From positions 1-64,000 of the IMG/VR virus record IMGVR_UViG_3300024243_000005: 64,000 nucleotides of DNA; one strand, written 5' to 3'. Every line of letters starts with the position of its first letter. Positions within the stretch are counted from its first letter, which is position 1. The position numbers were made by a program, and so were the translations under genes. Under the pieces are notes generated by a model, which saw nothing but the letters and a program-made list of their open reading frames with translations, was not told the DNA's origin and made no database searches. Positions 1-64,000 of the stretch are shown here, in pieces. This DNA comes from a virus.

Positions 1-129
1 GAGGTCATCACGCCGTTCGCGCTTCAACACAATTCTTCGTACGCTGGAGTCGAAAGCCACCGCTGCCACGATGAGTGGCCCTGCGATAGACCCGTAGCCT
101 ACTTCGTCTGCGCCTATGACCAGATTCAT
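1..129 (-). CDS. rnhB: Ribonuclease HII, N-terminal part (cut by window edge)
   Basis: Only the first 43 residues lie in the window. They begin MNLVIGADEVGYGSIAGPL, which matches the signature of type 2 RNases H (G-x-D-E-x-G-x-G-x3-G-P) with the first catalytic Asp-Glu pair at residues 8-9. The family cleaves RNA in RNA-DNA hybrids, so in a phage it would remove primers or R-loops during replication. The start codon overlaps the stop of the upstream XRE gene in an ATGA (126-129), so the two are translationally coupled. The remaining catalytic residues are outside the window, so activity cannot be judged. Confidence 0.85.
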   Translation of the reverse strand, partial: MNLVIGADEVGYGSIAGPLIVAAVAFDSSVRRIVLKRERRDDL

Positions 130-518
130 TTCTTTTTCCGGGGGATGAAGACGCTCTTTCCACAGTAGCGGCAGATAACGAACTTGGCGGGGGGTCCTGT
201 AACACGACCACCGTTGCAGTTGGGGCACATGATAATGCGCGTCCCCTTGGCACGAGAGCTGCGCCGCCCCTTCCTCATTGGGGCACGAGGAGTACGGATA
301 ATAGGTGCCACGCCTTTCATCTGCATTAATGCAGTCATCGTCAACCCTAGAACCTTTGCGAGGTTGTAGAGCTGCGTGTAGTTGACCACAGTCTGACCAT
401 TCTCGATGGCCGTGTAATGCGGACGAGAGATACCCAGCCCCAGTGCAACCTCATTCTGTGTGAGCCCTTTCTTGAGGCGCAGTGTAGCCAGCTTTCGTGT
501 CCAAATCTCGTACTCCAT
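126..518 (-). CDS. XRE-family HTH regulator with C-terminal zinc ribbon
   Basis: This 130-residue protein has an N-terminal Cro/CI-type helix-turn-helix (about residues 8-62, including TQNEVALGLGISRPHYTAIE). A basic linker (residues 76-92, rich in Arg/Lys) follows, then a C-terminal four-cysteine zinc ribbon (C96, C99, C114, C117). A strong Shine-Dalgarno (TAGGAG) sits 5 nt before the ATG at 518. It lies between the DinG-like helicase gene and RNase HII in one minus-strand operon. The HTH suggests sequence-specific DNA binding and a role as a phage transcription regulator; the zinc ribbon fusion is not typical of CI/Cro repressors. Its target is unknown; the repeated 13-bp palindrome in this genome is one possible site. 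Confidence 0.85.
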   Translation of the reverse strand: MEYEIWTRKLATLRLKKGLTQNEVALGLGISRPHYTAIENGQTVVNYTQLYNLAKVLGLTMTALMQMKGVAPIIRTPRAPMRKGRRSSRAKGTRIIMCPNCNGGRVTGPPAKFVICRYCGKSVFIPRKKK

Positions 519-526
519 TGTGTCTC

Positions 527-2668
527 CTACGTATCGAGCCCCATGCTATCGAACAACATCTTTACGTAATGTACGCGGTGAGTGTACTGCGGGAAGGGCA
601 GAGCCTTGATGATCTGCTGGCCGTACCCCCGCCACAGACGCGTCTTTCCAACATCCTTGGGGTTCAGGCTCTTGTTCCCAGCAGTCCAGATGCGCGGGTC
701 AAGGATCGCCACCACACCCTTATCAGTGCGTGTACGAATCAGCCGCCCGGCAGCTTGCTCAATGTCTGCGCGCATGCGGGGGAAGTAGTAGTCCTTCCAG
801 AACCGCTGTCCCAGTGCCTTCTCCTTGGCCTGAATGAGGGGGTCTCGCGGGTTGGGGAAGGGAATCTTCGGGATGATGACCAGGCGCAGCTTGGTTCCCT
901 GGACATCCACACCCTCAAAGAAGGATTTGGACCCCAGGAGAATGGCGTTGTCTTCGTCCATGAAGTGTTCGAACACCTCAGCAGGGCGCACACCCTTGCG
1001 CTGGGCGAAGAGGGGGTAGCGCTCATCCAGACCCCACTCATCCACGAGAAGATCATGCACTTGGGAAAGGTCAGCGATGGAGGAAAACAACACCATGGCC
1101 GCGCCTCGTGACAGCCGCGTGAGAGCGTCCACCTCCTCTGCAATCTCCATGTGCCAGCCTTCGGTGCCAGGGCGCGAGATGTGCTTGGGGATGTAGACGA
1201 GGCTGCGGTCGTACGGGAAGGGGGACGCCACTGAGATGGAAGAGGTGGGACGCAGGCCCAGCTCGACGCGGAGGGAATCAGCGTTGAGGGTGGCACTGGT
1301 CATGGTGGTCATGTGGGGCCGTGATAGAACAGGCCCGGTGAGCGGCGCTAAGTTGACCGGCATCTGGACGATCTTCGGACGCCCGTCTCGCAGCTCCTCG
1401 CGGGCAAAGACGTAGTTCTCATCGTTGTCCTCGGCTTCAGTAGCGTGCAGGAAGTCCCGGTTCTTGTTGATGCCATCCACCACACGCTGCACCACCATGA
1501 CACCATCCATCTCTGGGTCATCGTCCGCACCACCTTCGACTCCACGCTTGGACCGCTTGGCCATACGGTCGGCGGTAGAAGACCACATCTCATGATTGAT
1601 GGTCTCCAGCATGTCGGCGGTCGTGGGGCCGTCCTTCTCGCTTTTGCACCCCTCCGCGTAGTCACCCCAGGTGCCCTTGGCGTACGTATCCAACTCTTTC
1701 TCCAGCTCGTTGAGGATGCTGACGCCGTCGTCCTTGGCATCACCCATGAAGCCCGGGGGCAGGAGGTGAGTATCATCGGGGTTGGGGATGTTCTTGAAGA
1801 TGGCTTCCCACCGAGCACACGCGTAGTCAGGGTCCAGGTTGTACTCGATGTCCTCCCGATCCAGCTTACCCAGGACACGCTTCATCCAGGTGGGGGTCAG
1901 CGTATCGGAAAAGGCGCTGCGGAAGAACTCGGGTGATGTGTGTGCCTCATCGACGACGAGGACCTCGTACAACCCAAACAAGCGTCCGGAGCCGAGGCGC
2001 ATATCGAACCCGAGGAGACTGTGGTTGACCACAACTATCTTGGCGTCGCGAGCGCGCTCCTTCATCTCTTTGTACCCACACGTGCGGCGACACCCAGAGC
2101 AGTCCTCCGCTGTCACCATGTTCATGGGGTACGCCGTACTCCCGGGGAACTCATTGAGGTCTCCAGGGTGGGACCCATCCAACCACTCCAAAGCGTGCTT
2201 GCGGAGCGCGGACTTTCCCTCCTTCTCAAACAGACGATTGGCGCGGCGAAGCTCGTGCTTGCACAGGTAGTTGGACTTTCCCTTGATGGATTCGAACGTG
2301 AAGGGCACACCCAACACAGCTTGCAGGTGGGGGAGATCTTTCTTGGCGAGCTGATCCTGAAGGGACTTCTTGCCTGTCGAGATGACCACACGGTAAGGGC
2401 TGAGTACAGCGGCGATGGAGTAGGGAAACGTCTTGCCGACGCCGCAGCCACCCTCCGCCATCACACAACCACCATTCTGCATGGCGTCGTTGAGGTGTCT
2501 GGCGATCTCAATTTGGCCAGGCCGCACTTCCTTCACCACACCGAGGCGCGGATCGCTGACAAGCTCCACGACGTCAGGTTGTAGCTCCATGCCACACTTG
2601 AGGCACTTCTTGTCGACCTTCTCTGCCATGTCGAAGGCGACAACCAATTTACATTTTGGGCAAATCAT
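527..2668 (-). CDS. DinG/XPD-like superfamily 2 DNA helicase with N-terminal zinc ribbon
   Basis: The 713-residue protein starts with a zinc ribbon (C3, C6, C22, C25). It then shows Walker A (EGGCGVGKT, about 72-80), the four cysteines expected for an XPD/DinG iron-sulfur cluster (C136, C190, C193, C197) and a DEAH box (240-243). The C-terminal half contains the family segments GSKSFFEGVDVQG and AAGRLIRT (motif VI). DinG-like enzymes unwind DNA 5' to 3' and resolve R-loops and forks, so it probably serves replication or repair. I chose the ATG at 2668 because AAGG lies 6 nt upstream; a GTG at 2671 is directly in front. It is followed 8 nt later by the XRE gene. The fused N-terminal ribbon fits this phage's general habit of adding Cys pairs to enzymes. 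Confidence 0.9.
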   Translation of the reverse strand: MICPKCKLVVAFDMAEKVDKKCLKCGMELQPDVVELVSDPRLGVVKEVRPGQIEIARHLNDAMQNGGCVMAEGGCGVGKTFPYSIAAVLSPYRVVISTGKKSLQDQLAKKDLPHLQAVLGVPFTFESIKGKSNYLCKHELRRANRLFEKEGKSALRKHALEWLDGSHPGDLNEFPGSTAYPMNMVTAEDCSGCRRTCGYKEMKERARDAKIVVVNHSLLGFDMRLGSGRLFGLYEVLVVDEAHTSPEFFRSAFSDTLTPTWMKRVLGKLDREDIEYNLDPDYACARWEAIFKNIPNPDDTHLLPPGFMGDAKDDGVSILNELEKELDTYAKGTWGDYAEGCKSEKDGPTTADMLETINHEMWSSTADRMAKRSKRGVEGGADDDPEMDGVMVVQRVVDGINKNRDFLHATEAEDNDENYVFAREELRDGRPKIVQMPVNLAPLTGPVLSRPHMTTMTSATLNADSLRVELGLRPTSSISVASPFPYDRSLVYIPKHISRPGTEGWHMEIAEEVDALTRLSRGAAMVLFSSIADLSQVHDLLVDEWGLDERYPLFAQRKGVRPAEVFEHFMDEDNAILLGSKSFFEGVDVQGTKLRLVIIPKIPFPNPRDPLIQAKEKALGQRFWKDYYFPRMRADIEQAAGRLIRTRTDKGVVAILDPRIWTAGNKSLNPKDVGKTRLWRGYGQQIIKALPFPQYTHRVHYVKMLFDSMGLDT

Positions 2669-2678
2669 CACTATCCTT

Positions 2679-3278
2679 TTACAGGTTGGTGTCTATGTAG
2701 TCAACAGCCCTGCTTATGACCCGGTGTACGCGTGTCAGCAAGCTCCTCTTCTTGAGCAGCGCAACGGTCACCTCTTGGATACCGCGTCGCTGCCCACTGA
2801 TTCGGTCCCGCACACAGCGAGACACGTCGAGTACCCCACGGTACGTTCCACCGGGGTCCGTTGTGTGGTGTGTCCACCCTTTCCTGTTGCGAGGTAGGGC
2901 GCGAGTCTTCCACCCAGTCCTGGTCCGCACTTTTACGAAGTGTCGCCCTTTGCAGCGCCACTTGCTGGTAGGGCTGAGGCCAAACTCGCACGCGCCGAAG
3001 GGGCCAGTATCCCCAATATACGTGATAGTGCATTTCTTGGTGCGAACGGAACACACACGTACAGGCTTACCAAGCTGCCAAGGTCCGTCCTTACGGTGCG
3101 CTACGTGGCATCTATCAACGGTGAACGGTTCTCCGTCTGCACACGTTTTTCCACTGTACCCATCCCCTGGGTAGTACGCAGTAGCAATACCCGCTTCACG
3201 TGCCACTACCTTATAGTGGTCGGTGTAGGGGCCGGAATTAAAGAAAAGAAAAAGAAGCAGAACCAAGGACTTAATCAT
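2679..3278 (-). CDS. Secreted RlpA-like double-psi beta-barrel protein
   Basis: The 199-residue product starts with a signal-like hydrophobic segment (MIKSLVLLLFLFFNSG). A double-psi barrel follows, marked by GIATAYYPGDGYSG near the start, AHRKDGPWQLGKPVRV in the middle and DTGPFG at the end, the order seen in RlpA, barwin and expansin domains. Such domains bind or cleave glycan strands, so a role in opening or remodelling the host wall is likely. The C-terminal 90 residues are basic and rich in Arg/Thr and were not recognised. Seven or so cysteines suggest disulfides after export. The start at 3278 has AAGGAG 8 nt upstream; the frame is open further upstream, but without such a site. It faces away from the tail operon. 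Confidence 0.75.
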   Translation of the reverse strand: MIKSLVLLLFLFFNSGPYTDHYKVVAREAGIATAYYPGDGYSGKTCADGEPFTVDRCHVAHRKDGPWQLGKPVRVCSVRTKKCTITYIGDTGPFGACEFGLSPTSKWRCKGRHFVKVRTRTGWKTRALPRNRKGWTHHTTDPGGTYRGVLDVSRCVRDRISGQRRGIQEVTVALLKKRSLLTRVHRVISRAVDYIDTNL

Positions 3279-3413
3279 AGGAAGCACTCCTTCTAGTTTA
3301 CGGCGTAAACTTTGAAGCTCCGAAGGGCGGGCTTCACTAACTTGTACCAATAAAATCTATGTTTTTTGCCACTTAGCCGGTATACACTATTGCCCAAGGA
3401 GAAGACTACCCAC
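3279..3413. promoter_or_regulatory. Divergent control region between RlpA-like gene and tail operon
   Basis: This 135-bp gap separates the minus-strand operon from the long plus-strand tail operon, so promoters in both directions are expected. It contains one copy of the repeated palindrome (3297-3309), here extended by one base on each side to GTTTACGGCGTAAAC. A ribosome site AAGGAG (about 3398-3403) serves the plus-strand start. I could not assign convincing -35/-10 pairs to either direction. Confidence 0.55.
3297..3309. repeat. Palindromic site TTTAC-GGC-GTAAA, copy 1
   Basis: Exact copy of the 13-bp TTTAC-N3-GTAAA palindrome, placed in a divergent intergenic region next to the start of the tail operon, where it could act as an operator. 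Eight other exact copies occur in the window. Confidence 0.8.
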
Positions 3414-4136
3414 ATGACACAACAAGGCCCCAAGTCCGACGACCCCAATGCTTCCGCCAACAAGGATCCAGCACCCACACCAGCACCAACCCTGGGAGAT
3501 TACACTCGTGGTGGCGCACCTCCACGTCCCGCACCCCCCACACCGCCAGCACCACTCGCATCCCCTGCTGCACCCGGGGCACCTGCGCCCGAGGCGTCCG
3601 GTCCTGCCGTGGAGAAGAAGCCCGGGGAATCAGGGGCAGATACAACGGTCACTGCCTTTGAGCGTGTAACGGATGCGTTGTCCCCAGTAACGGATTATCG
3701 GAGCTTTCTGAAGCAGAGAAAGATCTCTGTTGAACACGCGGCGGAGATCGTGGACAACATGCTGATTCAAGGCTTCCACGAAGAGAGCTACCCCCTCACG
3801 TCGAAGTTCAGTGTTACGTTCCGCACACGCGAAAAGCGGGACAGCATCCGGCTGCAGACTGCAATCCAAGTACAACAACCATCCTTTCAGATCATCTACG
3901 ACGACATCGTGGCGCGCTACAACCTGGCGGCGTCCCTGGCGTCATTTGGTGATACCGCGTTCTCGTTTCCGGCAGCGGGTGCTGACACAGCGGAGACCGG
4001 CGCAGCGTTCGAAGAGCGCATGAAGTACGTGGAGGGCCTCGCGGACCCAGTGTTCGACAAGCTGCGCACCAAGCTGGCGAAGTTTGACCAACTACTCATC
4101 GATGTGATGCGCGAGGGGGTGGCCGAAAATTTCTAG
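3414..4136 (+). CDS. Tail assembly chaperone, short form (gpG-like)
   Basis: A 240-residue protein with a low-complexity Pro/Ala-rich N-terminus (about residues 20-80) followed by a folded domain. It sits directly before the tape measure gene, and its last codons carry the -1 slippery heptamer A-AAT-TTC just before its TAG stop. This is the layout of lambda G/T and related tail chaperones: a short form and a minor frameshifted form that coat the tape measure protein during tail assembly. The start at 3414 (MTQQGPK) was chosen because AAGGAG lies about 10 nt upstream; the frame extends 16 codons further up without a site. The sequence itself was not recognised; the call rests on position and frameshift signal. 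Confidence 0.75.
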   Translation: MTQQGPKSDDPNASANKDPAPTPAPTLGDYTRGGAPPRPAPPTPPAPLASPAAPGAPAPEASGPAVEKKPGESGADTTVTAFERVTDALSPVTDYRSFLKQRKISVEHAAEIVDNMLIQGFHEESYPLTSKFSVTFRTREKRDSIRLQTAIQVQQPSFQIIYDDIVARYNLAASLASFGDTAFSFPAAGADTAETGAAFEERMKYVEGLADPVFDKLRTKLAKFDQLLIDVMREGVAENF

Positions 4137-4546
4137 CAACCCCGTGGGGTAATGCTCGCGCAACCCTACGGGCGCGCGGGGTTCCTGTCCCGCCGCTGCA
4201 CTCGGTTCAGGACCGCGTTTTGCGCGAGGTGGTACAGCGTGAACGGTTTGAGACATTTCAGAAGAACGCCCACTTGGGGCGTGTCATCGCCATGGCCTTC
4301 GGGATACCCCGAGAGGACCTCATGCGTCTGGAAGATATGCTCGAACTCGCTGTCTACCAAACCGCGTACGACCCAGAAGCAATCCAGCGACGCCTGGCTG
4401 AAGCCCGGCGAGCGGCGAAGGAATTCCGCACCGAGCGGGAGTCTACGGCAGCAACCCTCGCGCGCACTGCGTCATACACTGAGCCCCTTGAAGCCCCGCC
4501 CCCAACCCGATTCATTAAGCGGAAGGGGGTGCCTGAACCCTGGTAA
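3414..4546 (+). CDS. Tail assembly chaperone, -1 frameshift fusion (gpGT-like)
   Basis: Slippage by -1 at 4127-4133 would carry ribosomes past the TAG at 4134 into a second open frame ending at 4546. The fusion is about 377 residues (240 plus 137). The downstream frame has no good independent start: its first candidate is a TTG at 4220 without a ribosome site, while the frame is open back to the slip site. Its product is charged and helical (EAIQRRLAEARRAAKEF and similar). It ends 9 nt before the tape measure start. Known gpGT proteins bind the tape measure through the T part. What I see is the heptamer and the open frame; the frequency of slippage is unknown. Confidence 0.75.
4127..4133 (+). 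other. Programmed -1 ribosomal frameshift site A-AAT-TTC
   Basis: The bases AAATTTC fit the X-XXY-YYZ rule in the zero frame of the chaperone (codons AAT TTC), one codon before the stop. After slipping, AAA and TTT pair and translation continues in the frame that reads through to 4546. Position, frame and neighbouring tape measure gene all agree with tail chaperone frameshifting. Confidence 0.8.
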
Positions 4547-4555
4547 GGTATACAC

Positions 4556-7500
4556 ATGTCCGATGACCCCACAGTAACCGTACGAGAGTTCGTTGAAGGC
4601 GTTAATCTGATGCAGTCCCAGATGGGGCTGTCACAGGGGTCAATGGCTACTTCCGGTGGGCTCCCTCAAGGGTTGAATACCACTGCGCCTTACAACCTAA
4701 CAATCCCGAAACCACACCCGGTGAAGGCGCCCGGGGAGTTCGCACAAGAGGTATCCCACACTGCTCGCGCACAACAATCCTACGCGGATCAGTTCGCTCA
4801 ACGTATACGCCACGTTCAAGCGCAGTACCTCACACCCCACCAGGCACAAGCCTACGCTACTTCTGCAGGGGCAGCATCGTTTACGTCGCTACCGAGTGCG
4901 GCGTTTCAGACAGACCCGTCCATGGGGGTGTTTCGCCCTGGGTTTGCAACGCCCGCTCCGGTAGGCCACCCATCGTCCATCAATCCGCAGTACCCAACAG
5001 CGCAGTATGTTCACCCCGCGTTTCGCCCACACATGCCAACGGGATTCCGTGATCCTCTGGATATGCAATCCGATTGGCAGAACTACGATAATCAGAAGAA
5101 CTTTGCGTCGTGGACAGCGGGACAGGTGCACTCCCCAGGGTGGGGCACCACGGCGGTAGGAGGGGGCATCGGCGGTTTCATGGGGCTTGCTGCAGGTGCA
5201 GCAGGTGCATCGTACATGCCAGGCATGGGGCGCTTTGGGGGCGTCGCACGTGGTCTCACCATGGCAGGGGGTATGGCAGCGGGTGCGTGGGCCGGGGGTG
5301 CTGCAGCACCAGGAATGACGGGAGGGATCACTCGGATGGGGGGCGCCATAATGTCCCCGCTGGTGGACACACGCGCACAGGGGTTGGCGCTACAGAACAT
5401 GTCGCGCGGGTTCGTGACGAGTGGCAATGATCTCAACCCCCTGACAGGGCAGGGCCTGACAACACAATCTAGCGTCGGGTTGTCGAACAATTTGCAGCGT
5501 ATGGTCAGCAACGGCGAGACGGGTGGTTTCAACATCCAGGACATGATTAAGGTAGCGGGTCTGTCTGCTGATTCCGGTATGCTCAACATGTCGCAGACCG
5601 GGGACCAGATTGCAACCCAGGTTAAGAGTGTCGCGAAGGCGCTGAAGTCCTTCATGCGCATTGCGCAAGAGCCAGACATCCGCTCTGCCATGCAAGAGCT
5701 GTCACAGATGCGCCAGTTTGGCCTCAACCTCCCTGAGAGCCTGACTACTGCTGCAGAGACGGTGCGCTACGCGCGTATGGCGGGTACGACGCCCGGCAAC
5801 ATACAAGCCACGGCTGGCCTCCCAGGGGCAATGACGTACCAGCAGCTTGGCATGACTGCGGGTCTTGGTTATCGCACGGGTATGGCTGCAGGGGGCATTG
5901 CACAGCAGGCAGTGAACCGAGGCGTGTTTACACCAGGGCAGCTCGCAATGTCCGGAGGTATGAGGGGAGTACAGCAGACACTAACCGAGGGAGCGGGGGC
6001 CGCGCTGGGTATTGACTTCCAGACGCTGGGTCTCCTTTCTCGGGGCAGTGAGGGGCAGCTCTCCATCGACCAGGGGCGGGTCAACGACCTAATGAATGGG
6101 AATGTTTCGCTGTCGGACATGGCGGGCATGGCGGCATCCAATGTGGGGCGCCTCTCCCAGGGCGTGGGTGCAGAGAATCTCTTCTCCGAGTTCAGCACAC
6201 GGCGTAATGAGCTACGCAATGAGCTAGGCAGCACACTGGGACCACAAGGGTCTCAGATGCTCATGATTCGTGCGGCACAAAGTCTGCGTCAAGAGTTGGG
6301 TGGGAACATCTCCATCGGTGCAGCGCTTCAACAAATTGCACCTGGGATGGCTACAAACCAGATTCGAAGTCTGGAACTCCTGGCCACGAGTCCTGCCTAC
6401 TACGAGAGCCAGTACGCTGGAAACGAACGGCGGATAATGGGGATACGTGGGGCGGAAGCTGAGCGCTTGCAGCGTATGCAATCAGGTAGTGAGGCGTCCA
6501 ACCAGTTGGGGCGTGCCTTCAGCGGTGTAGGGAACGCGGCGTGGGATGCCAAGAGCCACTTCGGGGATTTCTGGGAATCAGCCAGTAGCCTCTTCTCAAG
6601 TACCCCCATGGAGGAATACGCGAAGTCCATGGGCGCGGATTACGTACGCCGCCCTGATGAATTGCTGATTGAATCCAGCAGGGAGTCTGCTCGGCTGCAG
6701 GAGTATGTAGGATCCGAAGAGTACGGACGCTACGCAAGTAGCATGGGACTCCCGAGTGGGAAGACGTCCATGGCAGGGCACTTGAGGCCATCTGGCTGGA
6801 CGCAAGCCAAGAGCGCTGCAGCAGGGCTGCTGCAAGTGGGGGGCACCCTCGCTACGTTTGGGGGCGGTGCTGTTGCTGCAGCGGGTATGGCAGCAACCAT
6901 GGGATCTGGAGCCATTAACGTAAGCTCAAACGCAACGAAGATGCGCAACTCCCTCGGAGGGGTGGGGGCCTGGCTCCAACCTGATTGGCTGATCAACGTC
7001 GACATGGGAGGGGAGAGTGATTATCGGCGTAAGAAACTCGCCAACTGGCACGCAGACGCTGCCACAGCAGGGGCAGGGTTGCGCGACGCTCGCGGTATGT
7101 CCGTCACTGATTCAGTGGCAGTCACGGGGAAGGTACGTGAGGAGTATACGCGCCTGGCAGCTAAGCACGGTGTCACTGGAGACAGAGATTTTCGAGGAGC
7201 CATCGTAACAGGGCTTCGCGGTGTGTTCGAAGAGCATGGGAGTATGTTTGGGGATAAGGCAGTAAGCGATTCTGTGCTGAAAGAGAAGGCGAAAGCAGTG
7301 GTAGCACAATCGACGAGCCCTGCGTTCGCTTCTGAGTTCATCGCAACCATGTGGGACAACGGGCTCCGCACGTCCACCCTCCGAGAGCTACAAGACAGTA
7401 CCCCCGAAGATAGTACCGCTGGTGGTGCAATATCCAAGACCGCGCAAGTGACGGAAGGGGTGCTTGTTGCGGCGAATTACGGTGACCTCACCAAGGTGTT

Positions 7501-8341
7501 AACCAACCGTGTTGAGCGTCTTGACCAGGTCATGGGGACGCACGGTAGCAGCGACGAAGTGCGCGATGCTTTTCGCTCCGCTCTGTCCACGTCGTCCCCA
7601 GAGGAAATGTTGGTCAAGCAAATACGCGCGGCGGAATCGGGGGGCAATGAGGGACGCGCTGCTACTCTGCGCTCCAAGCTGAGCGACTACGTAGGTGACG
7701 AAGATAGAGTGGAGTCTCTCTTGAAGGGCTACACCGCTGCGGCCTACGAGGGGGAAGACAAGGCAACCCGTGTTGCGCTCTCACGCGCCTCTGGGGCGTC
7801 CGAGAAACATGAGGGAAACACAGGCATTCGCTTGGAGGTAGCCAAGAAGCAGCTTGACACAATTCGCGCCACGGACGCGATTGGTCTCGGAGCGTCCAAG
7901 CTCGCTGCTGACTACGGCATCTCATCGTTGAAGACAGGAAACGTAACAGACGCTGGGTTGACTTCTGCCATGGACAGCATCGCCAATTCCCCAGGACAAC
8001 TGGGTAAGCTCAAGAATATGAGCCAGTCGATGTACGCGGCAGTACAGGACAAGGACCTTGGGGCGTTTCGGCAGGGATTGAAAAACATCTCTAGCCGCTA
8101 CGGAAGTGAATTAACGCTCGGGGGAATGGGTACAGGAACCAAGGCAGAGGGGGACATCGCAGCAGCGCAAGGGCAGGTTGAGACGCTGCAGTCTGATGTC
8201 TTGGGAGGTAGCCAGGGGTTCGCTAACGCTGTGCCCGCCTTCGCTGCAGCGGTCAAGAAGCTCAACACAGTGGTTACGATGCAAGAACAACTCACGCGTG
8301 CGCAGTTGAACAGAGAAGCACGTCAAGGCGGAGGCAACTAA
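4556..8341 (+). CDS. Tape measure protein
   Basis: A 1261-residue protein immediately after the frameshifting chaperone, the usual place of the tape measure. It is rich in Gly, Ala and Met, with two hydrophobic glycine-rich stretches (about residues 200-270 and 760-790) typical of the membrane-active parts of tape measure proteins. The C-terminal half is mostly predicted helix. Known tape measures set tail length at roughly 0.15 nm per residue, which would give a tail near 190 nm; this is an inference. TAAGG lies 7 nt before the ATG. No lytic domain is visible. The next gene starts 2 nt after the stop. Confidence 0.8.
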   Translation: MSDDPTVTVREFVEGVNLMQSQMGLSQGSMATSGGLPQGLNTTAPYNLTIPKPHPVKAPGEFAQEVSHTARAQQSYADQFAQRIRHVQAQYLTPHQAQAYATSAGAASFTSLPSAAFQTDPSMGVFRPGFATPAPVGHPSSINPQYPTAQYVHPAFRPHMPTGFRDPLDMQSDWQNYDNQKNFASWTAGQVHSPGWGTTAVGGGIGGFMGLAAGAAGASYMPGMGRFGGVARGLTMAGGMAAGAWAGGAAAPGMTGGITRMGGAIMSPLVDTRAQGLALQNMSRGFVTSGNDLNPLTGQGLTTQSSVGLSNNLQRMVSNGETGGFNIQDMIKVAGLSADSGMLNMSQTGDQIATQVKSVAKALKSFMRIAQEPDIRSAMQELSQMRQFGLNLPESLTTAAETVRYARMAGTTPGNIQATAGLPGAMTYQQLGMTAGLGYRTGMAAGGIAQQAVNRGVFTPGQLAMSGGMRGVQQTLTEGAGAALGIDFQTLGLLSRGSEGQLSIDQGRVNDLMNGNVSLSDMAGMAASNVGRLSQGVGAENLFSEFSTRRNELRNELGSTLGPQGSQMLMIRAAQSLRQELGGNISIGAALQQIAPGMATNQIRSLELLATSPAYYESQYAGNERRIMGIRGAEAERLQRMQSGSEASNQLGRAFSGVGNAAWDAKSHFGDFWESASSLFSSTPMEEYAKSMGADYVRRPDELLIESSRESARLQEYVGSEEYGRYASSMGLPSGKTSMAGHLRPSGWTQAKSAAAGLLQVGGTLATFGGGAVAAAGMAATMGSGAINVSSNATKMRNSLGGVGAWLQPDWLINVDMGGESDYRRKKLANWHADAATAGAGLRDARGMSVTDSVAVTGKVREEYTRLAAKHGVTGDRDFRGAIVTGLRGVFEEHGSMFGDKAVSDSVLKEKAKAVVAQSTSPAFASEFIATMWDNGLRTSTLRELQDSTPEDSTAGGAISKTAQVTEGVLVAANYGDLTKVLTNRVERLDQVMGTHGSSDEVRDAFRSALSTSSPEEMLVKQIRAAESGGNEGRAATLRSKLSDYVGDEDRVESLLKGYTAAAYEGEDKATRVALSRASGASEKHEGNTGIRLEVAKKQLDTIRATDAIGLGASKLAADYGISSLKTGNVTDAGLTSAMDSIANSPGQLGKLKNMSQSMYAAVQDKDLGAFRQGLKNISSRYGSELTLGGMGTGTKAEGDIAAAQGQVETLQSDVLGGSQGFANAVPAFAAAVKKLNTVVTMQEQLTRAQLNREARQGGGN

Positions 8342-8343
8342 AC

Positions 8344-8562
8344 ATGTCTTACCCACCCCGGATTGATAGTGACGACACCGTCCGTGAGATGCTGGTACCC
8401 ACAGCACCCACCGTCTTGAATCTGGTGCACGACACCATCGTTACTGATCTTCGTCGAGGACACTCTGCGCGGGTAGAACTCCCGAGCCTCTATCGCTTGG
8501 CGCACATGATACACTACGGCACTAGCGAACTGGTGTATTCCAAGCAGTTGGAGAGGATGTAA
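8344..8562 (+). CDS. Small tail-operon protein, unknown
   Basis: A 72-residue, mildly charged protein with no motif I recognise. A ribosome site (GGAGGC) lies 8 nt before the ATG, inside the end of the tape measure gene. Its stop overlaps the next start as TAATG at 8560-8564, so the two are translated together. From its place between tape measure and baseplate genes it probably acts in tail assembly, but the sequence does not show how. Confidence 0.7.
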   Translation: MSYPPRIDSDDTVREMLVPTAPTVLNLVHDTIVTDLRRGHSARVELPSLYRLAHMIHYGTSELVYSKQLERM

Positions 8563-9512
8563 TGCCTAAGCCCAAGGTTGTACCTGGAGGTGAACTCCAT
8601 GTCATGAGTGGGGGGCGTCATCGTGGTCAGTTCTCAGGGTTTCCCGGAGCCACGCCCAAGTACGCCATCAACCGTGGAGCACGTGATGCAGAGAATCGCG
8701 AATCCATGGCGCGGCTATTCATCGAGATTCCGGAAAAAAAGCGTGCAGCGTTCATCAATAGCGTCCCCCACGCTAGTAGACCGCTCGCACGTGTACTTTG
8801 TGGTGGGCTTACAGGGCGGGCCACGGGGTTCATTGACTTCTTGATGACGGCAGCGCAAGAGGCGTTTTCCGAGAAGTATCAGGTGGTGGAGACGCTCAGC
8901 GATAACTTCATCGTGTACTTCTTCGGACAACGTGCCCCTACGTTTCAGTACAGCGGCACGCTGCTCAACACGTACCAGGATGATCAACGCGTGTGGATGA
9001 TGCGGCTCTACCAAGACATCCTCCGGGGAACACAGCTTGCACGCCGCAAGCTCCTCGTGCGCCTCCGGTATGACAGTGTCATCGTGACGGGCATGTTGAT
9101 TGCGCACGGGCAGGCTATTACGGGGGATGCCGTGGACCACGCATCGTTCAACTTCTCCATGATCCCTACCCACTACACCATCTTCTCTCCCAGCGTATGT
9201 GACCCAACACAACTGCGCACCGCTGCAACACCGGGGTCAGCGTACATGCTCCAGGAAACCACAGACGATGTGGACCCCCGCAGACTGCGGGTCGTTGCAA
9301 GTGCTAATCCACCCCAGCCAAGCAAGAAACCCGCTGCAGCACAGACGGCAACGAGCACGCCAGGTAAAAAACCAGTAACAAAAACAGCAGCACAAAAACT
9401 GAAGGATCGCGCGGACCAAAAGACGGAGAAGAAGACGCTCGACGCCGCAGTGTACGAACCTACCGCGACTGAGAAAATCTACAGTAGCGACACCATGGCG
9501 CTCATGCCGTAG
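8562..9512 (+). CDS. Probable tail/baseplate structural protein
   Basis: The 316-residue product has a folded region of about 220 residues with alternating beta segments (for example TFQYSGTLLNTYQDD and VIVTGMLIAHGQAI). A low-complexity Lys/Ala/Thr-rich linker (about 230-290) and a short tail follow. The pattern resembles a family of structural proteins found after tape measure genes in large myoviruses, where they join the tail tube to the baseplate hub; I recall the pattern but cannot name the family. It is coupled to the preceding gene by TAATG. Neighbours are all tail genes. Confidence 0.55.
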   Translation: MPKPKVVPGGELHVMSGGRHRGQFSGFPGATPKYAINRGARDAENRESMARLFIEIPEKKRAAFINSVPHASRPLARVLCGGLTGRATGFIDFLMTAAQEAFSEKYQVVETLSDNFIVYFFGQRAPTFQYSGTLLNTYQDDQRVWMMRLYQDILRGTQLARRKLLVRLRYDSVIVTGMLIAHGQAITGDAVDHASFNFSMIPTHYTIFSPSVCDPTQLRTAATPGSAYMLQETTDDVDPRRLRVVASANPPQPSKKPAAAQTATSTPGKKPVTKTAAQKLKDRADQKTEKKTLDAAVYEPTATEKIYSSDTMALMP

Positions 9513-9530
9513 CTGTAAGGGACCCCATAA

Positions 9531-9962
9531 ATGTTCACGCTTACACCCTTTGAAGAAACACTGGCGCAACCCTTCAGCACGTCTGTTGCGTTGGAGAACA
9601 TCCGCCTACGTCTACTGCAAGGTGCGTTGCTGCCTGCTGATACTACCCGCTCTGCACGCTATGTTCACCTGCAAGCGTTTCGTAGTGAGCTGGCTCTCAT
9701 CCTTCGCGACCTCACACCCCCACCCACCACTTCCATGCTCTCTACCCCCTTCGCAGACCGCGCGCCAGTGGTGGCCTTGGCTACTGATTTACGGCGTAAT
9801 TCGGATTTGAGACTAGCGGTGGATGAGCTATATGTTTTGGGGGCACCAGGCGAGTATCGAGAAATGTTGGTTCCTTATACCGACGCAAAGAACCCACGAG
9901 AGTGGGTGGATTGTATGTGTGCAATCCTTTGCCTGGCCAAGCTGTTGGAAGCGACCCCATGA
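9531..9962 (+). CDS. Unknown tail-operon protein
   Basis: A 143-residue, mainly helical protein between two likely baseplate genes. A ribosome site (AAGGGA) precedes the ATG by about 9 nt. The stop overlaps the next ATG as ATGA (9959-9962). No motif was recognised. One near match to the repeated palindrome (TTTACggcGTAAT, 9788-9800) lies inside it. Position suggests a tail assembly or baseplate role. Confidence 0.65.
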   Translation: MFTLTPFEETLAQPFSTSVALENIRLRLLQGALLPADTTRSARYVHLQAFRSELALILRDLTPPPTTSMLSTPFADRAPVVALATDLRRNSDLRLAVDELYVLGAPGEYREMLVPYTDAKNPREWVDCMCAILCLAKLLEATP

Positions 9963-12574
9963 CCGCACCGCTCTACGACTCTGCTGGGTTCCGCAACCGG
10001 AAGAACCATCGTGTGTTCTCCAGCAATATGCCACATCGCGCACCTGTGCTGTGTTACATCGCGGGCATTGAAGCACCGATCGTGGAGGCGCAGGTCACGT
10101 ACGGTGTGTGGACCATCCCTGAAGCGGTCATTACGATGTTCCCGGATCCCAACATGCAGCGGTTCGGAGCAGAGGACCGCGTCCCCATGGTGCTGTTTTA
10201 CCTCGATGAGTACATCGAACCTGGGAAAGCGACATGGCGGCTCCTGTTTGATGGGGAGATTGCAGGGTGGGGGTACACCAACTCTGCGGCAGGGAGGAGC
10301 ATCTACTTCAATTGTCGCATGGGCATCGCAATGTGGACGCAACTCTACATCCACTACATGACGACCGTAGCGGGGATAATGAAGGGACACACGACGTCCG
10401 GTACTGCTGAAAAGGTAGACCAAGCGGTGAGTGACTACCCAGGGTCTCTGTTCCGCAAGGGGCTCTTCTCTGACGGGTCCACGGAGTTGGTCACACGCCC
10501 CTACGACTTCGTGTACAACACAGTGCGGTCAATCACATCACCCTTGGTGCCCAATGCGACGCGCTCTGTTCCAGCGGTCAACTTCTTTGTTCGTTGGGTG
10601 GCGAAGAACAAGTTCCACAAACGGTTCGTAGCTTTGCCTTACCTGGACGAAGTGGAAGGGGAGTCAGATACTAACCAGCCCGTAGGTTTGTTCCCCTTGT
10701 GGCGGTCCATCCAATCCTCGGCTGCGGTGCGGGCCATGATTGAACGCACCACCAATGATTATGCAGGCGCGAGTATGTTTGCGCTCATCAAGATGGTGCT
10801 GGACACCGCGTACATGGACCTGGCGATGCTCCCAACCGCCCCTGCTGTAAAAGTTGACTCAAGGGGCATTATTCTGGGACCCCCACCCACACCAGAAGAG
10901 ATAGCCAAGGAGCTGGAGAAGTCAGCAGGGAGTGGTTTGTCTGACCCCCTCACACCTTTTGACACGGGTCCTCCTGTACGCCTCGGCAACTACTTTGCCA
11001 AACCAAAGATGTTCTTCGCGGTGCCACCTGCGTGCAACGTCGTGTTTCCCAGCATGACACCTCGGGTTTCGTACAACGAAAACTACTGGACGCAGCCAAC
11101 ACGGCTGTACTTCGAGGACCCCACTACACTCAACCTCGTTGGCCAAGGTGGAGGCAGCGTACGCGACTTGGTGAGCGCACGTTTGGCGCGCGGATATCCT
11201 CCCCAGGTGGATAAGCGATTCCAGGCAGCGCTCACGGACAGTACGCAGTCAGGCAAGAACATCCTTGTGTGGCCCGAGGAATTCTTCAAAGGACCTGTTA
11301 CGGCGCAACAAACAGCCCCCGTGTGGCTCACGTATTACGCATTAGAGGAGATGGAGAATCAACGCAGCATGCTCGCGCGCATGGAAAAGCTCCTCGCGTC
11401 ACTGCGTACCTCCAAGGTGGGGGATCCCGTTGTGGCAGAGGATCTTTATGCCATCTACGCGCAATACGAATACGCCATAGAGAAGTACACGAAGCGACAG
11501 GGGTCAGTGGACCTGGGGTTTCAGCCATACATAATTCCTGGGTTACCTACCTTCATCTTCGATGATTTTGAGTCCCGAGCACACTTCGTGGGGTACATGG
11601 AGAACGCAACGCAGAGCTTCTCCAACGGAAACATAAGCACGTCGTTTGATTTCACACATGGGCGCACCTTCTACGAATACCTGAACGACATTAGCAACGA
11701 AATTAACCATCCCGTTATTGAAGAGCGCAAAGGGCTTCCCATTGCATCAGCGCCCATGGACCCAATCCCAGAGATTCGGGATTACACCCAACACTTCTAC
11801 AACGCAGACAAGCTCTACACGGCCCTCTTGCAACGTCGAGACACGTCCAAGCCTGCGGCCTGCGACTTTCGACAGCTCCTGGAATTCGTGAACTCCGATG
11901 GAACCACGGAGAACATCAAGATCGATGGCGTCAATGAAGAGACTCGTCGCGTAGTAACCAAGGAGCACGCAGCAGCGCTGATTGAGGTGGGGAAGTACCT
12001 CAGCGACAAGGCGCTGCAAGACTCCATCGAAGCGAAGGGGGAGAAAAAAGAAGGCGGCACGGTGGACACCACAGCACTGAGAAAGGCATTGCTCGTGGCG
12101 CTGACTGGGTACACAGACGACGACCTCCCAGGAGTTACCTTGGACGTCGCCACTACCGCTGCTGCGAAGCTACGCTTGGCCGCATTCGGTGACTTCGAAA
12201 ACACCGTGCACAACCTCGCGTCTGGAGGGGCCAAGGAACTAACTCCACGTGGAGGGCGCGAGGGGTACTTCGACTCTTACGACACCGCCATGGAATACTG
12301 TGCGCGTCCCATCTGTACTCTGGATGAATACGTTACCCAGTTTCTGGGTGAGACGCCATCGGGACGGAACTCAGACGCTGACGCGCTGTACTGGACGCGC
12401 ATCCAGACCCTAAAAGGCGCAAAGACCACAGACAAAGCCACGGACAAGAACCAGCGTCTCATGGGCAACGCCCCTGAAGCTGTAAGTGACGATTTCCCTG
12501 TCATGCGTGCAGAGTGGCAGCAGGCTGTGTTAGCGTATCGCAGCAACGTAATCGCGAAGGGAGCCAGTCGCTGA
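9959..12574 (+). CDS. Large baseplate hub-like protein
   Basis: The 871-residue product starts in an ATGA overlap with the previous gene; the frame extends further upstream but only through that gene. Its first 150 residues have the strand-rich pattern of gp27/gpD-type hub domains, which bind the end of the tail tube: a short 'boundary' segment, a decrease in polarity around VPMVLFYLDE, then WRLLFDGEIAGWGY and a repeated strand. The middle and C-terminal parts are not recognised and contain several charged linkers. It is followed by an overlapping sigma factor gene and then by a tail amidase. The hub assignment rests on pattern and order only. Confidence 0.5.
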   Translation: MTAPLYDSAGFRNRKNHRVFSSNMPHRAPVLCYIAGIEAPIVEAQVTYGVWTIPEAVITMFPDPNMQRFGAEDRVPMVLFYLDEYIEPGKATWRLLFDGEIAGWGYTNSAAGRSIYFNCRMGIAMWTQLYIHYMTTVAGIMKGHTTSGTAEKVDQAVSDYPGSLFRKGLFSDGSTELVTRPYDFVYNTVRSITSPLVPNATRSVPAVNFFVRWVAKNKFHKRFVALPYLDEVEGESDTNQPVGLFPLWRSIQSSAAVRAMIERTTNDYAGASMFALIKMVLDTAYMDLAMLPTAPAVKVDSRGIILGPPPTPEEIAKELEKSAGSGLSDPLTPFDTGPPVRLGNYFAKPKMFFAVPPACNVVFPSMTPRVSYNENYWTQPTRLYFEDPTTLNLVGQGGGSVRDLVSARLARGYPPQVDKRFQAALTDSTQSGKNILVWPEEFFKGPVTAQQTAPVWLTYYALEEMENQRSMLARMEKLLASLRTSKVGDPVVAEDLYAIYAQYEYAIEKYTKRQGSVDLGFQPYIIPGLPTFIFDDFESRAHFVGYMENATQSFSNGNISTSFDFTHGRTFYEYLNDISNEINHPVIEERKGLPIASAPMDPIPEIRDYTQHFYNADKLYTALLQRRDTSKPAACDFRQLLEFVNSDGTTENIKIDGVNEETRRVVTKEHAAALIEVGKYLSDKALQDSIEAKGEKKEGGTVDTTALRKALLVALTGYTDDDLPGVTLDVATTAAAKLRLAAFGDFENTVHNLASGGAKELTPRGGREGYFDSYDTAMEYCARPICTLDEYVTQFLGETPSGRNSDADALYWTRIQTLKGAKTTDKATDKNQRLMGNAPEAVSDDFPVMRAEWQQAVLAYRSNVIAKGASR

Positions 12575-13272
12575 TGTCCCACAAAGAAAAAGACTTAGAG
12601 CTATGGCGGCAGTGGAACCAGAGCAACCGGAAGAAGGACCTCCACGCTCTCTTGGTTAATCTGGACCCCATTATCCAGACCCAGGTGAACAAGTGGTCGG
12701 GCACACTGGCTCGTCCCATGCTCGAATCCAAGGCTCGCGTACTCGCGGCCAATGCGCTGCACAACTTCGACCCCAACCGGGGGACAGCACCTGCGACACA
12801 CGTCACCAACCAGCTCCAGAAGCTCTCACGTACGGTGTACAGCCACACACAGGCTGTCCGTATCCCTGAGCACAAGTCAGTGGCGATGGCGTCGTTCTCT
12901 GCAGGCTTCAACATCATCCGTGACCGTTTGGGACGTGACCCCACGACAGTGGAGTTAGCTGACCACATGGGCTGGACCCAGAAGAGGACTGCAGAGTTCC
13001 AAAAGGCATTCGACCGTAAGGAGTTGCTGGGGTCCGGTGAGTTTCAACCCGCTGCGTTTCCAGTCGTGGATGGGTATGACCCGGTCGTTGCTTTCGTGTA
13101 CCACGACCTGGCACCGAAAGATCAGCAACTGTTCGAACATGTAACAGGGTATGGAGGCAAGGCCATCATGCCGAACGCCCAACTCATGCGCCGTTTTAAG
13201 CTGACGCAGGGGCAGCTCTCCTACAAGAAACGTAAACTGATTGACAAGTTTCAACGTGCACAGACGGGCTAA
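12574..13272 (+). CDS. Phage sigma-70-family factor embedded in the tail operon
   Basis: The 232-residue protein looks like a divergent sigma-70 factor. Residues about 22-95 fit region 2 (ALHNFDPNRGTAPATHV recalls the 'RFDPxRG...F.TY' stretch). Residues 105-150 fit region 3 (LGRDPTTVELADHMGWT resembles 'gr.PT..ELA..lg'), and residues 175-228 a region-4-like helix-turn-helix. Such factors redirect host RNA polymerase to phage promoters. The start at 12574 overlaps the hub gene stop (TGATG). Since it is translated with structural genes, it may drive late or very late transcription. A second, better conserved sigma factor is at 51702. Alternatives, such as a sigma-like DNA-binding protein without polymerase contact, remain open. 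Confidence 0.7.
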   Translation: MSHKEKDLELWRQWNQSNRKKDLHALLVNLDPIIQTQVNKWSGTLARPMLESKARVLAANALHNFDPNRGTAPATHVTNQLQKLSRTVYSHTQAVRIPEHKSVAMASFSAGFNIIRDRLGRDPTTVELADHMGWTQKRTAEFQKAFDRKELLGSGEFQPAAFPVVDGYDPVVAFVYHDLAPKDQQLFEHVTGYGGKAIMPNAQLMRRFKLTQGQLSYKKRKLIDKFQRAQTG

Positions 13273-13277
13273 GGCCG

Positions 13278-14642
13278 ATGGCTGAAGAATGTATTACCCC
13301 AAGTAAGGGCTCGCAACTTGTCCCCTGGAAACCAACCCTCACTAAAGACAAAGTGTCTGCTGTCATCGCAGGGCACTACCAGAGGTACTCGAAGAGATTT
13401 GAGGAGGCTGCACGTTCCTACCGGGGGCTCCGCGCTGACCACGGTCTCACGTCCGAGGATAGCTTCATTATTAGCCCCTATGGACTCACGTCCAACAACG
13501 CCTTGCACCCTGCGGTAGTGCCTGGGTACACATATGTTGCACCCAACCCAGGGGGTTACAAGGTAACTCCCAAAGGTGTGACCCGCCCCTGGACATACGT
13601 AATGTTGCACTCATTTGGGCATGCGTGGGATTTGGGGCAACTAGGGTACACTCGGCAGAAACAAAGCAATGGTAAGTACAAACAAGCGCTAGTACGCAAC
13701 GGGTCCTTGATGCGCGCTCCGGGGGACACGTATGGACACAACCCCACACGGTTCTTCGCCGGTGTGAAATCTCTGTGTGGAGGGGGTGCCCGCCCTGTGG
13801 GCATCCATTTTATAATCAGCCGACGCGGGGATGTAGTTGTTAGTTGTGATTTGAACGATATCGCGAAACACGGGTATGGAGACGCGTACACCATGCACGC
13901 GCGGGGTAACAACTACGTTACGGTAGGGATTGAGCTGGAAGTCGCCCTGGTGCGACTCAAGAAGAATAGTTATCCCGTCACTAACACGTACTCAACTTTG
14001 CAACTTCAAGCCCTCGCCATCATCCTACGGAAAATCGGAGCATATCGGTCTATCAGCAATAACGTCATCTCCAAAGAACGCAGTGACTCAGTGTCCTCCC
14101 AATGTCAACAGTGGAGCACGGGGTACCTTCAACATCGTGACGTAAATACGAAGACACAACGCCACGATGCGGGTGGGGAGTTCAACATCCTTCCAGGGCA
14201 GACGGGCACTGTCGCGGGTGTAACGCAAATCACGTCAGGGTGGACCACCTTGTTTGGTTACATGGCCAAGGTCCGTGACTTCGATTTGGGTACTCAGGTT
14301 TTCCAAACGGGCATTTCCCCACTCCAAGCCACACAGATGTCGGAACTCAATCGCGCGATCACACAGGCCAACGCAGGGCAGAAGGCACCTCTACGGAAGC
14401 TACGGGGGCGCATGGCATCGATGGCGCGTGCGGAGCGTATTCGCGCTCAGAGTCGACGAGGTGCTGCTGCGCAAGCGTCAGGACAGCACATAGGGTTCGC
14501 GGGCGCCCTGAAGCGCATACTTGGGCTCGGCGCGCGACAAATGGCGCAGTACACCCTGGACACCACCAACAATGCTGCCATCACCGGGAATATTCCAGCG
14601 TATAATGAGTCCAGCAACACCTGGGTAAAGGATAAGGACTGA
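13278..14642 (+). CDS. Tail-associated N-acetylmuramoyl-L-alanine amidase
   Basis: The 454-residue protein contains an amidase_2 (PGRP-like) domain at about residues 100-310. It shows a first zinc His in MLHSFGHAWD (H111), a conserved core strand GIHFIISRRGDVV, the acidic VGIELEVA and a final His/Lys/Asp group in QHRDVNTKTQRHDAGG. These enzymes cut the bond between muramic acid and L-Ala in peptidoglycan. Its place between hub and gp25-like genes suggests a tail lysin that opens the wall during injection, distinct from the endolysin at 55084. The last 130 residues are basic and helical and may anchor it to the baseplate. It ends in an ATG overlap with the next gene. Confidence 0.8.
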   Translation: MAEECITPSKGSQLVPWKPTLTKDKVSAVIAGHYQRYSKRFEEAARSYRGLRADHGLTSEDSFIISPYGLTSNNALHPAVVPGYTYVAPNPGGYKVTPKGVTRPWTYVMLHSFGHAWDLGQLGYTRQKQSNGKYKQALVRNGSLMRAPGDTYGHNPTRFFAGVKSLCGGGARPVGIHFIISRRGDVVVSCDLNDIAKHGYGDAYTMHARGNNYVTVGIELEVALVRLKKNSYPVTNTYSTLQLQALAIILRKIGAYRSISNNVISKERSDSVSSQCQQWSTGYLQHRDVNTKTQRHDAGGEFNILPGQTGTVAGVTQITSGWTTLFGYMAKVRDFDLGTQVFQTGISPLQATQMSELNRAITQANAGQKAPLRKLRGRMASMARAERIRAQSRRGAAAQASGQHIGFAGALKRILGLGARQMAQYTLDTTNNAAITGNIPAYNESSNTWVKDKD

Positions 14643-15094
14643 TGCCTACGTACGACATCTACATAGAGCCCGCCCCCATCGTGGAGCAGAGGTACGGTCA
14701 GGGACTACTCACATTTGCATTCCCCAAGACAGTAGGGGTGCGTGGTCCGTACAAGCTCGTCGTGCAGTGGGTTAAGCGTTTCATGACCCCCAAGGGGTCA
14801 GACCCCATTGAACCAAACAGCGGAACAGAGTTTCCTCTACTCATAGGTGCCAACCTCGAAGACATAGAGGACGCACGGGACGTCGTGTTGTTATCTGTGG
14901 AGGACTGTAATAAGCAGATCATGCAGGCCCAGAGTAGGTATACGCTGGACGATGATGAAATCCTGGGTACGGCGGCGTTGACCAAGTTTGAAGCGGTAGG
15001 GGTTGATGGTTTCTCTGCCTGGGTTGATATCCAGAATGTGTTGGGACAATCCATCACAGTACGCGTGCCCCAGCACGTCATAAGGACCGTGTAA
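14642..15094 (+). CDS. gp25-like baseplate wedge protein (probable)
   Basis: A 150-residue protein directly upstream of the baseplate J-like gene, the usual place of gp25/GPW-type wedge proteins in contractile tails. It has the expected length and a central segment, FPLLIGANLEDIEDARDVVL, comparable to the 'GT.L...l' region, then a helix and C-terminal strands. The similarity is weak by eye and the call leans on gene order. The start overlaps the stop of the amidase gene. Confidence 0.5.
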   Translation: MPTYDIYIEPAPIVEQRYGQGLLTFAFPKTVGVRGPYKLVVQWVKRFMTPKGSDPIEPNSGTEFPLLIGANLEDIEDARDVVLLSVEDCNKQIMQAQSRYTLDDDEILGTAALTKFEAVGVDGFSAWVDIQNVLGQSITVRVPQHVIRTV

Positions 15095-15095
15095 A

Positions 15096-17120
15096 ATGAT
15101 AACGATTACCCCTGCGGATGTAACCGACGCAGTCAAGTTCCTCGAAACGTACATGACTGGGCGCCTCACAGACGGCGACTTTTCAGAAGGTGCGCTTCTT
15201 CGCGACCTTGCAATCAAGGCCATAGCGTACGACTACGCGTATCTCCGCGCCACGGATGAGCAGATCCGCGCACGGCAGAGCCTCTTGTCCATCACTTCGA
15301 TTGATACGACCGATGATAGTGAAGCTGCGAACGACGCGGCTGATGCCATCATGTCAAACTGGTTCGCGTCTCGTAAACTGGGCAAGTACGCACGCACCAC
15401 AGCACACCTCTTCCTGCAAGAGCGTACGGACACCGTGATTCCTGCAGCCAATCACTTCTACGTATCGAGCGACGTGTCCTTTACATTGGACAACGTCGGA
15501 GAAGACTTGCTCGTCGAAGCAGAGGAACTCGTAGCACAGTGGGACAACTCGGGAGACATCATCGGGTATGTCGCGTCCTTTCCCGTCGTGGCGGAGTACC
15601 CCGGTGCGCAGTACAACATCGACCCCATCAGATTCACCTCTTTTGATCACATCGATGATGCTGAGCTGTATGTTGAGACCCAGGCGAAGGCGTCCGGGGG
15701 TGGGCCTATTGAAACGTCCACTGAGATGCGTACGCGAGGAAAAACCCTGGCGGCAACGCGCAATCTCATCAACGCACGATCGTGTGATGCGACCCTCCTG
15801 GACAAGTATCCAACCCTCCAGGCACTCACCGTCATTGGGATGGGTGATGTTGAAATGATCCGCGACTTGCGCGAAGAGATGGCCACGCGTTGGCGCATGC
15901 ACGTAGGAGCGCATCAGGACATCTTTGTCTCCCTCCCTCTGGTTGAGCAGACAGTGAACCTTTCAGTGGGGGCCATGTTTGCCCGCCCTGACGGCTGCGT
16001 GTGCATCTTCCGCGACGAGGTGTACACCTCTACCAACAAGTTTACGGACCCCAATCCCACGACAGGAAAAACGCTAGTTCCTGGGATGTGTCTGCGCATC
16101 TGGGATGGCTTCCCCCAGAATGCGCGCGACTATGTGATCCGGGAAGTGCGTGACTACGAGCTGCTCGTCAGCGAAAAAGTCCCATTCCCCCTCGCAACCG
16201 ACGTAGCAGGGACGTACGTAACATGGTCAGCGGGTGTGTTTGCCCCCAACTTCCTCGACGTCATCCCACGCAACACCTCAGTAACACACGCGGAGCGCAC
16301 GTTGTACGGTGAGACATCCACCAGCATCGCAGCGGAAGGGGCGGTAGTGCTCCCGGCGCTACCTATCTACAAGATCACCTCCGTTACAATCGCAGACGCT
16401 ACGGACCCAGACGCAGACCCCGCCGATGGTCTCGTGCATTTCGAAGTGCGCGGCAACGAGCCTCCCACCACGCAAGTAGCACCTTACAACGAGTACCAAG
16501 TGGTAGTGCACAACCCCTCAGCGCACCAGTCAACACGTAGCTTCGCAGAACTGATTGTTGGGCCTAGCAGTACCCCCACGAAGTATGATGGGAAGACTGT
16601 GCGTGTGACGTTTGAAACGTTGTCCGGCTTTTCCAGCATCGCACTCTTCGTTCAGGGGCGATCTCAACGTATCTCCACACAGCACAGTTTGGTGCGTGGG
16701 TACCACCCGGCGTACCTCTCCATGGTGGTCGAGTACCGTAAGAAAACAGGGGCCACTGGTACCATCGATAATGCGGCTGTGGCATCAACGCTGCTGAGCT
16801 ACATCAATGGCTTCGACCCCACGGAAGTGATTGATACATCTCAGGTCAGCGACTACCTCAAGGGCATTTATCCCAACATCGGACATGTGTACCCCTTCAC
16901 CATCTACTACGAAGTGCACGTTCCAGATGGACGCGTGGTACACTTCTCATCCGACGAAGACGTCACCGTGCCCCACGACCCCACAAAGCTGGCAACCAAA
17001 CAGCTCAGCCCCGGCAGCGCCATCAATGGGTTGGATAACCCAGTAACGTATGGAATCAGCGATGATACATTACGCTACGTGGCACGGAGCCGGGACCTCA
17101 CCATCCAGGAAAGGGCATGA
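15096..17120 (+). CDS. Baseplate J-like protein
   Basis: The 674-residue product resembles gpJ/gp47-type baseplate wedge proteins. It has an N-terminal helical part with ALLRDLAIKAIAYDYAYL, and then the family-typical segment GGGPIETSTEMRTRG...AATRNLINARS, in which large J proteins carry a conserved 'G.d.Es....R' helix. Further strand-rich domains follow. In contractile tails this protein joins wedges around the hub and triggers sheath contraction. Its presence is the main evidence that this phage is a myovirus. It starts 1 nt after the previous stop and ends in an ATGA overlap with the next gene. Confidence 0.75.
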   Translation: MITITPADVTDAVKFLETYMTGRLTDGDFSEGALLRDLAIKAIAYDYAYLRATDEQIRARQSLLSITSIDTTDDSEAANDAADAIMSNWFASRKLGKYARTTAHLFLQERTDTVIPAANHFYVSSDVSFTLDNVGEDLLVEAEELVAQWDNSGDIIGYVASFPVVAEYPGAQYNIDPIRFTSFDHIDDAELYVETQAKASGGGPIETSTEMRTRGKTLAATRNLINARSCDATLLDKYPTLQALTVIGMGDVEMIRDLREEMATRWRMHVGAHQDIFVSLPLVEQTVNLSVGAMFARPDGCVCIFRDEVYTSTNKFTDPNPTTGKTLVPGMCLRIWDGFPQNARDYVIREVRDYELLVSEKVPFPLATDVAGTYVTWSAGVFAPNFLDVIPRNTSVTHAERTLYGETSTSIAAEGAVVLPALPIYKITSVTIADATDPDADPADGLVHFEVRGNEPPTTQVAPYNEYQVVVHNPSAHQSTRSFAELIVGPSSTPTKYDGKTVRVTFETLSGFSSIALFVQGRSQRISTQHSLVRGYHPAYLSMVVEYRKKTGATGTIDNAAVASTLLSYINGFDPTEVIDTSQVSDYLKGIYPNIGHVYPFTIYYEVHVPDGRVVHFSSDEDVTVPHDPTKLATKQLSPGSAINGLDNPVTYGISDDTLRYVARSRDLTIQERA

Positions 17121-20100
17121 CGATAACAGGGCTACGAGGGCACGGACTCCTCCAAGGTCTGTCCGATTTTTGGACAGTGTACTTCAAGGACCGCGACCAG
17201 CTTGAAGCATTGTACGAAGCAACGGAAGTGCTCCTCGGACAGGCGTACCTGGACATGCTCTCGTCGTTCTTGAACATCGGACTCGGGGACACCCCCATCT
17301 TCAATAAAGAATTTTTCAAACTCATGTCCGCGCGTGAGAGCGACATTACCTACCGCGAAATTTGGTATGCGGGTGTCGAGGTGGAACGCGCGTACATGAA
17401 CATGCCGGACAACGTCGCAAAGGCACACATATTCCAGAACAAAGTGTTCGACCCCACTGCATGCTTGGAGGTGGATTCAGATTTCGAAGTGGACGAGGAA
17501 TACTACTGGTTCAAGTTCCTCACGGATCCTTCCGGCACGTTTGGAAAAACCCTGGGAAAAGCGACGGCAGGGTCACTGGTCACCTACGGTACGTTGTCCA
17601 AAGCGTACTCAGGGAGTACCGAGGCACCGTTCCAATACGCGAAGGCAGGGGATTGGTTTGAACTTACCGGCAGTGGGTCCGGTAACGATGATACGTACCC
17701 CATCGTGCAGGTATTGGACGCGCAGACAGCAATTATCCAAGGTACGCTGACGTGCCCCGACGTAAACAACGGCGCGCTCACGTTCAAAGTAAGGGATGCT
17801 GAGTTCACTCCTGCGTCTGGATTCGCGGCGCGCAAGGTACCTGTAGCAGTACACGGGTCCTTCGATGACCCCACCCTCCGCGCTACATCGTCCATGGCAT
17901 CTTGGGCGGCTGACGCTCCCGTGGGCATTGAGGTTAAGAAAGGTGACGTACTTCGCCAATTGGTGCCCAATGCCACCCCGATGCGCAAGTTCGCTGACTA
18001 CGACATCTCAGTTGTACGCCACGGCAAGCTGTTCCTGAAGCCCTCAACTACGGCCCCCGCTATCAGCGCGCAAACTGGTGTTGATTACTGCATCCTGCGA
18101 GACCCAACAAGCCCATACGTGTACGACGAGCCCGTAACCTTCGCGCAGAGTGGGACACCAAAGGGGGACGGCAATGGAAGCCTGGAGGTGCTCACCGGGA
18201 ACAAAGTAAAGCTCACGCTCCCAGGTGGAGCGCCTACCACCTTTGACCTCACAGATTCGCGACGGTACGTGACGTTGACGAATTGTGGTGCGTTGAAGTT
18301 CACCGCAGACGTCGATTTACGCGGTAACTTGACCTGGACAGGGGGTGTTAAGAACCCGTTTACACGTGCTTTTCCCCAAGGGCAAGTCACCATCTCTACC
18401 GTCGGACCACCGGGGCCAAACGATGGAGACCACACCATCGAGTCAATCTCTGCGGGTGGGGAGGCGAAGTTAGTTGGCACCTTCGCGCCCGAACTAGGCG
18501 CAACCGTTACCATCAAGGTGGAGACCAACGCAGGCACGTACCAACTACGGCAACGCATCAGCTCCCTGGCTATAGAACTGGACCTGGACGCAGCAGCAGA
18601 CGACTTGAACAACGGTACCATTCTGTGGGTCGTGCATGATGGCTACCGCACGAACCTCTCACCACACGCGCATTTGGTGGAGGGGAGTGTAGATGTAAAC
18701 AAGGGCATCGGGAGCCCCACCACAGGAGGCTACCGCGAGCTAACCACGAGCGACTACGCAGTGGTGCCTGAGATTGGTGAAGTGCTCCAGACGGGACGTC
18801 TCGCGGGTACGTGGGCTCTTACCGCAGCGACGGCAGCACATATCTCATACCAATGGAAAAAGGAAGTCGTGCCTCTGACCAGCACCGGGGTGTTCGCGGT
18901 TGTAACAGAGACGCTCGTCAATGAGGTGGCGTTGTGGGCACCTGACGTATTGGTGGACAAGTATCACCTGTACGAGACTTACGGCTACATGATCAATCGC
19001 TTTGAACCCTCATCCGAAGCCTACCGTGCGTTCCTTCAAGGGATCTTCCGTCTGTATATTGTAGGCCCTGTGTTGAAGCACATCGAAGCAGCGATGAATG
19101 TCATCGGGCGCTTCCCCGTTATTCGTGACGACGGCGAAGTCATGGTGGAGTATGACACTAGCGAGACTGAGTACGATGTGGTGCGTACCCTCAACCTGAA
19201 CGGGGAGTATGTAACCTACGAGTTCACGAAAGGAACACCACTGCGTGAGGAAGTAACGAGCTACGTGGATGGCGTGTCAGACGCTGTTACTTTCGAAGCG
19301 GCTGACCCCCTCACCACCCTGTTCGTTGTCACCGATTCTGTTGAGGACCCCGTGTGGTGGGACGATGCCATCATCCCCCACGCCCTACTCCCCGAGGAGT
19401 CCATGGCCCGGCGAGCGGCGCAGCCGTCTCTCATCGAACACATTGTGGGGCCGGTTGATGGTGCCAAGGTCGGTGACCCTGGACTCTTCGTGGGTGCGGA
19501 TGATGAAGGGGTTGTCCCCGCGTACGGTCACACATACCCACCACTACGCCGCCGCATGGCCAACGTGGTGATGAACACGTTTCTCAAGCACAACATCCTG
19601 TACGTGTACTTCGATGCGGGCATTCATACGTACATGACAAAGGATTTTGTCCAGGATATCCGAGAGCTGTTGCTCATAGCAAAACCAAGCGCCGTCATGA
19701 TGTACATCGAACCCGCGACAGAACTGCGGGACACCCTCATGCTCACCGAGGATGATGTCGGGATGACGGTGGGATGGTCCTTGTCTGATGGAGTAGTGAT
19801 GGGTGACGACGTCATTACAGTTCAGTCTGGGACCTGGAAAGTAGGTGCGACTTTTCGACGTCGCACTCCTGTGATTGGACACGCCATCTCTTCCACTGTC
19901 CCCACCAACCTCCCAGATGACAACATCATCGCGGCGCGTATAAAAGGTCCGGCGCACCGGGACGAGTTTGTGGATTACCTCATCAACTACGAGGACGGTA
20001 TAATAACTCCAATAGTAACCCCGACAGCGTGGCCCGGGGGGAGCTACACCATTGACTACAGTTCGATGGAAATGAAGAACCAAGCAACCAAAGATGCGTC

Positions 20101-20653
20101 GCTGGGGGACACGGATGTCATTGTTGGGGGGCTTGACCCGAAGAAGGTGCGCCCCACCCGCGAGCTGAGTGTGTGCAACGTAACAGCGGCGGGAGCCTCG
20201 GGGAGCGCCCGCGTATTGGAGGACGCCAACGCCTCCTTCTCTGCACTCCATGTAGACGCCTACGTCAAGATCGCTGGTGTCCTTGAGCGAATCATGAGTG
20301 TGCTCTCCCCCACCGAAGCAGTGCTACGCAACACCACAGCGACTCTGGGTGTGAATCTCCCGTGGTGCTTCCCCTCCGACGAACCAGCGGACGGTGTCAC
20401 AGCTTTCAGTGGGGGTGTTTGGTACCTGGAATCAGCGGGTGCCTTTTTTCGTCCCTGGCACGTAGGGCGCTACGTCCACTTCAAGTCAGGGCTCAACCTC
20501 AACACGTACTTCAAAATCCAAAGCGTGGTAGATATGAGCCGTGTTGTATTGGAGGGAACGCCCCTTGCAGACACCACACAAAGATGGCAATGTGTTGGGT
20601 CTGGGCAACACGTCGATATCGTTGAACGTCCCTTGCAGATTACCATCACCTAG
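17117..20653 (+). CDS. Very large tail/baseplate protein, unknown family
   Basis: The 1178-residue product is coupled to the J-like gene by ATGA. The first 120 residues are helical (LLQGLSDFWTVYFKDRDQLE and onward). The rest is rich in Gly, Thr, Val and Asp with many short strands, as in modular baseplate or fibre proteins. No catalytic motif was seen. Position between the J-like protein and the tail spike fits a wedge protein that carries receptor-binding proteins, similar in place to gp6/gp7-gp10 proteins of T4-type tails; this is inference from order. A near match to the repeated palindrome lies at 18316-18328. Confidence 0.6.
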   Translation: MTITGLRGHGLLQGLSDFWTVYFKDRDQLEALYEATEVLLGQAYLDMLSSFLNIGLGDTPIFNKEFFKLMSARESDITYREIWYAGVEVERAYMNMPDNVAKAHIFQNKVFDPTACLEVDSDFEVDEEYYWFKFLTDPSGTFGKTLGKATAGSLVTYGTLSKAYSGSTEAPFQYAKAGDWFELTGSGSGNDDTYPIVQVLDAQTAIIQGTLTCPDVNNGALTFKVRDAEFTPASGFAARKVPVAVHGSFDDPTLRATSSMASWAADAPVGIEVKKGDVLRQLVPNATPMRKFADYDISVVRHGKLFLKPSTTAPAISAQTGVDYCILRDPTSPYVYDEPVTFAQSGTPKGDGNGSLEVLTGNKVKLTLPGGAPTTFDLTDSRRYVTLTNCGALKFTADVDLRGNLTWTGGVKNPFTRAFPQGQVTISTVGPPGPNDGDHTIESISAGGEAKLVGTFAPELGATVTIKVETNAGTYQLRQRISSLAIELDLDAAADDLNNGTILWVVHDGYRTNLSPHAHLVEGSVDVNKGIGSPTTGGYRELTTSDYAVVPEIGEVLQTGRLAGTWALTAATAAHISYQWKKEVVPLTSTGVFAVVTETLVNEVALWAPDVLVDKYHLYETYGYMINRFEPSSEAYRAFLQGIFRLYIVGPVLKHIEAAMNVIGRFPVIRDDGEVMVEYDTSETEYDVVRTLNLNGEYVTYEFTKGTPLREEVTSYVDGVSDAVTFEAADPLTTLFVVTDSVEDPVWWDDAIIPHALLPEESMARRAAQPSLIEHIVGPVDGAKVGDPGLFVGADDEGVVPAYGHTYPPLRRRMANVVMNTFLKHNILYVYFDAGIHTYMTKDFVQDIRELLLIAKPSAVMMYIEPATELRDTLMLTEDDVGMTVGWSLSDGVVMGDDVITVQSGTWKVGATFRRRTPVIGHAISSTVPTNLPDDNIIAARIKGPAHRDEFVDYLINYEDGIITPIVTPTAWPGGSYTIDYSSMEMKNQATKDASLGDTDVIVGGLDPKKVRPTRELSVCNVTAAGASGSARVLEDANASFSALHVDAYVKIAGVLERIMSVLSPTEAVLRNTTATLGVNLPWCFPSDEPADGVTAFSGGVWYLESAGAFFRPWHVGRYVHFKSGLNLNTYFKIQSVVDMSRVVLEGTPLADTTQRWQCVGSGQHVDIVERPLQITIT

Positions 20654-20662
20654 ACGTATGAT
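20633..20662 (+). promoter_or_regulatory. Candidate promoter with -10 box 6 nt before the start codon
   Basis: TTGCAG (20633-20638), an 18-bp spacer and TATGAT (20657-20662) lie just ahead of the ATG at 20669. There is no clear Shine-Dalgarno. If used, the mRNA would begin at or next to the ATG (leaderless). It would let the fibre genes be transcribed apart from the long tail operon. Confidence 0.45.
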
Positions 20663-20668
20663 AGGCCC

Positions 20669-21193
20669 ATGCGATCAGTCGACCTCCCCACATCCAAAGT
20701 AAAACTACGCGGTATCCTCACTGTTCGAGTTCGGGACGCGTCAACAGGGCGCGTTATTCGTACCGTCATCAAGAAGAACACGATTACGTACAACGGGGGC
20801 AACAATGTGCGCGCCCTGTTGGCACAGCGTGCTACGGATGACCCCCCTGCTCAACTGGCTTTTGGGTCCATGCGTTTTGGGCGCAGTACCACTGCACCCA
20901 ATCGAAACGATGTGGACCTTTTAGACGAGGTGGTCACGGTACGCAAACAGCTCCAGGACAGCGACAAGGTGAATGGCATTGATGGCGAACTTACTCTCCA
21001 AGCAACACTGGGGAGCGGGGACGGCAACGGCAATACATTCACGGAAGCGGGATTGTTCAGTACAGGCCCGGCGTGGAACGGTAATGTTGGCAGCTCCCTC
21101 CGCATATTCTCCCGCCAACTCCACGCTGCCATCGCAAAGAACTCAGCCATCGTGCTGGACTACAGTTGGACGATCCAAATCGCCACCGTCTAA
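20669..21193 (+). CDS. Tail fibre-associated structural protein (probable)
   Basis: A 174-residue protein of mixed beta type. It contains KNTITYNGGNNVRALLAQR and LAFGSMRFGRSTTAP near the middle, a pattern ('N.it..g...l..ll.......i..g.G') seen in small tail collar or fibre attachment proteins of many phages. It lies between the large baseplate protein and the tail spike. Its start is preceded by a promoter-like sequence rather than a strong ribosome site. Function as an adaptor for the spike is an inference from order. Confidence 0.55.
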   Translation: MRSVDLPTSKVKLRGILTVRVRDASTGRVIRTVIKKNTITYNGGNNVRALLAQRATDDPPAQLAFGSMRFGRSTTAPNRNDVDLLDEVVTVRKQLQDSDKVNGIDGELTLQATLGSGDGNGNTFTEAGLFSTGPAWNGNVGSSLRIFSRQLHAAIAKNSAIVLDYSWTIQIATV

Positions 21194-21205
21194 AAAGGAC
21201 GCGCA

Positions 21206-24169
21206 ATGCTAAAGCTACACCGCCCCGATTTCCGCGTAGGTTCTGATACCGGGTACCCCGAAGCCGCGTCCATCGCGCCCATCATGGATGGGGAGTCTGT
21301 CAACGAGATTACGCTACAACGCTCTGATGAGGGGCTCCGTACGCGCACTGAGTCTCTGCGGAACATTCTGCACCTGGGCAACATGTGGATGCAGTACGCA
21401 CAGTCCCAGGCCGTATTCGAAGGTGGGACACTCGCGTTCACGGGCGCGGCTCCGACGGACCCAGGTACGATCACCATCAGCAGCGATCTGTACATCACTC
21501 CGTTCACCACTGGTGGTGGATCAGGTTCGGTGCCTTACCTGGCGTCCACAGCGGCCAGCCTGACGATCGGCGCTTCTGGAACCCAGCTCATTTTCACGTC
21601 TGTCCAGAAGCAGTATGAGGGGTCCACGTTCCCGGCTGCTGACCCCAACAACGCCTCCATCGAAATGGTGGATGACCCTGCACAAACAACATGTACGGTG
21701 TCTGTGGAAGGTGCAACTGGTCAGAAGGCCCACGTCCTCATCAAACTGAAGTCAGGAACATGTACCTGCCTGGACGTCATCAATGGCGTAGCAGGTCTAC
21801 CCGCTGCGGCTGCGCTTGTTACCGTGGTCCTGGGGGCTGGCACCACAAACGGGGACAACGCACCCTTGTGGGGCCAAGCAGAGTGGGGCACGGACTACGG
21901 GCTGCGTTTCCTCAATCACGGCAACCCAGCCGTCGTTCACAAGATCACCGCCGCCAACCTCGCCAGCTTCTTCAGCGCCAGCGCCAGCAACCTCCTGCAA
22001 GCAGGCGATACCATCGCCATTTCGTATAACGGTCTCGTGGATGAGACGAGTACGGGAGGCCGGTTTCAGAGCACACCGGAAAACGGTAACACCGAGATCC
22101 CACACGGGAGCATTTTCAACACCCGGCGTGAGCCTAACAAGGTCCCCGACTGTGTACCCATCGCCAAGTGCATCAACGCGACTACAGTCATGTTCGCGGA
22201 TGGCACCCTCATCCAGAAGGGTGTTGAAGGGCGCCTGGGCGCAGGGGCTTTCACACAGTACGCTGGAGTTGGTGATGTGGCGGCGTGGACACACCTGAAA
22301 ACTGGTACCCACAGCCCCCCAACTACCATCCGACAAGTCCTGAATAACGCAGACAGCAATATCATCACGGTGACCGCAAGCATCGCTACGGTGCAGGGCA
22401 ACGTGGACACGGTAACGACTGAGGTGGTAACTGCGAGAGACTCTTTTCGCTTCGGCCCCCTCGGCTCTCTCGATGCGCGCCTTGAAGAATGTGAGCAGTA
22501 CAAGGAAGGAGCCATCACCGTCACCCCAGCCCTCGGTGGAGGACACTACGCGGGTGTCACGGCGCTACAAGACGCAGTGGACGCACGCAAGGACATCGGG
22601 GGCGTACTGTTCGTCGCAGCGGGGACCTACACCTGGACCGCAGGAGTCAGCGTAACGAAGCAGATGCACATCATCTGCTCTGGTGTCGTGACCATCAACT
22701 GCTCCCACGCCTCCGGATACGCGCTGACGCTAAGCGCAACCGCAACCGGGTCCACCATACACGGTGTGTCCAACATTGCCATGGCGAGCAGCACTGACGC
22801 CATCTATGTGGACGCCTCTTCTTGCCAGCTCAGCGCCATATCCTCCCTGGGACGAATCTACGCGGCGGGACAGCGTACCCGACTCTACAGCGTAGTGGTC
22901 GCGGCTCCAGGTGAGTGCATCTATGTTGCAGGCAACTACAGCCGTCTGGAGTCTTGCAACGGGCAGATGAGTGGGACCCCCACAAACAAAACCGCCATCC
23001 ACATCGCAGGGAACAACGTGCACCTGCGGAACATCTTTGCCCAAGCCCCCAATGGCAACAACAGCGTTCACATCGCGGGGTATCTCTGTGTAGCCAAGGA
23101 CGTCAGGGTCTACGGTGACCCGAGAACAGCACCCGCGAGCGCGGATCCCTTGTTCTACTCCACGGGGATCAACAATTCCTTGGAGAACATTCAGGTCGTG
23201 TGCATCTACGGTGCCAGTGGGTCCGCTGTAAACGGCGCCGCACACATAACGGGCAACGACACCCACATCGACGGTCTGTACGTCTCAATGTTGGGTGTAG
23301 AGGCCAACCCTCTCGCTAACGGAGTGAGCGGGTCCCCCATACACATTGCAGGGGATGGTATTGTGTGTCGCGGTCTGCGGCTGAGTGGCCTCTACCTAGA
23401 TGAAGACGGAGGTATGAACGTCGACTACCCCATCGTGTCTTTGTCGGGCACCACGGAAGGCAACTGCGTCACGTTGATAGACGCCAGGATCCACAGCTTC
23501 GGACACAAGGCTGCACCGACCGGAGACATGGAAGTAGCTGTCGTTGGTGCCCCAGTGACAAGTGGGGCTGTTGTGGGCAGCGGTTACTTTGTGTGTGACC
23601 GCGTCATCGTGGACACCACAGGAAAAACCTACGACAACAGCAACTCAATGGACTTCATCTTCAGTAGACCCCAACCAGGGTCCACGCTTCGAGACTGCAA
23701 TGTCATTGGTACGGGGCGAGCAGCCAGCGCCTACTGGCTCGCGGGTGAAGATGACGTGTCCTACGTCCGCTGCAAGACGGATGTGTCCAACACAGCGTGG
23801 GGGACCCTTATGAGTGCAGAGGCGATGAGCGCCACACGTAAGGGTGTCAATTTCACGATGGACCAGTGCCATTTCCGCTACGCAAATCTTAACTTCGGTG
23901 GCAGTCTCAATTTTGTCATCATGGTTGAGGGGCACGGGGCCTCGGCAGATTTGCAACTCGGAGCCCGCGTAACCAATAACAACTTTGAGTACACTGGAAC
24001 CACGCCCAATCACCCCTCCGCGAATTTCGATTACAACCTGATCATGTACTCAGGGAATGCGTTCTATGCATCCAACATCGGTGGAGGTGGGTCCCACAGT
24101 GCTGTGGTGCCTAACAACTCGACCGTATATCCTGTGGCCGACAACGGTATCTTTAACTTCATCGGCTAA
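21206..24169 (+). CDS. Tail spike with right-handed beta-helix
   Basis: The 987-residue protein has an N-terminal attachment part (about 1-110), a Gly/Thr-rich middle, a short helical linker with a heptad-like pattern (about 385-430) and a C-terminal half made of regular short strands. In the latter, HIAGN/HITGN-type turns recur about every 25-40 residues (for example IYVAGNYSRLESC and IHIAGNNVHLRNI). This is the look of a pectate-lyase-like parallel beta-helix. Such spikes bind and often cleave surface polysaccharides and determine host range. AAGGA precedes the ATG. I see no certain catalytic residues. Cys are unusually frequent in the helix. Confidence 0.75.
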   Translation: MLKLHRPDFRVGSDTGYPEAASIAPIMDGESVNEITLQRSDEGLRTRTESLRNILHLGNMWMQYAQSQAVFEGGTLAFTGAAPTDPGTITISSDLYITPFTTGGGSGSVPYLASTAASLTIGASGTQLIFTSVQKQYEGSTFPAADPNNASIEMVDDPAQTTCTVSVEGATGQKAHVLIKLKSGTCTCLDVINGVAGLPAAAALVTVVLGAGTTNGDNAPLWGQAEWGTDYGLRFLNHGNPAVVHKITAANLASFFSASASNLLQAGDTIAISYNGLVDETSTGGRFQSTPENGNTEIPHGSIFNTRREPNKVPDCVPIAKCINATTVMFADGTLIQKGVEGRLGAGAFTQYAGVGDVAAWTHLKTGTHSPPTTIRQVLNNADSNIITVTASIATVQGNVDTVTTEVVTARDSFRFGPLGSLDARLEECEQYKEGAITVTPALGGGHYAGVTALQDAVDARKDIGGVLFVAAGTYTWTAGVSVTKQMHIICSGVVTINCSHASGYALTLSATATGSTIHGVSNIAMASSTDAIYVDASSCQLSAISSLGRIYAAGQRTRLYSVVVAAPGECIYVAGNYSRLESCNGQMSGTPTNKTAIHIAGNNVHLRNIFAQAPNGNNSVHIAGYLCVAKDVRVYGDPRTAPASADPLFYSTGINNSLENIQVVCIYGASGSAVNGAAHITGNDTHIDGLYVSMLGVEANPLANGVSGSPIHIAGDGIVCRGLRLSGLYLDEDGGMNVDYPIVSLSGTTEGNCVTLIDARIHSFGHKAAPTGDMEVAVVGAPVTSGAVVGSGYFVCDRVIVDTTGKTYDNSNSMDFIFSRPQPGSTLRDCNVIGTGRAASAYWLAGEDDVSYVRCKTDVSNTAWGTLMSAEAMSATRKGVNFTMDQCHFRYANLNFGGSLNFVIMVEGHGASADLQLGARVTNNNFEYTGTTPNHPSANFDYNLIMYSGNAFYASNIGGGGSHSAVVPNNSTVYPVADNGIFNFIG

Positions 24170-24180
24170 CGGAGGGCACC

Positions 24181-24618
24181 GTGCCCGACGAGAAGAAATC
24201 CAAACCCACCGACGCCAAGATTGACGAACTCATCTCGTCGCTCACGGCACGCAACGCCACCACACAGGAGCAGAAGAAGAGCGGCACTCCCTGGGGGTGG
24301 ATCGCTGCGGTCATTAGTGCCCTCATCGCTCTCGTGGGCATTGGGGTAGCACTGTGGATGCACAACAAGCGGTCCAAGGAGTTGGCTATCGCCAAAACAG
24401 AGCTGGAGCAACAAAGGGTAGACGCAGCCAGCCAAAAGCACCACGCGGAACAGATCAAGAATCGGGAAATACGCCAGGCGCACCTCGCGAAAGTTGTGCT
24501 GCACAATAAGAAAATCGAGAGACAAGAAGGTGCCTTGGCAGAGTTGGTAGCAGCCCACGAAGCCCGGCGAGCGGCGCTCGATGGGTTGTCCTCATGGGGA
24601 GACATCAATGTGCAGTAG
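24181..24618 (+). CDS. Single-span membrane protein with coiled coil (spanin- or holin-like)
   Basis: The 145-residue product starts with GTG behind a strong site (GGAGGG). It has a polar N-terminus of about 36 residues, one membrane segment (WGWIAAVISALIALVGIGVA, about 39-58) and then a long charged coiled coil (about 65-135). A short N-terminus, one span and a coiled coil outside is the layout of inner-membrane spanins (Rz), which join the two membranes at lysis. A lysis role also fits its place after the tail spike and before another exported coiled-coil protein. No holin signature beyond the span is visible, so this remains a structural inference. Confidence 0.6.
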   Translation: MPDEKKSKPTDAKIDELISSLTARNATTQEQKKSGTPWGWIAAVISALIALVGIGVALWMHNKRSKELAIAKTELEQQRVDAASQKHHAEQIKNREIRQAHLAKVVLHNKKIERQEGALAELVAAHEARRAALDGLSSWGDINVQ

Positions 24619-24838
24619 CGCGTACACGGCGGGACATCAAGCAGCGATGGTAAAGTTGGGTGCACTGCAATGGCACCGCAGCATGAAGGGAGTAGTGGGA
24701 CAACTTCGCAAGGAAAAACCACATGACAAAACAACACCTCCGCAAGACAGCGCTTCTGCTACTCCTCCCCCTACTTCTTCAAAGCCTCCCGGCGAGCGCG
24801 GACCCGGACGCAACCTCTACACCCCCGCAAGTAGGTGA
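24608..24838 (+). CDS. Possible small overlapping gene
   Basis: A 76-residue frame starts with ATG inside the end of the previous gene and runs out of frame into the next one. The N-terminal part (SAYTAGHQAAMVKLGAL) resembles the short 'Y..G...A..k.G' helix seen in many small phage proteins, and the C-terminus is Pro/Ser-rich. No clear ribosome site is seen. The overlap with the following gene is long, so it may be chance. Confidence 0.25.
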   Translation: MCSSAYTAGHQAAMVKLGALQWHRSMKGVVGQLRKEKPHDKTTPPQDSASATPPPTSSKPPGERGPGRNLYTPASR

Positions 24839-25250
24839 CGTCGCCCAGAACCTGAAGATCATTCCGCCGTGGACCATGCGGCTGTGCCAAGTGGAGTCCA
24901 AGCTCACCTTCCACGCCACGTACCTGCAGCAGGGGGCGCTGCAGCTCAAGCAGCTCGACAACGACTGCGCTCTGTGGAAGGAGGGCTTCAGCAACCTTCA
25001 AGTGCAGGTGACAGAGTTCAAGGAAGTCACCGCGCTCTTCAAGAAAACGCTCAAGAGCTTCGAGGAGGCGGAGGCGCGCAGCGAACGGCGCATCGTTGAC
25101 CTGGAGTCACAGCTAAAAAAAGAAATCGCAGAGAAGAACAAGCACAAGTACAAGACCAGCTACGGTTGGGTAGGGTACGTCGTCGGAGGGGGCCTAGCGC
25201 TCGCCGCGATCGGCGTGCTAGTTGGCGTCTTCGCCACCCCCTCCGACTGA
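24723..25250 (+). CDS. Exported coiled-coil protein with C-terminal membrane anchor (lysis candidate)
   Basis: The 175-residue protein has a signal peptide (positive start, LLLLLPLLLQSLPASA), a central helical region with heptads (about 60-140), two cysteines that could form a disulfide and a C-terminal membrane segment (GYVVGGGLALAAIGVLVGVF, about 151-170). With both ends near membranes and a coiled coil between, it resembles unimolecular spanins, but it lacks a lipobox Cys behind the signal. AAGGAAAA lies just before the ATG. It follows the other membrane protein and ends the plus-strand tail operon. A fusion role in the last step of lysis is the best guess. Confidence 0.55.
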   Translation: MTKQHLRKTALLLLLPLLLQSLPASADPDATSTPPQVGDVAQNLKIIPPWTMRLCQVESKLTFHATYLQQGALQLKQLDNDCALWKEGFSNLQVQVTEFKEVTALFKKTLKSFEEAEARSERRIVDLESQLKKEIAEKNKHKYKTSYGWVGYVVGGGLALAAIGVLVGVFATPSD

Positions 25251-25263
25251 TTTACCCCGTAAA
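25251..25263. repeat. Palindromic site TTTAC-CCC-GTAAA, copy 2
   Basis: Exact copy of the TTTAC-N3-GTAAA palindrome. It fills the 16-bp gap between the convergent ends of the tail operon (stop at 25250) and the minus-strand operon (stop at 25267). Confidence 0.8.
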
Positions 25264-25266
25264 GCA

Positions 25267-25557
25267 CTAGACGGGCCGAGCGACTGGGGCACCTCCGCCA
25301 CCTACCACTTGGCACCGAAACTCAACGTACCGCACCTTCCGCTCACCCAAGAAGAACTCAACAACAAGGCCCCCCGCATACTCACCGGGAGTGAGGGGGT
25401 TCTCCTTGAATGCGTAGAGGTCCCGCACCACTACCTTGTCATAACGACTGTGGCCCGGGACCGGGTACTCACCAAGCCCGAGCTTGGTGTAGTAGTGCGC
25501 AGTGCGCATGAGCACCGGGGTGAGTCCGATGCCGCGCAGCGTGGTGTCCTTACCCAC
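25267..25557 (-). CDS. Small unknown protein
   Basis: I place the start at a GTG (25557) that overlaps the TAA of the upstream gene, giving 96 residues. An ATG at 25509 would give 80, and the open frame extends to 25647 but there it only shadows the neighbour with Ser-rich low-complexity sequence. The product is strand-rich (YDKVVVRDLYAFKENPL, GLVVEFFLGERKVRYVEF) and not recognised. It is last in the RNR operon and ends 4 nt from a palindrome copy. Confidence 0.5.
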   Translation of the reverse strand: MGKDTTLRGIGLTPVLMRTAHYYTKLGLGEYPVPGHSRYDKVVVRDLYAFKENPLTPGEYAGGLVVEFFLGERKVRYVEFRCQVVGGGGAPVARPV

Positions 25558-26368
25558 CGACGTCGACCCGCTTGAGGAGCTGAATGACCTTGGTCTGCCG
25601 CTCGTTGGGCTTGAAGGTTCCGTCCACGATGCTATCTGCGATGGCACGGAGCTGCTTGTACACGCGGTCCCGGCGCGGTTCCATCATGTAGTATTGCATG
25701 GACGTGAAGTTGGCCACACGACTGTTGATGTACGACTCGTGGATCGTCCTATACCGGAGGTAGTAGGTGTACAGGTTGATGGCGTACGCCTCCATCTCCC
25801 AGTGAGTACGCCAGGGGTCAGGGAGCTGCGGAATGAAGCACACCGCACCGAGGACAACCCAGAGGGGAATCCAGATAGCGAGGTGCCACCCAGAGGCCCA
25901 AAGCACCGGGAGCCAGCACGTAAGGATGAGGAGCCCGCCCAGGGAAAGCGGGAAGAGGTACAGGAAGGAAAACAGTACCGGGGTCCACTTCTTGGCCTGC
26001 AGCACATGCATGATTTCGTGGAGGAGAATCCACCAGGCGTCCAGGCCCAGCGCCTTGCCGCTCTTGTACAACCCATGCTTCAACAGGAACGCAGTGTCTG
26101 AAGTATGAGCGATGCCTGCTTTGGCGTCACCATCAGGCCCAGCGATGGACTTCCAGATCGTGGTCCAGAAGCGCTTGACGTAGGAGTCGTCTTGGGCCAC
26201 GGGGTACACGAGGTTCAGTAACCAGTTGATGGCCGCGTGATACCAGAAGTCGCTCTTGACTCCGATGCGGAAACCAGCAGGGACCAACTGTGTGGTCACC
26301 GCCAGCAGCACGAGACGCTGGAACTTTGTAACGTTGGACATCTTGACAACCTCATTGGTCGTGGACAT
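25550..26368 (-). CDS. Membrane protein with HExxH metallopeptidase motif
   Basis: The 272-residue protein contains LLHEIMHVLQAKKW at about residues 116-129, a zincin HExxH motif, followed by two or three hydrophobic segments (about 132-185). A charged cytoplasmic-like C-terminus contains a possible third ligand (WEMEAYAIN, with a Glu about 75 residues later). This order, HExxH then membrane spans then a Glu-containing helix, recalls membrane-tethered zinc peptidases of the M48/M56 type, but no family can be named. Start overlaps the preceding stop as ATGA. It might process a phage or host membrane protein, for example in superinfection control; that is speculation. Confidence 0.6.
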   Translation of the reverse strand: MSTTNEVVKMSNVTKFQRLVLLAVTTQLVPAGFRIGVKSDFWYHAAINWLLNLVYPVAQDDSYVKRFWTTIWKSIAGPDGDAKAGIAHTSDTAFLLKHGLYKSGKALGLDAWWILLHEIMHVLQAKKWTPVLFSFLYLFPLSLGGLLILTCWLPVLWASGWHLAIWIPLWVVLGAVCFIPQLPDPWRTHWEMEAYAINLYTYYLRYRTIHESYINSRVANFTSMQYYMMEPRRDRVYKQLRAIADSIVDGTFKPNERQTKVIQLLKRVDVGG

Positions 26369-26571
26369 CAGGCCACCTCCAAGGTGAACGTCTGGTAGTG
26401 CGTGACATTGGCGCCGTCGCGCACCACTGTGATGGACATCTTCGCGGACGCTTTCACACAGGCGTCGCAGGTGACGGACACGATGGTGTCCTGGTACTTC
26501 AGGACGAGACAGTCCCGTGTGTTGGTGGTGATCTCCTCACCACACCCGCTGCACTTACCGTCGTACTCCAT
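26368..26571 (-). CDS. Small zinc-ribbon protein
   Basis: A 67-residue protein with two Cys pairs (C7/C10 and C35/C38), most likely binding one zinc ion, and a strand-rich C-terminus. GGAGG lies 5 nt before the ATG and overlaps the end of the RNR gene, whose stop is 1 nt upstream (TGATATG). A longer reading frame continues upstream but only overlaps RNR. It may bind nucleic acid or assist the reductase; the sequence does not decide. Confidence 0.65.
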   Translation of the reverse strand: MEYDGKCSGCGEEITTNTRDCLVLKYQDTIVSVTCDACVKASAKMSITVVRDGANVTHYQTFTLEVA

Positions 26572-26572
26572 A

Positions 26573-29221
26573 TCAGCCTCCACATCCGCTGGACCCACCA
26601 CAGTTGGTGCATGTGTGGCAATTGCCACGTCGCACTTGCACGTTACCACACTCAGGACAGGGTGGACCGTCCATGAAATCAGGGGTTGACAGCGCCGGAC
26701 GCACCACTTTCGTTGTGGGTGGGGGCGCAGCCTTCTCCTCCCCGTTGGGGGTGGGGGCGCGACGCTCACCCAGGAAGATGGCGCTCAACTTCCGAGCCAC
26801 CGCGTCAGGGATGCTGTGCACGAACCCCAGGTCAGGATCAGAAGAGAACCCAGAGGGCTCGAACTTCATGTACGCAAACTTCTTCACCACCGCATCCAGA
26901 GGGATCCCTGACTGCAGAGCGTAGGACATCATCTGGGACCAGGATTCAGTGAGCCCCTTTACGGTAGACCCCTCCTTGGCGATAGTGATGAACACTTCCC
27001 CGGGCATCTGCGTGTCGTAGTACGGGGTGACGATGACGTACATCTTGTAATTCCCGAACTCAATGCGGATGCGGTGTGCGTTGTCGTGGTGGTCGAGCAG
27101 CTTCTTCCGTGCGTAGCCGTCGGAGCTGTCTACCGGATGCTCGTGTGTGCTCTCATCCGTGACCAGGGGCTGGCTGGACCTGCTGCCGTCTCGATACACG
27201 ATGACGCTCTTGAGTCCCTTCTTCCAGGCGAGGAGATGCGCGTGACTGATGTCCTCCAGGGATGCGTGTTGCGGCAGGTTGATGGTCTTGCTGATGCCCC
27301 CGGACAAGAACGGCTGTGCGACCGCCATCATACTAATATGTGCGTCCACAGACAGGTGCCGAGTACCCTTGCCCTGCGTTGCACAGTCGAACACCCCCAG
27401 GTGTGCTGGGGGAAGCCCCGCGTCCTCGAAGTGACCCACATCCTCGAACCGCTTCAAGATGGGGGCGACGGCGTCCTCGGAGTACCCCATGGCCGCAAGT
27501 GCATTGCTGACCAGCGGGTTGGTCGTCTGGACTGTGCCCCCACCCACCAAATGCTTCACCTTGTTGAGCCCTATCTCGGGCTCGATGCCTGTGGTGACAC
27601 AATCCATCATGAAGCTGATGGTCCCCGTGGGCGCCAGAAGCGTCACCTGGGAGTTGCGCACCCCGTATTCCTCCACCAGGGCCAGGGTCTCCTTCCAGAG
27701 CACCTCAGACGCCTGGAACTGCGTGGCGGCGTCGTAGTGCTGCTTGAGCACACGCATCACGTCGTCGCGATTAGTCTTGTAGCCCGCGAAGGGGGTCTTG
27801 GCTGCTGCCAGGTACGCGGAGGTGTTGTACGCGGTCGCCGTCATGTGGGATGTAATGGCTGCAGTGAGGGCGCGCGCCTCATCTGAATCGTACCCGAGGC
27901 CCATGGACATAATCAGCGCACCGAGGTTGGTGTAACCGAGGCCCAAGGGGCGGTAGTCCAACGCCACATCCCTGATGGACTCCGTGGGGTACGCCGCCTC
28001 ATCAATCAGCAAGTCTTGGGCAATGATGAGAACTTCTGCCGCGCGTGCAAACTGGGTGAAATCAAACTCCCCTTCCTCCAAGAACTTGAGGAGGTTGATG
28101 CTCGCGAGGTTACATGCACCATGGTCCAGGAAGTGAAATTCCCCACACGGGTTGGTTGCGTTGATGCGGCCTGTTGATGCACAGGTATTCCAGAAGTTTA
28201 CGGTGTCGTCGAACTGCAACCCCGGGTCACCACACTGGTGTACGGAGTCGCAGATCTCCGCCCACACCTCTTGCGTGCTCAGGGGCACCTCATGTTCTGG
28301 AGCGTTGTTGTACTTCGGTTCGTATTTCACATCTTCGTCCACACGGACCAGCTTTTCTACCCCTTGCATGAACTGGTCCCCCACGCGGACGGCGTGGTTC
28401 GCATTCTGGAATGCCACCGAGTAGTATGCACCGTGGGGATCGTCGAAGTGAGGGCTGTACCCTGCGGCGATGAGTGCCTGTGCCTTCCCTTCTTCCAGTC
28501 GCTTGCACCTCACGAACTCCAGGATATCGGGGTGGTCAGCGTCGAGGATGCGCATCGTAGCTGCCCGGCGAGTCTTGCCCCCGGACTTGATGACCCCGGC
28601 CCAGGCGTCGAGACCCCGCATGAAGCTGACGGGACCTGACGCGATGCCGCCCCCACTGAGCCCCTCTTGGCTGGACCGCACGCTGGAGAGGTTCACCCCC
28701 GCGCCGGACCCACGCTTGTACACTCGGGTCTCTTCGACCTGGAGCTGTGCCAAGGATTCCATGCTGTCGTCCACGGCCAGGATGAAGCACGCAGACGCTT
28801 GGTGCTCAGTGCCCTCCACACCCAGGTTGAACCACACGGGACTGTTGAAGGACGCGTGCTGGTGCAGGAGCAGCCACGCCAGATCCGCGAAGTACGCAGT
28901 GCGTGACGCCTTGTTCTTGAAGTACGGGCTGAGAGATTCCCAGTGCTGGATGCACCCCACAACACGCTTAATGAGCTGGCGCACGCTGGTTTCCCGGGCG
29001 GGTGTGTTGAGGGTGCCCCGGAAGTATTTCTGTGCCACGATGCGAATGGCCAGGTTGGACCATTCCGAAGGGGCCTCTACGCCACGCTGTTCAAACACCA
29101 TTTCACCGCTGGGGTCCGTGATGACAGCGTCTTCGGTCTTCCATGAAACCGTAGCGTAAGGGTCCTGCTTGGGGGGACAGAATTGTGGGGTGTACTGAAG
29201 GAGGTTGTTTGCTGGAGGCAT
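26573..29221 (-). CDS. nrdJ: Ribonucleotide reductase, class II (adenosylcobalamin-dependent)
   Basis: The 882-residue enzyme shows the reductase core: FNSPVWFNLGVEG (about 125-137), SACF with a redox Cys (C145), KRGSGAGVNLSSVR, the active-site loop NPCGE (357-361) with the thiyl Cys and Glu, the second redox Cys in HGACNLASIN (C370) and PTGTISF further on. The C-terminus has a Cys-rich ribbon (CPECG, CHTCTNCGG) that can reduce the active site. No separate small subunit gene is present, and the layout matches NrdJ, which uses vitamin B12. It converts ribonucleotides to deoxyribonucleotides for phage DNA synthesis. AGGAG lies 10 nt before the ATG. It is first after the RuvC-like gene in a five-gene operon. 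Confidence 0.93.
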   Translation of the reverse strand: MPPANNLLQYTPQFCPPKQDPYATVSWKTEDAVITDPSGEMVFEQRGVEAPSEWSNLAIRIVAQKYFRGTLNTPARETSVRQLIKRVVGCIQHWESLSPYFKNKASRTAYFADLAWLLLHQHASFNSPVWFNLGVEGTEHQASACFILAVDDSMESLAQLQVEETRVYKRGSGAGVNLSSVRSSQEGLSGGGIASGPVSFMRGLDAWAGVIKSGGKTRRAATMRILDADHPDILEFVRCKRLEEGKAQALIAAGYSPHFDDPHGAYYSVAFQNANHAVRVGDQFMQGVEKLVRVDEDVKYEPKYNNAPEHEVPLSTQEVWAEICDSVHQCGDPGLQFDDTVNFWNTCASTGRINATNPCGEFHFLDHGACNLASINLLKFLEEGEFDFTQFARAAEVLIIAQDLLIDEAAYPTESIRDVALDYRPLGLGYTNLGALIMSMGLGYDSDEARALTAAITSHMTATAYNTSAYLAAAKTPFAGYKTNRDDVMRVLKQHYDAATQFQASEVLWKETLALVEEYGVRNSQVTLLAPTGTISFMMDCVTTGIEPEIGLNKVKHLVGGGTVQTTNPLVSNALAAMGYSEDAVAPILKRFEDVGHFEDAGLPPAHLGVFDCATQGKGTRHLSVDAHISMMAVAQPFLSGGISKTINLPQHASLEDISHAHLLAWKKGLKSVIVYRDGSRSSQPLVTDESTHEHPVDSSDGYARKKLLDHHDNAHRIRIEFGNYKMYVIVTPYYDTQMPGEVFITIAKEGSTVKGLTESWSQMMSYALQSGIPLDAVVKKFAYMKFEPSGFSSDPDLGFVHSIPDAVARKLSAIFLGERRAPTPNGEEKAAPPPTTKVVRPALSTPDFMDGPPCPECGNVQVRRGNCHTCTNCGGSSGCGG

Positions 29222-29234
29222 ACCTATACGGCTC

Positions 29235-29795
29235 CTATATCGTCTTGGGAAAGAGGCGTTTGGTTCTCTTTTTTTTAACTGGATGAGTGATTGCTCGTAC
29301 TGCTTCTATTTGATGCCGCACAGTGCTTGTGCATTCGTGTGCTTCGCGTACAAATTGTGCCAACCCATGAGCGTCGCAGGCGTCGTCGTCTTCACCACAA
29401 TCCAGCCCCCACCACTTCAACGTGGCACGGAGCATCCGAGCCTTGGATGCGCTGCCGTTACCAGAGACGAACTTCTTCAGGGAGTTGGGCGGAACGCGTA
29501 ATAATTCGGTGCCCCCGAAATCCGCGAGCACGAGCATGATGATCCCTGCAGCCTGCCCAAGTTGGTCCAGGTCTCCCGACGCATCCAGAGCCTGGCCCTC
29601 AACAGCGACGTGGCGCATGTGGCCTTTGTATGGCAAGAGCGCGGTGTGCACCTGGTCACGCAAATTCTGCAGACGCTTGGGTCCACGCATCCTGGGAGGG
29701 GTACCAAAAGAATGTAAGAGTTCCACTGTTGTGTCGTTGAGGACACAAATCCCTATCCGCCGGATGGCGGGGTCAACTCCCACGTAGATAGCCAT
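29235..29795 (-). CDS. RuvC-like Holliday junction resolvase
   Basis: From the ATG at 29795 the product has 186 residues and the acidic residues of the RuvC fold in the right order: D8 in YVGVDPAIRRIG, E66 in VAVEGQALD and the pair D138/D141 in EDDDACDAHGLAQF, with a basic loop (GNGSASKARM) before the last pair. RuvC enzymes cut four-way junctions, so this one probably resolves recombination or replication intermediates before packaging. The frame runs further upstream to 29876 but enters the divergent gene. A C-terminal basic tail (KKKRTKR) may bind DNA. Confidence 0.85.
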   Translation of the reverse strand: MAIYVGVDPAIRRIGICVLNDTTVELLHSFGTPPRMRGPKRLQNLRDQVHTALLPYKGHMRHVAVEGQALDASGDLDQLGQAAGIIMLVLADFGGTELLRVPPNSLKKFVSGNGSASKARMLRATLKWWGLDCGEDDDACDAHGLAQFVREAHECTSTVRHQIEAVRAITHPVKKKRTKRLFPKTI

Positions 29796-29865
29796 TGTAT
29801 CCAAGTCCCTAAATGCATTAGTATTTGTACACAGACTGGTCCCAAACGCAAGAGGAGCCCCCCTC
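29796..29865. promoter_or_regulatory. Divergent control region, RuvC-like operon / plus-strand structural genes
   Basis: A 70-bp AT-richer gap between oppositely oriented genes. On the minus strand TTGGGA and TACTAA with 16 bp between them could be a weak promoter. AGAGGAG (about 29850-29856) is the ribosome site for the plus-strand GTG. The assignment of promoters is uncertain. Confidence 0.4.
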
Positions 29866-30510
29866 GTGGCAACCACGGTTACCCTTCGACAAGAGAAGAT
29901 CCTAATAGGTGCGGCAGGTGCAGAGAGCTACAACGTTGTTTCTGAGATCATTGCCGCAGCGCCCACGAGCATGTTCCCCTTGTTCGTTGTTTCCGAGGGG
30001 GTGGACGCGCAGGATGAGCAGTTCCAACGCGTGGCTAAGTTGGAAGATTTCGACAGCTACGTAGAGAACCCACTCACCAAACTCGTAGCACCCACGTCGG
30101 GTGGTTTCACGGGTGTGGTAGCGGGGGATACTCTCACAATTCCTTTCGCCGCGTCTTCAGTTCCAGAGTGGTTCACCACCAACTTCACCGCCGCGTCCTT
30201 TGCAATCGAGAGTGTAGATGCGAGCGGAGACTTCCTACTCATCGAACCCGTCACCCCCTTCCCTACCGCCGCCGCTGGTCTCCAGTGGAATATAACCGGA
30301 GCAGCGCCTGCGTCCGGGTCCAATGCCAAGACCGCACGCTCGCTCGCAGCGACCACCTTCCTACGCCGCCACTGGACGTCAGAGCTGAATAACATCCAGA
30401 AGGCGGAGTCCCGGTTCGAAGCTATCCGCGCGCATGTGGAGGCGATCATCAAGGACGCTAACACCTACGGCGTCACTTTCAAGGGCGTGTCCACGGAGAT
30501 TTACGCATGA
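29866..30510 (+). CDS. Probable virion structural protein
   Basis: A 214-residue protein starting at GTG behind AGAGGAG. It is rich in Ala, Thr, Ser and Val with strands in the middle and a helix near the end (AESRFEAIRAHVEAIIKD). It is not recognised. It overlaps the next gene as ATGA, and the three genes of this short plus-strand operon look structural. It could be a fibre or head decoration protein. Confidence 0.55.
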   Translation: MATTVTLRQEKILIGAAGAESYNVVSEIIAAAPTSMFPLFVVSEGVDAQDEQFQRVAKLEDFDSYVENPLTKLVAPTSGGFTGVVAGDTLTIPFAASSVPEWFTTNFTAASFAIESVDASGDFLLIEPVTPFPTAAAGLQWNITGAAPASGSNAKTARSLAATTFLRRHWTSELNNIQKAESRFEAIRAHVEAIIKDANTYGVTFKGVSTEIYA

Positions 30511-30911
30511 CCGTCACCATCAACCTGGACCTGGAACAATCGCTCGTAGCACCAACAACCCCTTCAGGGGCACCCACGTACAAAGTCAAAGCGACCGTGG
30601 CATCCGCGAGTGGGGTGTCCTACAAATTGTTCGTCTACAAAACGGTTGACCAATCCTTCAGCCACCCAGCATCAGTGCTTGACGTCGAGACGTACCCAGA
30701 TGAACTGACTACTGCACAAACTGGAAACGCCCTCTTCTACCGCACCAACACCATGGAGAAAACCTTCGCTACGCAGACGGAAGCTGTAGCTTTTCGCAAC
30801 CTCATTCAGACGCGTTTGCTGTACCTGGCGCGTGACTACCCCGAGGCCCACAAGACGTTCAGCGGGACCACCTCTTTCGTGATCACCGCAACAGCGGTGA
30901 CGGAGCAATAA
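30507..30911 (+). CDS. Probable structural protein, paralogue of next gene's N-terminus
   Basis: A 134-residue protein with a pattern of strands ending in a helix (TQTEAVAFRNLIQTRLLYLA). By eye it follows the same order of elements as the first 125 residues of the next protein: a KVKA/RFKV strand, a LFVYK/LYVIK strand, a Tyr-Arg strand and a final long helix. This points to a duplicated domain. Coupled to its upstream gene by ATGA. Function unknown, likely virion. Confidence 0.5.
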   Translation: MTVTINLDLEQSLVAPTTPSGAPTYKVKATVASASGVSYKLFVYKTVDQSFSHPASVLDVETYPDELTTAQTGNALFYRTNTMEKTFATQTEAVAFRNLIQTRLLYLARDYPEAHKTFSGTTSFVITATAVTEQ

Positions 30912-30912
30912 C

Positions 30913-32091
30913 GTGGCGTACGTAAAGACAGTGATGGATTGTACGTCGGAGACCATCATGGTTTCTGGCGCAGAGAAGGTGCGCTTCAAGGTCGTTGCGC
31001 TCGTAACGGACAAAGGGGACTTTCCTGACAAATATCTGTACGTCATCAAGATCGTAGACCCCACCGACGCCAAGGACGACACCTTCACACGCGTGGTAAC
31101 TGTGCCCGATTTCAGTGAGATCGGGATAGACCGCACCACAGCGGTAGCCGCCAGCGCGTCTTACTACCGTGTGCTCACCCACACTTTCTACTACGACAAC
31201 GTTCACACTGCAGCCGCTGCGAAGGATGTCCTCAAGGCGCGCATCGACGAGCTGGCCGAGAACTGGGTGGTGTACGACACTGCGTTTTCCGCATCATCAG
31301 AGGTCACAGACCACCCACGCCCCCAGCCCAGCGCATTCACGGCAGCAGTCAAGGACCACACCACACAAACAACTGCCACCGCCGCCGTGCTGAAGCTACA
31401 AACAGCAGCCAAGACAACGTACGAAGCTGCCAAGACCGCAGCTACGGCTGCTACCACTGCAGCCACAAATGCTAAAAAAGCGCTTGACGATGCTGAGGAC
31501 TCCAAGGAGTGGTTCGACGACCTCCTCTCTGCGTTGTCGAACATACGCACCACAGCAACCCTGTACAGCGCCACAGGATCCGGGGGTGGGCTGTTCTCCA
31601 CAAAGTCCAAAACCTTCAAGGCCGCAGCCGGGTCTTTCTACACCCAGGGAGGCACCTTCCAGTCTGCTGCACAAGTCCTCCTCGGACAATGTGCCAGCGC
31701 CACCCCTACCACTGCGCAGAAGAGTGTCTACAGTGCGGCCAGTAGCCAGTTCGACAACGACGAGTCTGCCTTCAGCAGTGCGAAAGCGATCTGGGACAGC
31801 GCCTTAACGCAGTTCGACGGTGACCTCACCACGTTCCGCCAGGATGTAGCAGCAGCAACCCTCGCGGAAAGCACTGGGCAGTCCAACCAGGTGCTGTTCG
31901 CCGCGATCGTCACCACATTGGGTGGTGCGTACACCACCGCCCAGGCAGCACAAGTAACGGCTGACCAAGCGGTGGCAACGACACGCACAGCGTACGAAGA
32001 TGCGAAAGCAGCGTACACAGCATCACAATCCCTGCTCGACGAAAAGCTCACGGCGGTTCGTGCCCTCAAACCAACGTGGACACCTACTTGA
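30913..32091 (+). CDS. Ala-rich coiled-coil protein with duplicated N-terminal domain
   Basis: The 392-residue protein (GTG start, 1 nt after the previous stop) has an N-terminal domain of about 125 residues like the preceding protein. A long Ala/Thr/Gln-rich helical region (about 135-385) follows, with alanine heptads like those of trimeric fibre shafts or whiskers. One break (ATGSGGGLFS) divides the helix. The stop forms TGATCA with the stop of the convergent gene, so the two ends touch. It may be a fibrous virion protein. Confidence 0.55.
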   Translation: MAYVKTVMDCTSETIMVSGAEKVRFKVVALVTDKGDFPDKYLYVIKIVDPTDAKDDTFTRVVTVPDFSEIGIDRTTAVAASASYYRVLTHTFYYDNVHTAAAAKDVLKARIDELAENWVVYDTAFSASSEVTDHPRPQPSAFTAAVKDHTTQTTATAAVLKLQTAAKTTYEAAKTAATAATTAATNAKKALDDAEDSKEWFDDLLSALSNIRTTATLYSATGSGGGLFSTKSKTFKAAAGSFYTQGGTFQSAAQVLLGQCASATPTTAQKSVYSAASSQFDNDESAFSSAKAIWDSALTQFDGDLTTFRQDVAAATLAESTGQSNQVLFAAIVTTLGGAYTTAQAAQVTADQAVATTRTAYEDAKAAYTASQSLLDEKLTAVRALKPTWTPT

Positions 32092-33672
32092 TCAAGGGCT
32101 GAAGTACATCCCTCGTGTCACCATCAGTGCACTGTCCTCTTCGTCCGTTATGTTCATGAAGGGAAAACCCCTCCAATCCTTCAGGTAGCGAAAGAGATCG
32201 TCGAAGTCATAGATCCGGTGCTCGTCAGTCTCTTTCGTGGTCATCACAACAATTTCCACCGGCCCCGTATCGTGCCTCGACATCTCAACATGGTGCATTT
32301 CAGGTTGGCACACAGCGAAGCCACTCTTGTAGCTACACGTGTATGGCCTTCCGTGTATTAACGACGAGACGCACAACCACAGCGCGAACTTCGAGTGCAC
32401 CAACAGATCTTTGGTTGCCGGTGCTTGTGCCCACTCTGCATCCAACCTCCGCTGCATGTCAGCGGGGAGCCACGCATACAGTCGCCGGTAGCTGGAAAAC
32501 TTCAGTGCGTCCTCGTGGTACGCAGACACGCTGTCGCGGCGCACGTAGGCATTCAGAGGGAGTATCCCATCACCGTACAGCGACGCGGGGTTGCGCACTT
32601 GACTCAGCGTCCACCAGCACTGCCTGTTCGTCTCGGGATTTTGCTTTTTGAAAGACACCCCAGCGACCTGTGCAAAGCACCATATCTGGCGCAGCGTCCA
32701 TGAGGTGTGACACCTCTTCAAGATACCTTGCACGGTGCTCATTATGTAACGGGTAGCGTGTTCATCAGTCCAACGCTTATGCTTACATCCGCGCGACGCC
32801 CAGGGGGTACAGGGGGACCCAAATACGCCAGGTTTAACGACATACGCACTAAAGATGCAGTTACTGCATTCCTCCCGATGCATCTTTCGGGTTTCTGCCG
32901 CGCTGACCGCATTGGCACTGCGCGCTGCCCACGCTTCGTCAACACCAGTAAAGTCCGCGTGTACAGGCGTGATGAGACCCTTACCCGGCATATCGTGGTC
33001 CGGGGTAATGTACTTGGGAGGGATTGCAGTGTACCCAGCGATCTTTGTCTTCCAGTACCGAACGTCTTCACGCCATTCATCCGCGTCCAGTTCGGAATCG
33101 GTGTCTGAGAAATCAGTGCTGATGGGGACTGTAAACAACTCACGCTGAGCCGGAACTGCGATGGTGCGGATGTATTTACGCTGTAAATTGTTGTTGAAGC
33201 ACTCTGACGTTGACCGGATGGGGCACCCTTCACAGGCAGCAACAGCGTACAACTGCCTACAGTATTGCCGTATGTCGTCCCCTGCGGGGACACACCACAC
33301 AAAGTCTTTGCGAGCAAAATACATCGCAGCAATACGTAACTGGAGTACGTACGCCATGCTCGACCCAACAAACAGCTTGGTCACTTCAAGAGAGTCTTCG
33401 GATTCGGCGTTACCGTATCCGGCGCGACGTGCTCCGAATGTCGCACACGTGTACGCGAAGACCCCATCGGGAAAGTACTTGGTGATGTCTGGATGACGCA
33501 TCACTCGCGTTATCTCCGTTTCAGACCAGACTGCGTCTTCTCGGTGAAACACGAGACCGACCCCTATCCCTTCATGGGGGCGATGGTGTCTTGCGTATCG
33601 GGGTGGTCTATCGGTGCACAGCGTAACCATGAGAGGGGGTATGGGCCTCGACTTCAGGATGCTATCAGGCAT
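32092..33672 (-). CDS. Unknown protein with two four-Cys clusters, downstream of the reverse transcriptase
   Basis: I place the start at the ATG at 33672, which overlaps the stop of the RT gene by 8 bp, giving 526 residues. The frame is open upstream to 34062, but there it only shadows RT and encodes Ser/Arg-rich junk. No ribosome site is seen, so translation probably depends on ribosomes that finish RT. Two cysteine groups stand out: C128, C137, C140, C148 (including CEGCPIRSTSEC) and a second around residues 255-295 (CSNC with two more Cys after GVFGSP and SRG). They could hold zinc or iron-sulfur clusters. I recognise no enzyme family. Its fixed, coupled place next to RT suggests the two act together. 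Confidence 0.6.
   Translation of the reverse strand: MPDSILKSRPIPPLMVTLCTDRPPRYARHHRPHEGIGVGLVFHREDAVWSETEITRVMRHPDITKYFPDGVFAYTCATFGARRAGYGNAESEDSLEVTKLFVGSSMAYVLQLRIAAMYFARKDFVWCVPAGDDIRQYCRQLYAVAACEGCPIRSTSECFNNNLQRKYIRTIAVPAQRELFTVPISTDFSDTDSELDADEWREDVRYWKTKIAGYTAIPPKYITPDHDMPGKGLITPVHADFTGVDEAWAARSANAVSAAETRKMHREECSNCIFSAYVVKPGVFGSPCTPWASRGCKHKRWTDEHATRYIMSTVQGILKRCHTSWTLRQIWCFAQVAGVSFKKQNPETNRQCWWTLSQVRNPASLYGDGILPLNAYVRRDSVSAYHEDALKFSSYRRLYAWLPADMQRRLDAEWAQAPATKDLLVHSKFALWLCVSSLIHGRPYTCSYKSGFAVCQPEMHHVEMSRHDTGPVEIVVMTTKETDEHRIYDFDDLFRYLKDWRGFPFMNITDEEDSALMVTRGMYFSP
33175..33187. repeat. Palindromic site TTTAC-GCT-GTAAA, copy 3
   Basis: Exact copy of the TTTAC-N3-GTAAA palindrome, inside the coding sequence of the Cys-cluster protein next to the reverse transcriptase. 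Confidence 0.75.
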
Positions 33673-34753
33673 CCGGAGGACACTGTACTTGTATTGCACG
33701 ATCCAGTTGTCTGCGCAGGTTCGAAGCGCGCTTCGGGTTGATACCGTGGAAGTAGTTAATCTTCCCATCCAGGTGCGCGATGAACGACCCCACCAATGCG
33801 TCTTCCGCCTCCAACGCCATGTTGTCAGGGTCAAACCCGTAACGCACAGCGTTGACCGCGAAGCCGTGGTGGAGACAGTTGTGCAGGAGCGCACGGTAGC
33901 GCCTGTACTCATACTTCGGAATGTTGGGATGCACGTTGCAGACCATGCCCAACATACGCTGCTGCGCGGGCTGACGCTGCACTCTACGCTTCTTGCGGTG
34001 CTCTCGGTACTCACCACCCTGGACGAGCTTGACCACGGCGTCGATGATGTGCTGAATCTCATCCCGTGTTTTCTTGTCAGGGTGAGAGATGGTCAGGTCA
34101 TCAGCGTAACGTGTGTACACCCACCCAGACCCCTTCAAGAAATTCAGGACGGGAACGTCGATGGCCTCCTGCGCCATGAGGTTGCACAACGTAGGTGACG
34201 CAGGTGACCCCTGGGGGGTGTAGTGCCTCAAGCGGAGTTCCCCTTTCATCTTCGGAGAGGCGATGCGCTCCCCGACGGTACAGAGGTCCGCAATCATGCT
34301 GCACACGCGGTGGTCGTAGCCAAACGTACGCTTCAGGAAATTACGCACTCGTGCCCGGGAGTGCGAAGGGAAGAAGTCCTGAATGTCCAGCGCGATACGG
34401 ACGTAGTGCCCTGCATGGCGCTCAACGCTGTAACGACACCCGATACCGGGGCGGTACGCGCCAACGCTGTCACCCATGTGCTGGGTGCGTAGTAGAACGA
34501 AATCAATCTGCTTCTGTACGTACTTCAACCGCGCTTCGGGAGCGTGGATGATCCGCTTACCCCCAGACTTCTTGGGAATGCTAAACCGCTTATAGAGGTC
34601 TTGCTTCGTCGTAATGAGGTACCACAGTGTACGACATCGCACACCGAGGTGCATGGCCAGGGAGAAGTCATCAAGGACGTACGGCACGTTCTCCGGGGGT
34701 AGTGCCCCAGGGATCGGGATGATGTCGGCTGTTGTATCTTTGTAACTACTCAC
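33665..34753 (-). CDS. Retron-clade reverse transcriptase
   Basis: The 362-residue protein shows RT motifs in order. These are FSIPKKSGGKRIIHAP (57-72), GAYRPGIG (98-105), motif A IALDIQDFFPS (120-130), motif B TPQGSPASPTLCNL (179-192), the YADD catalytic box in YTRYADDLTIS (213-223) and a retron-type thumb segment with LGMVCNVHPNIPKYEYRRYR (268-287), where retrons usually have VTG. The end (HLDGKINYFHGINPKRASNL) is also typical of that clade. The GTG start at 34753 has a strong site (GAGGAGGAGG) and overlaps the stop of the upstream gene. It needs an RNA template, but no noncoding stretch exists within its operon. See findings. Confidence 0.93.
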   Translation of the reverse strand: MSSYKDTTADIIPIPGALPPENVPYVLDDFSLAMHLGVRCRTLWYLITTKQDLYKRFSIPKKSGGKRIIHAPEARLKYVQKQIDFVLLRTQHMGDSVGAYRPGIGCRYSVERHAGHYVRIALDIQDFFPSHSRARVRNFLKRTFGYDHRVCSMIADLCTVGERIASPKMKGELRLRHYTPQGSPASPTLCNLMAQEAIDVPVLNFLKGSGWVYTRYADDLTISHPDKKTRDEIQHIIDAVVKLVQGGEYREHRKKRRVQRQPAQQRMLGMVCNVHPNIPKYEYRRYRALLHNCLHHGFAVNAVRYGFDPDNMALEAEDALVGSFIAHLDGKINYFHGINPKRASNLRRQLDRAIQVQCPPDA

Positions 34754-35372
34754 TGGGCACCTCCTCCTCAGCAGGAGTGGTGATGTTCCCTGGCCGGATC
34801 ACCAGGTTGGTGTAGCACGCTGCGCTTCCGAGTTGACATTTACCCTGGAGGCGTAGCATGCCGCGAGGGCACGCACGGCAGATGGGGCGCACTGGACCTT
34901 TCGGAGAGAACAGAATGGTGTCAGGAGTGAACAGGTGTTCGAATGTGTTGGTATTCTCTTTGCCCTGGTGGCGCGTCGCGGTGATGTAAGCCGGAATCTT
35001 GTTTCCACGGGGCGCGTTATGTTTCTTACGCCGTTGCTCTAACCCCATTACTGGAATCACCAAGAAGTGATCCTGCGCATTCTGCAACACGCGATTTACG
35101 TTCGTTGACACTACGCGGTGTGGGCGCCCTGGATTAGGAAACCGTTCTGCGTATTGCACGGTGTCAATCAATTTCAGCAGAGTCTGGATCAGAGGTGTAA
35201 TGGTGAAGCAGAGTGACCAGGGAAACAACCGGGGTATCACACCCCCGTGTCCCACAGGGACTAAGTAGATGAGGTCGAAGGGGAACTTCTTCACAATCTT
35301 TTGGTCTACACGTACTTTGAGAATCTCGTCGGGAGTTATACGCGTCGGAGACGCATTACTGCGCGGGCACAT
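34746..35372 (-). CDS. Unknown protein with C-terminal Cys cluster, upstream of the reverse transcriptase
   Basis: The 208-residue protein overlaps the DUF2201 gene by 17 bp and RT by 8 bp. A four-Cys cluster (CRACPRGM, then GKCQLGSAAC) lies near the C-terminus after the words FSPKGPVRPI, and the rest is a mix of strands and helices. The cluster spacing resembles that of the conserved protein at 50616 (C-x2-C, then G..C and C), so the two may be distant relatives. The function is unknown; nucleic-acid binding is a fair guess. The place in front of RT makes it a candidate partner. Confidence 0.6.
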   Translation of the reverse strand: MCPRSNASPTRITPDEILKVRVDQKIVKKFPFDLIYLVPVGHGGVIPRLFPWSLCFTITPLIQTLLKLIDTVQYAERFPNPGRPHRVVSTNVNRVLQNAQDHFLVIPVMGLEQRRKKHNAPRGNKIPAYITATRHQGKENTNTFEHLFTPDTILFSPKGPVRPICRACPRGMLRLQGKCQLGSAACYTNLVIRPGNITTPAEEEVPSE

Positions 35373-36717
35373 TTTCCATCGGGAGGTGAAGGCCGTATCC
35401 CGGGGATGGCATCTTGCCCCCCGGAGTTATGAGCCACACCACAGGAATCGGGACACGCACCTCGGGCTTCGGCTCGGGTGCGTACCCGTCCGTGGCGTAC
35501 ACCAGGACATCAGGTTTTTGCATACTGGTTTTCAACAGCTCCTTGGTCTTGACGAACACGGGGTCAAAATCAGTACCACCCCGTCCCACCATATCGAAGT
35601 CGATATCACTCACCGACTCCGCCGGTTTTACATACGCTACCTTTGAATCGCACTGCATGACCCAGATGTACACATCGCTCTCGCTGGTAGCCAGGGACAG
35701 CAGCTCTTCCATGGCCAACTTCAGGTCGTCGTGGGACATGGACCCACTGGTATCGATGGCGAAGACGATGGTGAACTTGTTGTCGTACTTCTTCCCAGGG
35801 TAGGGCAGGATATCGTCTATCTCGTGCAGCCTCCGATTAGGGCGCTGCATCCCGCGTGCGGACTTACGCTGTTTGGTACGGATGCACATCCTGCGCAGTA
35901 GCACAGGCCAGGGGATCACTGGCGGCTTCAGGAATGCCTCGATGCGCTCCTTCAGATAAGCAGGTGTGACACCACGCGCCTTCTCGTGCTGCGCCAGCGC
36001 CTTCTCCACGGTATCGCGTGCTTGGTGTCGCAGCTCTTCTGCCATGGACACCAGCTCTTCGGACGTTCTGCCCTTGATGAATTTGCGCCAGTGCGCGTGG
36101 GGGTCCCCACCTCGGCTATCCGTGAACTGGTCACGGAGTTCTTGCTCCGATCCACACCCACCACCTTCACTTCCACCTCCGCCTCCGCTCCGCTGGTCCA
36201 ACTGCTGCAGCAGACCAAACTGATACACCTCGTAGGGTTGAGCGCGTGGCATCTTGTACGTCTCAGGAGTCAGGAACAGGCGCCCGTCTGTCTTATCGGA
36301 CCCAAAGAACCAGTCCTTGTACTTGTCATCGAAGCCTGGCTCCAGGCGCATGACTTCATTGGTGGCGAGATCCGCAGCGATGTTCTGCACCGCCTTGAAC
36401 CGCGCTTTCTCTTTCTTCGTGCGCAGCGTACTCATCAACTCCACGCACCGGGGAATGTGGTCGTTCAGGATGTGAATCAGTTCATGTGTGAAAGTGAGCA
36501 GCAACTCCTGCAGAGGCATCTTCGAGACCATATCTTCGTCGTAGAAGAGGCACATACGCCCCTCTTTGCTGACACCCACACCCATGGTACCGAAACCAGG
36601 GACGTTGACACGGTGCAGCGCTTCAATGACGCTCGCGGCCAAACTGCGGAACTGCGGCTGTAGCCAGTACATAATAACATCACCCAGACGTTGTCCATCT
36701 GCGTCCGGGAGTGGCAT
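35356..36717 (-). CDS. DUF2201-type putative metallopeptidase with VWA domain
   Basis: The 453-residue protein has an N-terminal helical domain with the zinc motif HELIH (78-82) and a Gly-rich break (about 190). A C-terminal von Willebrand A-like domain includes the metal site IDTSGSMS (around 320-330) and GRGGTDFDP. This is the domain order of DUF2201 proteins, which are usually paired with a MoxR-type ATPase; such an ATPase is encoded at 38429. The pair is thought to remodel or activate target complexes. The ATG at 36717 was chosen with GAGGTG about 10 nt upstream; a TTG at 36723 is also possible. It heads the operon that contains the reverse transcriptase. Confidence 0.85.
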   Translation of the reverse strand: MPLPDADGQRLGDVIMYWLQPQFRSLAASVIEALHRVNVPGFGTMGVGVSKEGRMCLFYDEDMVSKMPLQELLLTFTHELIHILNDHIPRCVELMSTLRTKKEKARFKAVQNIAADLATNEVMRLEPGFDDKYKDWFFGSDKTDGRLFLTPETYKMPRAQPYEVYQFGLLQQLDQRSGGGGGSEGGGCGSEQELRDQFTDSRGGDPHAHWRKFIKGRTSEELVSMAEELRHQARDTVEKALAQHEKARGVTPAYLKERIEAFLKPPVIPWPVLLRRMCIRTKQRKSARGMQRPNRRLHEIDDILPYPGKKYDNKFTIVFAIDTSGSMSHDDLKLAMEELLSLATSESDVYIWVMQCDSKVAYVKPAESVSDIDFDMVGRGGTDFDPVFVKTKELLKTSMQKPDVLVYATDGYAPEPKPEVRVPIPVVWLITPGGKMPSPGYGLHLPMENVPAQ

Positions 36718-36788
36718 ACTCAAGGTTCACCTCTTGTGGTTTGAGGGTTGTTTGCTTACAATATAGTAACTTTTCCGGGAGAGTAGCA
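36718..36788. promoter_or_regulatory. Divergent control region upstream of DUF2201/RT operon and of 36789 gene
   Basis: A 71-bp gap between divergent genes. On the plus strand TTGAGG (36741-36746) and TATAGT (36762-36767) form a weak promoter with a 15-bp spacer, and CGGGAGAG is the ribosome site. A promoter for the minus-strand RT operon must also lie here or inside the neighbour but could not be pinned. Confidence 0.4.
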
Positions 36789-37799
36789 GTGAGAGACCAA
36801 TTCCACGACCCAGCACACGCACACCTCTACGCCCTCCTCGAAGGGCAAGAAGAAGTAAAGACATTTGCAAAGCACGCCGAGCTGGATGTCGCAAAGGCTG
36901 AAACGCTGCCCGCCGGTGCCTTCGCGTGGCCGTCCAAACGCATGTATCCGGTGAACACCCCGGAGAACACGGTGCTTTCTGTGATGTACCGTGACAAGTC
37001 CGCGTCTGCGGTCCCCCCGGAAGTCGACGCAGCGCTGAGCACCGCCTGCGAGATTTACGGCGTAAATGACCTACTCAGTCGTGCCCGTGTCGTGGGTGCT
37101 GCTCGCCACCAGGAGAAGATCGCCTCAGTGCAAGACGACGCGGTGTGGATCCTCCCGGGCCTAAAACGCCTCCGGGTCAAGACCGCCTCCGACCTTCAGC
37201 AGGCCGAGACACTCCTGCTCAAGCAGTACAACAAGCTGGCCCTGAATGACCGCGTGGAAGGTTTTGTCAATCTCGTGAAGACTGCACGGGACTTGGGCGT
37301 GACCCTGCACCCCCTGACCCACCGCATGGCGGGCATGACAGTGTGCACCGCAGAGAAGACCGCTGAACTCATCGAGGGACGGCGCTGCGCCGTGAAGGAC
37401 CCCCTATTCAAGCAGGCGTACTCCCGGCTGGGTGGTGCGTTCCGTGAGAGGGGCGGCATCATCAGGGACCGTGAGGAACTCGTCAAGGCCGCATCTGCGC
37501 TGGCGACCATCGACAGCAACGCAGGCATCGCCCACCAGTATGGCACCACCATTCCCGACCCCATGCTCACTGTCTTCAGCGAGAAGCAGGCCGAGGACGT
37601 GGTGAACCTGGATGGTTCCGAAATCCCACTGACCACACTGCTCGGCCTCCCCGTGACATTCTGGGAAGACCTCCTGGGGCCTGAGATCAGTGCAGAGATT
37701 GCACCTGATGGCGCCGTGGACCCACAAAAGCTGCAAGAGGTGCTCCCCACGCTGCCCCTGGACCTCCGCATCGCCTTGAAAGCCCAGCTCCCCTCGTAA
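36789..37799 (+). CDS. Unknown phage protein with FAWPSKRMYP motif
   Basis: I set the start at GTG 36789, 5 nt after GGGAGAG; the frame is open up to 36711 but overlaps the divergent gene. The 336-residue product has a segment GAFAWPSKRMYPVNTPENTV (about 47-66). Similar 'FA.P..r.yPi.......' segments occur in many unrelated large phages in proteins linked to head or internal proteins. The rest is helical with a conserved-looking Pro-rich end. It overlaps nothing and is followed 4 nt later by another unknown gene. I cannot give a function. Confidence 0.65.
   Translation: MRDQFHDPAHAHLYALLEGQEEVKTFAKHAELDVAKAETLPAGAFAWPSKRMYPVNTPENTVLSVMYRDKSASAVPPEVDAALSTACEIYGVNDLLSRARVVGAARHQEKIASVQDDAVWILPGLKRLRVKTASDLQQAETLLLKQYNKLALNDRVEGFVNLVKTARDLGVTLHPLTHRMAGMTVCTAEKTAELIEGRRCAVKDPLFKQAYSRLGGAFRERGGIIRDREELVKAASALATIDSNAGIAHQYGTTIPDPMLTVFSEKQAEDVVNLDGSEIPLTTLLGLPVTFWEDLLGPEISAEIAPDGAVDPQKLQEVLPTLPLDLRIALKAQLPS
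37054..37066. repeat. Palindromic site TTTAC-GGC-GTAAA, copy 4
   Basis: Exact copy of the TTTAC-N3-GTAAA palindrome, inside the gene at 36789. The centre GGC is the same as in copies at 3297, 44937 and 54523. Confidence 0.75.
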
Positions 37800-37803
37800 C
37801 CCT

Positions 37804-38469
37804 ATGACCTTTGCACAGGCACTGCAGAGCGCAGCCCGGCGACGACGTACTGTTGCCCCGGGGACCGAAGCAGCCACACTCCAAGACCCCGAAGCACCAG
37901 CCACCGCCTGCTTTGAGGCTGTACAAGCCCTGCTCGGGAAGGCGAGCCTCAACTGGGAGCCAGAATCCCTGTGGCTGACGCTGGAGAGGGAGCACAGCGT
38001 TGACGTGCCTCTACCCAACCGGGCGAAGATCCTCGCAGCCAATACCCTGGTACTTGTGCCTGCCTTCTGGTGGGAGGTACACGCCTTCATGCACACCATC
38101 TCAGCGTTCAGCGGACACGTCACAGATAGTCGCGAAATCTTCGAAGCAACACCCGGAGAGCTGGCCTGGGGCGTCTTTGAGGCAGAGCTGCTGTTTCAAC
38201 AGTCCTCCGACATCCAAGCACAGCCAGAGTTCGACCGCGAACCCACGCTGTACGTCGCACAGCTACTCCACGACCAGGGATTCAGTGAAACACCCGTGCT
38301 TCTCGACTTCGCACAACCAGCATTGAACGCCCTCGTCCGAAGCAACAAACCCAACGAGGGCGTCCAAAAGGCCAAGCGCCAAGGGGTACAGGAGTACGTC
38401 CTAGAACAGCTACGTGTGTACCAGCTCTTTACGTCGCCAGCGCATCCGGGCTTCCCGCCGACTGCTTGA
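37804..38469 (+). CDS. Unknown protein
   Basis: A 221-residue, mainly helical protein (FEAVQALLGKASLNW, WWEVHAFMHTISAF and others) that starts 4 nt after the previous gene. It runs 41 bp past the end of the convergent MoxR-type gene, so both coding ends overlap tail to tail. No motif was recognised. It shares an operon with the FAWP-motif protein and may work with it. Confidence 0.6.
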   Translation: MTFAQALQSAARRRRTVAPGTEAATLQDPEAPATACFEAVQALLGKASLNWEPESLWLTLEREHSVDVPLPNRAKILAANTLVLVPAFWWEVHAFMHTISAFSGHVTDSREIFEATPGELAWGVFEAELLFQQSSDIQAQPEFDREPTLYVAQLLHDQGFSETPVLLDFAQPALNALVRSNKPNEGVQKAKRQGVQEYVLEQLRVYQLFTSPAHPGFPPTA

Positions 38470-39847
38470 TGCGCGCCTGCGCTTCCGCAATCTTGGTGAA
38501 CAGCCGCTCGAAGGACTTCTCCGTGCTCAACGCCTGACTGATGCTGTAGATGTAGTCGTTGCTCTTCCCACCAATCTCCTCCGCCGCTGCCGTTAGTTTG
38601 GACACGATGAAGGACACCGCTGCGTCAGACGGGAGGTCCCCCATGAAGCGACCCAGGTTGCCCTTCACCTTCTGCGGGTCAGGGTTGGAGGTCATGAGTT
38701 CCACTGCCACGCCGGTGCACACCTCACTGATGACGTCGCTGCGCCCTTCCTCCAGCATGGCCAACACCTTCTTGCGGGCACGCCCCTTGGTGCTGTACTC
38801 GTACACGATCTCACTGGGAGTGATGAGGCTCGCCTTGTTCTTGACGAACTCCAAGAAGCGCACAGCGGGGGTGCGCCCAATGAGACCTTGCATGGTGGTG
38901 GAGAGCGCTCGGTTAGCGTGAATGTCTTCACGCAGCTTGTCAGCAGTCTTGCACAGGTCGCTCACCGCTTCCCAACCTGCCGGGGAGGGGTACTGCTTAC
39001 CTGCGTCACGAAGAGCCGAGTCGTGCAGCTCCTTGCCCGAGGATTTGATGTACTCAACAACCAGGGGGTGGAAGTCGCCCTCACCCTGTGCGTAATTGAC
39101 CCAGGAAGCGGCGTTGATGTTCACGGGGAGGAAGCAGATGCGGCGGCGAAACGCCGGGTCACGCTCAGGCTCAGAGACGGAGTACGCAGCGCCGCTGGGG
39201 TTCATCGCGCACACCACCTGGATGCCCTCGGGGATGGTGTAGGAGTGGATGCGCCGATCGCCGAGCAGGGTGAAGAACACCTTGATGACTCCCATGTCAG
39301 CGCGATTCCACTCGTCGAAGAAGAGGAGACCCTCGGGTGGCAAGTTCAGGAGATCGTTCTGCAGCAGGAACTCGAAGGCACCCTCATCCTTTGTGCCCAA
39401 CGTCCGGATGTGTTCCATAGTCAGAGCGATTTGTACCTCTGCCTCTGCGACGTTGTCAGCAGCCTCGGTACCGTTGCCCTGCGCGAGGTAGTAGTTCTTC
39501 ACGTCCATCCAACGCGTAACCTGCTCAAGCAGGCGTGCCCTACGCGCAGACGCTGGAGCGGGAATGGCCACATCCTCGGGCTGCAAGTGCTGCAAGTTCT
39601 TCTCAATGCACGGGACTGATGTTTCCCACAGCTTTCCGTTCCAGTGGAAAGGCTCCGCTGGCACGCGACTCTCTGCGACCTGCCTGCAGATGTCCGTCTT
39701 ACCCATTCCGGAGGTACCAGTGAGGCAGCAAACGCTGCGGTGGTTGTACCTGTTCACCTCGATGACTTCACGCGCAGTGGTCAATCCAACTGCGGGGACA
39801 CCCATCTTCTGGTGAAACTGATCTTCACGAACTTCTCGGTCAGCCAT
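38429..39847 (-). CDS. MoxR-type AAA+ ATPase
   Basis: The 472-residue protein has Walker A (TGTSGMGKT, 43-51), Walker B (LLFFDEW, 174-180, followed by NRAD), a sensor-like segment IQVVCAMNPSG and an arginine region PERDPAFRRRICFL. This pattern is that of MoxR/RavA-like AAA+ ATPases. These act with VWA-domain proteins to remodel complexes, and a DUF2201/VWA protein is encoded at 35356. AGAGGAAGAGG lies upstream of the ATG. In the phage it may act on virion or host complexes; its substrate is unknown. Two unrelated plus-strand genes separate it from its presumed partner. Confidence 0.85.
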   Translation of the reverse strand: MADREVREDQFHQKMGVPAVGLTTAREVIEVNRYNHRSVCCLTGTSGMGKTDICRQVAESRVPAEPFHWNGKLWETSVPCIEKNLQHLQPEDVAIPAPASARRARLLEQVTRWMDVKNYYLAQGNGTEAADNVAEAEVQIALTMEHIRTLGTKDEGAFEFLLQNDLLNLPPEGLLFFDEWNRADMGVIKVFFTLLGDRRIHSYTIPEGIQVVCAMNPSGAAYSVSEPERDPAFRRRICFLPVNINAASWVNYAQGEGDFHPLVVEYIKSSGKELHDSALRDAGKQYPSPAGWEAVSDLCKTADKLREDIHANRALSTTMQGLIGRTPAVRFLEFVKNKASLITPSEIVYEYSTKGRARKKVLAMLEEGRSDVISEVCTGVAVELMTSNPDPQKVKGNLGRFMGDLPSDAAVSFIVSKLTAAAEEIGGKSNDYIYSISQALSTEKSFERLFTKIAEAQARIKQSAGSPDALAT

Positions 39848-39860
39848 TTATCCTCTTCCT

Positions 39861-40280
39861 CTATATCCATTGGTTGTCAGGATGACGATGGTCTACGTGG
39901 TCTCCATCCAGGGGCACAGACGCGAGGTACGCCTTGGTGTCTGGAGCAAGAACCGCATTGATTGCACACACAACATTGGCAGCATCCGCACCGTTGGGTA
40001 GGTCCATCTTTCCTTGCAGGTACCCCTTGTTGATACGCCCTGTGGGGTAAGGTAGACGAAGACACCCTTTGCCTTCAATAGCTAGAATCACGCGTCGGTT
40101 TCCAAAGGGGGTAGCGCCCGCATATTCCACCGCTCGCGTAGGGACAATAAGGATGTCGTGACATGTTGCTTGTGCTGCAAAATCCATGAACACTACGTGC
40201 CCCGCTCTCACTCGCTGATTCAGCAAGGTCAACAAAGGGACGTTCGTAAGCCGTACGCAATCAGGTCTTTCCGTTGTCAT
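39861..40280 (-). CDS. Small unknown protein upstream of the MoxR-type ATPase
   Basis: A 139-residue protein with many strands (RRVILAIEGKGCLRLPYP and similar) and no motif I know. Two Cys in the middle are probably not metal ligands. An AGAGG lies about 8 nt before the ATG. It is separated from the ATPase gene by 13 nt and shares its operon. The start region overlaps the promoter of the divergent terminase gene. Confidence 0.55.
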   Translation of the reverse strand: MTTERPDCVRLTNVPLLTLLNQRVRAGHVVFMDFAAQATCHDILIVPTRAVEYAGATPFGNRRVILAIEGKGCLRLPYPTGRINKGYLQGKMDLPNGADAANVVCAINAVLAPDTKAYLASVPLDGDHVDHRHPDNQWI

Positions 40281-40302
40281 CCTCCATATCCTCTAGTATG
40301 TT
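40274..40302 (+). promoter_or_regulatory. Terminase promoter with -10 box 6 nt before the GTG start
   Basis: TTGTCA (40274-40279), a 17-bp spacer and TATGTT (40297-40302) fit a sigma-70 promoter. The GTG start codon follows after only 6 nt, and there is no ribosome binding site. The predicted transcript therefore starts at or next to the start codon. The -35 box overlaps the start of the divergent gene. Confidence 0.55.
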
Positions 40303-40308
40303 GAATCT

Positions 40309-41856
40309 GTGCAATTTCCTCCACGACTGCGCTCTGAACTAGCGCAGAAATTACTGTACCTGGACGGGGAGCCCTTCACGCTCCAGGACTATCCGTTCTT
40401 CCGTGCCGTGTACGACGGGAACTTTTCTGAGGTCCTCCTCAAATGTGCACGACAGGTAGCTAAGACCACCACTCTCTGCAACTTCATCATTAGCGAGAGT
40501 CTCGGCATCCCCCACTTCAAAAGCCTTTACCTCTCCCCGAGTCAGGAACAAACGCAGTCGTTTTCCAATACCCGTCTCGGGAAGGTGGTGCACTACTCCC
40601 CCATCGTGCGTAGATACTTCTCAGTCTCCGACTTCACGCACCGCACCATGCTTCGTATGTTTCGTAACGGATCCGAGGTGAAGCTCACCTACGCCACTGA
40701 TAACCCCGATCGTGCACGCGGCAACTCGGCTGACCGGGTGCTGTACGATGAGGTACAGGACATCCTCTACCGCGAGGTCATCCCTGTTGTGAATGAGTGC
40801 ATGGCGAACTCGTCATACCAGTGTGAGATATACGCGGGCACACCCAAGACGATGGAAAACACCATCGAATACCTGTGGAGCCTCTCCACGCAGTCGGAGT
40901 GGATCATACAGTGCACAGGGTGTGGCAAGCACCAATTCATTGAGGGGGTGCGCTCGCTAGGAAAACACGGACCCATCTGTTTGCACTGTGGAAAAGGGCT
41001 CAACCCGCGCCTGGGCCAGTGGTACGACTTCAATAAAGAATCGACCATGAAAGGCTTCCACGTCTCCCAGCCCATGCTCCCACTGAACTGCGAGAACCCT
41101 CATCGCTGGGGCAAGCTGCTGACCAAGGTAGAGCGTTATCCTGAATCACGCCTCAAGAATGAGGTGTTCGGTGTCTCCGACGCAATCGGCGCACGCCTGA
41201 TTAGCAAAGACGAACTGGAGAGTCTGTGTGAAAACTACGACATCTTCCGCACACCACCCCCTACAGCCCAGGAACAATTCTCCCATGTTGTAGCGGGGGT
41301 CGACTGGTCCGGCGGCGGTGTAACAGGGGTCAGCCGCACTGTCCTTTGGATCTTCGGCGTTACCAAGGACCACCGACTCAAGACCCTCTACTTTCGGATT
41401 TACCCCGTAACCAGCCCGGTCACCATCGTGGACGACATGGTAGAGGTGATGAACAACTACCAGGTGGAGCGCGTTGTAGGCGACCGGGGAGAGGGGCACC
41501 TGGGCAACGACCAGCTCCGACACAAGATGGGGAAACACCGTGTTACCGAGGTACAGTACGGAGCACAAGCGAGCGCCATCTCGTGGAACGACTTGGGCAG
41601 CTTCTACACCGTGGACCGCACCATTGTAATGGACAATTACTTCATGGTACTGAAGAGGGGGGCTGTTGTGTACCCCAACCTCTCATACATGACAGTGCCC
41701 ATCCAAGACATCCTGAACCTCTACGAAGAGGTCACAAAGGTGGGCCGCAAGGTGTGGCGACACGCGCCTACACAACCTGACGACTCCTACCACGCACAGC
41801 TATTCGCCTGGCTTGCTGCAAAGATGATTCTGATGGACCTGTCGTTCAACGGATAA
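40309..41856 (+). CDS. terL: Terminase large subunit
   Basis: The 515-residue protein has the packaging ATPase and nuclease parts. Walker A is KCARQVAKTT (45-54), Walker B RVLYDEVQD (143-151). A four-Cys zinc ribbon (C202, C205, C224, C227) lies between the domains, and the RNase H-like nuclease shows GVDWSGGG, VGDRGEG and PDDSYHAQ. It cuts and pumps phage DNA into the prohead. The zinc ribbon is rare but known in some large terminases. The GTG start is the first in-frame start after the promoter; no ribosome site is seen, so the message is probably leaderless. No small terminase subunit is recognised nearby. The portal gene is 18 kb away. Confidence 0.92.
   Translation: MQFPPRLRSELAQKLLYLDGEPFTLQDYPFFRAVYDGNFSEVLLKCARQVAKTTTLCNFIISESLGIPHFKSLYLSPSQEQTQSFSNTRLGKVVHYSPIVRRYFSVSDFTHRTMLRMFRNGSEVKLTYATDNPDRARGNSADRVLYDEVQDILYREVIPVVNECMANSSYQCEIYAGTPKTMENTIEYLWSLSTQSEWIIQCTGCGKHQFIEGVRSLGKHGPICLHCGKGLNPRLGQWYDFNKESTMKGFHVSQPMLPLNCENPHRWGKLLTKVERYPESRLKNEVFGVSDAIGARLISKDELESLCENYDIFRTPPPTAQEQFSHVVAGVDWSGGGVTGVSRTVLWIFGVTKDHRLKTLYFRIYPVTSPVTIVDDMVEVMNNYQVERVVGDRGEGHLGNDQLRHKMGKHRVTEVQYGAQASAISWNDLGSFYTVDRTIVMDNYFMVLKRGAVVYPNLSYMTVPIQDILNLYEEVTKVGRKVWRHAPTQPDDSYHAQLFAWLAAKMILMDLSFNG
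41399..41411. repeat. Near match to the palindromic site (one base off)
   Basis: TTTAC-CCC-GTAAC inside terL differs from TTTAC-N3-GTAAA at the last base (bases about 41399-41411). Similar one-off copies lie at 9788 and 18316. They may be weak sites or chance. Confidence 0.35.
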
Positions 41857-41883
41857 CTGATCTCACTTTCGGTAAACCTTGCG

Positions 41884-41989
41884 TTCCGGTCACCAACCGA
41901 GCGGTGAAGTTTCTTTGGTCGATGGTGGCTGGAGTGCCCACAGACGCGATCGGGTAAAGAAACTTTACCGCGACGGGCGGGGACCGGAA
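41884..41989. repeat. Long imperfect inverted repeat (32-33 nt arms)
   Basis: The left arm (41884-41915, starting TTCCGGT and ending AAGTTTCTT) pairs with the right arm (41957-41989, starting AAGAAACTT and ending GACCGGAA) at about 26 of 32 positions, with perfect 9-bp and 8-bp ends. The loop is about 41 nt. As RNA it would fold into a strong stem; as DNA it could be a protein-binding or cruciform site. Confidence 0.65.
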
Positions 41990-42025
41990 GGGATTGTTTG
42001 CTGACCGATTGTTTATTTCCCATCT

Positions 42026-42042
42026 GGGGGTGTAGCACCCCC
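42026..42042. repeat. GC-rich hairpin GGGGGTG-TAG-CACCCCC
   Basis: A perfect 7-bp stem with a 3-nt loop, downstream of terL. No T-run follows on the plus strand, so it is not a standard terminator, though it could slow polymerase or protect an RNA end. Confidence 0.55.
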
Positions 42043-42190
42043 TAAGCCCACTACGGCTGGCTTATTCACTGAGATCAAATAGGCAGGTGTCCTACTGGGA
42101 GTACGGGGTGCTCACTGTATTTTCTGTCTTCCAGCGGCCCGATTTTCAAGGCGCCTTTCTTTAACCCCTAACCTCGAATGCACCCCTTTT

Positions 42191-42224
42191 CTTATAGGGT
42201 GATAATAAATTCGAACTTATAGGG
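42191..42224. repeat. Direct repeat CTTATAGGG, two copies
   Basis: CTTATAGGG occurs at 42191-42199 and 42216-42224, 25 bp apart in AT-rich sequence within the non-coding region. Could be a pair of protein-binding sites or promoter-like elements. Confidence 0.4.
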
Positions 42225-42228
42225 ATAA

Positions 42229-42256
42229 AGGAAAAGTTGCTGGCGTTGCGCCAGCA
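42229..42256 (-). terminator. Intrinsic terminator after the 42292 gene
   Basis: The perfect hairpin TGCTGGCG-TTG-CGCCAGCA (42238-42256) is followed on the minus strand by a T-rich stretch (ACTTTTCCTTT). It would end the minus-strand replication operon. Confidence 0.65.
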
Positions 42257-42291
42257 TCCTTCAGAATGCGAAGGTGACTGAGCAGTAGACG

Positions 42292-43236
42292 TTAGCTCTC
42301 AGCCCCGTCGTCGCTTGGCGGTGCATCAGCAGATGGTGTCGACAATGCTTCGCGAGCCTGCTGCGAAGCACGCATTGCTGTCATCTGCTGCAACTGCCGC
42401 GCCCGTTGAAGCTGATCGGCTTCTCCGGACTTCAACGTCGGGGTGAGTCCGAACAGGGCTAAGCGCACCGTCTCCAGACCGACTGACCGGACCTCGGCGT
42501 TAGCCGGATAGTCCACGTCGATGTGGTGGTATGCGCTCATGGACCGGTACTCGTAGTTTCCGTCCCGGTTTGCTTGCACGAAGTCGGCGAAAGCTAACGC
42601 CACGCTTTCCTGCGGTGCGCTCTCCCCCGTACACGAACTCCGGTACAGGGTGAAGTCGAGCCCACCAAAAGCGATTGGTAAGAAATGCACACGGCCCTGC
42701 TCAATGTTGGGGTCGAGCAGGGTCGGGGAGTACAGTACGGCACGATTGGAATCCTGGGACTTGAGTGCACCCAAGATGGGACCTCGGAACGAATGGAAAA
42801 CCCGCAGCTCCATTCCGTCCATCTTTACCTTATGGGTGTACATGACAGGCAACCACACGTTCATCTTCACCAGCGGGGGCTTTGCCTCTTCATCGGCGTC
42901 ATGCGCCGCCTTGAGACCCTCCCATGCGGACAACGCGGCCTGATACTTCTGGGTTTCCAGATCAGTAGCATCAGCGCCGGGGTCCACGGGCTGCGGGGTT
43001 GGAAATGGGGTAACGGGTACGACGACGGGTTCACTGATCTGATTCTCAGACGGCACCAGCGATACTTCATCCTCCGGAATAACGATCTCGCTGCTGCGCT
43101 GCCCGGTCATCTCCTGTGTGAACTCGAAGGAGTGCCCACCCACCTCATGCCTCTTGGTGAACAGGTGGCTGTTACTGGAAGCTGAGCCTCGCTGCTGCTT
43201 CTGCTTCCCTTTCTTCTTGTTGGCCTGTCGTGTCAT
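42292..43236 (-). CDS. Unknown protein at the end of the replication operon
   Basis: A 314-residue protein whose first 21 codons overlap the end of the polymerase gene. It has a Lys/Gln-rich start, an acidic Pro-rich part (about 50-110), a strand-rich middle (VWLPVMYTHKVKMDGMELRV, with HFLPIAFGGLDFTLY further on) and a helical, Ser-rich end. I recognise no family. The overlap with the polymerase and the terminator behind it place it as the last gene in the replication transcript, so a role in replication is possible but unproven. Confidence 0.6.
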   Translation of the reverse strand: MTRQANKKKGKQKQQRGSASSNSHLFTKRHEVGGHSFEFTQEMTGQRSSEIVIPEDEVSLVPSENQISEPVVVPVTPFPTPQPVDPGADATDLETQKYQAALSAWEGLKAAHDADEEAKPPLVKMNVWLPVMYTHKVKMDGMELRVFHSFRGPILGALKSQDSNRAVLYSPTLLDPNIEQGRVHFLPIAFGGLDFTLYRSSCTGESAPQESVALAFADFVQANRDGNYEYRSMSAYHHIDVDYPANAEVRSVGLETVRLALFGLTPTLKSGEADQLQRARQLQQMTAMRASQQAREALSTPSADAPPSDDGAES

Positions 43237-46150
43237 GTGTGTGTCCTTTCAAGTAGTCGTCGATGGGGTTTACCTCACCGTAGTTTGGACCCGCATCAAC
43301 ATCCCAGAGAAACGGTACCGTGAGCCAGTTAAACCTCTTTGCTACTCGGCGAGTGCCGTACTCATAAATAACATCTTTGATCTGCGAAGTGTACTTGTGT
43401 GGGATTGAAAACACAATGGAATCGTGCACGGTTGCATGGTAAGCGCCGCCCATGTCGTTGGTGACCACGGGGAACAGCTCATTCATGACCCACAATACGA
43501 TGTCTGAACTGGTGCTTTGAATCTTGAAATTCACGCCCTGCCGAAAACAGCGATTGCGAAACATGTACTGGTCGGCGAGCGGGAACCGGCGTTTCCGTCC
43601 TGTCTTGGTGTACAGGCTCTTGAACAACCGGATTTCATTATGCGTAGCTTGGATGTACTCAGGGATGGAAGGAAACATCTTGAACATCAAGTTGATGACG
43701 TCCTGTGCCTCTTCTTCTGAGATCCCTGCCGTTAGCGAAATGGTGTACTTGCCTGCACCATACAACACACCAAACACAACGCGCTTGGTAATGGTGCGCT
43801 TCATCTTCAGGAAATCACGGCGTTCCTTGGGGATGCTCTTATCGCCACGCTTCGCCGCTACGATTTCATCGTAGTCCAGGCCGAAGACCTTGGAAGCGAA
43901 GAAGGAGTGAGTGTCCATCCCGGCCAGGATGGCGTCGATGAGCTGCTTATCTTTCGCGTACGCAGCGAAGATGCGAACCTCTGCACCTTGCGCGTCAGTG
44001 TCGATGAGCGTCATTCCAGGCAGGGGCCTGAAGATCTTCTTGATGTTGTGCCCTGCCAGCCAATGCGGGATGTTCTGCAGGTTTTCGTCTGACGACGACA
44101 AGCGCCCCGAGTTGGTACCGATGATATGCACTGAGGCGTGCATCCTACCGTCGATGCGTGCGTGGTCTCGCACATTAACGAGGAAGGGGCTCCGCGCTTT
44201 AGATGCTTTACGGTGCGTCAGGAGGAGCTTCGGGAAGTTATACCCATACTGCTTTTGGATGTAGAGCAGCGTATCTTCATCTGCGCTGACACCCGTCTTG
44301 GTGCGTTTAATGTCGTCGGTGAGGGGTACCACAACCCGCTGTCCGTCTTCGACGAACCCTGTGTTGAACAGGATGTTAGAGACTTGCGGAAAGCTGGAGA
44401 CATCAAAGGGGCTACCGACGCTTTCGTATAGCTCCCTCTCCGCCTTATCAATCTCACCCTGGAGGGCCGTATCCACGGACTCCAAATACGGAAGGTCTAC
44501 AGGGAACCCCGTATACTTCATCCGCGATAGCGTATTACTGGTAGGGATGACGTGGGTACGCATAAGGCGCCCCACGGGACGACTATCCGACGCACGCTCT
44601 ACCCCGAGAACAGTCCTGCGCAAGCGTAGGTCCGTAGCATGCTCCGCCCGAAGACGCCGCACCTGGTGCAAAACGTGCTGACGCGTTACGTCGGCATCGA
44701 TAGCAGCGTAGAACTCCAGGTCCGGGATAGGAATCTTCGTGTAGTCGAAGGGCTCTTTTGCGGTTGGGCGTGATGGTGGCTTGGGTGCTCGTGGCTTGGG
44801 CGGTTTTTTCCCCCACGCAGCCTTATCCATGCGCCGCTTCTCTGACTTCGCCAGTATCTTTTCAGCGGCTTTCGCACCATGCCACTTATCCATCGCAGCG
44901 CTGTACCGTGCGTACAGGGGTTCGTACGTGGTCTGCTTTACGGCGTAAATCCGCAGCCGATCCTCGTACTTTTCCATGGCTTTACGAAAGCGCTTTGCTT
45001 CCTGCGCCCTAGTCCCACTGCCGTAGCGCTCCCGCTCTTCATCAACCTTGTCTTCGTACCCCGCGTACTTGGGGAGGCGTGCTCGGGTCAAGTTCTTCAA
45101 GCCGTACTGGCCTTTCTTGTCCTCCTCCAAGAGGTGCTCACCGGGCATGGTGTCCCACGCCACATTCTCCAGGGGCCACCCGTACGCACACTCAATCATC
45201 TGCGAGTCGTACTGATGGTTGTGCAGCGCTTTGGGCTTCTTGGACGCCAAGACTTGGATAACCCAGTATTTGACCTCTTCCAACTCTTCTGGAGTCCACC
45301 ACGCATCTGGGTGGTCTAGGATGATGGTTGTAGCTAACCGCTCATCCCACGCAAAAGAGATGGCAATCATCAACCGTGTAGGGTCCCAAGGTTCCAAGGT
45401 GTTCGTCTCAGTATCCACTGAGATGAGGTGCGCTTCAGGGTCCCCACCATTCACTGAGTACCCAATGATTTCTGTGCACACATCTTTGACTTCATCCACG
45501 GTGCGCGGAAAGATGTAGGTCTCTCGCAGGTACGCCTCGCTGTGCTTGTCCGCACCGAGCCCACCGCCCTCAGCGAACGCAAACGCTTTGGTCAGGTCCC
45601 GGCACATCTCATCGAACAAGCCCGGTTTGGCCAACACTGCTTTGGGTGCGAGGGTGGGGCACACATAGAACTGCTGACGGCGCACGGCACCCTGAACAAA
45701 AGTACCTCTCACACTTTCGAAATTCTTTATATGAGGGAGGAGAACCTCGGTCGCCGCTGCACCGAATGGGATGATCAGCGTGGGCTTCAGCGTTTGAATC
45801 AGCGCATCCAGGTGCACCTTGCACTTATCGTGCGCGGCCTTGCTTGGCTTCTCCGACGCACACTGGACCGTGTACGCCTTGTGTACCTGGAGGGCGTTGA
45901 AACGCGCCATACCTTCTGGGGTACTATCGTACTCCTTACGCACGGCGTTATACGCTGCTTGTATAACCTTACCAGGACGGTCCAGGAAAGGGACAAGCTG
46001 ACTGGAGTATTCGAGGTCTGGAGCTTCGCCTAAAAGGAGTACCGTGGTGCCACCCGGGGCAGGAATCGCATCAGGGTGCACCCGTATCGGCTCTTCGAAG
46101 AGCGGACAACCTTGGCATGCAATTGGTTTTAACGGAGTGACATTTCCCAT
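43172..46150 (-). CDS. DNA polymerase, family A, with N-terminal UDG-like Fe-S domain
   Basis: The 992-residue protein joins three parts. Residues 1-195 resemble family 4 uracil-DNA glycosylases: Cys ligands C12, C15, C97, C110, the motif GEAP (41-44) and PFLDRPG. The catalytic His block, usually 'HP' before a Leu-rich turn, reads PTLAPKAVL (165-173), so activity is probably lost. Residues 240-490 form a 3'-5' exonuclease (DTET 246-249, YAAIDADV 481-488), split by a Lys/Pro-rich insert (about 445-470). The polymerase shows motif A DTDAQGAEVRI (717-727), motif B with KRTITKRVVFGVLYG (784-798) and HDS (909-911). A UDG-like domain on a polymerase is known from SPO1. It replicates phage DNA and is coupled to the primase by TAATG. 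Confidence 0.92.
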   Translation of the reverse strand: MGNVTPLKPIACQGCPLFEEPIRVHPDAIPAPGGTTVLLLGEAPDLEYSSQLVPFLDRPGKVIQAAYNAVRKEYDSTPEGMARFNALQVHKAYTVQCASEKPSKAAHDKCKVHLDALIQTLKPTLIIPFGAAATEVLLPHIKNFESVRGTFVQGAVRRQQFYVCPTLAPKAVLAKPGLFDEMCRDLTKAFAFAEGGGLGADKHSEAYLRETYIFPRTVDEVKDVCTEIIGYSVNGGDPEAHLISVDTETNTLEPWDPTRLMIAISFAWDERLATTIILDHPDAWWTPEELEEVKYWVIQVLASKKPKALHNHQYDSQMIECAYGWPLENVAWDTMPGEHLLEEDKKGQYGLKNLTRARLPKYAGYEDKVDEERERYGSGTRAQEAKRFRKAMEKYEDRLRIYAVKQTTYEPLYARYSAAMDKWHGAKAAEKILAKSEKRRMDKAAWGKKPPKPRAPKPPSRPTAKEPFDYTKIPIPDLEFYAAIDADVTRQHVLHQVRRLRAEHATDLRLRRTVLGVERASDSRPVGRLMRTHVIPTSNTLSRMKYTGFPVDLPYLESVDTALQGEIDKAERELYESVGSPFDVSSFPQVSNILFNTGFVEDGQRVVVPLTDDIKRTKTGVSADEDTLLYIQKQYGYNFPKLLLTHRKASKARSPFLVNVRDHARIDGRMHASVHIIGTNSGRLSSSDENLQNIPHWLAGHNIKKIFRPLPGMTLIDTDAQGAEVRIFAAYAKDKQLIDAILAGMDTHSFFASKVFGLDYDEIVAAKRGDKSIPKERRDFLKMKRTITKRVVFGVLYGAGKYTISLTAGISEEEAQDVINLMFKMFPSIPEYIQATHNEIRLFKSLYTKTGRKRRFPLADQYMFRNRCFRQGVNFKIQSTSSDIVLWVMNELFPVVTNDMGGAYHATVHDSIVFSIPHKYTSQIKDVIYEYGTRRVAKRFNWLTVPFLWDVDAGPNYGEVNPIDDYLKGHTHDTTGQQEEREAEAAARLSFQ
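44937..44949. repeat. Palindromic site TTTAC-GGC-GTAAA, copy 5
   Basis: Exact copy of the TTTAC-N3-GTAAA palindrome, inside the polymerase gene near the exonuclease insert. Confidence 0.75.
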
Positions 46151-49100
46151 TAGTAGTCGAGCCCGTCGTCTTTTTTAACCTTACGGGGCTCTACTTTGCT
46201 TGTACCAGGGGTAGCTTCTTTTTTAGGACTGGGGACAACAACGAGGTGCCTACCCGCGCGCTTCATCAGCGCGTCTGAAACAGGGTTCTTCAGCACTTCA
46301 TCGAAGCCACGCATGTTGGGGATGCGTGTGCGATCAGGGAGCACGAGCGAACCGTCAGGCATAGCCTTGACCGTTGCGACGTGGTCCCCTGTCGCGTCTC
46401 CTTTCTTTGCAGTAATGTCAGACACGAGCCCATTCATATTGTAAGCGCTGATAGGGAAGTCCCGCACCATGCGTCCCATATAGGGTCCGAGCCTCTTGAA
46501 CACACCACTCTTTTCTAGCTCGCGATCCTTGATGTGGTACACACTACGTTGTGCCTGGTTCTTGAGCCAACTGGCACTCTTGTTGCGAAACTCGGAGGAC
46601 CCAAGGACTGCGGTCTTCACCGTCACCCAATTAACGATCAACCACCCGGTAATGGGGTCGTAATACAATCCGCTACTCGATTGGTTGAGCGCGTTGGGCT
46701 CCGCGCCTCCTAGAATTTCTATAGCGGTACGTGGACGTATGTCACCGATGTTGCCGGTCCTGATTGTGGGCGTCGAAATCAGTTCTCGGAAAATCTCCTC
46801 ACTGAACGTGGACGTCGCAAGGCGCTTCATGTGGGATTGGTGTGCTTTGTAGTAATCCTTGATGAACTCATCGGAGTTACGCCCACACACTTCCATGATT
46901 GCCATGGCACCATAGTAGTGTTCTCGCACGCGTGTCATGCCCTTATACTTCGTGAGGGCACCACCATCTTGGTAACGCTTATAGATGTCGAAGTAGGCGT
47001 CACGCACGTTCTTGGCTGCGTGGTACATCAACAACGGCAATTCGTATCGGAGCTTCTGGATGACCTCCTTACCGAAGTCGCGGAGCAGCACTGCTTCAGG
47101 GGAGCTGCGTGTTGCTTTGCGATCCATTTCGATAACGATGAACCGAGACAGGTCCTCCAGTGTGTGCAACCCACGAATGCCCGCAGTGATGACAGGACAA
47201 CGGAAAGCATACTCCAGGTGCCTACCAGAAGTGCTTCCGATGACAGTGAGCCCATCCTCGTTGGTCAAACCACGGAAGAGCTGGAGTAGTGTACGGCACA
47301 CAACGCTTCGCCGATCATTGCCACCCGTATCTTCGAATTCATCCAGGCAGCACGCCTCCGTCGAGTGATTGAACTTCTGGCGCACACCTGCTGCCGTGTA
47401 GTTGTCCATGAACAGCGCCGGGAGAACGATGTTGATGCTGGGCAAGTTACCGCGCCCAATGAGCCCACCCATGAGGCTAGACTTGCCGCTCTGGGCCTCT
47501 GCGTTGAACATCAGAAGGATTTGGCGGGGCAGCGCATCAGAGATGAAGATTTGTAGCACCAACGCCGCTACCAGGTCGCAGGTGACTTCGTGGTTCTTGA
47601 AGTCCCACCCTGCGCTTACCATCTCACGAATCTTTGCGAGAGCTTCCGACAACGTCAAGGAGGGCATTCTGTTCAGGTCATCAGCGTTCTTGATGTGGGG
47701 GTAGATACACCGAGGCCAGTGCCCGGGTTCCGCGTACACGACAACGTTGTTCTTGACATCGGTGGGACCTGCCAGCTTCTCCCACACTGCGCGGTCCTTA
47801 TCGTAGTGTGCTTTGTACAGGTCCATGCCGTTGACCAAGTACGCAGTCATCTCTCCTTCTTCTGTCACCACGGTGTGGTACCCAGCGCCCAGCGTCTTCA
47901 CTTCCTGCTGATTTGGGAGGTTGGCGCACAAGTTACCTACGGCAGTAGTAGCGTAATCGCTCAACGCCTTCTCGTAGCGCAGATAGAAGATGTCTCCCTT
48001 CCCCGCGTACTCTTCCAGAAACTCAGGCTCTCCGATGTTTTCCTTGACCCACTGGTAGATGTCACAGCCCATCATGACCTGCAGAGTCACACGCAACTGC
48101 TTGGGGTCTCCGAGAGGGAGGTCGTAGATGCACTTCGTCACGATGTCCCACACCTGCAACTTTTGCTGGGATCCAATCTCGTGCCGCTTGAGAATGTGGA
48201 GGCGCGACGCCAACACGGTGCGGAGCCGCTCAATGAACGCCTCTTCGTTTTCGTCCCCTGACACCAGCTCAGTCAGGACTTGACCACCATTGATGCTGTG
48301 CTGTGCGGCCACAGCCTGTATGTACGCTTGCTGCTCTGTAGGGTCTCGTACAAAGCGGCCCCACTTCGCCGCCACGTTTGTCAAGTAGCGAATATCTTCT
48401 TCGGGGATGGACGCCATCTCTTGCAGCGCCCTCGCCTCCGCCCACTTGTACGGGAATTCGAAGTTCGTGGGATCACGGAGGGAGGCTTCCACTGTGGCCA
48501 AACCGAAGGTGTTAATGAGGTCATCCGGGTCGGGCGCATCATTCCCCTGGATAGCCATGGCAGCGGGCCAACCGTACACACGCAGTGCCAACTTCAGCGT
48601 TGTACTGAGTACCTGTCGTACCCACCCCTCGCCCCCGTCGTCGTTGTCCCCAACAAGGTATCCAGAGTTGAAACCGAACTCACGCAAAACATCCATGCTA
48701 TCGACGGACCCACCTCCCCCACTAAAGACGAGCATGCCCACGTTGTGGGTGGCCACTTGCCGCGCATGGAAGGCGAGGGCATCGAACTCCCCCTCAACTA
48801 CGTGACACGAGTCCACATCGTTCGCCGCGATGTACGCGGTGTAGGGTGGGATGCCGTACAACCCGAGCAGGCCATTGGACGTCTCCAGATCGTCAGGGAG
48901 GTACTTTGTGACCTTCGGCGCCGTCGTGCTGAAGCCAGCCCCAGAAGCCGCAGGGACCTGGCGCACCTTAATGCGGCAAATCTCCTCCGGTGACGCCCCT
49001 GTGTAGAACATCACGGACCCGAGCCATTGGGAGTTGTTGTACACCGGCTCCAGGTACTTCTGCGTGTCGGCCCAGCGGTCTTTCAGGTTGTGCAACTTGA

Positions 49101-49698
49101 CGTACTGGTCCACCAACACCTGAAGCCGTGCTTTGGGTGGGAGGACGCCCAAGGGGAGGAGGTGGTGTACGCCTGAGATGCCGCGTGATGTTAGATAGCG
49201 TACAGCGTTCAGCGCGTAAGCCAAGTCAGGAGGAGCATTGGGCTGTGAGGCGTCAATCAGCTCACCCTGCGTAATCTCGTGCAGCATCCGCTTGATGTCA
49301 CGGCGGTTCTGCCTTTTGGATAGTTCACGAATCGCCGTCTTCGGCAATCGAATGCTGAAGCGGTCCTTCATTTCGTTGACCGCAGCGGCGTAGTTCAGAT
49401 TATGGAGCTGGGAGTAAAAGCGGATGGGGTCCCAGAAGTACGCGTCACAATTTGTGGAGAGGCACTTCGCGTACTTGTGTTCCAGGTTGACCATGAACGA
49501 CGGACTTCGGTCGCTATGGAAGGGACACAACCCCATGATGCGGGGACCTGAGATCGCCCACTTGTTTCCACCGTGGACGTTGTTCAGTATGTGCAACCAG
49601 TCGCGTACGTTGATGCTACTCCACAGCGCACGCAGCTTGGTGGGATGTATCTTCGCTAATACTTTATTCGACGGTCCCTTCTTATCATTCCCTGGCAT
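46150..49698 (-). CDS. Primase-helicase fusion
   Basis: The 1182-residue protein starts with a DnaG-type zinc finger (CPFH...C...C; C58, H61, C79, C84). A TOPRIM domain follows, with VVEGEFDALAF (around 320) and GDNDDGG (around 370), where RNA primers are made. The last 450 residues hold an AAA+/SF3-like ATPase with Walker A NAEAQSGKSS and Walker B CCLDEFED plus an arginine-rich stretch. One protein thus primes and unwinds at the fork. The basic, Lys-rich C-terminus may bind DNA or the polymerase. Stop and polymerase start overlap. The start has only a weak ribosome site. Confidence 0.88.
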   Translation of the reverse strand: MPGNDKKGPSNKVLAKIHPTKLRALWSSINVRDWLHILNNVHGGNKWAISGPRIMGLCPFHSDRSPSFMVNLEHKYAKCLSTNCDAYFWDPIRFYSQLHNLNYAAAVNEMKDRFSIRLPKTAIRELSKRQNRRDIKRMLHEITQGELIDASQPNAPPDLAYALNAVRYLTSRGISGVHHLLPLGVLPPKARLQVLVDQYVKLHNLKDRWADTQKYLEPVYNNSQWLGSVMFYTGASPEEICRIKVRQVPAASGAGFSTTAPKVTKYLPDDLETSNGLLGLYGIPPYTAYIAANDVDSCHVVEGEFDALAFHARQVATHNVGMLVFSGGGGSVDSMDVLREFGFNSGYLVGDNDDGGEGWVRQVLSTTLKLALRVYGWPAAMAIQGNDAPDPDDLINTFGLATVEASLRDPTNFEFPYKWAEARALQEMASIPEEDIRYLTNVAAKWGRFVRDPTEQQAYIQAVAAQHSINGGQVLTELVSGDENEEAFIERLRTVLASRLHILKRHEIGSQQKLQVWDIVTKCIYDLPLGDPKQLRVTLQVMMGCDIYQWVKENIGEPEFLEEYAGKGDIFYLRYEKALSDYATTAVGNLCANLPNQQEVKTLGAGYHTVVTEEGEMTAYLVNGMDLYKAHYDKDRAVWEKLAGPTDVKNNVVVYAEPGHWPRCIYPHIKNADDLNRMPSLTLSEALAKIREMVSAGWDFKNHEVTCDLVAALVLQIFISDALPRQILLMFNAEAQSGKSSLMGGLIGRGNLPSINIVLPALFMDNYTAAGVRQKFNHSTEACCLDEFEDTGGNDRRSVVCRTLLQLFRGLTNEDGLTVIGSTSGRHLEYAFRCPVITAGIRGLHTLEDLSRFIVIEMDRKATRSSPEAVLLRDFGKEVIQKLRYELPLLMYHAAKNVRDAYFDIYKRYQDGGALTKYKGMTRVREHYYGAMAIMEVCGRNSDEFIKDYYKAHQSHMKRLATSTFSEEIFRELISTPTIRTGNIGDIRPRTAIEILGGAEPNALNQSSSGLYYDPITGWLIVNWVTVKTAVLGSSEFRNKSASWLKNQAQRSVYHIKDRELEKSGVFKRLGPYMGRMVRDFPISAYNMNGLVSDITAKKGDATGDHVATVKAMPDGSLVLPDRTRIPNMRGFDEVLKNPVSDALMKRAGRHLVVVPSPKKEATPGTSKVEPRKVKKDDGLDY

Positions 49699-49718
49699 AT
49701 CATGTGCTACCTATAAGG

Positions 49719-50522
49719 CTAGTATGCGGGACACACGGGGCGCTGCCCGCAGTAGTCACACAACCAACCTTTGATGGCCTCCCGTTTCTGTGTGGCGTCA
49801 GCCGCTGAGGCCAGCCACGTTTCGAACTCACGACGTAGGATCGGCAAATCATGCGTACGAGTCAGCGCGGTACCCCAGCGAATACGACTTCCGTCCTTAT
49901 CCGGGTCGGCTCCCGGGTAGTGAACAGCCGGACGAACCGACTTCAGCTCAGGGTATGCTACGAATGCGCCAAGCGAGTACACGCGGAGCTGCGGGAGGCG
50001 CTCCTCGATTGCGATCTCTTCGCCTGCTTTGTGGTCAAGCACGATGCCGTGCCATTGAGGGGTGATGAGGAGGAGGTCAATGATACCCCGGAACAGGGCG
50101 TCCTTGCCCCACCAGCCACACGGCTTGTACAACGCCGTCATCGCCAACTTATGTTCCGGGTATTTACCGCGTAAACCAAACTTGGCTTCGAACGCTGCCA
50201 TGCGGTCGCGGAAGTCCTCGATAGCTTCGCGGTACATCATGACCCGCTCTGTCATCTCATACGTGAGTGGCTTCTTGCCCAGCGCCATTTCGTACGCGAC
50301 GCTGACCTTGGCACCCTTTGCCACCAGTTCCAGGATGTAGTGCACCGCGTCCCCGATGCACGAAATAGCAGAGCGGGGCTCCTTCGACTTGGCCTTCTTA
50401 CGGTACTGTTGGTGATATGCGAAGGGACACGTCTTGGCTGTGCTCCCTTTTGAATACGTCCAGGGGCGTGCAGCCTCGATGTCGGGAGTCACCAATACCA
50501 CATGCTGTTCAGAATCGGCCAC
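49719..50522 (-). CDS. Cas4/RecB-like PD-(D/E)XK nuclease with Fe-S cysteines
   Basis: The 267-residue protein shows D149 in RGIIDLL, then the (D/E)xK motif VLDHKAG (D163, K165) and a Gln-containing helix (QLRVYSLG), the core of PD-(D/E)XK nucleases. C32 near the start and C255, C258, C264 at the end fit the iron-sulfur clasp of Cas4 and AddB. These nucleases trim DNA ends, so it may process recombination or replication ends. GTG start with AGGTG about 8 nt upstream. It lies right upstream of the primase gene and behind a terminator. A second nuclease of the same type is at 56310. Confidence 0.82.
   Translation of the reverse strand: MADSEQHVVLVTPDIEAARPWTYSKGSTAKTCPFAYHQQYRKKAKSKEPRSAISCIGDAVHYILELVAKGAKVSVAYEMALGKKPLTYEMTERVMMYREAIEDFRDRMAAFEAKFGLRGKYPEHKLAMTALYKPCGWWGKDALFRGIIDLLLITPQWHGIVLDHKAGEEIAIEERLPQLRVYSLGAFVAYPELKSVRPAVHYPGADPDKDGSRIRWGTALTRTHDLPILRREFETWLASAADATQKREAIKGWLCDYCGQRPVCPAY
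50163..50175. repeat. Palindromic site TTTAC-CGC-GTAAA, copy 6
   Basis: Exact copy of the TTTAC-N3-GTAAA palindrome, inside the Cas4-like nuclease gene. Confidence 0.75.
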
Positions 50523-50542
50523 GAGAGGTCACCTGTCCTATC

Positions 50543-50583
50543 AAAAAAACGGGGGCCGACGCGCCTACATACGCCGACCCCCG
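50543..50583 (-). terminator. Intrinsic terminator between 50616 gene and Cas4-like gene
   Basis: On the minus strand, an 11-12 bp stem (CGGGGGTCGGCG with its near complement CGTCGGCCCCCG) is followed by seven T. It lies 33 nt after the stop of the 306-residue gene. It could attenuate read-through into the nuclease and primase genes. Confidence 0.75.
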
Positions 50584-50615
50584 AAACTGCTCAGAACAAA
50601 AAGCGCCGGACTCGG

Positions 50616-51536
50616 CTACAGCTTGACGTCGGGATTGGGGCTGTCGCCCTCGGTCCCTGCCGTCAGCTTGTCAGGATCGATGTTCTCCTCGATATCCGCC
50701 GCTTCCGCCTGCTTCGCGGTGACCTCAGTCCAGTGCTTCTCCAGGTACGTGGCCCGCGCGGAGCGCACCATGTCATACAGCGCGACGCACGCCTCCCGGA
50801 AGTGCGCCGGGGTGTCTTCGGCCTGACCGCTGGCCTTGAAGCTGTAGAACACACCCTTGTCGTTCTTCTCCTCCTTGGAGGAGAGCGTCATCCAGCGATC
50901 CCAGAGGTCATCGACCTCGTCAGCCAGCCCGATGATCTGGTTTCCGGCCTTGCGGGAGGTACGGAAGAACTCCAGTTGGTACAGCTTCAGGTTGTGCTTG
51001 GCCAGGACCATGGCCACCCAGCCGTTGTCGCAGTCCGTGAAATCGCCGCCCTTGTTCTTCCCGAAGGGGAGCTGGATGCACTTGTCGCAGAGGCCGAAAC
51101 GATGGCCGAGCCGGGCATCCGGGGCGAAGCAGACGGGTGCCGCCTGCTGGTCAGCCGGGAACATCCGGTTGGCCTCGAACATGTACAGGGGCACGAACTC
51201 GAAGGGTGCCTGCACGAGCGCCCCAGAGGACGTGAAGAAGTTGCCCGGGACAGCGCCATCGGGCTTGTTGCGCGTGGTGCCCTGGACCATGCGGAGCACC
51301 GGGGTCTGGATTTGTGCTTGTGCCTCCTCCAGTCCGCGACGCTTGGGGTTGATGGTAGCCATGATTCGCTCAAGCATGGCGACCGCGTCCGGATCGTCCT
51401 TGTGGCGATCCACGATGTCGGTGAGCACCGTGGTGGCACCCTCCTTGGCCTCGGTCAGCGCGACAAGGTACGGGTCTTGCGTGGCAATCTTGTCACCGGT
51501 GTCGGCAGCGTCGCCACCGGTCTGTGCATCAGACAT
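50616..51536 (-). CDS. Conserved phage protein with Cys cluster, possibly single-strand DNA-binding
   Basis: A 306-residue acidic protein with a central domain where PVCFAPDARLGHRFGLCDKC is followed by another Cys (FTDCDNGW) and strand-rich sequence. The pattern 'P.C.....G...G.C..Cp' with a nearby Cys occurs in a phage family next to replication genes that I cannot name; a replication accessory such as a single-strand DNA-binding protein is plausible, also from the acidic tail (AADIEENIDPDKL). CAGGAGGTT precedes the ATG, one of the strongest sites here, and a good promoter and a terminator frame it as its own high-level unit. High expression fits a stoichiometric DNA-binding protein. Confidence 0.6.
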   Translation of the reverse strand: MSDAQTGGDAADTGDKIATQDPYLVALTEAKEGATTVLTDIVDRHKDDPDAVAMLERIMATINPKRRGLEEAQAQIQTPVLRMVQGTTRNKPDGAVPGNFFTSSGALVQAPFEFVPLYMFEANRMFPADQQAAPVCFAPDARLGHRFGLCDKCIQLPFGKNKGGDFTDCDNGWVAMVLAKHNLKLYQLEFFRTSRKAGNQIIGLADEVDDLWDRWMTLSSKEEKNDKGVFYSFKASGQAEDTPAHFREACVALYDMVRSARATYLEKHWTEVTAKQAEAADIEENIDPDKLTAGTEGDSPNPDVKL

Positions 51537-51585
51537 GGGTAAAACCTCCTGTTGTTTTAACTACTTTCGCCGTGTGAGAGATCCA

Positions 51586-51613
51586 CACTACATTTCTCAA
51601 ACGTACGCGTCAA
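51586..51613 (-). promoter_or_regulatory. Promoter for the 50616 gene
   Basis: On the minus strand TTGACG (51613-51608) and TAGTGT (51591-51586) with a 16-bp spacer. Its good -35 box and the strong ribosome site downstream suggest high expression. Confidence 0.5.
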
Positions 51614-51616
51614 GCT

Positions 51617-51657
51617 AATTGTATGTCGATCACATCGACATCCCATTTTGTACAATT
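51617..51657. promoter_or_regulatory. Nested inverted repeats between divergent promoters (operator candidate)
   Basis: ATGTCGAT-CAC-ATCGACAT (51623-51641) is a perfect 8-bp inverted repeat. It lies inside a wider pair AATTGTA (51617-51623) and TACAATT (51651-51657), just before the -35 box of the sigma factor gene. A regulator bound here could control both directions. Confidence 0.6.
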
Positions 51658-51666
51658 AATACGGGA

Positions 51667-51694
51667 TTGTAGTGAACTATGCGCCATGTATAAT
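51667..51694 (+). promoter_or_regulatory. Sigma factor promoter with -10 box 7 nt before the ATG
   Basis: TTGTAG (51667-51672), 16 bp and a perfect TATAAT (51689-51694) lie 7 nt before the ATG at 51702. There is no ribosome site, so a leaderless message is predicted. Confidence 0.65.
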
Positions 51695-51701
51695 CTGGCA
51701 C

Positions 51702-52538
51702 ATGCCCCAACACGACGAAGTTGCCGCAATCTACCACCGTGAACTACACGCCCTCGACCTGTGTAACCCCCGCCAAGAGCGCGAGCTACTTTGCCGATAC
51801 CACGAGCACCGAGATATCGCGGCGCGCAACACACTCGTGAAGAAGAACTTGAGATTCGTTGTTCGTGTTGCGCGGAAGTGTGCCAAAGGGGACACAGAGG
51901 CTCTGGCCAGTTTTGTATCTGCAGGAAACGAAGGTCTAATCGTCGCCGCAGACAAATACTGTCCGTGGGTGATCCCTTGCCCCGAATGTGACACTCCGAA
52001 CTACGTACATCAAACCAAACGCCAGCGCTGCAAACGATGCAACCGCGCCCTTCGCAGCGCTGACGCTAAGAAATTCACCACGCGCTTTCTAACCTACGCA
52101 GGGTGGTGGGTCCTGGAAGCCATTCGCACGGACATGTATCGGATGGGCCATGCTGTCCACGTACCACCCCACAAGATCAAAGAGATACAACGTCGCCGTG
52201 ACAAAGGCGAAGACGCCCCGGGCATTGTAGGAGTTCCCTACGCTGACGCTGCTGACGATGAATCCCTTACAGGTACAGACGCACTCGCAGCCACTACCCT
52301 ACGCCACAAAACACGCCGCGCCATTCAACAACTTCCGCCACGCAAAGCCTACATCGTCGCAGCCTACTTCGGCCTACGCGGAGACCGCGCACGCACACTC
52401 AAAGAGATTTCCGTGCTCTTGGACATATGCCCAGAACGAGTACGGCAACTCAAAGAAGTTGCGATGCGGATGTTACAGGGGTACTTGGCGGAATACGCTG
52501 AATCAGCGGAGGGGGGAGAACTGGCGTTGTTGGCCTAG
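51702..52538 (+). CDS. Sigma-70 factor with a zinc ribbon inserted in region 2
   Basis: The 278-residue protein has region 2.1-2.2 (LRFVVRVARKCA, 50-61, and ASFVSAGNEGLIVAADKY, 69-86), region 2.3-2.4 (KKFTTRFLTYAGWWVLEAI, 123-141), a short region 3 and region 4 (LPPRKAYIVAAYFGLRG, 211-227, then a helix-turn-helix, about 232-258). Between 2.2 and 2.3, where normal factors have a few residues, 36 residues with C93, C96, C110 and C113 form a zinc ribbon. It should guide host RNA polymerase to phage promoters; the ribbon sits near the promoter-melting surface. The ATG at 51702 follows the -10 box directly. Stop shares CTAG with the convergent ParB-like gene. Confidence 0.85.
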   Translation: MPQHDEVAAIYHRELHALDLCNPRQERELLCRYHEHRDIAARNTLVKKNLRFVVRVARKCAKGDTEALASFVSAGNEGLIVAADKYCPWVIPCPECDTPNYVHQTKRQRCKRCNRALRSADAKKFTTRFLTYAGWWVLEAIRTDMYRMGHAVHVPPHKIKEIQRRRDKGEDAPGIVGVPYADAADDESLTGTDALAATTLRHKTRRAIQQLPPRKAYIVAAYFGLRGDRARTLKEISVLLDICPERVRQLKEVAMRMLQGYLAEYAESAEGGELALLA

Positions 52539-53482
52539 AAGGGGGAGTCGCGGAAGCCCGCGACCCACTCCAGAGCCTTGGCAGCGCCCTGCAGCATGGT
52601 CTTGGTCTTGTCGCTGCGCGCGCTGGCGTGCTTCTCGTACGTGGCACCCAGGGTGTCCTTGATGTCCGTCTTGCCCCGGGTGTTGATGGCGTTCTTCTTG
52701 AGGCGCTCCAGGAGCGTCTCCAACCCCTGACGTGCCACATCCGGGGTGCCCTTGTCGTCTGCCGCCGGGGGACGACCGCGCCCCTTCTTGCCCTTGCCGC
52801 CCTTCTTGGCCGCAGCCTTGGCAGCGGTGGTGCCGACGTCGCTTGAGGTGCGGGACTCCCCACGCAGGATCGCCTTGAACTCCTTGAGCTGCGCCTCCGG
52901 AGAGGACAGCTTGCCCAGCTCACGGCAATGGGCGAAGGTGATCTTCTTCTTCCGCAGCCCCTCCTGCACCTGCTCCGGGAGATCCAGGAGCGACAGACGC
53001 TGGGAGATGTACCCCGCCGAGCACTTGAACACCTTCTCAGCCAGCATCTTGGCGGTGATCACGACCGACTTGGCGTTGCCCGGGAGCACGCCCTTCTGGC
53101 CGATGATGCGCCTGAACTGCTCAGCCTCCTCCAGCGGGGCCAGGTCGGAGCGGCCTGCGTTCTCCACCGCCCGCACCAACTCCAGCGCGGTCTCGTCGGT
53201 GCCGTCCACGATGATGACGGGAACCACCTTGCGCCCGGCCAGCTTCGCCGCACGCCAGCGCCGCTCACCCGCGACGAGCTGGAGCACACCCTCCTCCACG
53301 TAGCAGGACAGGGGGTTGAGAACACCCACCGTCTTGATCATCTGCGCCAGCCCTGCCAGCTCGTCCCGGGCGAAGTCCTTGCGGACATTGGCCCCCTTGA
53401 TGCGGTTCACGTCGCCGATGGCGACATCGTACTTCTGGCCCACGACGTACTCAACGACGGTGGGCGTTTTCTTTGCGGTCAT
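52535..53482 (-). CDS. ParB-like DNA-binding protein
   Basis: The 315-residue protein has a ParB N-terminal domain (about 20-120) with the signature GERRWRAAKL (72-81), a helix-turn-helix domain (about 143-190: AEKVFKCSAGYISQRLSLL and on) as in ParB/Noc, and a Lys-rich linker with an AT-hook-like KGRGRPP (233-239). ParB proteins bind 13-16 bp palindromes and spread. No ParA gene is in the window. In phages such proteins may act in partition, regulation or nuclease function. Its possible site is the repeated TTTAC-N3-GTAAA. GGAGGAGGT precedes the ATG. Confidence 0.8.
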   Translation of the reverse strand: MTAKKTPTVVEYVVGQKYDVAIGDVNRIKGANVRKDFARDELAGLAQMIKTVGVLNPLSCYVEEGVLQLVAGERRWRAAKLAGRKVVPVIIVDGTDETALELVRAVENAGRSDLAPLEEAEQFRRIIGQKGVLPGNAKSVVITAKMLAEKVFKCSAGYISQRLSLLDLPEQVQEGLRKKKITFAHCRELGKLSSPEAQLKEFKAILRGESRTSSDVGTTAAKAAAKKGGKGKKGRGRPPAADDKGTPDVARQGLETLLERLKKNAINTRGKTDIKDTLGATYEKHASARSDKTKTMLQGAAKALEWVAGFRDSPF

Positions 53483-53838
53483 GTTCTGACCTCCTCCTGT
53501 TGGGGTGGTGGTGATACAACTTCTTCAGCCTCTTCTGCTTCGGTCTCTTCTTCGTGGGGCACGATCTGCTTCGTCTTCATCGCCTCGGTAGCGGCGTTGG
53601 CGATGCCCATGAACTTGGTGGCCTGCGCCACGATCTTTGCGCTCGGAAACAGCACGCTCGCGGCTTGCACTGCCGCGTTGCTGAGTCCGAGGATGGTCCG
53701 GAGACCCCGCTCAACGCGGTCACGATCCAGCCGCTTCTTGCGCCGGGTAGCGAACTCCAGATCATCTGCGAACTGATTGAGGCGATCGAGAAATCGATCG
53801 AGTAGGGTACGTGGTTCTTTGTTGCGGCGAAATAGCAC
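53479..53838 (-). CDS. Small basic-to-acidic protein upstream of the ParB-like gene
   Basis: I chose GTG 53838 because AAGGAAGG lies 8 nt upstream; an ATG at 53874 lies inside the upstream gene without such a site. The 119-residue product begins with basic helices (RTLLDRFLDRLNQF, RRKKRLDRDRVERGLR), has a mildly hydrophobic middle (VQAASVLFPSAKIVAQ) and ends in a Glu/Pro-rich tail. No family was recognised. Its stop overlaps the ParB-like start as ATGA, so the two are coupled and may work together. Confidence 0.6.
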   Translation of the reverse strand: MLFRRNKEPRTLLDRFLDRLNQFADDLEFATRRKKRLDRDRVERGLRTILGLSNAAVQAASVLFPSAKIVAQATKFMGIANAATEAMKTKQIVPHEEETEAEEAEEVVSPPPQQEEVRT

Positions 53839-53842
53839 TCGT

Positions 53843-54076
53843 TTAGCCTTCCTTGAGTATCTTCTGTACTTCATCAAGGTCTAGGTATCGCAACCGTGTG
53901 GCCCCCAGAGGCTTCCCCTCCAGGATGTCACCGACTACGAAAAAGAATTCCGTGGCGATGTCTTGCGCTGGTACGTCTAACGCTGTGTAGTACGCACGAT
54001 ACACGGCACGGATAAGGCGATACCGATACAGGATGTCATGAGTGACAATCCCCGCTTTACTTGTTTTCTTCGGCAT
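53843..54076 (-). CDS. Small unknown protein
   Basis: With ATG 54076 the product has 77 residues (MPKKTSKAG...). The frame stays open to 54178 but there it shadows the next gene. It is helical (YRYRLIRAVYRAYYTALDV) with a charged end. Start overlaps the stop of the HTH gene by about 20 bp. Not recognised. Confidence 0.55.
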   Translation of the reverse strand: MPKKTSKAGIVTHDILYRYRLIRAVYRAYYTALDVPAQDIATEFFFVVGDILEGKPLGATRLRYLDLDEVQKILKEG

Positions 54077-54479
54077 CACTCTCAAACGGTTTGGTGCCAC
54101 AATCCGCAGAACACTTCGGAACGTTGACCCGATCTCCAGGTACCAAGGGTGCACCGCAAATAGGGCACACAGCCCCATCCGTGCTGGCCTCCTTCACCTT
54201 CCCAGGGTCTTCATCTACTCCGAGTTTTTCCACATAGCACCTATTCGTAAAGAGGGTGGACTGGTCCGGCTTCAACTTGCCGTGGTAGCGGTAGCGGTAA
54301 AGACCCCGAGTGGAGTCTTCTGCAATGCACACAATGTGGTGTCTTTGCTGTCGCAGATCCGAAATGCGCCCGGTGTACTTGAGAGCGATTCGACACAATT
54401 CCCAGTTGTACGCACCTCGTTGGCCGCGTTCTTTCAGAAATTGTAGGATCTTTGCGCATTGGTTATCCAGGCGTCCCAT
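54057..54479 (-). CDS. Winged-helix protein with C-terminal zinc ribbon
   Basis: The 140-residue protein starts with a helix-turn-helix (about 5-65; the segment GRISDLRQQRHHIVCI matches the 'R..DLR..G..I' wing seen in many small phage regulators of the HTH_36/HTH_6 type). It ends with a Cys cluster (CPICGAP, then CSADCG) likely to bind zinc. AGGTGGCTAG precedes the ATG. It may regulate phage genes or act in replication; similar proteins are common near phage replication genes without a known role. Confidence 0.65.
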   Translation of the reverse strand: MGRLDNQCAKILQFLKERGQRGAYNWELCRIALKYTGRISDLRQQRHHIVCIAEDSTRGLYRYRYHGKLKPDQSTLFTNRCYVEKLGVDEDPGKVKEASTDGAVCPICGAPLVPGDRVNVPKCSADCGTKPFESDAEENK

Positions 54480-54546
54480 CTAGCCACCTAGAGGACCCTC
54501 TTGTACCACGGGAGGTCCTCAGTTTACGGCGTAAAGGGTGGGGGAG
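54480..54546. promoter_or_regulatory. Short intergenic region with hairpin and palindrome
   Basis: A 67-bp gap holds a stem GAGGACC...GGTCCTC (54491-54519) and palindrome copy 7. Located between two minus-strand genes, so a hairpin in the message plus a bound protein could regulate the downstream genes. Confidence 0.4.
54523..54535. repeat. Palindromic site TTTAC-GGC-GTAAA, copy 7
   Basis: Exact copy of the TTTAC-N3-GTAAA palindrome in a gap between genes, 1 kb upstream of the ParB-like gene on the same operon. Confidence 0.8.
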
Positions 54547-55029
54547 CTACTTGACCTTCTTGTCCGCAGCAGCCTTCTCCGCTGCCTTCTTGGCCTTCTC
54601 CGCCGCCGCGTCTTCCTTGGCCTTAACCTTGGCCTCCTCCGCCGCCTTGGCGTCAGCCTCCTTCTTGGCCTCGGCGTCCTTCTTGCGCTTGGCCGTCGCC
54701 GCCGCCTTCTCCGCCTTCTCCTCCTTGGAGAGGCCACGCGCCAGCATGATGTTGTTCGCCACGGCAGCGTCGCACTTGTCGCAGACCTTGTCCTTGATGA
54801 TGGTCGTGCCCTTGTAGAAGATGACCAGGTCCGGCATCCTGCCGTTCTCGTTCATCTCATCCAGGTACGTCTGGAGGGCCTGCACCTCCTCCTCGTGCTT
54901 CAGGGCCTGGTCTTCCTTCTCCTGGGCCTGGGCCAGGGTCAGCTCCAGCGTCGACGCGCGCTTGCAGCGGTCGCAGTGCTCGGGGACGGTCACCTTCATG
55001 GGGGTTGCGGTGGGTTTTTGGTCAGACAT
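54547..55029 (-). CDS. Small protein with Cys pairs and Lys/Ala-rich histone-like tail
   Basis: The 160-residue protein has two Cys pairs (CDRC near residue 19, CDKC near 83), likely one zinc site, with a coiled coil between them (LAQAQEKEDQALKHEEEVQA). A C-terminal tail of about 60 residues, almost only Lys, Ala, Glu and Asp, follows, similar in composition to histone H1 or HU-like tails. It could bind DNA loosely. AAGGAGC precedes the ATG. No family was recognised. Confidence 0.6.
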   Translation of the reverse strand: MSDQKPTATPMKVTVPEHCDRCKRASTLELTLAQAQEKEDQALKHEEEVQALQTYLDEMNENGRMPDLVIFYKGTTIIKDKVCDKCDAAVANNIMLARGLSKEEKAEKAAATAKRKKDAEAKKEADAKAAEEAKVKAKEDAAAEKAKKAAEKAAADKKVK

Positions 55030-55083
55030 TTTCAGGTGCTCCTTCTGTCATATCAGATGTCATGTTGTGTGTGCGTGCTGAGG

Positions 55084-56313
55084 CTACGCGTCCTGCAGCA
55101 CACGTTCCAGTTTCTCCATCGTTTGTACTCCGGGGATACCATCCACGTCAATGAGATCCTCACGATTCCTGCGGTTCCAGTCCTGTTGAAAGTGCGTCAC
55201 TGCCGCAATCGTCTCAGCACCAAGGTCACCATCCACCCCATACTTCGGCAAGATGGGCACCCCGTAGATCTTGATCAGCGCCTCCTGCACTTCCGTGGTG
55301 GTATCAATGCTCGTGTCGCGGTCGTTGTACGGAATCTTCTGGTCAGGATCCTCTGCGTAAAGGATGGCGCAGTCCAGCTCAGAGAGATCGGCGATGTCGT
55401 CCGCACCTTCTGCCGTCACGAACTCCTCCATGAAGGAATATTCCTCAATGGGGTAGTGCTCGAACGCCGCAGCGTTGGCGAGCTTGCGAGGCCACAACGG
55501 ACCCATATCGAACTTGGATGCACGCCAATCGGCGTGGTCCGACATGCGCGCCTCCGTCAACTTCCCGGTAGCGATGACCGTCAAGCGCTTGAGCTTGATA
55601 TTCGTGACCACCTGACTCCAGGTGTACGGCATCATGTGTGTGGCCTTCCTGTAAGGCACGTCCAGGCGCGTCGGCACCTGACCACTGTCAAGGACCGCCT
55701 GCTTGATGGGGCCTGCCCAGAAGTGCCAGGCGTTGTCCTTGAAGGTGCACACCAGGGGATTCACCATCTCAACGTGGATGCCGTCCCCGTTGCGCTTGGG
55801 CTCGCCCCAACACTTGTCCTCCAGATTGAGGAGCATGAATGGGGTGCCATCGCGGAACACCACGAAGTGTGTCACTGCGTTGGCATACCCCTTCCACGAC
55901 ACGACGTATCCTTTCTTACCCTTCTTGACCTTCCCGTCCCGGCGAGCGGCGTACTTCTCCGCCGATACCTCGGTCTTGAATCGCCGAGAGTGGGACCGAA
56001 TAGCAGATGAGAACCAGCCCAGCGTACCCCAGCCATTGATGCCTGCGGTGCTGTGGTCCACCCACCAGAGAGACTTCACGTTCTTCAGTCGCCCCCGGCG
56101 CCCCTGCTTCGTCGGGAAGAGTTTCCGGTAGGTTGGATTCATCTTGTGATAGATGTCCAGGTGAGACCGCTCATACAGGAGCCGCAGCGTCCTACGCGCA
56201 TCTTCCTGTGTGACGAGACCGCTGCTCGTCGCTTCCCACATCACCGCAAACTCTTCGCGGATTTCTGTTTCCCGGTCCAGGAGGTCTTTCCAGAATTCGT
56301 CGTGTTTTGTCAT
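55084..56313 (-). CDS. Endolysin: amidase with C-terminal peptidoglycan-binding domain
   Basis: The 409-residue enzyme contains an amidase_2 domain: first zinc His in WWVDHSTAG (H87), THFVVFRDG (148-156), the VEMVN strand (181-185) and the last His with K267 in SDHADWRASKFDMGP (H260, D269). A PG-binding_1 domain follows at about 325-405 (VQEALIKIYG, KYGVDGDLGAETIAAVTHFQ and GIPGVQT). It should cleave the amide link in peptidoglycan and lyse the cell. The ATG at 56313 overlaps the upstream stop as ATGA; the frame extends 9 codons further. No signal peptide is seen, so it would need a holin. Unlike the tail amidase at 13278, it carries its own wall-binding domain. Confidence 0.85.
   Translation of the reverse strand: MTKHDEFWKDLLDRETEIREEFAVMWEATSSGLVTQEDARRTLRLLYERSHLDIYHKMNPTYRKLFPTKQGRRGRLKNVKSLWWVDHSTAGINGWGTLGWFSSAIRSHSRRFKTEVSAEKYAARRDGKVKKGKKGYVVSWKGYANAVTHFVVFRDGTPFMLLNLEDKCWGEPKRNGDGIHVEMVNPLVCTFKDNAWHFWAGPIKQAVLDSGQVPTRLDVPYRKATHMMPYTWSQVVTNIKLKRLTVIATGKLTEARMSDHADWRASKFDMGPLWPRKLANAAAFEHYPIEEYSFMEEFVTAEGADDIADLSELDCAILYAEDPDQKIPYNDRDTSIDTTTEVQEALIKIYGVPILPKYGVDGDLGAETIAAVTHFQQDWNRRNREDLIDVDGIPGVQTMEKLERVLQDA
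55938..55951 (+). repeat. 14-bp repeat CCCGGCGAGCGGCG
   Basis: One of four exact copies (others at 4404, 19407 and 24563), always in the same orientation. This one lies antisense to the endolysin gene, while the other three are read in frame as ARRAA codons in plus-strand genes. Confidence 0.45.
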
Positions 56314-57239
56314 CGACTCGCCAGTACCTTTCCTCTGCAATCAAACCAGTAGCCGCACCACCGCGCACTGCAACACCAAGCTGTTGGGTCGCACGGAGGG
56401 AACACGCCCGCCGAAATAGCGCGCGAGACGCCATCAATAATCATAAACATCCACTGGTAATCTGCTTCGGTGCGTAGTGTGGTTGCTTGTAGAACTTTTG
56501 GTTTCTTGAGGCGCAAGAACATATCCATGCGCACCCTGGGAATCTTCTTCGCGTACGAGTAGAACGTGAACTGAAGGGACCCATCCAACTCAACCTTGGT
56601 CGCCTTCTTCGCTTTCGTTTTGTAGTCCACCACACTGCGCAGCAGCTCTGGTGGGGGCGTTAAACCGTTGTCCTGTATCAAGGCCAGCTCTGCTGCTGAA
56701 AAGCCGGTGAGGTCATTCGCGTCCACGAGGTCGATGAACCCAAGCATCGGAATGCCGTTGACGTCTACCTCTATCTTCTCTTCGATGCCACGCGTCCCAT
56801 CTGGGGCCACGTAAGGCTTTACGTCAGGTGCGAACTCCTCATTGTACTTTGTGATGAGCGTGATGCCCTGGTCCTTCGCCACGCCCCTATCAATGTCGCC
56901 CCAGTCTTCGATGGCTGCAGCCCCCTCCTCATACGAGTCAGAGTACGCCGATGTGACCAGCTCATTGCTTGCGGGCACGCCATGATCCACGATGTGATGG
57001 TTCGTGACTTCAGCGCCCTTATGGCAGGCGGTGCCCTGGGCCATGAGCGCGCCGGGAGGTGTGCGCTTCTTGAGGATGTAACGGAAGTAGTATTGATGTG
57101 GGCAGCGCTGGTAGCACCCTACCTGTGAGGGGCTAAGGTACCCTGTTGGGAGCACGATGCGTGGCGCGTCGCTGCGCAACTTCTCTGCCGCCTCCAACTG
57201 CTCTGGGGTAGGAGCGAAGTCTTCAATTCCGCGCCCCAC
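56310..57239 (-). CDS. Second Cas4/RecB-like PD-(D/E)XK nuclease
   Basis: The 309-residue protein has C42 and C46 near the start (GCYQRCPHQYYFRY is the typical RecB/Cas4 entry), a Glu pair (E153-E154), D170 in GFIDLV and the catalytic VVDYKTK (D205, K207). A Gln helix (LQFTFYSYAK) and a C-terminal Cys group (WCCSARWCGYWFDC) complete the picture and fit an iron-sulfur clasp. It starts with GTG in a 1-base overlap with the previous stop. The pair with 49719 suggests distinct end-processing steps. AddB/Cas4-like roles in recombination are known; the exact role here is inference. Confidence 0.8.
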   Translation of the reverse strand: MGRGIEDFAPTPEQLEAAEKLRSDAPRIVLPTGYLSPSQVGCYQRCPHQYYFRYILKKRTPPGALMAQGTACHKGAEVTNHHIVDHGVPASNELVTSAYSDSYEEGAAAIEDWGDIDRGVAKDQGITLITKYNEEFAPDVKPYVAPDGTRGIEEKIEVDVNGIPMLGFIDLVDANDLTGFSAAELALIQDNGLTPPPELLRSVVDYKTKAKKATKVELDGSLQFTFYSYAKKIPRVRMDMFLRLKKPKVLQATTLRTEADYQWMFMIIDGVSRAISAGVFPPCDPTAWCCSARWCGYWFDCRGKVLASR

Positions 57240-57796
57240 TATCGACCACTCCCTGACCCGGGCCTCGGAGGCCGTCCACTCTCACCGCCGATGTTTCCTG
57301 GTCCCGTCAGTTTGCTCCGGGCGAACGGCCCCGTCTTACCCGCCGCCAACTTCTTACCCGCTGTTGCTGCTGCACGTGCGGAACCGGAAGTGGCACCTGG
57401 CTCATCTGTCTGATTGTACTCGGGTGGCTCCTCAGATTCTCCCAGGTCTTCGTCCAGCTCCACAGGGAGTAGTTCCATCTCCAGCTCGTGAACCGCTGCG
57501 CCCTCGGCCTCCTCGCGGAGTACCTCCAGCTCTTCGTCAGACACGTCGAGGGGGGTCATCTGGGGTGGGGCATGCGCCGCCGAATTGTGCAACGCAGCCT
57601 GGCCACACATGATGCACTCTCGGTCCTTCAGTAGGGGGGCGTCAACCGCAGTGACCTCGATCGTCATCGCGGTTGCGTCATCGCCGTACTCCGACACCAC
57701 CACCGTAGACACGTCCAATCCTTTGTGCTGTAGCGCAGCCCTGAGCAGGTGTACGATATCGTCGTAATTGAACACCGCTTTGTGTTCCAGTTCCAT
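57239..57796 (-). CDS. Unknown acidic protein with disordered C-terminus
   Basis: A 185-residue protein with an N-terminal folded part of about 75 residues (FNYDDIVHLLRAALQHKG, then strands TVVVSEYGDDATAMTIEVTA), one Cys pair (CIMC), an acidic stretch (about 90-130) and a Gly/Ser/Arg/Pro-rich end (last 45 residues) that looks disordered. It starts right behind the SNF2 stop in the reverse direction (TAAATG) and is coupled to the nuclease. Not recognised; perhaps an adaptor between the SNF2 protein and the nuclease. Confidence 0.55.
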   Translation of the reverse strand: MELEHKAVFNYDDIVHLLRAALQHKGLDVSTVVVSEYGDDATAMTIEVTAVDAPLLKDRECIMCGQAALHNSAAHAPPQMTPLDVSDEELEVLREEAEGAAVHELEMELLPVELDEDLGESEEPPEYNQTDEPGATSGSARAAATAGKKLAAGKTGPFARSKLTGPGNIGGESGRPPRPGSGSGR

Positions 57797-59680
57797 TTAT
57801 AGTTCCCTTACCCGCGTCACCGGTCGTGCCACGGATCTTTGGTATTTACAACCAGCGTCATAGATTTTGGCGCACTTGCACCCTTCTTGCTGGGGGCATT
57901 TGGCACACACAATCGCAGTAGTTAGCGTCTCTGCTACGTCTGCACGAAACGTCAGTGCGCGTGCTACGTGCTCATCTACTGTGTCCTTGCCCAAGAGACG
58001 GTACACCGTCGTATTGCGCGTCTGCCCAGCACGGTGGTTACGGTCACGCGATTGGTCATAGGCTCCGAGTTCCCAGGGGAGTGCGTAGTAGATCATGTAG
58101 TTTGCAGCGTTGAGCGTAATGCCCACACCCGTCTTGACCTGCGCCAAGTAGACCCTACATCGGGGGTCATTGTTGAAGCGGTCTACCAAGGTCTTGGCTT
58201 TCTTCCCCGTCTTCAACCGTGCGATGGTCCACTTGGATTTATCTTTCTTCCACGACTTCGCGATAGCTGCTTCAATGAAGTCCAGCTCTGCCGTGAAGTT
58301 AGCCCAGATGATGACCTTGTGCGTAGGCTCCACCAGGATATCACGCAGCTTCGAGAGCAGCGCATCGAGCTTCGCGTTTGGAGTGTAGAGTTCCACTTCC
58401 CGAGGAACGGGTTGGGGGTGTACGACACAGCGATTCGTGTGTGGTCGAATATTTCCGATGATGCAATCGCGTAGATGAGGGCACTCATCGCACAGCCCCT
58501 CGTCCTCCTTCCGTTTCTTGTAGACGAAGCCACCTGTTACCTGCAGCAGCTTCCCGACGAGTATTGCTGCGTTCGCCACATCCAACAATCCATCTCCGTG
58601 CAGAAGCCCCTCTTCCTTGAGCAAATCTGTAAGCAAGTCTTCGGCGTTCTGCTCGCGCAGCAACGTCCGATACAGTTTTTGCTGAGAGGCACCCAGGGGG
58701 ACCGCTACGTCAATAACGGTCCTGGGAGGTAGGTCAAGGCAGTCTTCCTTTTTACGACGTAAAGCAACCAAGCCGAGTCGCCGCTGCACAACATCCAGAT
58801 TCTTGAACCCTACAATGATGTGCTTGCTCTTCGGAGCGCGTGTGCAGAACTTGTTTGTGAAGTGCCAGTAGTTTTCACGTGCAAAGCACGGGGATAAGAG
58901 ACGCAACTGGGCGTACACGTCACGCGGGTCCCCGAGAGATGGTGTCCCCGATAGGAGAAGCCTACGCGGAGCTTTCCCTGCGAGGTCCAGCACTGCCTTC
59001 GTCTGCCCGCTATTGTGCGTCTGGAGGTAGTGACTCTCATCCGCCACAAGCGCGGAGTATGGGAGCGTCGCAAGCAGTTCTTTGTACCTGCGCGCCACGC
59101 CATACGTCACCACGCACCCTGAAGTCTCCGGGGCTTCAGCGATCTGCTTCCTCTTCTTCGCTGGGCTGTACCCATCAATGACGGTATACTCCTGCCCGAT
59201 TCCGTGGATCCCGGCCTCCTCTGGCCACACATCGAGGACAACCTTGGGGCACACAATAAGGGGCCAGCACCCTGTGGCCCGCTGCCAGTCGATGACAATC
59301 TTGGTTTTACCCAACCCACACGCGTAGAACAGCGCCGCACGCATGTTGTAGATGGCGTGAAGCAACCCTTCTCTCTGGTGGTCATATGGGTCTGTTTTGT
59401 ATTCGAAGCCATCGGGAAGTGTGGCTTCTTTGATGCGATCCCCGTATGCGTCCTGCGTGTGTATCCACTTCTGCGCTGTATCGGATACCTCTACAGGAAG
59501 CTGGAGCACCTCAATGTCGTTCAACACAATGCGATGCACAGGGAAGAAGGCGGGGAAGTACCACCGCAGGTCTGTGCCTGCCATTGCTCCGTACACCTGG
59601 CTCCACTTTTCATCCACGCCGGGGATGACAAAGACAGGGGTACCCATGAGCCGGGTTACTTTGAGTGGGCTAGGTTTCAT
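57797..59680 (-). CDS. SNF2-type helicase/ATPase with two Cys clusters
   Basis: The 627-residue protein shows SF2 motifs: Q-like YDHQREGL (99-106), Walker A CGLGKTK (121-127), DESH (214-217), LLLSGTPSLGD (motif III), GVGITLNAAN and QSRDRNHRAGQT (motif VI). This pattern is SNF2/Rad54-like, i.e. a DNA translocase. Cys cluster one (CDECPHLRDC, then a Cys after HTNR) sits between the lobes; cluster two (CAKCPQQEGCKC) is near the C-terminus. They may bind zinc and fix the lobes. Phage SNF2 proteins such as T4 UvsW and relatives handle forks and recombination. Ribosome site is weak; the gene follows a 136-residue Cys protein. Confidence 0.87.
   Translation of the reverse strand: MKPSPLKVTRLMGTPVFVIPGVDEKWSQVYGAMAGTDLRWYFPAFFPVHRIVLNDIEVLQLPVEVSDTAQKWIHTQDAYGDRIKEATLPDGFEYKTDPYDHQREGLLHAIYNMRAALFYACGLGKTKIVIDWQRATGCWPLIVCPKVVLDVWPEEAGIHGIGQEYTVIDGYSPAKKRKQIAEAPETSGCVVTYGVARRYKELLATLPYSALVADESHYLQTHNSGQTKAVLDLAGKAPRRLLLSGTPSLGDPRDVYAQLRLLSPCFARENYWHFTNKFCTRAPKSKHIIVGFKNLDVVQRRLGLVALRRKKEDCLDLPPRTVIDVAVPLGASQQKLYRTLLREQNAEDLLTDLLKEEGLLHGDGLLDVANAAILVGKLLQVTGGFVYKKRKEDEGLCDECPHLRDCIIGNIRPHTNRCVVHPQPVPREVELYTPNAKLDALLSKLRDILVEPTHKVIIWANFTAELDFIEAAIAKSWKKDKSKWTIARLKTGKKAKTLVDRFNNDPRCRVYLAQVKTGVGITLNAANYMIYYALPWELGAYDQSRDRNHRAGQTRNTTVYRLLGKDTVDEHVARALTFRADVAETLTTAIVCAKCPQQEGCKCAKIYDAGCKYQRSVARPVTRVREL
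58752..58764. repeat. Palindromic site TTTAC-GAC-GTAAA, copy 8
   Basis: Exact copy of the TTTAC-N3-GTAAA palindrome, inside the SNF2 gene. Confidence 0.75.
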
Positions 59681-59696
59681 GTTTATCTGCTCGACC

Positions 59697-60107
59697 TTAC
59701 GGGCTCTCAGTCTTCAGGTCAAGCAAACAACCTTCACACTTGTAAGAGTGAGTCTCAAAGTTGCGATCCCCACCAAACCTTAGCTTCCATGCATGCTCGC
59801 TGGTAAGGAGTCCTTTGAACTGCCGACAGCGAGGGCACAAGACAATATCGGGTCCCCCCACCGGGAGCCGAATCCACGCATCCTCCATCATGGCGTTGTA
59901 CGCCAACAAGCATTTACGCGGTAAATACTTCCACAACTCCAAGTCTGGGTCTGAGCAATACCCTCCGCTGCTCTCCTTGGTGCACCAGACCTTGGCTGCA
60001 CACGTGTCACAGGCGTACAGCGCAACCGTGGTGTCACACTTGAACTTATCAGGACAGAAGGTGCACGCGAGGCGGTTGTAATCCTCGGTTTTCTTTTCAT
60101 CTGCCAT
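59697..60107 (-). CDS. Cys-rich zinc protein
   Basis: The 136-residue protein has at least eight Cys in pairs (CTFC, CDTC, then single Cys, later CPRC and CEGC), so it probably holds two or more zinc ions. It has no other known motif. AGGAGGGG lies about 13 nt before the ATG. First in the long minus-strand operon (60107 to 52535), so expressed with SNF2, nuclease, endolysin and ParB-like genes. It may bind nucleic acid, though no family is recognised. Confidence 0.65.
   Translation of the reverse strand: MADEKKTEDYNRLACTFCPDKFKCDTTVALYACDTCAAKVWCTKESSGGYCSDPDLELWKYLPRKCLLAYNAMMEDAWIRLPVGGPDIVLCPRCRQFKGLLTSEHAWKLRFGGDRNFETHSYKCEGCLLDLKTESP
59913..59925. repeat. Palindromic site TTTAC-GCG-GTAAA, copy 9
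   Basis: Exact copy of the TTTAC-N3-GTAAA palindrome, inside the Cys-rich protein gene, about 1.2 kb from copy 8. Confidence 0.75.
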
Positions 60108-60143
60108 GTTATACTGTACCCCTCCTGGGCTGAGGAAAACTCC

Positions 60144-61862
60144 ATGATTGAATCACTTTATCGGAAAAACGCATCGCACCCTAACCCCGTGTTCGACTTC
60201 ATGACGGGGTATGTTCCGCGCCAACTACGCGACCTGTTCATGTGGATGGAGTACATCTACTTCAACAGCGCTCAAATATCCGCCGCTCTGAAGAAGTTTT
60301 CGGAGTACCCCATCACGGACATCTCGTACGAGACGCAGAACGCCAAGCTGACTGGGCGCGTCAAGGAGCTGCTGGAAGATACACTCAACGTCAAGGACAC
60401 CCTCATCTTGGCGGGACGAGATCGTTGGATCTACGGTAACTGCTTCCTTTCCATTTACCAGCCATTCGCTCGGTTTTTGAAGTGCCCTTCCTGCGGAAAA
60501 ATCACGAACATCAATCACGTGAACTACCGCTTCCGTTTCAAGAGCCTCGCCTTCCGATACAAGTGTACCAAGTGCAAAGGCGAAGTAGATGGGCAGGTAC
60601 GCGACCGCAAGCTGACTGACCCCACCCGCGTCAACATTATCAGGTGGGACCCGAAGCAAATGGACATCGACTGGAACCCCATCACAGGGGAATCCGAGTA
60701 TTACTACAACATCCCGTCTGACCTTCGCGACAGGGTACAGAAGGGGAACAAGTTGCTCCTCAACACCATGCCCATGTCGTTCTTGCGCGCCATCCGTGAC
60801 AACAAGATGTACAAGTTCTCCAAGGACTTCTTGTTCCACATGAAGGTTGCGCCCCCGGCGGGAATCGATCAGCACTGGGGCTTCCCACCCCTCACCCCCG
60901 CCATGAAGCTCTTCTTTTACGTCATGACGCTCCGCAAGGCGAACGAGGCAATCGCGCTAGATTACCTAGTGCCTTACCGTGTCCTCTCCCCAGCGCAGCG
61001 CATGGCTAGTGGTGATCCCGTTCAGAGTATCAGCCTGGCCAACTTCTTCAGTGAGATTACCGCTGGCATGTCTCGCTGGCGGCGTGACCCGCTGGAGATC
61101 ATGACATCACCCGTCCCCGTCGAGCTGTCACAGATAGGAGGCAACGGACGTGCACTACTCACACTCGGGGAGGTCAAGGACGCGGAGGACTCTATCATCG
61201 CTGCCCTCGGCATCCCCCGGGAGTTCATCTACGGTGGCCTGTCGTTCACCGGGTCAGCCATTACGTTGCGCATGTTGGAGAACCAGCTCCTGACCTACAC
61301 ATCGGAGCTGAACGGCCTCCTACAGTGGATCACCAATCGCTGCTGCAAGATGCTGGGCTGGCAGACTGTTCGTGTGTCACTCACCGAGTTCAAGCTCATC
61401 GACGATGTGCAGCAGAAGCAGCTCATGCTCAACCTGAACCAAGGTGGACAGGGCATCATTTCGAACACCACCATCGCGGAGACCAACGACTTCGACTTGA
61501 AGAAAGAGCGTTCCCGGCGACGACAAGAGGCTCTCGACGAGGTCCGCTTTCAGCACGACCTACAACTGGAAACCATGAAGCTCCAAAACTCCCTGGCACA
61601 CCAGACGCAGCAGCAGGCCAACATGGGCCAGGGCCTCACGTACGATCAGCAAGCAGTCATCGCTGCCGCTGACCAAACCGTGCAACAGCTCATGGGGCTG
61701 GACGCGGGTTCGCGGAAGAGTCAACTGCACGCCCTCCAAGTGGAAGACTTCGTGCTGTACTCCGTCGTCATCCAGCGCTTGGAGGAGATACAAACACAAC
61801 AAGCACAGCAGGCTCGAAGTCAGGGTCAAGGCCAGGGCGGTGGCCAGGGCGGAGGTATGTAA
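60144..61862 (+). CDS. Portal protein with internal zinc ribbon
   Basis: The 572-residue protein matches portal proteins of large myoviruses. It has an N-terminal helical part, a four-Cys zinc ribbon (C114, C117, C141, C144) in the wing, and the typical core of AALGIPREFIYGG, SFTGSAITLRMLENQLLTY (about 355-400). A Gln/Gly-rich C-terminus (about 465-572) follows. The portal is the 12-fold ring through which TerL pumps DNA and to which the tail attaches. GAGG lies 8 nt before the ATG. The zinc ribbon is not part of typical portals, as in TerL here. Genes in the divergent operon are unrelated to packaging. Confidence 0.88.
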   Translation: MIESLYRKNASHPNPVFDFMTGYVPRQLRDLFMWMEYIYFNSAQISAALKKFSEYPITDISYETQNAKLTGRVKELLEDTLNVKDTLILAGRDRWIYGNCFLSIYQPFARFLKCPSCGKITNINHVNYRFRFKSLAFRYKCTKCKGEVDGQVRDRKLTDPTRVNIIRWDPKQMDIDWNPITGESEYYYNIPSDLRDRVQKGNKLLLNTMPMSFLRAIRDNKMYKFSKDFLFHMKVAPPAGIDQHWGFPPLTPAMKLFFYVMTLRKANEAIALDYLVPYRVLSPAQRMASGDPVQSISLANFFSEITAGMSRWRRDPLEIMTSPVPVELSQIGGNGRALLTLGEVKDAEDSIIAALGIPREFIYGGLSFTGSAITLRMLENQLLTYTSELNGLLQWITNRCCKMLGWQTVRVSLTEFKLIDDVQQKQLMLNLNQGGQGIISNTTIAETNDFDLKKERSRRRQEALDEVRFQHDLQLETMKLQNSLAHQTQQQANMGQGLTYDQQAVIAAADQTVQQLMGLDAGSRKSQLHALQVEDFVLYSVVIQRLEEIQTQQAQQARSQGQGQGGGQGGGM

Positions 61863-62369
61863 ATGGAACAGGGCAAAGGGAGCAGCTTCGCGGGTCTACT
61901 AAACGCCGCAGGGGAACTTCCGGAAAACCAAGGACAGGGGGCGAACGTTGATCTACCCTCCGGTGCCATGGCGCTTGGCGGATTCCCTATCCCCGCCGAT
62001 GAACCCGTGGTTAATGACCTCGCGCCCCCCGATAGCTTAGCTGACAAGGGGAAGAAGGGCATCCAAGGACTCCCGGAGTACAACCTCACCGCGCACATGG
62101 AACGCTTCGTCATGGGCACCGTGTGGGAAAAGCAAGAGCAGAGTGAAGAGGCAGGTGGGGGCTACAAAAACGTCCCCGTAGAGCGCGACGATTCAGCGGA
62201 GTACGAACGCATCATCAACATGATGCTCACCGGAGAGGCTGTACGCTCCTGGGAAGAACGCAATGTCCTGAAAGACGGGACCGTCATCGTCGCACTGTGC
62301 TACCTCATCAAAAAAGACAAACCCAGGAAAGACGCCAGCATCGCACCGACACACACGCCTCCGTCCTGA
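61863..62369 (+). CDS. Unknown protein downstream of portal
   Basis: A 168-residue protein starting directly after the portal stop (TAAATG). It has a Gly/Pro-rich N-terminus and a helical C-terminal part (ERIINMMLTGEAVRSWEERN). No motif was recognised. Genes behind portals often encode prohead proteases or scaffolds, but no catalytic triad is visible and the size is small. Ends 5 nt before a hairpin that terminates the opposite strand. Confidence 0.6.
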   Translation: MEQGKGSSFAGLLNAAGELPENQGQGANVDLPSGAMALGGFPIPADEPVVNDLAPPDSLADKGKKGIQGLPEYNLTAHMERFVMGTVWEKQEQSEEAGGGYKNVPVERDDSAEYERIINMMLTGEAVRSWEERNVLKDGTVIVALCYLIKKDKPRKDASIAPTHTPPS

Positions 62370-62373
62370 GAGG

Positions 62374-62402
62374 TAAAAAGCAGCCCGGGGAAATCCCCGG
62401 GC
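62374..62402 (-). terminator. Intrinsic terminator for the minus-strand 63762-62447 unit
   Basis: GCCCGGGG-AAAT-CCCCGGGC (62383-62402) forms an 8-bp GC stem. On the minus strand it is followed by TGCTTTTT. It lies 45 nt after the tiny gene's stop and 5-14 nt after the stop of the convergent gene. Confidence 0.75.
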
Positions 62403-62446
62403 CACTCCATCAACCTGTTAACTGGCATGTACGCGACACCGTCGCC

Positions 62447-62488
62447 TTACAGCACGATGATGAGCAGCAACAACGGCGCAATGCTCAT
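62447..62488 (-). CDS. Tiny 13-residue hydrophobic peptide
   Basis: The frame reads MSIAPLLLLIIVL and stop. A near-perfect ribosome site (AAGGAGG) lies 6 nt before its ATG, one of the best in the window, and a terminator follows shortly. So a real, translated peptide is likely. It is almost wholly hydrophobic, long enough to span part of a membrane. It resembles in tone very short one-span proteins such as DUF3309. A holin-like or toxin-like effect, or a membrane anchor function, is possible. Alternatively the site could be a leader for something else. Confidence 0.5.
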   Translation of the reverse strand: MSIAPLLLLIIVL

Positions 62489-62532
62489 GCCTGCCTCCTT
62501 CTTGTAGATTGTTGAGATGGTGCGTGAGGGGC

Positions 62533-63762
62533 CTACTGCTGCACCTCGTCGGCGGTCTCGACGTCATCCTCCACCTGCACGTCGGCCTCGGGCGCAACCA
62601 CCACCTCGGGGGCCGGGGCGTCGTCCTGCACCTTGACCTCCTCGGCCTCAGCCTCGGGCTCAGCGCCCTCCCCCACCTTGGTCGCGTCCTCATCCACCAC
62701 AGCGTTGTTGCTGGGACGAAGAGCATCGGCCTGGGCATCGGCCTTGGCCTGAGCCTCCGCGCGAGCCTCGGCCAGGGGGTCCTTGGCCGGGGTCGGGGTG
62801 ACCGGGGCCTTGCGCCGCTTGCCCTCGGGGGCGGGACGCTGCTGGGGCGAACCCACATCCTCGGGGGACGCGGTGGCCACGTGGTTCGCCAGGGCCTTGT
62901 CGATGAGGGCGGGGATGCCCGCCTTCGTCTTGGCCGCGCCCTCCTTGAAGCCCGCCGCCTTGGCCTGGGTGAGGTTCTGCTGGTACTGCTTCTCGGTGAA
63001 AGTGACGGGCTTGCCGGGGGTGGGGCGCCCCTTGGCGCGCATGGACTCAGCCATGGTGGCGCCGAACGTTCCGACGCCGTGCTTCTTCTCGATGTCCAGG
63101 CAAGGCCGACAGAGACGATCGCCGGGACGATTCCGCTCGGAACCGTGCTTCTTGACCAGACCCTCGATGCGGTACATCTTGGTCTCGACGAGGATCTTGC
63201 AGCGGGCACAGGGCTGGACGGACACGGTGGTCTCGCGCAAAGCCTTCCACACGGCCTTGACCTTCTTGGGCGTGTCGCACGTCTCGAACCGCTTGACCCA
63301 GTGCTCGGCGGCGTCGTCCATCACCTCACCCAACATCTCGGCGAGGTCGTTCATGTCGGGCTTGGTGCGCTCCATGGCGAGCAGCGCCACGAGGTTTTCA
63401 CGCTGCACCTGGCCATTCAGGGGGATGTGCACACGAATCACGTGCTTCCGCTCAACTTCGGTGAGCGGGGTGTGGAAGTACGCGCGGCCAGCCCCGTACT
63501 CGGGCGCGGGGGCCGTGACGTACTTGGTGCCCGGCACGCCGGGGATGGACCCGATCTCGACCCAGTATTTCCAGTATTTGGCACAGACCTCTTCGAACGC
63601 AGCCAGCACGTCCTCATCGAAGCTGTAGCCCTGGGCGGCGAGAATCGCGAAGCCGTCATCACGCTGACCAGCGCGGTCGTTGGCGATGACAGTGAAGACG
63701 TCCTCGGGGAGGATGACCACCCCATTGGCGTCAAGCAGCAGCGACAGGTTCTTACATGTCAT
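62533..63762 (-). CDS. Unknown acidic protein with Cys pairs
   Basis: The 409-residue protein has a folded N-terminal half of about 260 residues with Cys pairs (CARCKI and CRPCLD, about residues 185-220) that fit a zinc ribbon split by a basic loop. A low-complexity Ala/Glu/Pro-rich acidic tail (about 280-409) follows. GGAGAAGG lies before the ATG. No family was recognised. Strong start, own terminator and acidic tail suggest an abundant DNA-binding or DNA-mimicking protein, but that is speculation. The ATG region is 44 nt upstream of nothing but a 181-bp control region. Confidence 0.6.
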   Translation of the reverse strand: MTCKNLSLLLDANGVVILPEDVFTVIANDRAGQRDDGFAILAAQGYSFDEDVLAAFEEVCAKYWKYWVEIGSIPGVPGTKYVTAPAPEYGAGRAYFHTPLTEVERKHVIRVHIPLNGQVQRENLVALLAMERTKPDMNDLAEMLGEVMDDAAEHWVKRFETCDTPKKVKAVWKALRETTVSVQPCARCKILVETKMYRIEGLVKKHGSERNRPGDRLCRPCLDIEKKHGVGTFGATMAESMRAKGRPTPGKPVTFTEKQYQQNLTQAKAAGFKEGAAKTKAGIPALIDKALANHVATASPEDVGSPQQRPAPEGKRRKAPVTPTPAKDPLAEARAEAQAKADAQADALRPSNNAVVDEDATKVGEGAEPEAEAEEVKVQDDAPAPEVVVAPEADVQVEDDVETADEVQQ

Positions 63763-63943
63763 TGGTACCTTCTCCTCAAACTTCCGTGGTTAGTTCTCCC
63801 GACGAAAAAGAAATCGTATGTGTGTACAGGTTGATTATCATGCCCGCAGAATCCTCCCAGTCGGGAGAAGCATGGGTGACCCTGGGGCACATTCTTATAC
63901 CAAGACTCGCGCTTTATTTAGACTTTCGTCTATACTACCCAGC
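63763..63943. promoter_or_regulatory. Divergent control region at right end
   Basis: A 181-bp gap between divergent genes. It holds a short hairpin CTCCC-AGTC-GGGAG (about 63859-63872) and AT-rich sequence near the right-hand gene with a -10 box TATACT (63931-63936). Minus-strand promoter elements were not certain. Confidence 0.45.
63931..63936 (+). promoter_or_regulatory. -10 box TATACT 7 nt before an ATG
   Basis: TATACT is followed by 7 nt and the ATG at 63944, the same spacing as at the sigma factor gene (51702). No good -35 box and no ribosome site are seen. Confidence 0.45.
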
Positions 63944-64000
63944 ATGGCACTGACACCCGTACTCATTGATGCAAACACCAAGCGCGCCCAGATCCATAAG
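63944..64000 (+). CDS. Start of an unknown gene (cut by window edge)
   Basis: Nineteen codons (MALTPVLIDANTKRAQIHK) remain open to the end of the window. The start is preceded by a -10 box rather than a ribosome site. Too little is seen for a function. Confidence 0.45.
   Translation, partial: MALTPVLIDANTKRAQIHK

Follow-up and report, generated by a model that had tools for sequence, protein, structure and literature searches.

Known retrons typically comprise one reverse transcriptase (RT) and one nearby RNA, and act in bacterial defence. The locus described here raises the question of where a retron-type RT finds its RNA when the gene is packed into a phage operon with coding sequence on both sides. 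The stretch of DNA analysed, referred to as the window, is 64,000 nt long and belongs to a virus record of 180,179 bp (IMGVR_UViG_3300024243_000005, positions 1 to 64,000), labelled G000.

The RT cassette and its distribution

The ORF listing bears out an overlapping four-gene operon, as recognised in a preliminary description made from the sequence alone. Genes for a DUF2201/VWA protein, Cys208, the RT and C526 follow one another in this order (Table 1) without gaps, overlapping by 17, 8 and 8 bp, and the C526 gene abuts a convergent gene at 32091/32092. The RT gene has no non-coding gap on either side, leaving no room for an msr-msd in cis, as had been noted. The VWA protein also matches PHROG 1314 ('HNH endonuclease'), a name that is probably wrong, and together with the MoxR/AAA-type protein it looks like part of a linked ATPase pair.

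Table 1. Positions of the cassette genes and retron-like RNA units in G000.
Feature	Position	Strand	Description
C526	32092-33672	-	526 aa; conserved downstream partner, two cysteine clusters
RT	33665-34753	-	362 aa; PADLOC RT_XIII 4.2e-66, RVT_1 2.4e-16
Cys208	34746-35372	-	Conserved partner, CxxC-x10-C-x6-C
DUF2201/VWA protein	35356-36717	-	First cassette gene, DUF2201 metallopeptidase-like; Pfam 8.6e-14 and 6e-12
MoxR/AAA-type ATPase	38429-39847	-	Probable VWA-protein partner; same place in G001
Retron-like RNA unit 1	42077-41858	-	a1 TGATCTCA, G, SL1, SL2 GGGGGTG-CTA-CACCCCC, ~106-nt long hairpin, G, a2 TGAGATCA
Retron-like RNA unit 2	42284-42109	-	a1 TGCTCA, G, SL2 GCTGGCG-CAA-CGCCAGC, G, a2 TGAGCA
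12-unit tandem array	148299-145941	-	12 triloop (SL2-type) hairpins, spacing 164-258 nt

Profile searches found the VWA, Cys208 and RT genes together in 20 distinct large-phage contigs, with C526 in 16 of them. The relatives that carry the cassette are metagenomic contigs. Three of the four contigs without a scored C526 end too early, and the fourth, L021, has a 529-aa ORF in this place that gave no score. A terL scan identified G001 (190 kb, terL 51%), in which the order of all four genes is identical, and further relatives came from a scan with the RTs of the window and G001; single-protein scans with RT alone and with C526 alone returned none. Gene order and strand are the same in the relatives and the genes mostly overlap. 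The recurrence of order, strand and tight packing in 20 contigs is more than would be expected by chance. The 11 cassette contigs searched with terL have a terL that is 47-56% identical to that of the window, indicating that the cassette travels with the phage family. It is absent from the terL-adjacent site of the two RT-less relatives inspected, Arash (terL 31%) and D181 (30%). In Arash, the minus-strand genes preceding terL (L011:45282-47581) look like those of an E1/ThiF-like (GxGGTG) and a JAB-like (HSHN) protein, at the place taken elsewhere by the RT cassette.

The preliminary description named the two unfamiliar Cys proteins as the natural partners of the RT, and their retention with it in relatives agrees with this. 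Four cysteines of Cys208 (C165, C168, C179 and C186) are invariant in 20 of 20 sequences, and six of C526 (C138, C150, C269, C272, C288 and C296) in 16 of 16. Neither protein gave a match of useful score in Pfam, PHROG, NCBIfam or PADLOC. Structure prediction, earlier suggested as a check on both proteins, was run on each singly, and the models, which are of poor quality (pLDDT 66 for Cys208 and 55 for C526), gave no fold match.

Three further features were seen in individual relatives. The short gap between the VWA and Cys208 genes of one contig contains a 21-bp near-perfect hairpin (L019:5130-5251). The ribonucleotide reductase of G001 (L008:5427-9569, 1380 aa) apparently carries two long intein-like inserts that its homologue in the window (26573-29221) lacks. 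The terL gene of G014 (210 kb; L239, G014:189964-192576) is read through several in-frame TGA codons, suggesting TGA recoding.

Affiliation of the RT

The RT has all catalytic motifs, including YADD, and LGM in the thumb instead of VTG; D123, D218 and D219 are invariant in 20 of 20 sequences. In a tree from a quick search (LG+G4), the RTs of the family form one clade (SH-aLRT 96), which is adjoined by L037 and then by L034, L035 and L052. Together these group with bacterial type XIII retrons at a weakly supported node. Intact motifs and position in the tree thus uphold the retron-clade assignment made from the sequence alone and place the RT beside those of type XIII. RT_XIII is likewise the best PADLOC profile for the window RT and most of its relatives. 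However, the match covers the RT core only (profile positions 108-425 of 469) and scores 222 bits, compared with 430-612 for bacterial members. The window RT lacks the N-terminal extension of a full-length RT_XIII protein, and its gene has different neighbours from those of type XIII retrons.

In five other large-phage contigs (L039, L041, L044, L049 and L054), a retron RT of ~300 aa follows directly on a homologous VWA gene across a structured gap of 200-500 nt (upstream of RT, about 5480-5980), indicating that the two kinds of gene have come together in phages more than once.

Retron-like RNA units in trans

In a genome-wide folding-energy regression, positions 41881-42000, just 3′ of terL, are the most structured 120 nt of G000. 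Two retron-like units were recognised here and a larger array at 146-148 kb, all on the strand of the RT cassette, which is in keeping with the earlier proposal that the template RNA is encoded elsewhere in the phage, for example after terL. The RT gene is separated from the nearest unit by 7 kb and from the main array by about 110 kb, so that the RNA is not beside the gene as in retrons. Each unit is laid out as a1, a G, stem-loops including the triloop hairpin (SL2), a long variable hairpin, a second G and a2, i.e. an RNA closed by a1/a2 with msr stem-loops and an msd hairpin. Unit 1 folds into a1/a2, stem-loops and long hairpin (z -5.5, with 0 of 200 shuffles as good). Unit 2 is weaker, having an a1/a2 of only 6 bp that was placed with preference given to the G rule. 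The 12 units of the array follow one another almost without a break (0-25 nt apart); their tabulation favoured the G rule, and 7 of the 12 pass an unbiased test.

The intergenic stretch downstream of terL is structured beyond shuffles in most relatives (z -1.9 to -6.8), and in G005, G006, G007 and G008 it is a tandem array with units of ~190 nt. In G003 this region is unstructured and the array is located elsewhere. The corresponding intergenic region is 22 bp in Arash and 29 bp in D181. SL2-type hairpins form clusters of 5 and 3 in G001, 5 in G002, 6 in G003 and 4 in G012, and are also clustered in G009 and G010. In the full-length genomes so tested, random placement gives a cluster of at least 4 at P <=0.007 per strand, with the SL2 rule having been learned from these same arrays. 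No SL2 cluster was detected in the 181 kb of Arash, which is RT-less. In G004 and G011 the G rule yielded only a few candidates, and neither genome passed the cluster test. Strict counts also give a background outside the arrays, of several units for each strand of a genome. L034 and L035, which are sister phages, have their tandem units in cis, immediately upstream of the RT gene, and these contain an SL2 of the same type.

Eleven tandem units of one subfamily were aligned by sequence, and RNAalifold gave a consensus of a closing stem, two near-constant stem-loops and the triloop stem-loop. In this alignment 98% of cells are paired and 12 pairs have changes on both sides. The covariation score is 0.438; shuffled versions gave 0.153 ± 0.021 and slid ones 0.134 or less. 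Because unit boundaries had been set at repeats previously taken as a1/a2, the closing stem was in part a product of selection, which does not apply to its compensatory changes or to the other stem-loops. A covariance model built from the 11 units (R1) recovers the arrays in 1.27 Mb, and also weaker copies at other places in the phages that carry them. Identity between units is 85% in the first two stem-loops and 40% in the variable part.

Pairing of a1 with a2 was assessed in 50 units picked by their triloop hairpin within arrays. Own partners match over at least 8 bp in 24, whereas swapping the partners gives an expectation of 3.0; the observed mean was attained in 0 of 300 permutations. Among the 26 units with an a1/a2 of at least 8 bp, in the selection of which G positions played no part, a G follows a1 in 25 and precedes a2 in all 26, compared with both G in 9% of control inverted repeats (n=2451). 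Retrons prime at a conserved guanosine adjacent to a1/a2 (PMC8989520), and a guanosine suited to 2′-5′ priming is thus present here as sequence. A looser hairpin-plus-repeat statistic gave no clear enrichment, which the swapped-partner and G tests did show.

Two further features were discarded. The long gaps of L028, L030, L032 and L033 hold small ORFs, and dispersed repeats of 56-73 nt read as tRNA genes. The variable hairpins matched nothing notable elsewhere in the genomes searched, leaving spacer-like self-targeting unsupported.

A probable multi-template retron and its alternatives

The locus is best explained, with a probability of about 0.8, as a phage-borne multi-template retron with RNAs in trans, in which one RT with dedicated Cys partners makes many RNA-linked DNAs. 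The RT would bind the small stem-loops of retron-like RNAs encoded in trans on its own strand, with the units after terL and the array farther along the genome (145.9-148.3 kb) serving as templates. Priming would occur from the G that follows a1, and the long variable hairpin of each unit would be copied into a different RNA-linked DNA. Cys208 and C526 would be the dedicated protein partners of the RT, and the VWA protein with MoxR would probably remodel or control the RT complex. The arrangement would most economically derive from an ancestral retron with tandem units upstream of the RT gene, as kept in L034 and L035, the units having since moved and multiplied. The sequences support cassette conservation, RNA architecture, a priming-type G, covariation, co-occurrence and a sister cis form, and we infer that the window RT copies the array RNAs into RT-DNA. 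With the arrays 7-110 kb from the gene, what ties RNA to RT is that they occur together and on one strand, and that sister phages have the cis form; as all members of the clade have the RT, the two are inseparable within the family.

An RT that works differently, using no dedicated RNA (e.g. as a DNA-templated or protein-primed polymerase), with arrays that serve packaging, termination or replication, would fit a cassette devoid of cis ncRNA and arrays not beside the RT. This reading, one form of the different mode of action raised in the preliminary description, is unlikely given that units encoded in trans have every element of a retron RNA, the priming-type G among them, that sister RTs have similar units in cis, that long hairpins of differing sequence are not what a packaging site would show, and that arrays occur at several genome positions. 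The same description also considered a template RNA inside a gene. A classical retron defence system acquired by phages, with its real msr-msd hidden in Cys208 or VWA, would be consistent with the RT clade and the conserved neighbours, but synonymous-site conservation reveals no retron-sized constrained block upstream of the RT, rising only at the gene overlaps and in a modest VWA peak, and the cassette is conserved across the family in the manner of a core gene. We regard this as improbable. There is least to be said for a diversity-generating retroelement or a group II intron RT, although both kinds occur in phages (for group II introns, PMC12350094). No TR/VR-like direct repeat of at least 45 nt is present within the window, the group II profile scores 57.8 bits against a cut-off of 300, and Rfam returned no matches, group II RNA included, in the window and five array-bearing stretches; such an origin can be practically dismissed.

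The proposed multi-template retron resembles retrons of the Eco1/Ec86 type in RT clade and in having an RNA closed by a1/a2 with a priming-type G beside a1, small stem-loops and a long hairpin. It differs in that the templates are in trans, up to about 110 kb away, tandem and many per genome, in being without a known effector, and in belonging to the core gene set of a phage family. TIGR arrays are also tandem arrays of structured RNA in phages, but TIGR RNAs are 36 nt and are used by Nop-domain Tas proteins (PMC12045711), whereas a unit of the present arrays is about 115-250 nt long and is closed by a1/a2. The earlier suggestion of an undescribed system stands in part. Clear msr-msd elements, which it had named as counting against it, were found and go against its strong form, but the trans, tandem, many-template arrangement is itself unusual. 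Such arrays are unreported in the open-access literature searched, and as most subscription papers lie outside that scope, novelty is provisional.

The phage family appears to keep a retron-type RT as part of its core gene set, fed from trans arrays of many templates. The many different tandem template copies far from the RT gene suggest that these viruses may make a whole collection of small DNAs. If active, the RTs would amount to a natural factory for multiplexed ssDNA, of interest both for genome editing and for the conflict between phage and host, and would account for retron-type RTs in phages without a neighbouring ncRNA. The combination of a conserved scaffold with long hairpins that change, in gene sets that are core to these phages, points to a possible role in conflict with host defences or rival phages, to which we give slightly less than even odds. 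More speculatively, this may be a core system of lytic phages in which one RT with dedicated partners draws on an exchangeable set of at least a dozen templates, the ssDNA hairpins, turning over fast, forming a bait or effector arsenal against hosts or rivals.

The cis arrays of the sister phages make the origin of the arrangement traceable. L034 and L035 belong to a sister RT lineage and have tandem units with GGCG-NNN-CGCC hairpins, but in addition to the location of the units they differ in that the RT is fused to an N-terminal Cys-rich domain and there is no separate Cys208. A profile comparison of Cys208 with the fused domain gave an E value of 0.012, which is suggestive only; one may be the counterpart of the other, having been split off or fused.

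Follow-up and report, generated by a model that had tools for sequence, protein, structure and literature searches.

An eight-cysteine candidate partner of a retron-branch reverse transcriptase, kept with it in one lineage of large phages

What is a protein of no known family, encoded by a gene that begins inside that of a phage reverse transcriptase (RT), likely to do for this enzyme? Introns aside, most bacterial RTs characterised so far either act in bacterial immunity or depend on a dedicated RNA. For the locus described here, an original prediction had named the protein in question, P0001, as the best candidate for an effector or priming partner of the RT. The locus lies in a window of 64,000 nucleotides (the whole stretch of DNA that was analysed), which is part of a 180,179-bp IMG/VR virus record. 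The window contains genes for a terminase, PolA, primase, helicase, RNR, RuvC, ParB and an endolysin, which identifies its source as a large tailed phage.

P0001, a 526 amino acid long protein of a new family, is encoded on the minus strand (33672..32092), from an ATG at 33672 to a stop at 32092, with the position and length originally predicted. Its gene overlaps the RT gene by 8 nt (33665-33672, ATGCCTGA), such that the end of the RT gene falls inside P0001, and no Shine-Dalgarno sequence was found in the 22 nt 5' of the ATG (ATACAAGTACAGTGTCCTCCGG); both the overlap and the lack of a ribosome site at this start had been foreseen. By contrast, the GTG start of the RT is preceded by a strong Shine-Dalgarno sequence (GAGGAGGAG). 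The P0001 frame stays open upstream of its ATG, giving a mechanical ORF of 656 amino acids, but this extension merely reflects the RT gene under which it runs. A start at 33672 agrees with the relatives L251-L253, in which the shared 'VxTxC' block is preceded by 11-19 residues. An alignment of 35 relatives delimits two cysteine clusters in P0001, both on the minus strand: cluster 1 (residues 138-158, C-x8-C-x2-C-x7-C, 33199..33261) with cysteines 138, 147, 150 and 158, and cluster 2 (residues 269-296, C-x2-C-x15-C-x7-C, 32785..32868) with cysteines 269, 272, 288 and 296. The original prediction had recognised two four-cysteine groups correctly but had placed them at 128-148 and 255-295, which is off by about 10 residues.

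P0001 used alone as the query matched nothing in Pfam, PHROGs, PADLOC, NCBIfam, GenBank phages or IMG/VR, and its match in the PDB did not rise above chance. The protein thus belongs to no known family as judged from these libraries, and the profile match to an ordinary family that would have spoken against the proposed partnership was sought and not found. Relatives were reached via the terminase: phage G001, whose TerL is 51% identical, carries an RT that is 43% identical and has the same neighbours as in the window, i.e., a VWA protein, a Cys4 protein of about 210 amino acids, the RT and a 469 amino acid long Cys protein. BLASTP between P0001 and this G001 homologue was not significant, and their global alignment scored z 4-6 over shuffles. 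G001 also contains a ribonucleotide reductase gene (L010:1427-5569) with two long intein-like insertions that include Hint- and LAGLIDADG-like stretches. A scan with an RT pair led to a set of large-phage contigs that share this gene order, and profiles were built from 17 P0001-like proteins and 17 proteins resembling P0003, the upstream Cys4 protein; an alignment of the whole family proved too divergent as a scan query and was dropped. About 35 relatives of P0001 are now at hand, all from metagenomic contigs of large uncultured phages and every one encoded immediately downstream of an RT from one and the same clade. The weak BLASTP comparison with G001 is answered by proteins outside the P0001 profile: L181, which had been held out, was recovered with 3.6e-26 at precisely the expected site downstream of its RT, and L251-L253, the nearest relatives of the window, matched at 1e-29 to 5e-32. 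A profile search found neither the P0001 nor the P0003 family near 80 cellular RTs or near the other phage RTs, and the P0001 family was not found in ten further phage records with an RT, each searched whole. Against 50,697 GenBank phages, tblastn of P0001 and of its relative L308 was empty, and no cultured phage carrying this partner protein was found in this set.

Although column identity averages 18%, all eight cysteines of P0001 are kept in 33 of the 35 relatives; six are invariant (35/35) and two more are each present in 34/35 aligned members. Cysteine conservation at this level of divergence, together with a low dN/dS, indicates that the clusters are more than chance. Besides Met1 and the six cysteines, the alignment of the 35 members holds no invariant column and no residue of catalytic type, which argues for a metal-held scaffold rather than a conserved enzyme and makes an enzymatic effector, one form of the role originally proposed, unlikely. 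P0001 is a previously undescribed eight-cysteine protein, and an adaptor is the more likely role than an enzyme. The predicted structure of P0001 itself is poor (pLDDT 58.6), and a fold search with this low-confidence model (best Z 3.5) was disregarded. A better model was obtained for L308 (pLDDT 90.4, pTM 0.79), which is about 16% identical to P0001. With this model, the best PDB hit of a fold search reached an unconvincing Z of 3.7, and Foldseek against the PDB and BFVD returned nothing at E ≤ 0.001, the best match being to PURA repeats (E 0.02, rmsd 15.8). On the basis of the L308 model, the fold of the family appears unmatched in the PDB and BFVD; we do not claim a new fold. Weak Tudor-like matches recurred on the C-terminal half but are not claimed. 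Several further readings were rejected, including an internal duplication of this half (hhalign probability 1%), a shared origin of the two clusters (3-13%) and a DDE transposase (PF13751, match confined to the Cys motif). Two family members matched two different PADLOC models at 0.001-0.003, which is not credible.

The original prediction had overlooked a second Cys protein and the loss of retron motifs from the RT. The former, P0003 (208 amino acids; 34746..35372, minus strand), overlaps the RT by 8 nt on its other side and carries a Cys4 motif, C-x2-CP-x10-C-x6-C (34815..34880, minus strand), whose cysteines are invariant in 17 aligned members. P0003, RT and P0001 form a trio within a conserved block with TerL (terminase large subunit; 40309..41856, plus strand), PolA and a MoxR-like AAA+ ATPase (38429..39847, minus strand), the latter being the probable partner of the nearby VWA/DUF2201 protein (35356..36723, minus strand). 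The frames of RT and P0001 overlap in 28/28 loci, the gap between P0003 and RT has a median of -4 nt, and the end of P0001 lies at most 9 nt from the next ORF in 24/25 loci.

TerL provided an independent anchor for a census of the trio, in which contigs were collected by a terminase alignment scan and hence not picked by their RT. Among the 80 best terminase matches, 32 contigs extended 9 kb or more upstream of TerL and were retained, near-duplicates included (L277/L278, L282/L283, L295/L297, L301/L303, L314/L316). Two 210-kb phage contigs, L037 and L039, contain 3 and 5 in-frame TGA codons in the main piece of their terminase matches; as far as these sequences go, this suggests TGA recoding in both phages. 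All three genes were present in 27 of the 32 contigs and all three were absent in five; a partial trio was not found in this set unless the contig ended there. The VWA gene was present in 32/32 contigs, always near the trio where a trio exists. The three distinct trio-less phages (L274, L277 and L282) form one clade in the TerL tree (100/100), so that one gain or one loss suffices. In L274 the VWA gene adjoins a tail-type gene, leaving an empty site, and L277 and L282 have other genes there. A gene of about 390 amino acids at this site in trio-less phages is DUF932-like by eye (L277:3967-5145, L282:4231-5382). Since the VWA gene is kept where the trio is missing, it counts as a neighbour, and the three genes alone make up the unit; since these phages lack the whole trio, the lineage can do without it. 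The nearest cultured terminases, at 30-31%, are those of Salmonella phage Arash and Vibrio phage D181, and the 15 kb inspected in either phage contained no VWA, RT or partner gene.

P0001 is the fastest-evolving of five genes compared. In phage pairs with TerL about 87% identical, the RTs are 65-78% and the P0001 proteins 30-46% identical. Across 374 pairs, the identity of P0001 tracks that of TerL (rho 0.61) and RT (rho 0.57), and these correlations together with the larger divergence show that P0001 is co-inherited and fast-evolving. Close pairs have a P0001 dN/dS of 0.09-0.22, and the value reaches 0.43 for L028-L031. The fast divergence could reflect relaxed constraint instead of an arms race. 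No effector swap was found within the family, across RTs down to about 30% identity. This constancy, the all-or-nothing census and the overlapping frames uphold the partner half of the original prediction.

The RT, P0002 (362 amino acids; 33665..34753, minus strand), matches Pfam RVT_1 at 2e-16 and PADLOC RT_XIII at 4e-66. Motif A with the catalytic Asp (DIQDFF, 34370..34387) and the active-site motif YADD (34097..34108) are encoded on the same strand, and the active site (D-x2-[DNE]-FF and YxDD) is intact in every member checked. A profile of this RT reaches 7e-41 against retron Ec86, compared with 6e-5 for Drt2, 1e-4 for DRT1 and 6e-4 for AbiK, and by these sequence comparisons the RT is placed on the retron branch. 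No DRT or Abi model was matched over its full length, NCBIfam Drt2 scoring 28.8 bits (cut-off 390) and Drt3a 16.8 (200). GenBank phage RTs matching the window RT are at most 30% identical, and the RTs of the P0001-linked family form one clade (SH-aLRT 98). Retron RTs are characterised by NAxxH in region X and VTG opening region Y (PMC6868368). NAxxH is present in 0/20 family RTs versus 65/77 cellular RTs from the same search, and VTG likewise in 0/20 (all xLG) versus 71/77 cellular RTs with xTG; in the window, LGM replaces the triplet (33944..33952, minus strand). An Rfam search gave no match, an inverted-repeat search nothing useful, and in a z-score scan of the operon the top RNA signal (z -4.4) fell within the VWA gene at its 3' end (35401-35550, minus strand), away from the RT. 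Because genes overlap or abut on both sides of the RT, an adjacent msr-msd would have no space; an RNA embedded in coding sequence or distant in the genome could still serve the enzyme.

Three observations concern related or other phage RTs. In the outgroup phage L035, a related RT with xLG instead of VTG (7926-9059) adjoins the terminase with neither Cys protein nearby, which shows that such an RT can exist alone. Ten RTs of one sub-clade (L020, L021, L023, L026, L028-L031, L181 and L183) have a zinc-finger-like CxxC...HxCP insertion just before motif A, without counterpart in the window RT. In two phages, an RNase HI-like ORF (YTDGGCSGN) directly follows another RT (L057:9129-9632, L065:9062-9562), a possible RT-RNase H pair separate from the trio.

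The module could be a phage-borne defence of the retron type, in which P0001 would be a toxic effector, kept in check by the RT and a cryptic ncRNA until infection by a rival phage sets it free. The retron-branch RT, the retron-like layout with a downstream gene and the fast divergence of P0001 agree with such a role, and PMC9122126 describes anti-phage genes borne by temperate phages and satellites. However, both retron motifs are missing throughout the family, the gene overlaps exclude an adjacent msr-msd and no Rfam match exists, effectors are not swapped, the single gain or loss is unlike the variable hotspots that harbour defence genes, and P0001 has neither a conserved catalytic residue nor a credible PADLOC match. 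We therefore consider this explanation unlikely.

Improbable, too, and somewhat more so, is a core helper of replication or repair, in which the trio, alongside PolA, primase and RNR of the phage, would make or extend primers or cDNA for its genome. Vertical inheritance in a block with TerL, MoxR and PolA would fit this role, but the whole trio can be lost, the rate of P0001 is unusual for a replication subunit, and no primase or polymerase-accessory match was found. The constant presence of the VWA gene might even suggest that P0001 adjoins the RT incidentally and belongs with the MoxR-VWA machinery or the tail-type neighbours. This is very unlikely, because the RT-less L274 keeps the VWA and tail-type genes without P0001 and P0003 and because the RT and P0001 frames overlap at every locus, and it had already been weakened by the census. 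A diversity-generating retroelement (DGR) or other template-repeat system, to which the tail-type genes beside the RT might point, has almost no likelihood for an RT of the retron branch and is contradicted by a scan of 17 kb (25-42 kb) for template/variable pairs of at least 30 nt, which found none save one 31-nt chance pair.

The reading that we prefer, with a probability of about one half, is that P0001 is a dedicated metal-binding partner of a retron-derived RT in a vertically inherited phage module with a role in takeover, counter-defence or exclusion. The partnership is well supported, and we infer the function. In this module of P0003 (Cys4), RT and P0001 (Cys8), kept by one large-phage lineage, the three proteins would be produced together from their overlapping genes and probably form one complex. 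The RT would copy RNA from elsewhere than an adjacent msr-msd, while P0001 would fold around two four-cysteine sites, presumably metal-filled, with zinc or Fe-S as the originally suggested candidates, and bind nucleic acid or a host or target factor for the complex, without itself cutting. Its fast divergence beside the slower RT suggests that P0001 faces host or rival factors, and the module would accordingly act during infection, in takeover, counter-defence or exclusion, more probably than in housekeeping replication.

A broader proposal, which we put forward tentatively and at slightly less than even odds, is that this phage RT machine falls outside the retrons, DGRs, DRT/Abi systems and group II derivatives: its retron-branch RT would have lost msr recognition and been rebuilt around two dedicated Cys-cluster proteins, one with a fold unmatched in the PDB and BFVD, and the whole would be kept by vertical descent. 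In this phage lineage, a retron-branch RT that lacks both retron motifs and is accompanied by two new protein partners has become stably established. Such a system could reveal how phages use reverse transcription and whether an RT can exchange its RNA cofactor for protein partners, and the eight-cysteine family and the L308 model offer a direct handle for experiments.

Among known systems, cluster 2 shares C-x2-C-x5-C type spacing with the Cys motifs of WhiB and IS transposases (PF13751), but the PF13751 match spans only about 37 residues around the cysteines, lies below the Pfam cut-off and concerns 3/35 members. With the defence-associated RTs DRT2, DRT1 and AbiK, the module shares detectable RT sequence kinship and possibly an RT-based anti-host or anti-phage biology; in contrast to them, its RT profile similarity is weak (at best 6e-5, against 7e-41 for Ec86) and its partners are unmatched. 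The retrons (Ec86/Eco1 and relatives) have in common with it the RT fold and sequence branch, intact catalytic motifs and an RT-linked accessory protein, and PADLOC RT_XIII is the best-scoring model for the window RT. Unlike retrons, the module has no NAxxH, no VTG and no adjacent msr-msd space, and the lost motifs, the missing RNA space, the lack of effector swaps and the vertical history together argue against an ordinary retron. Two Cys-cluster partners take the place of a known effector, and the module is fixed and vertical in one phage lineage.
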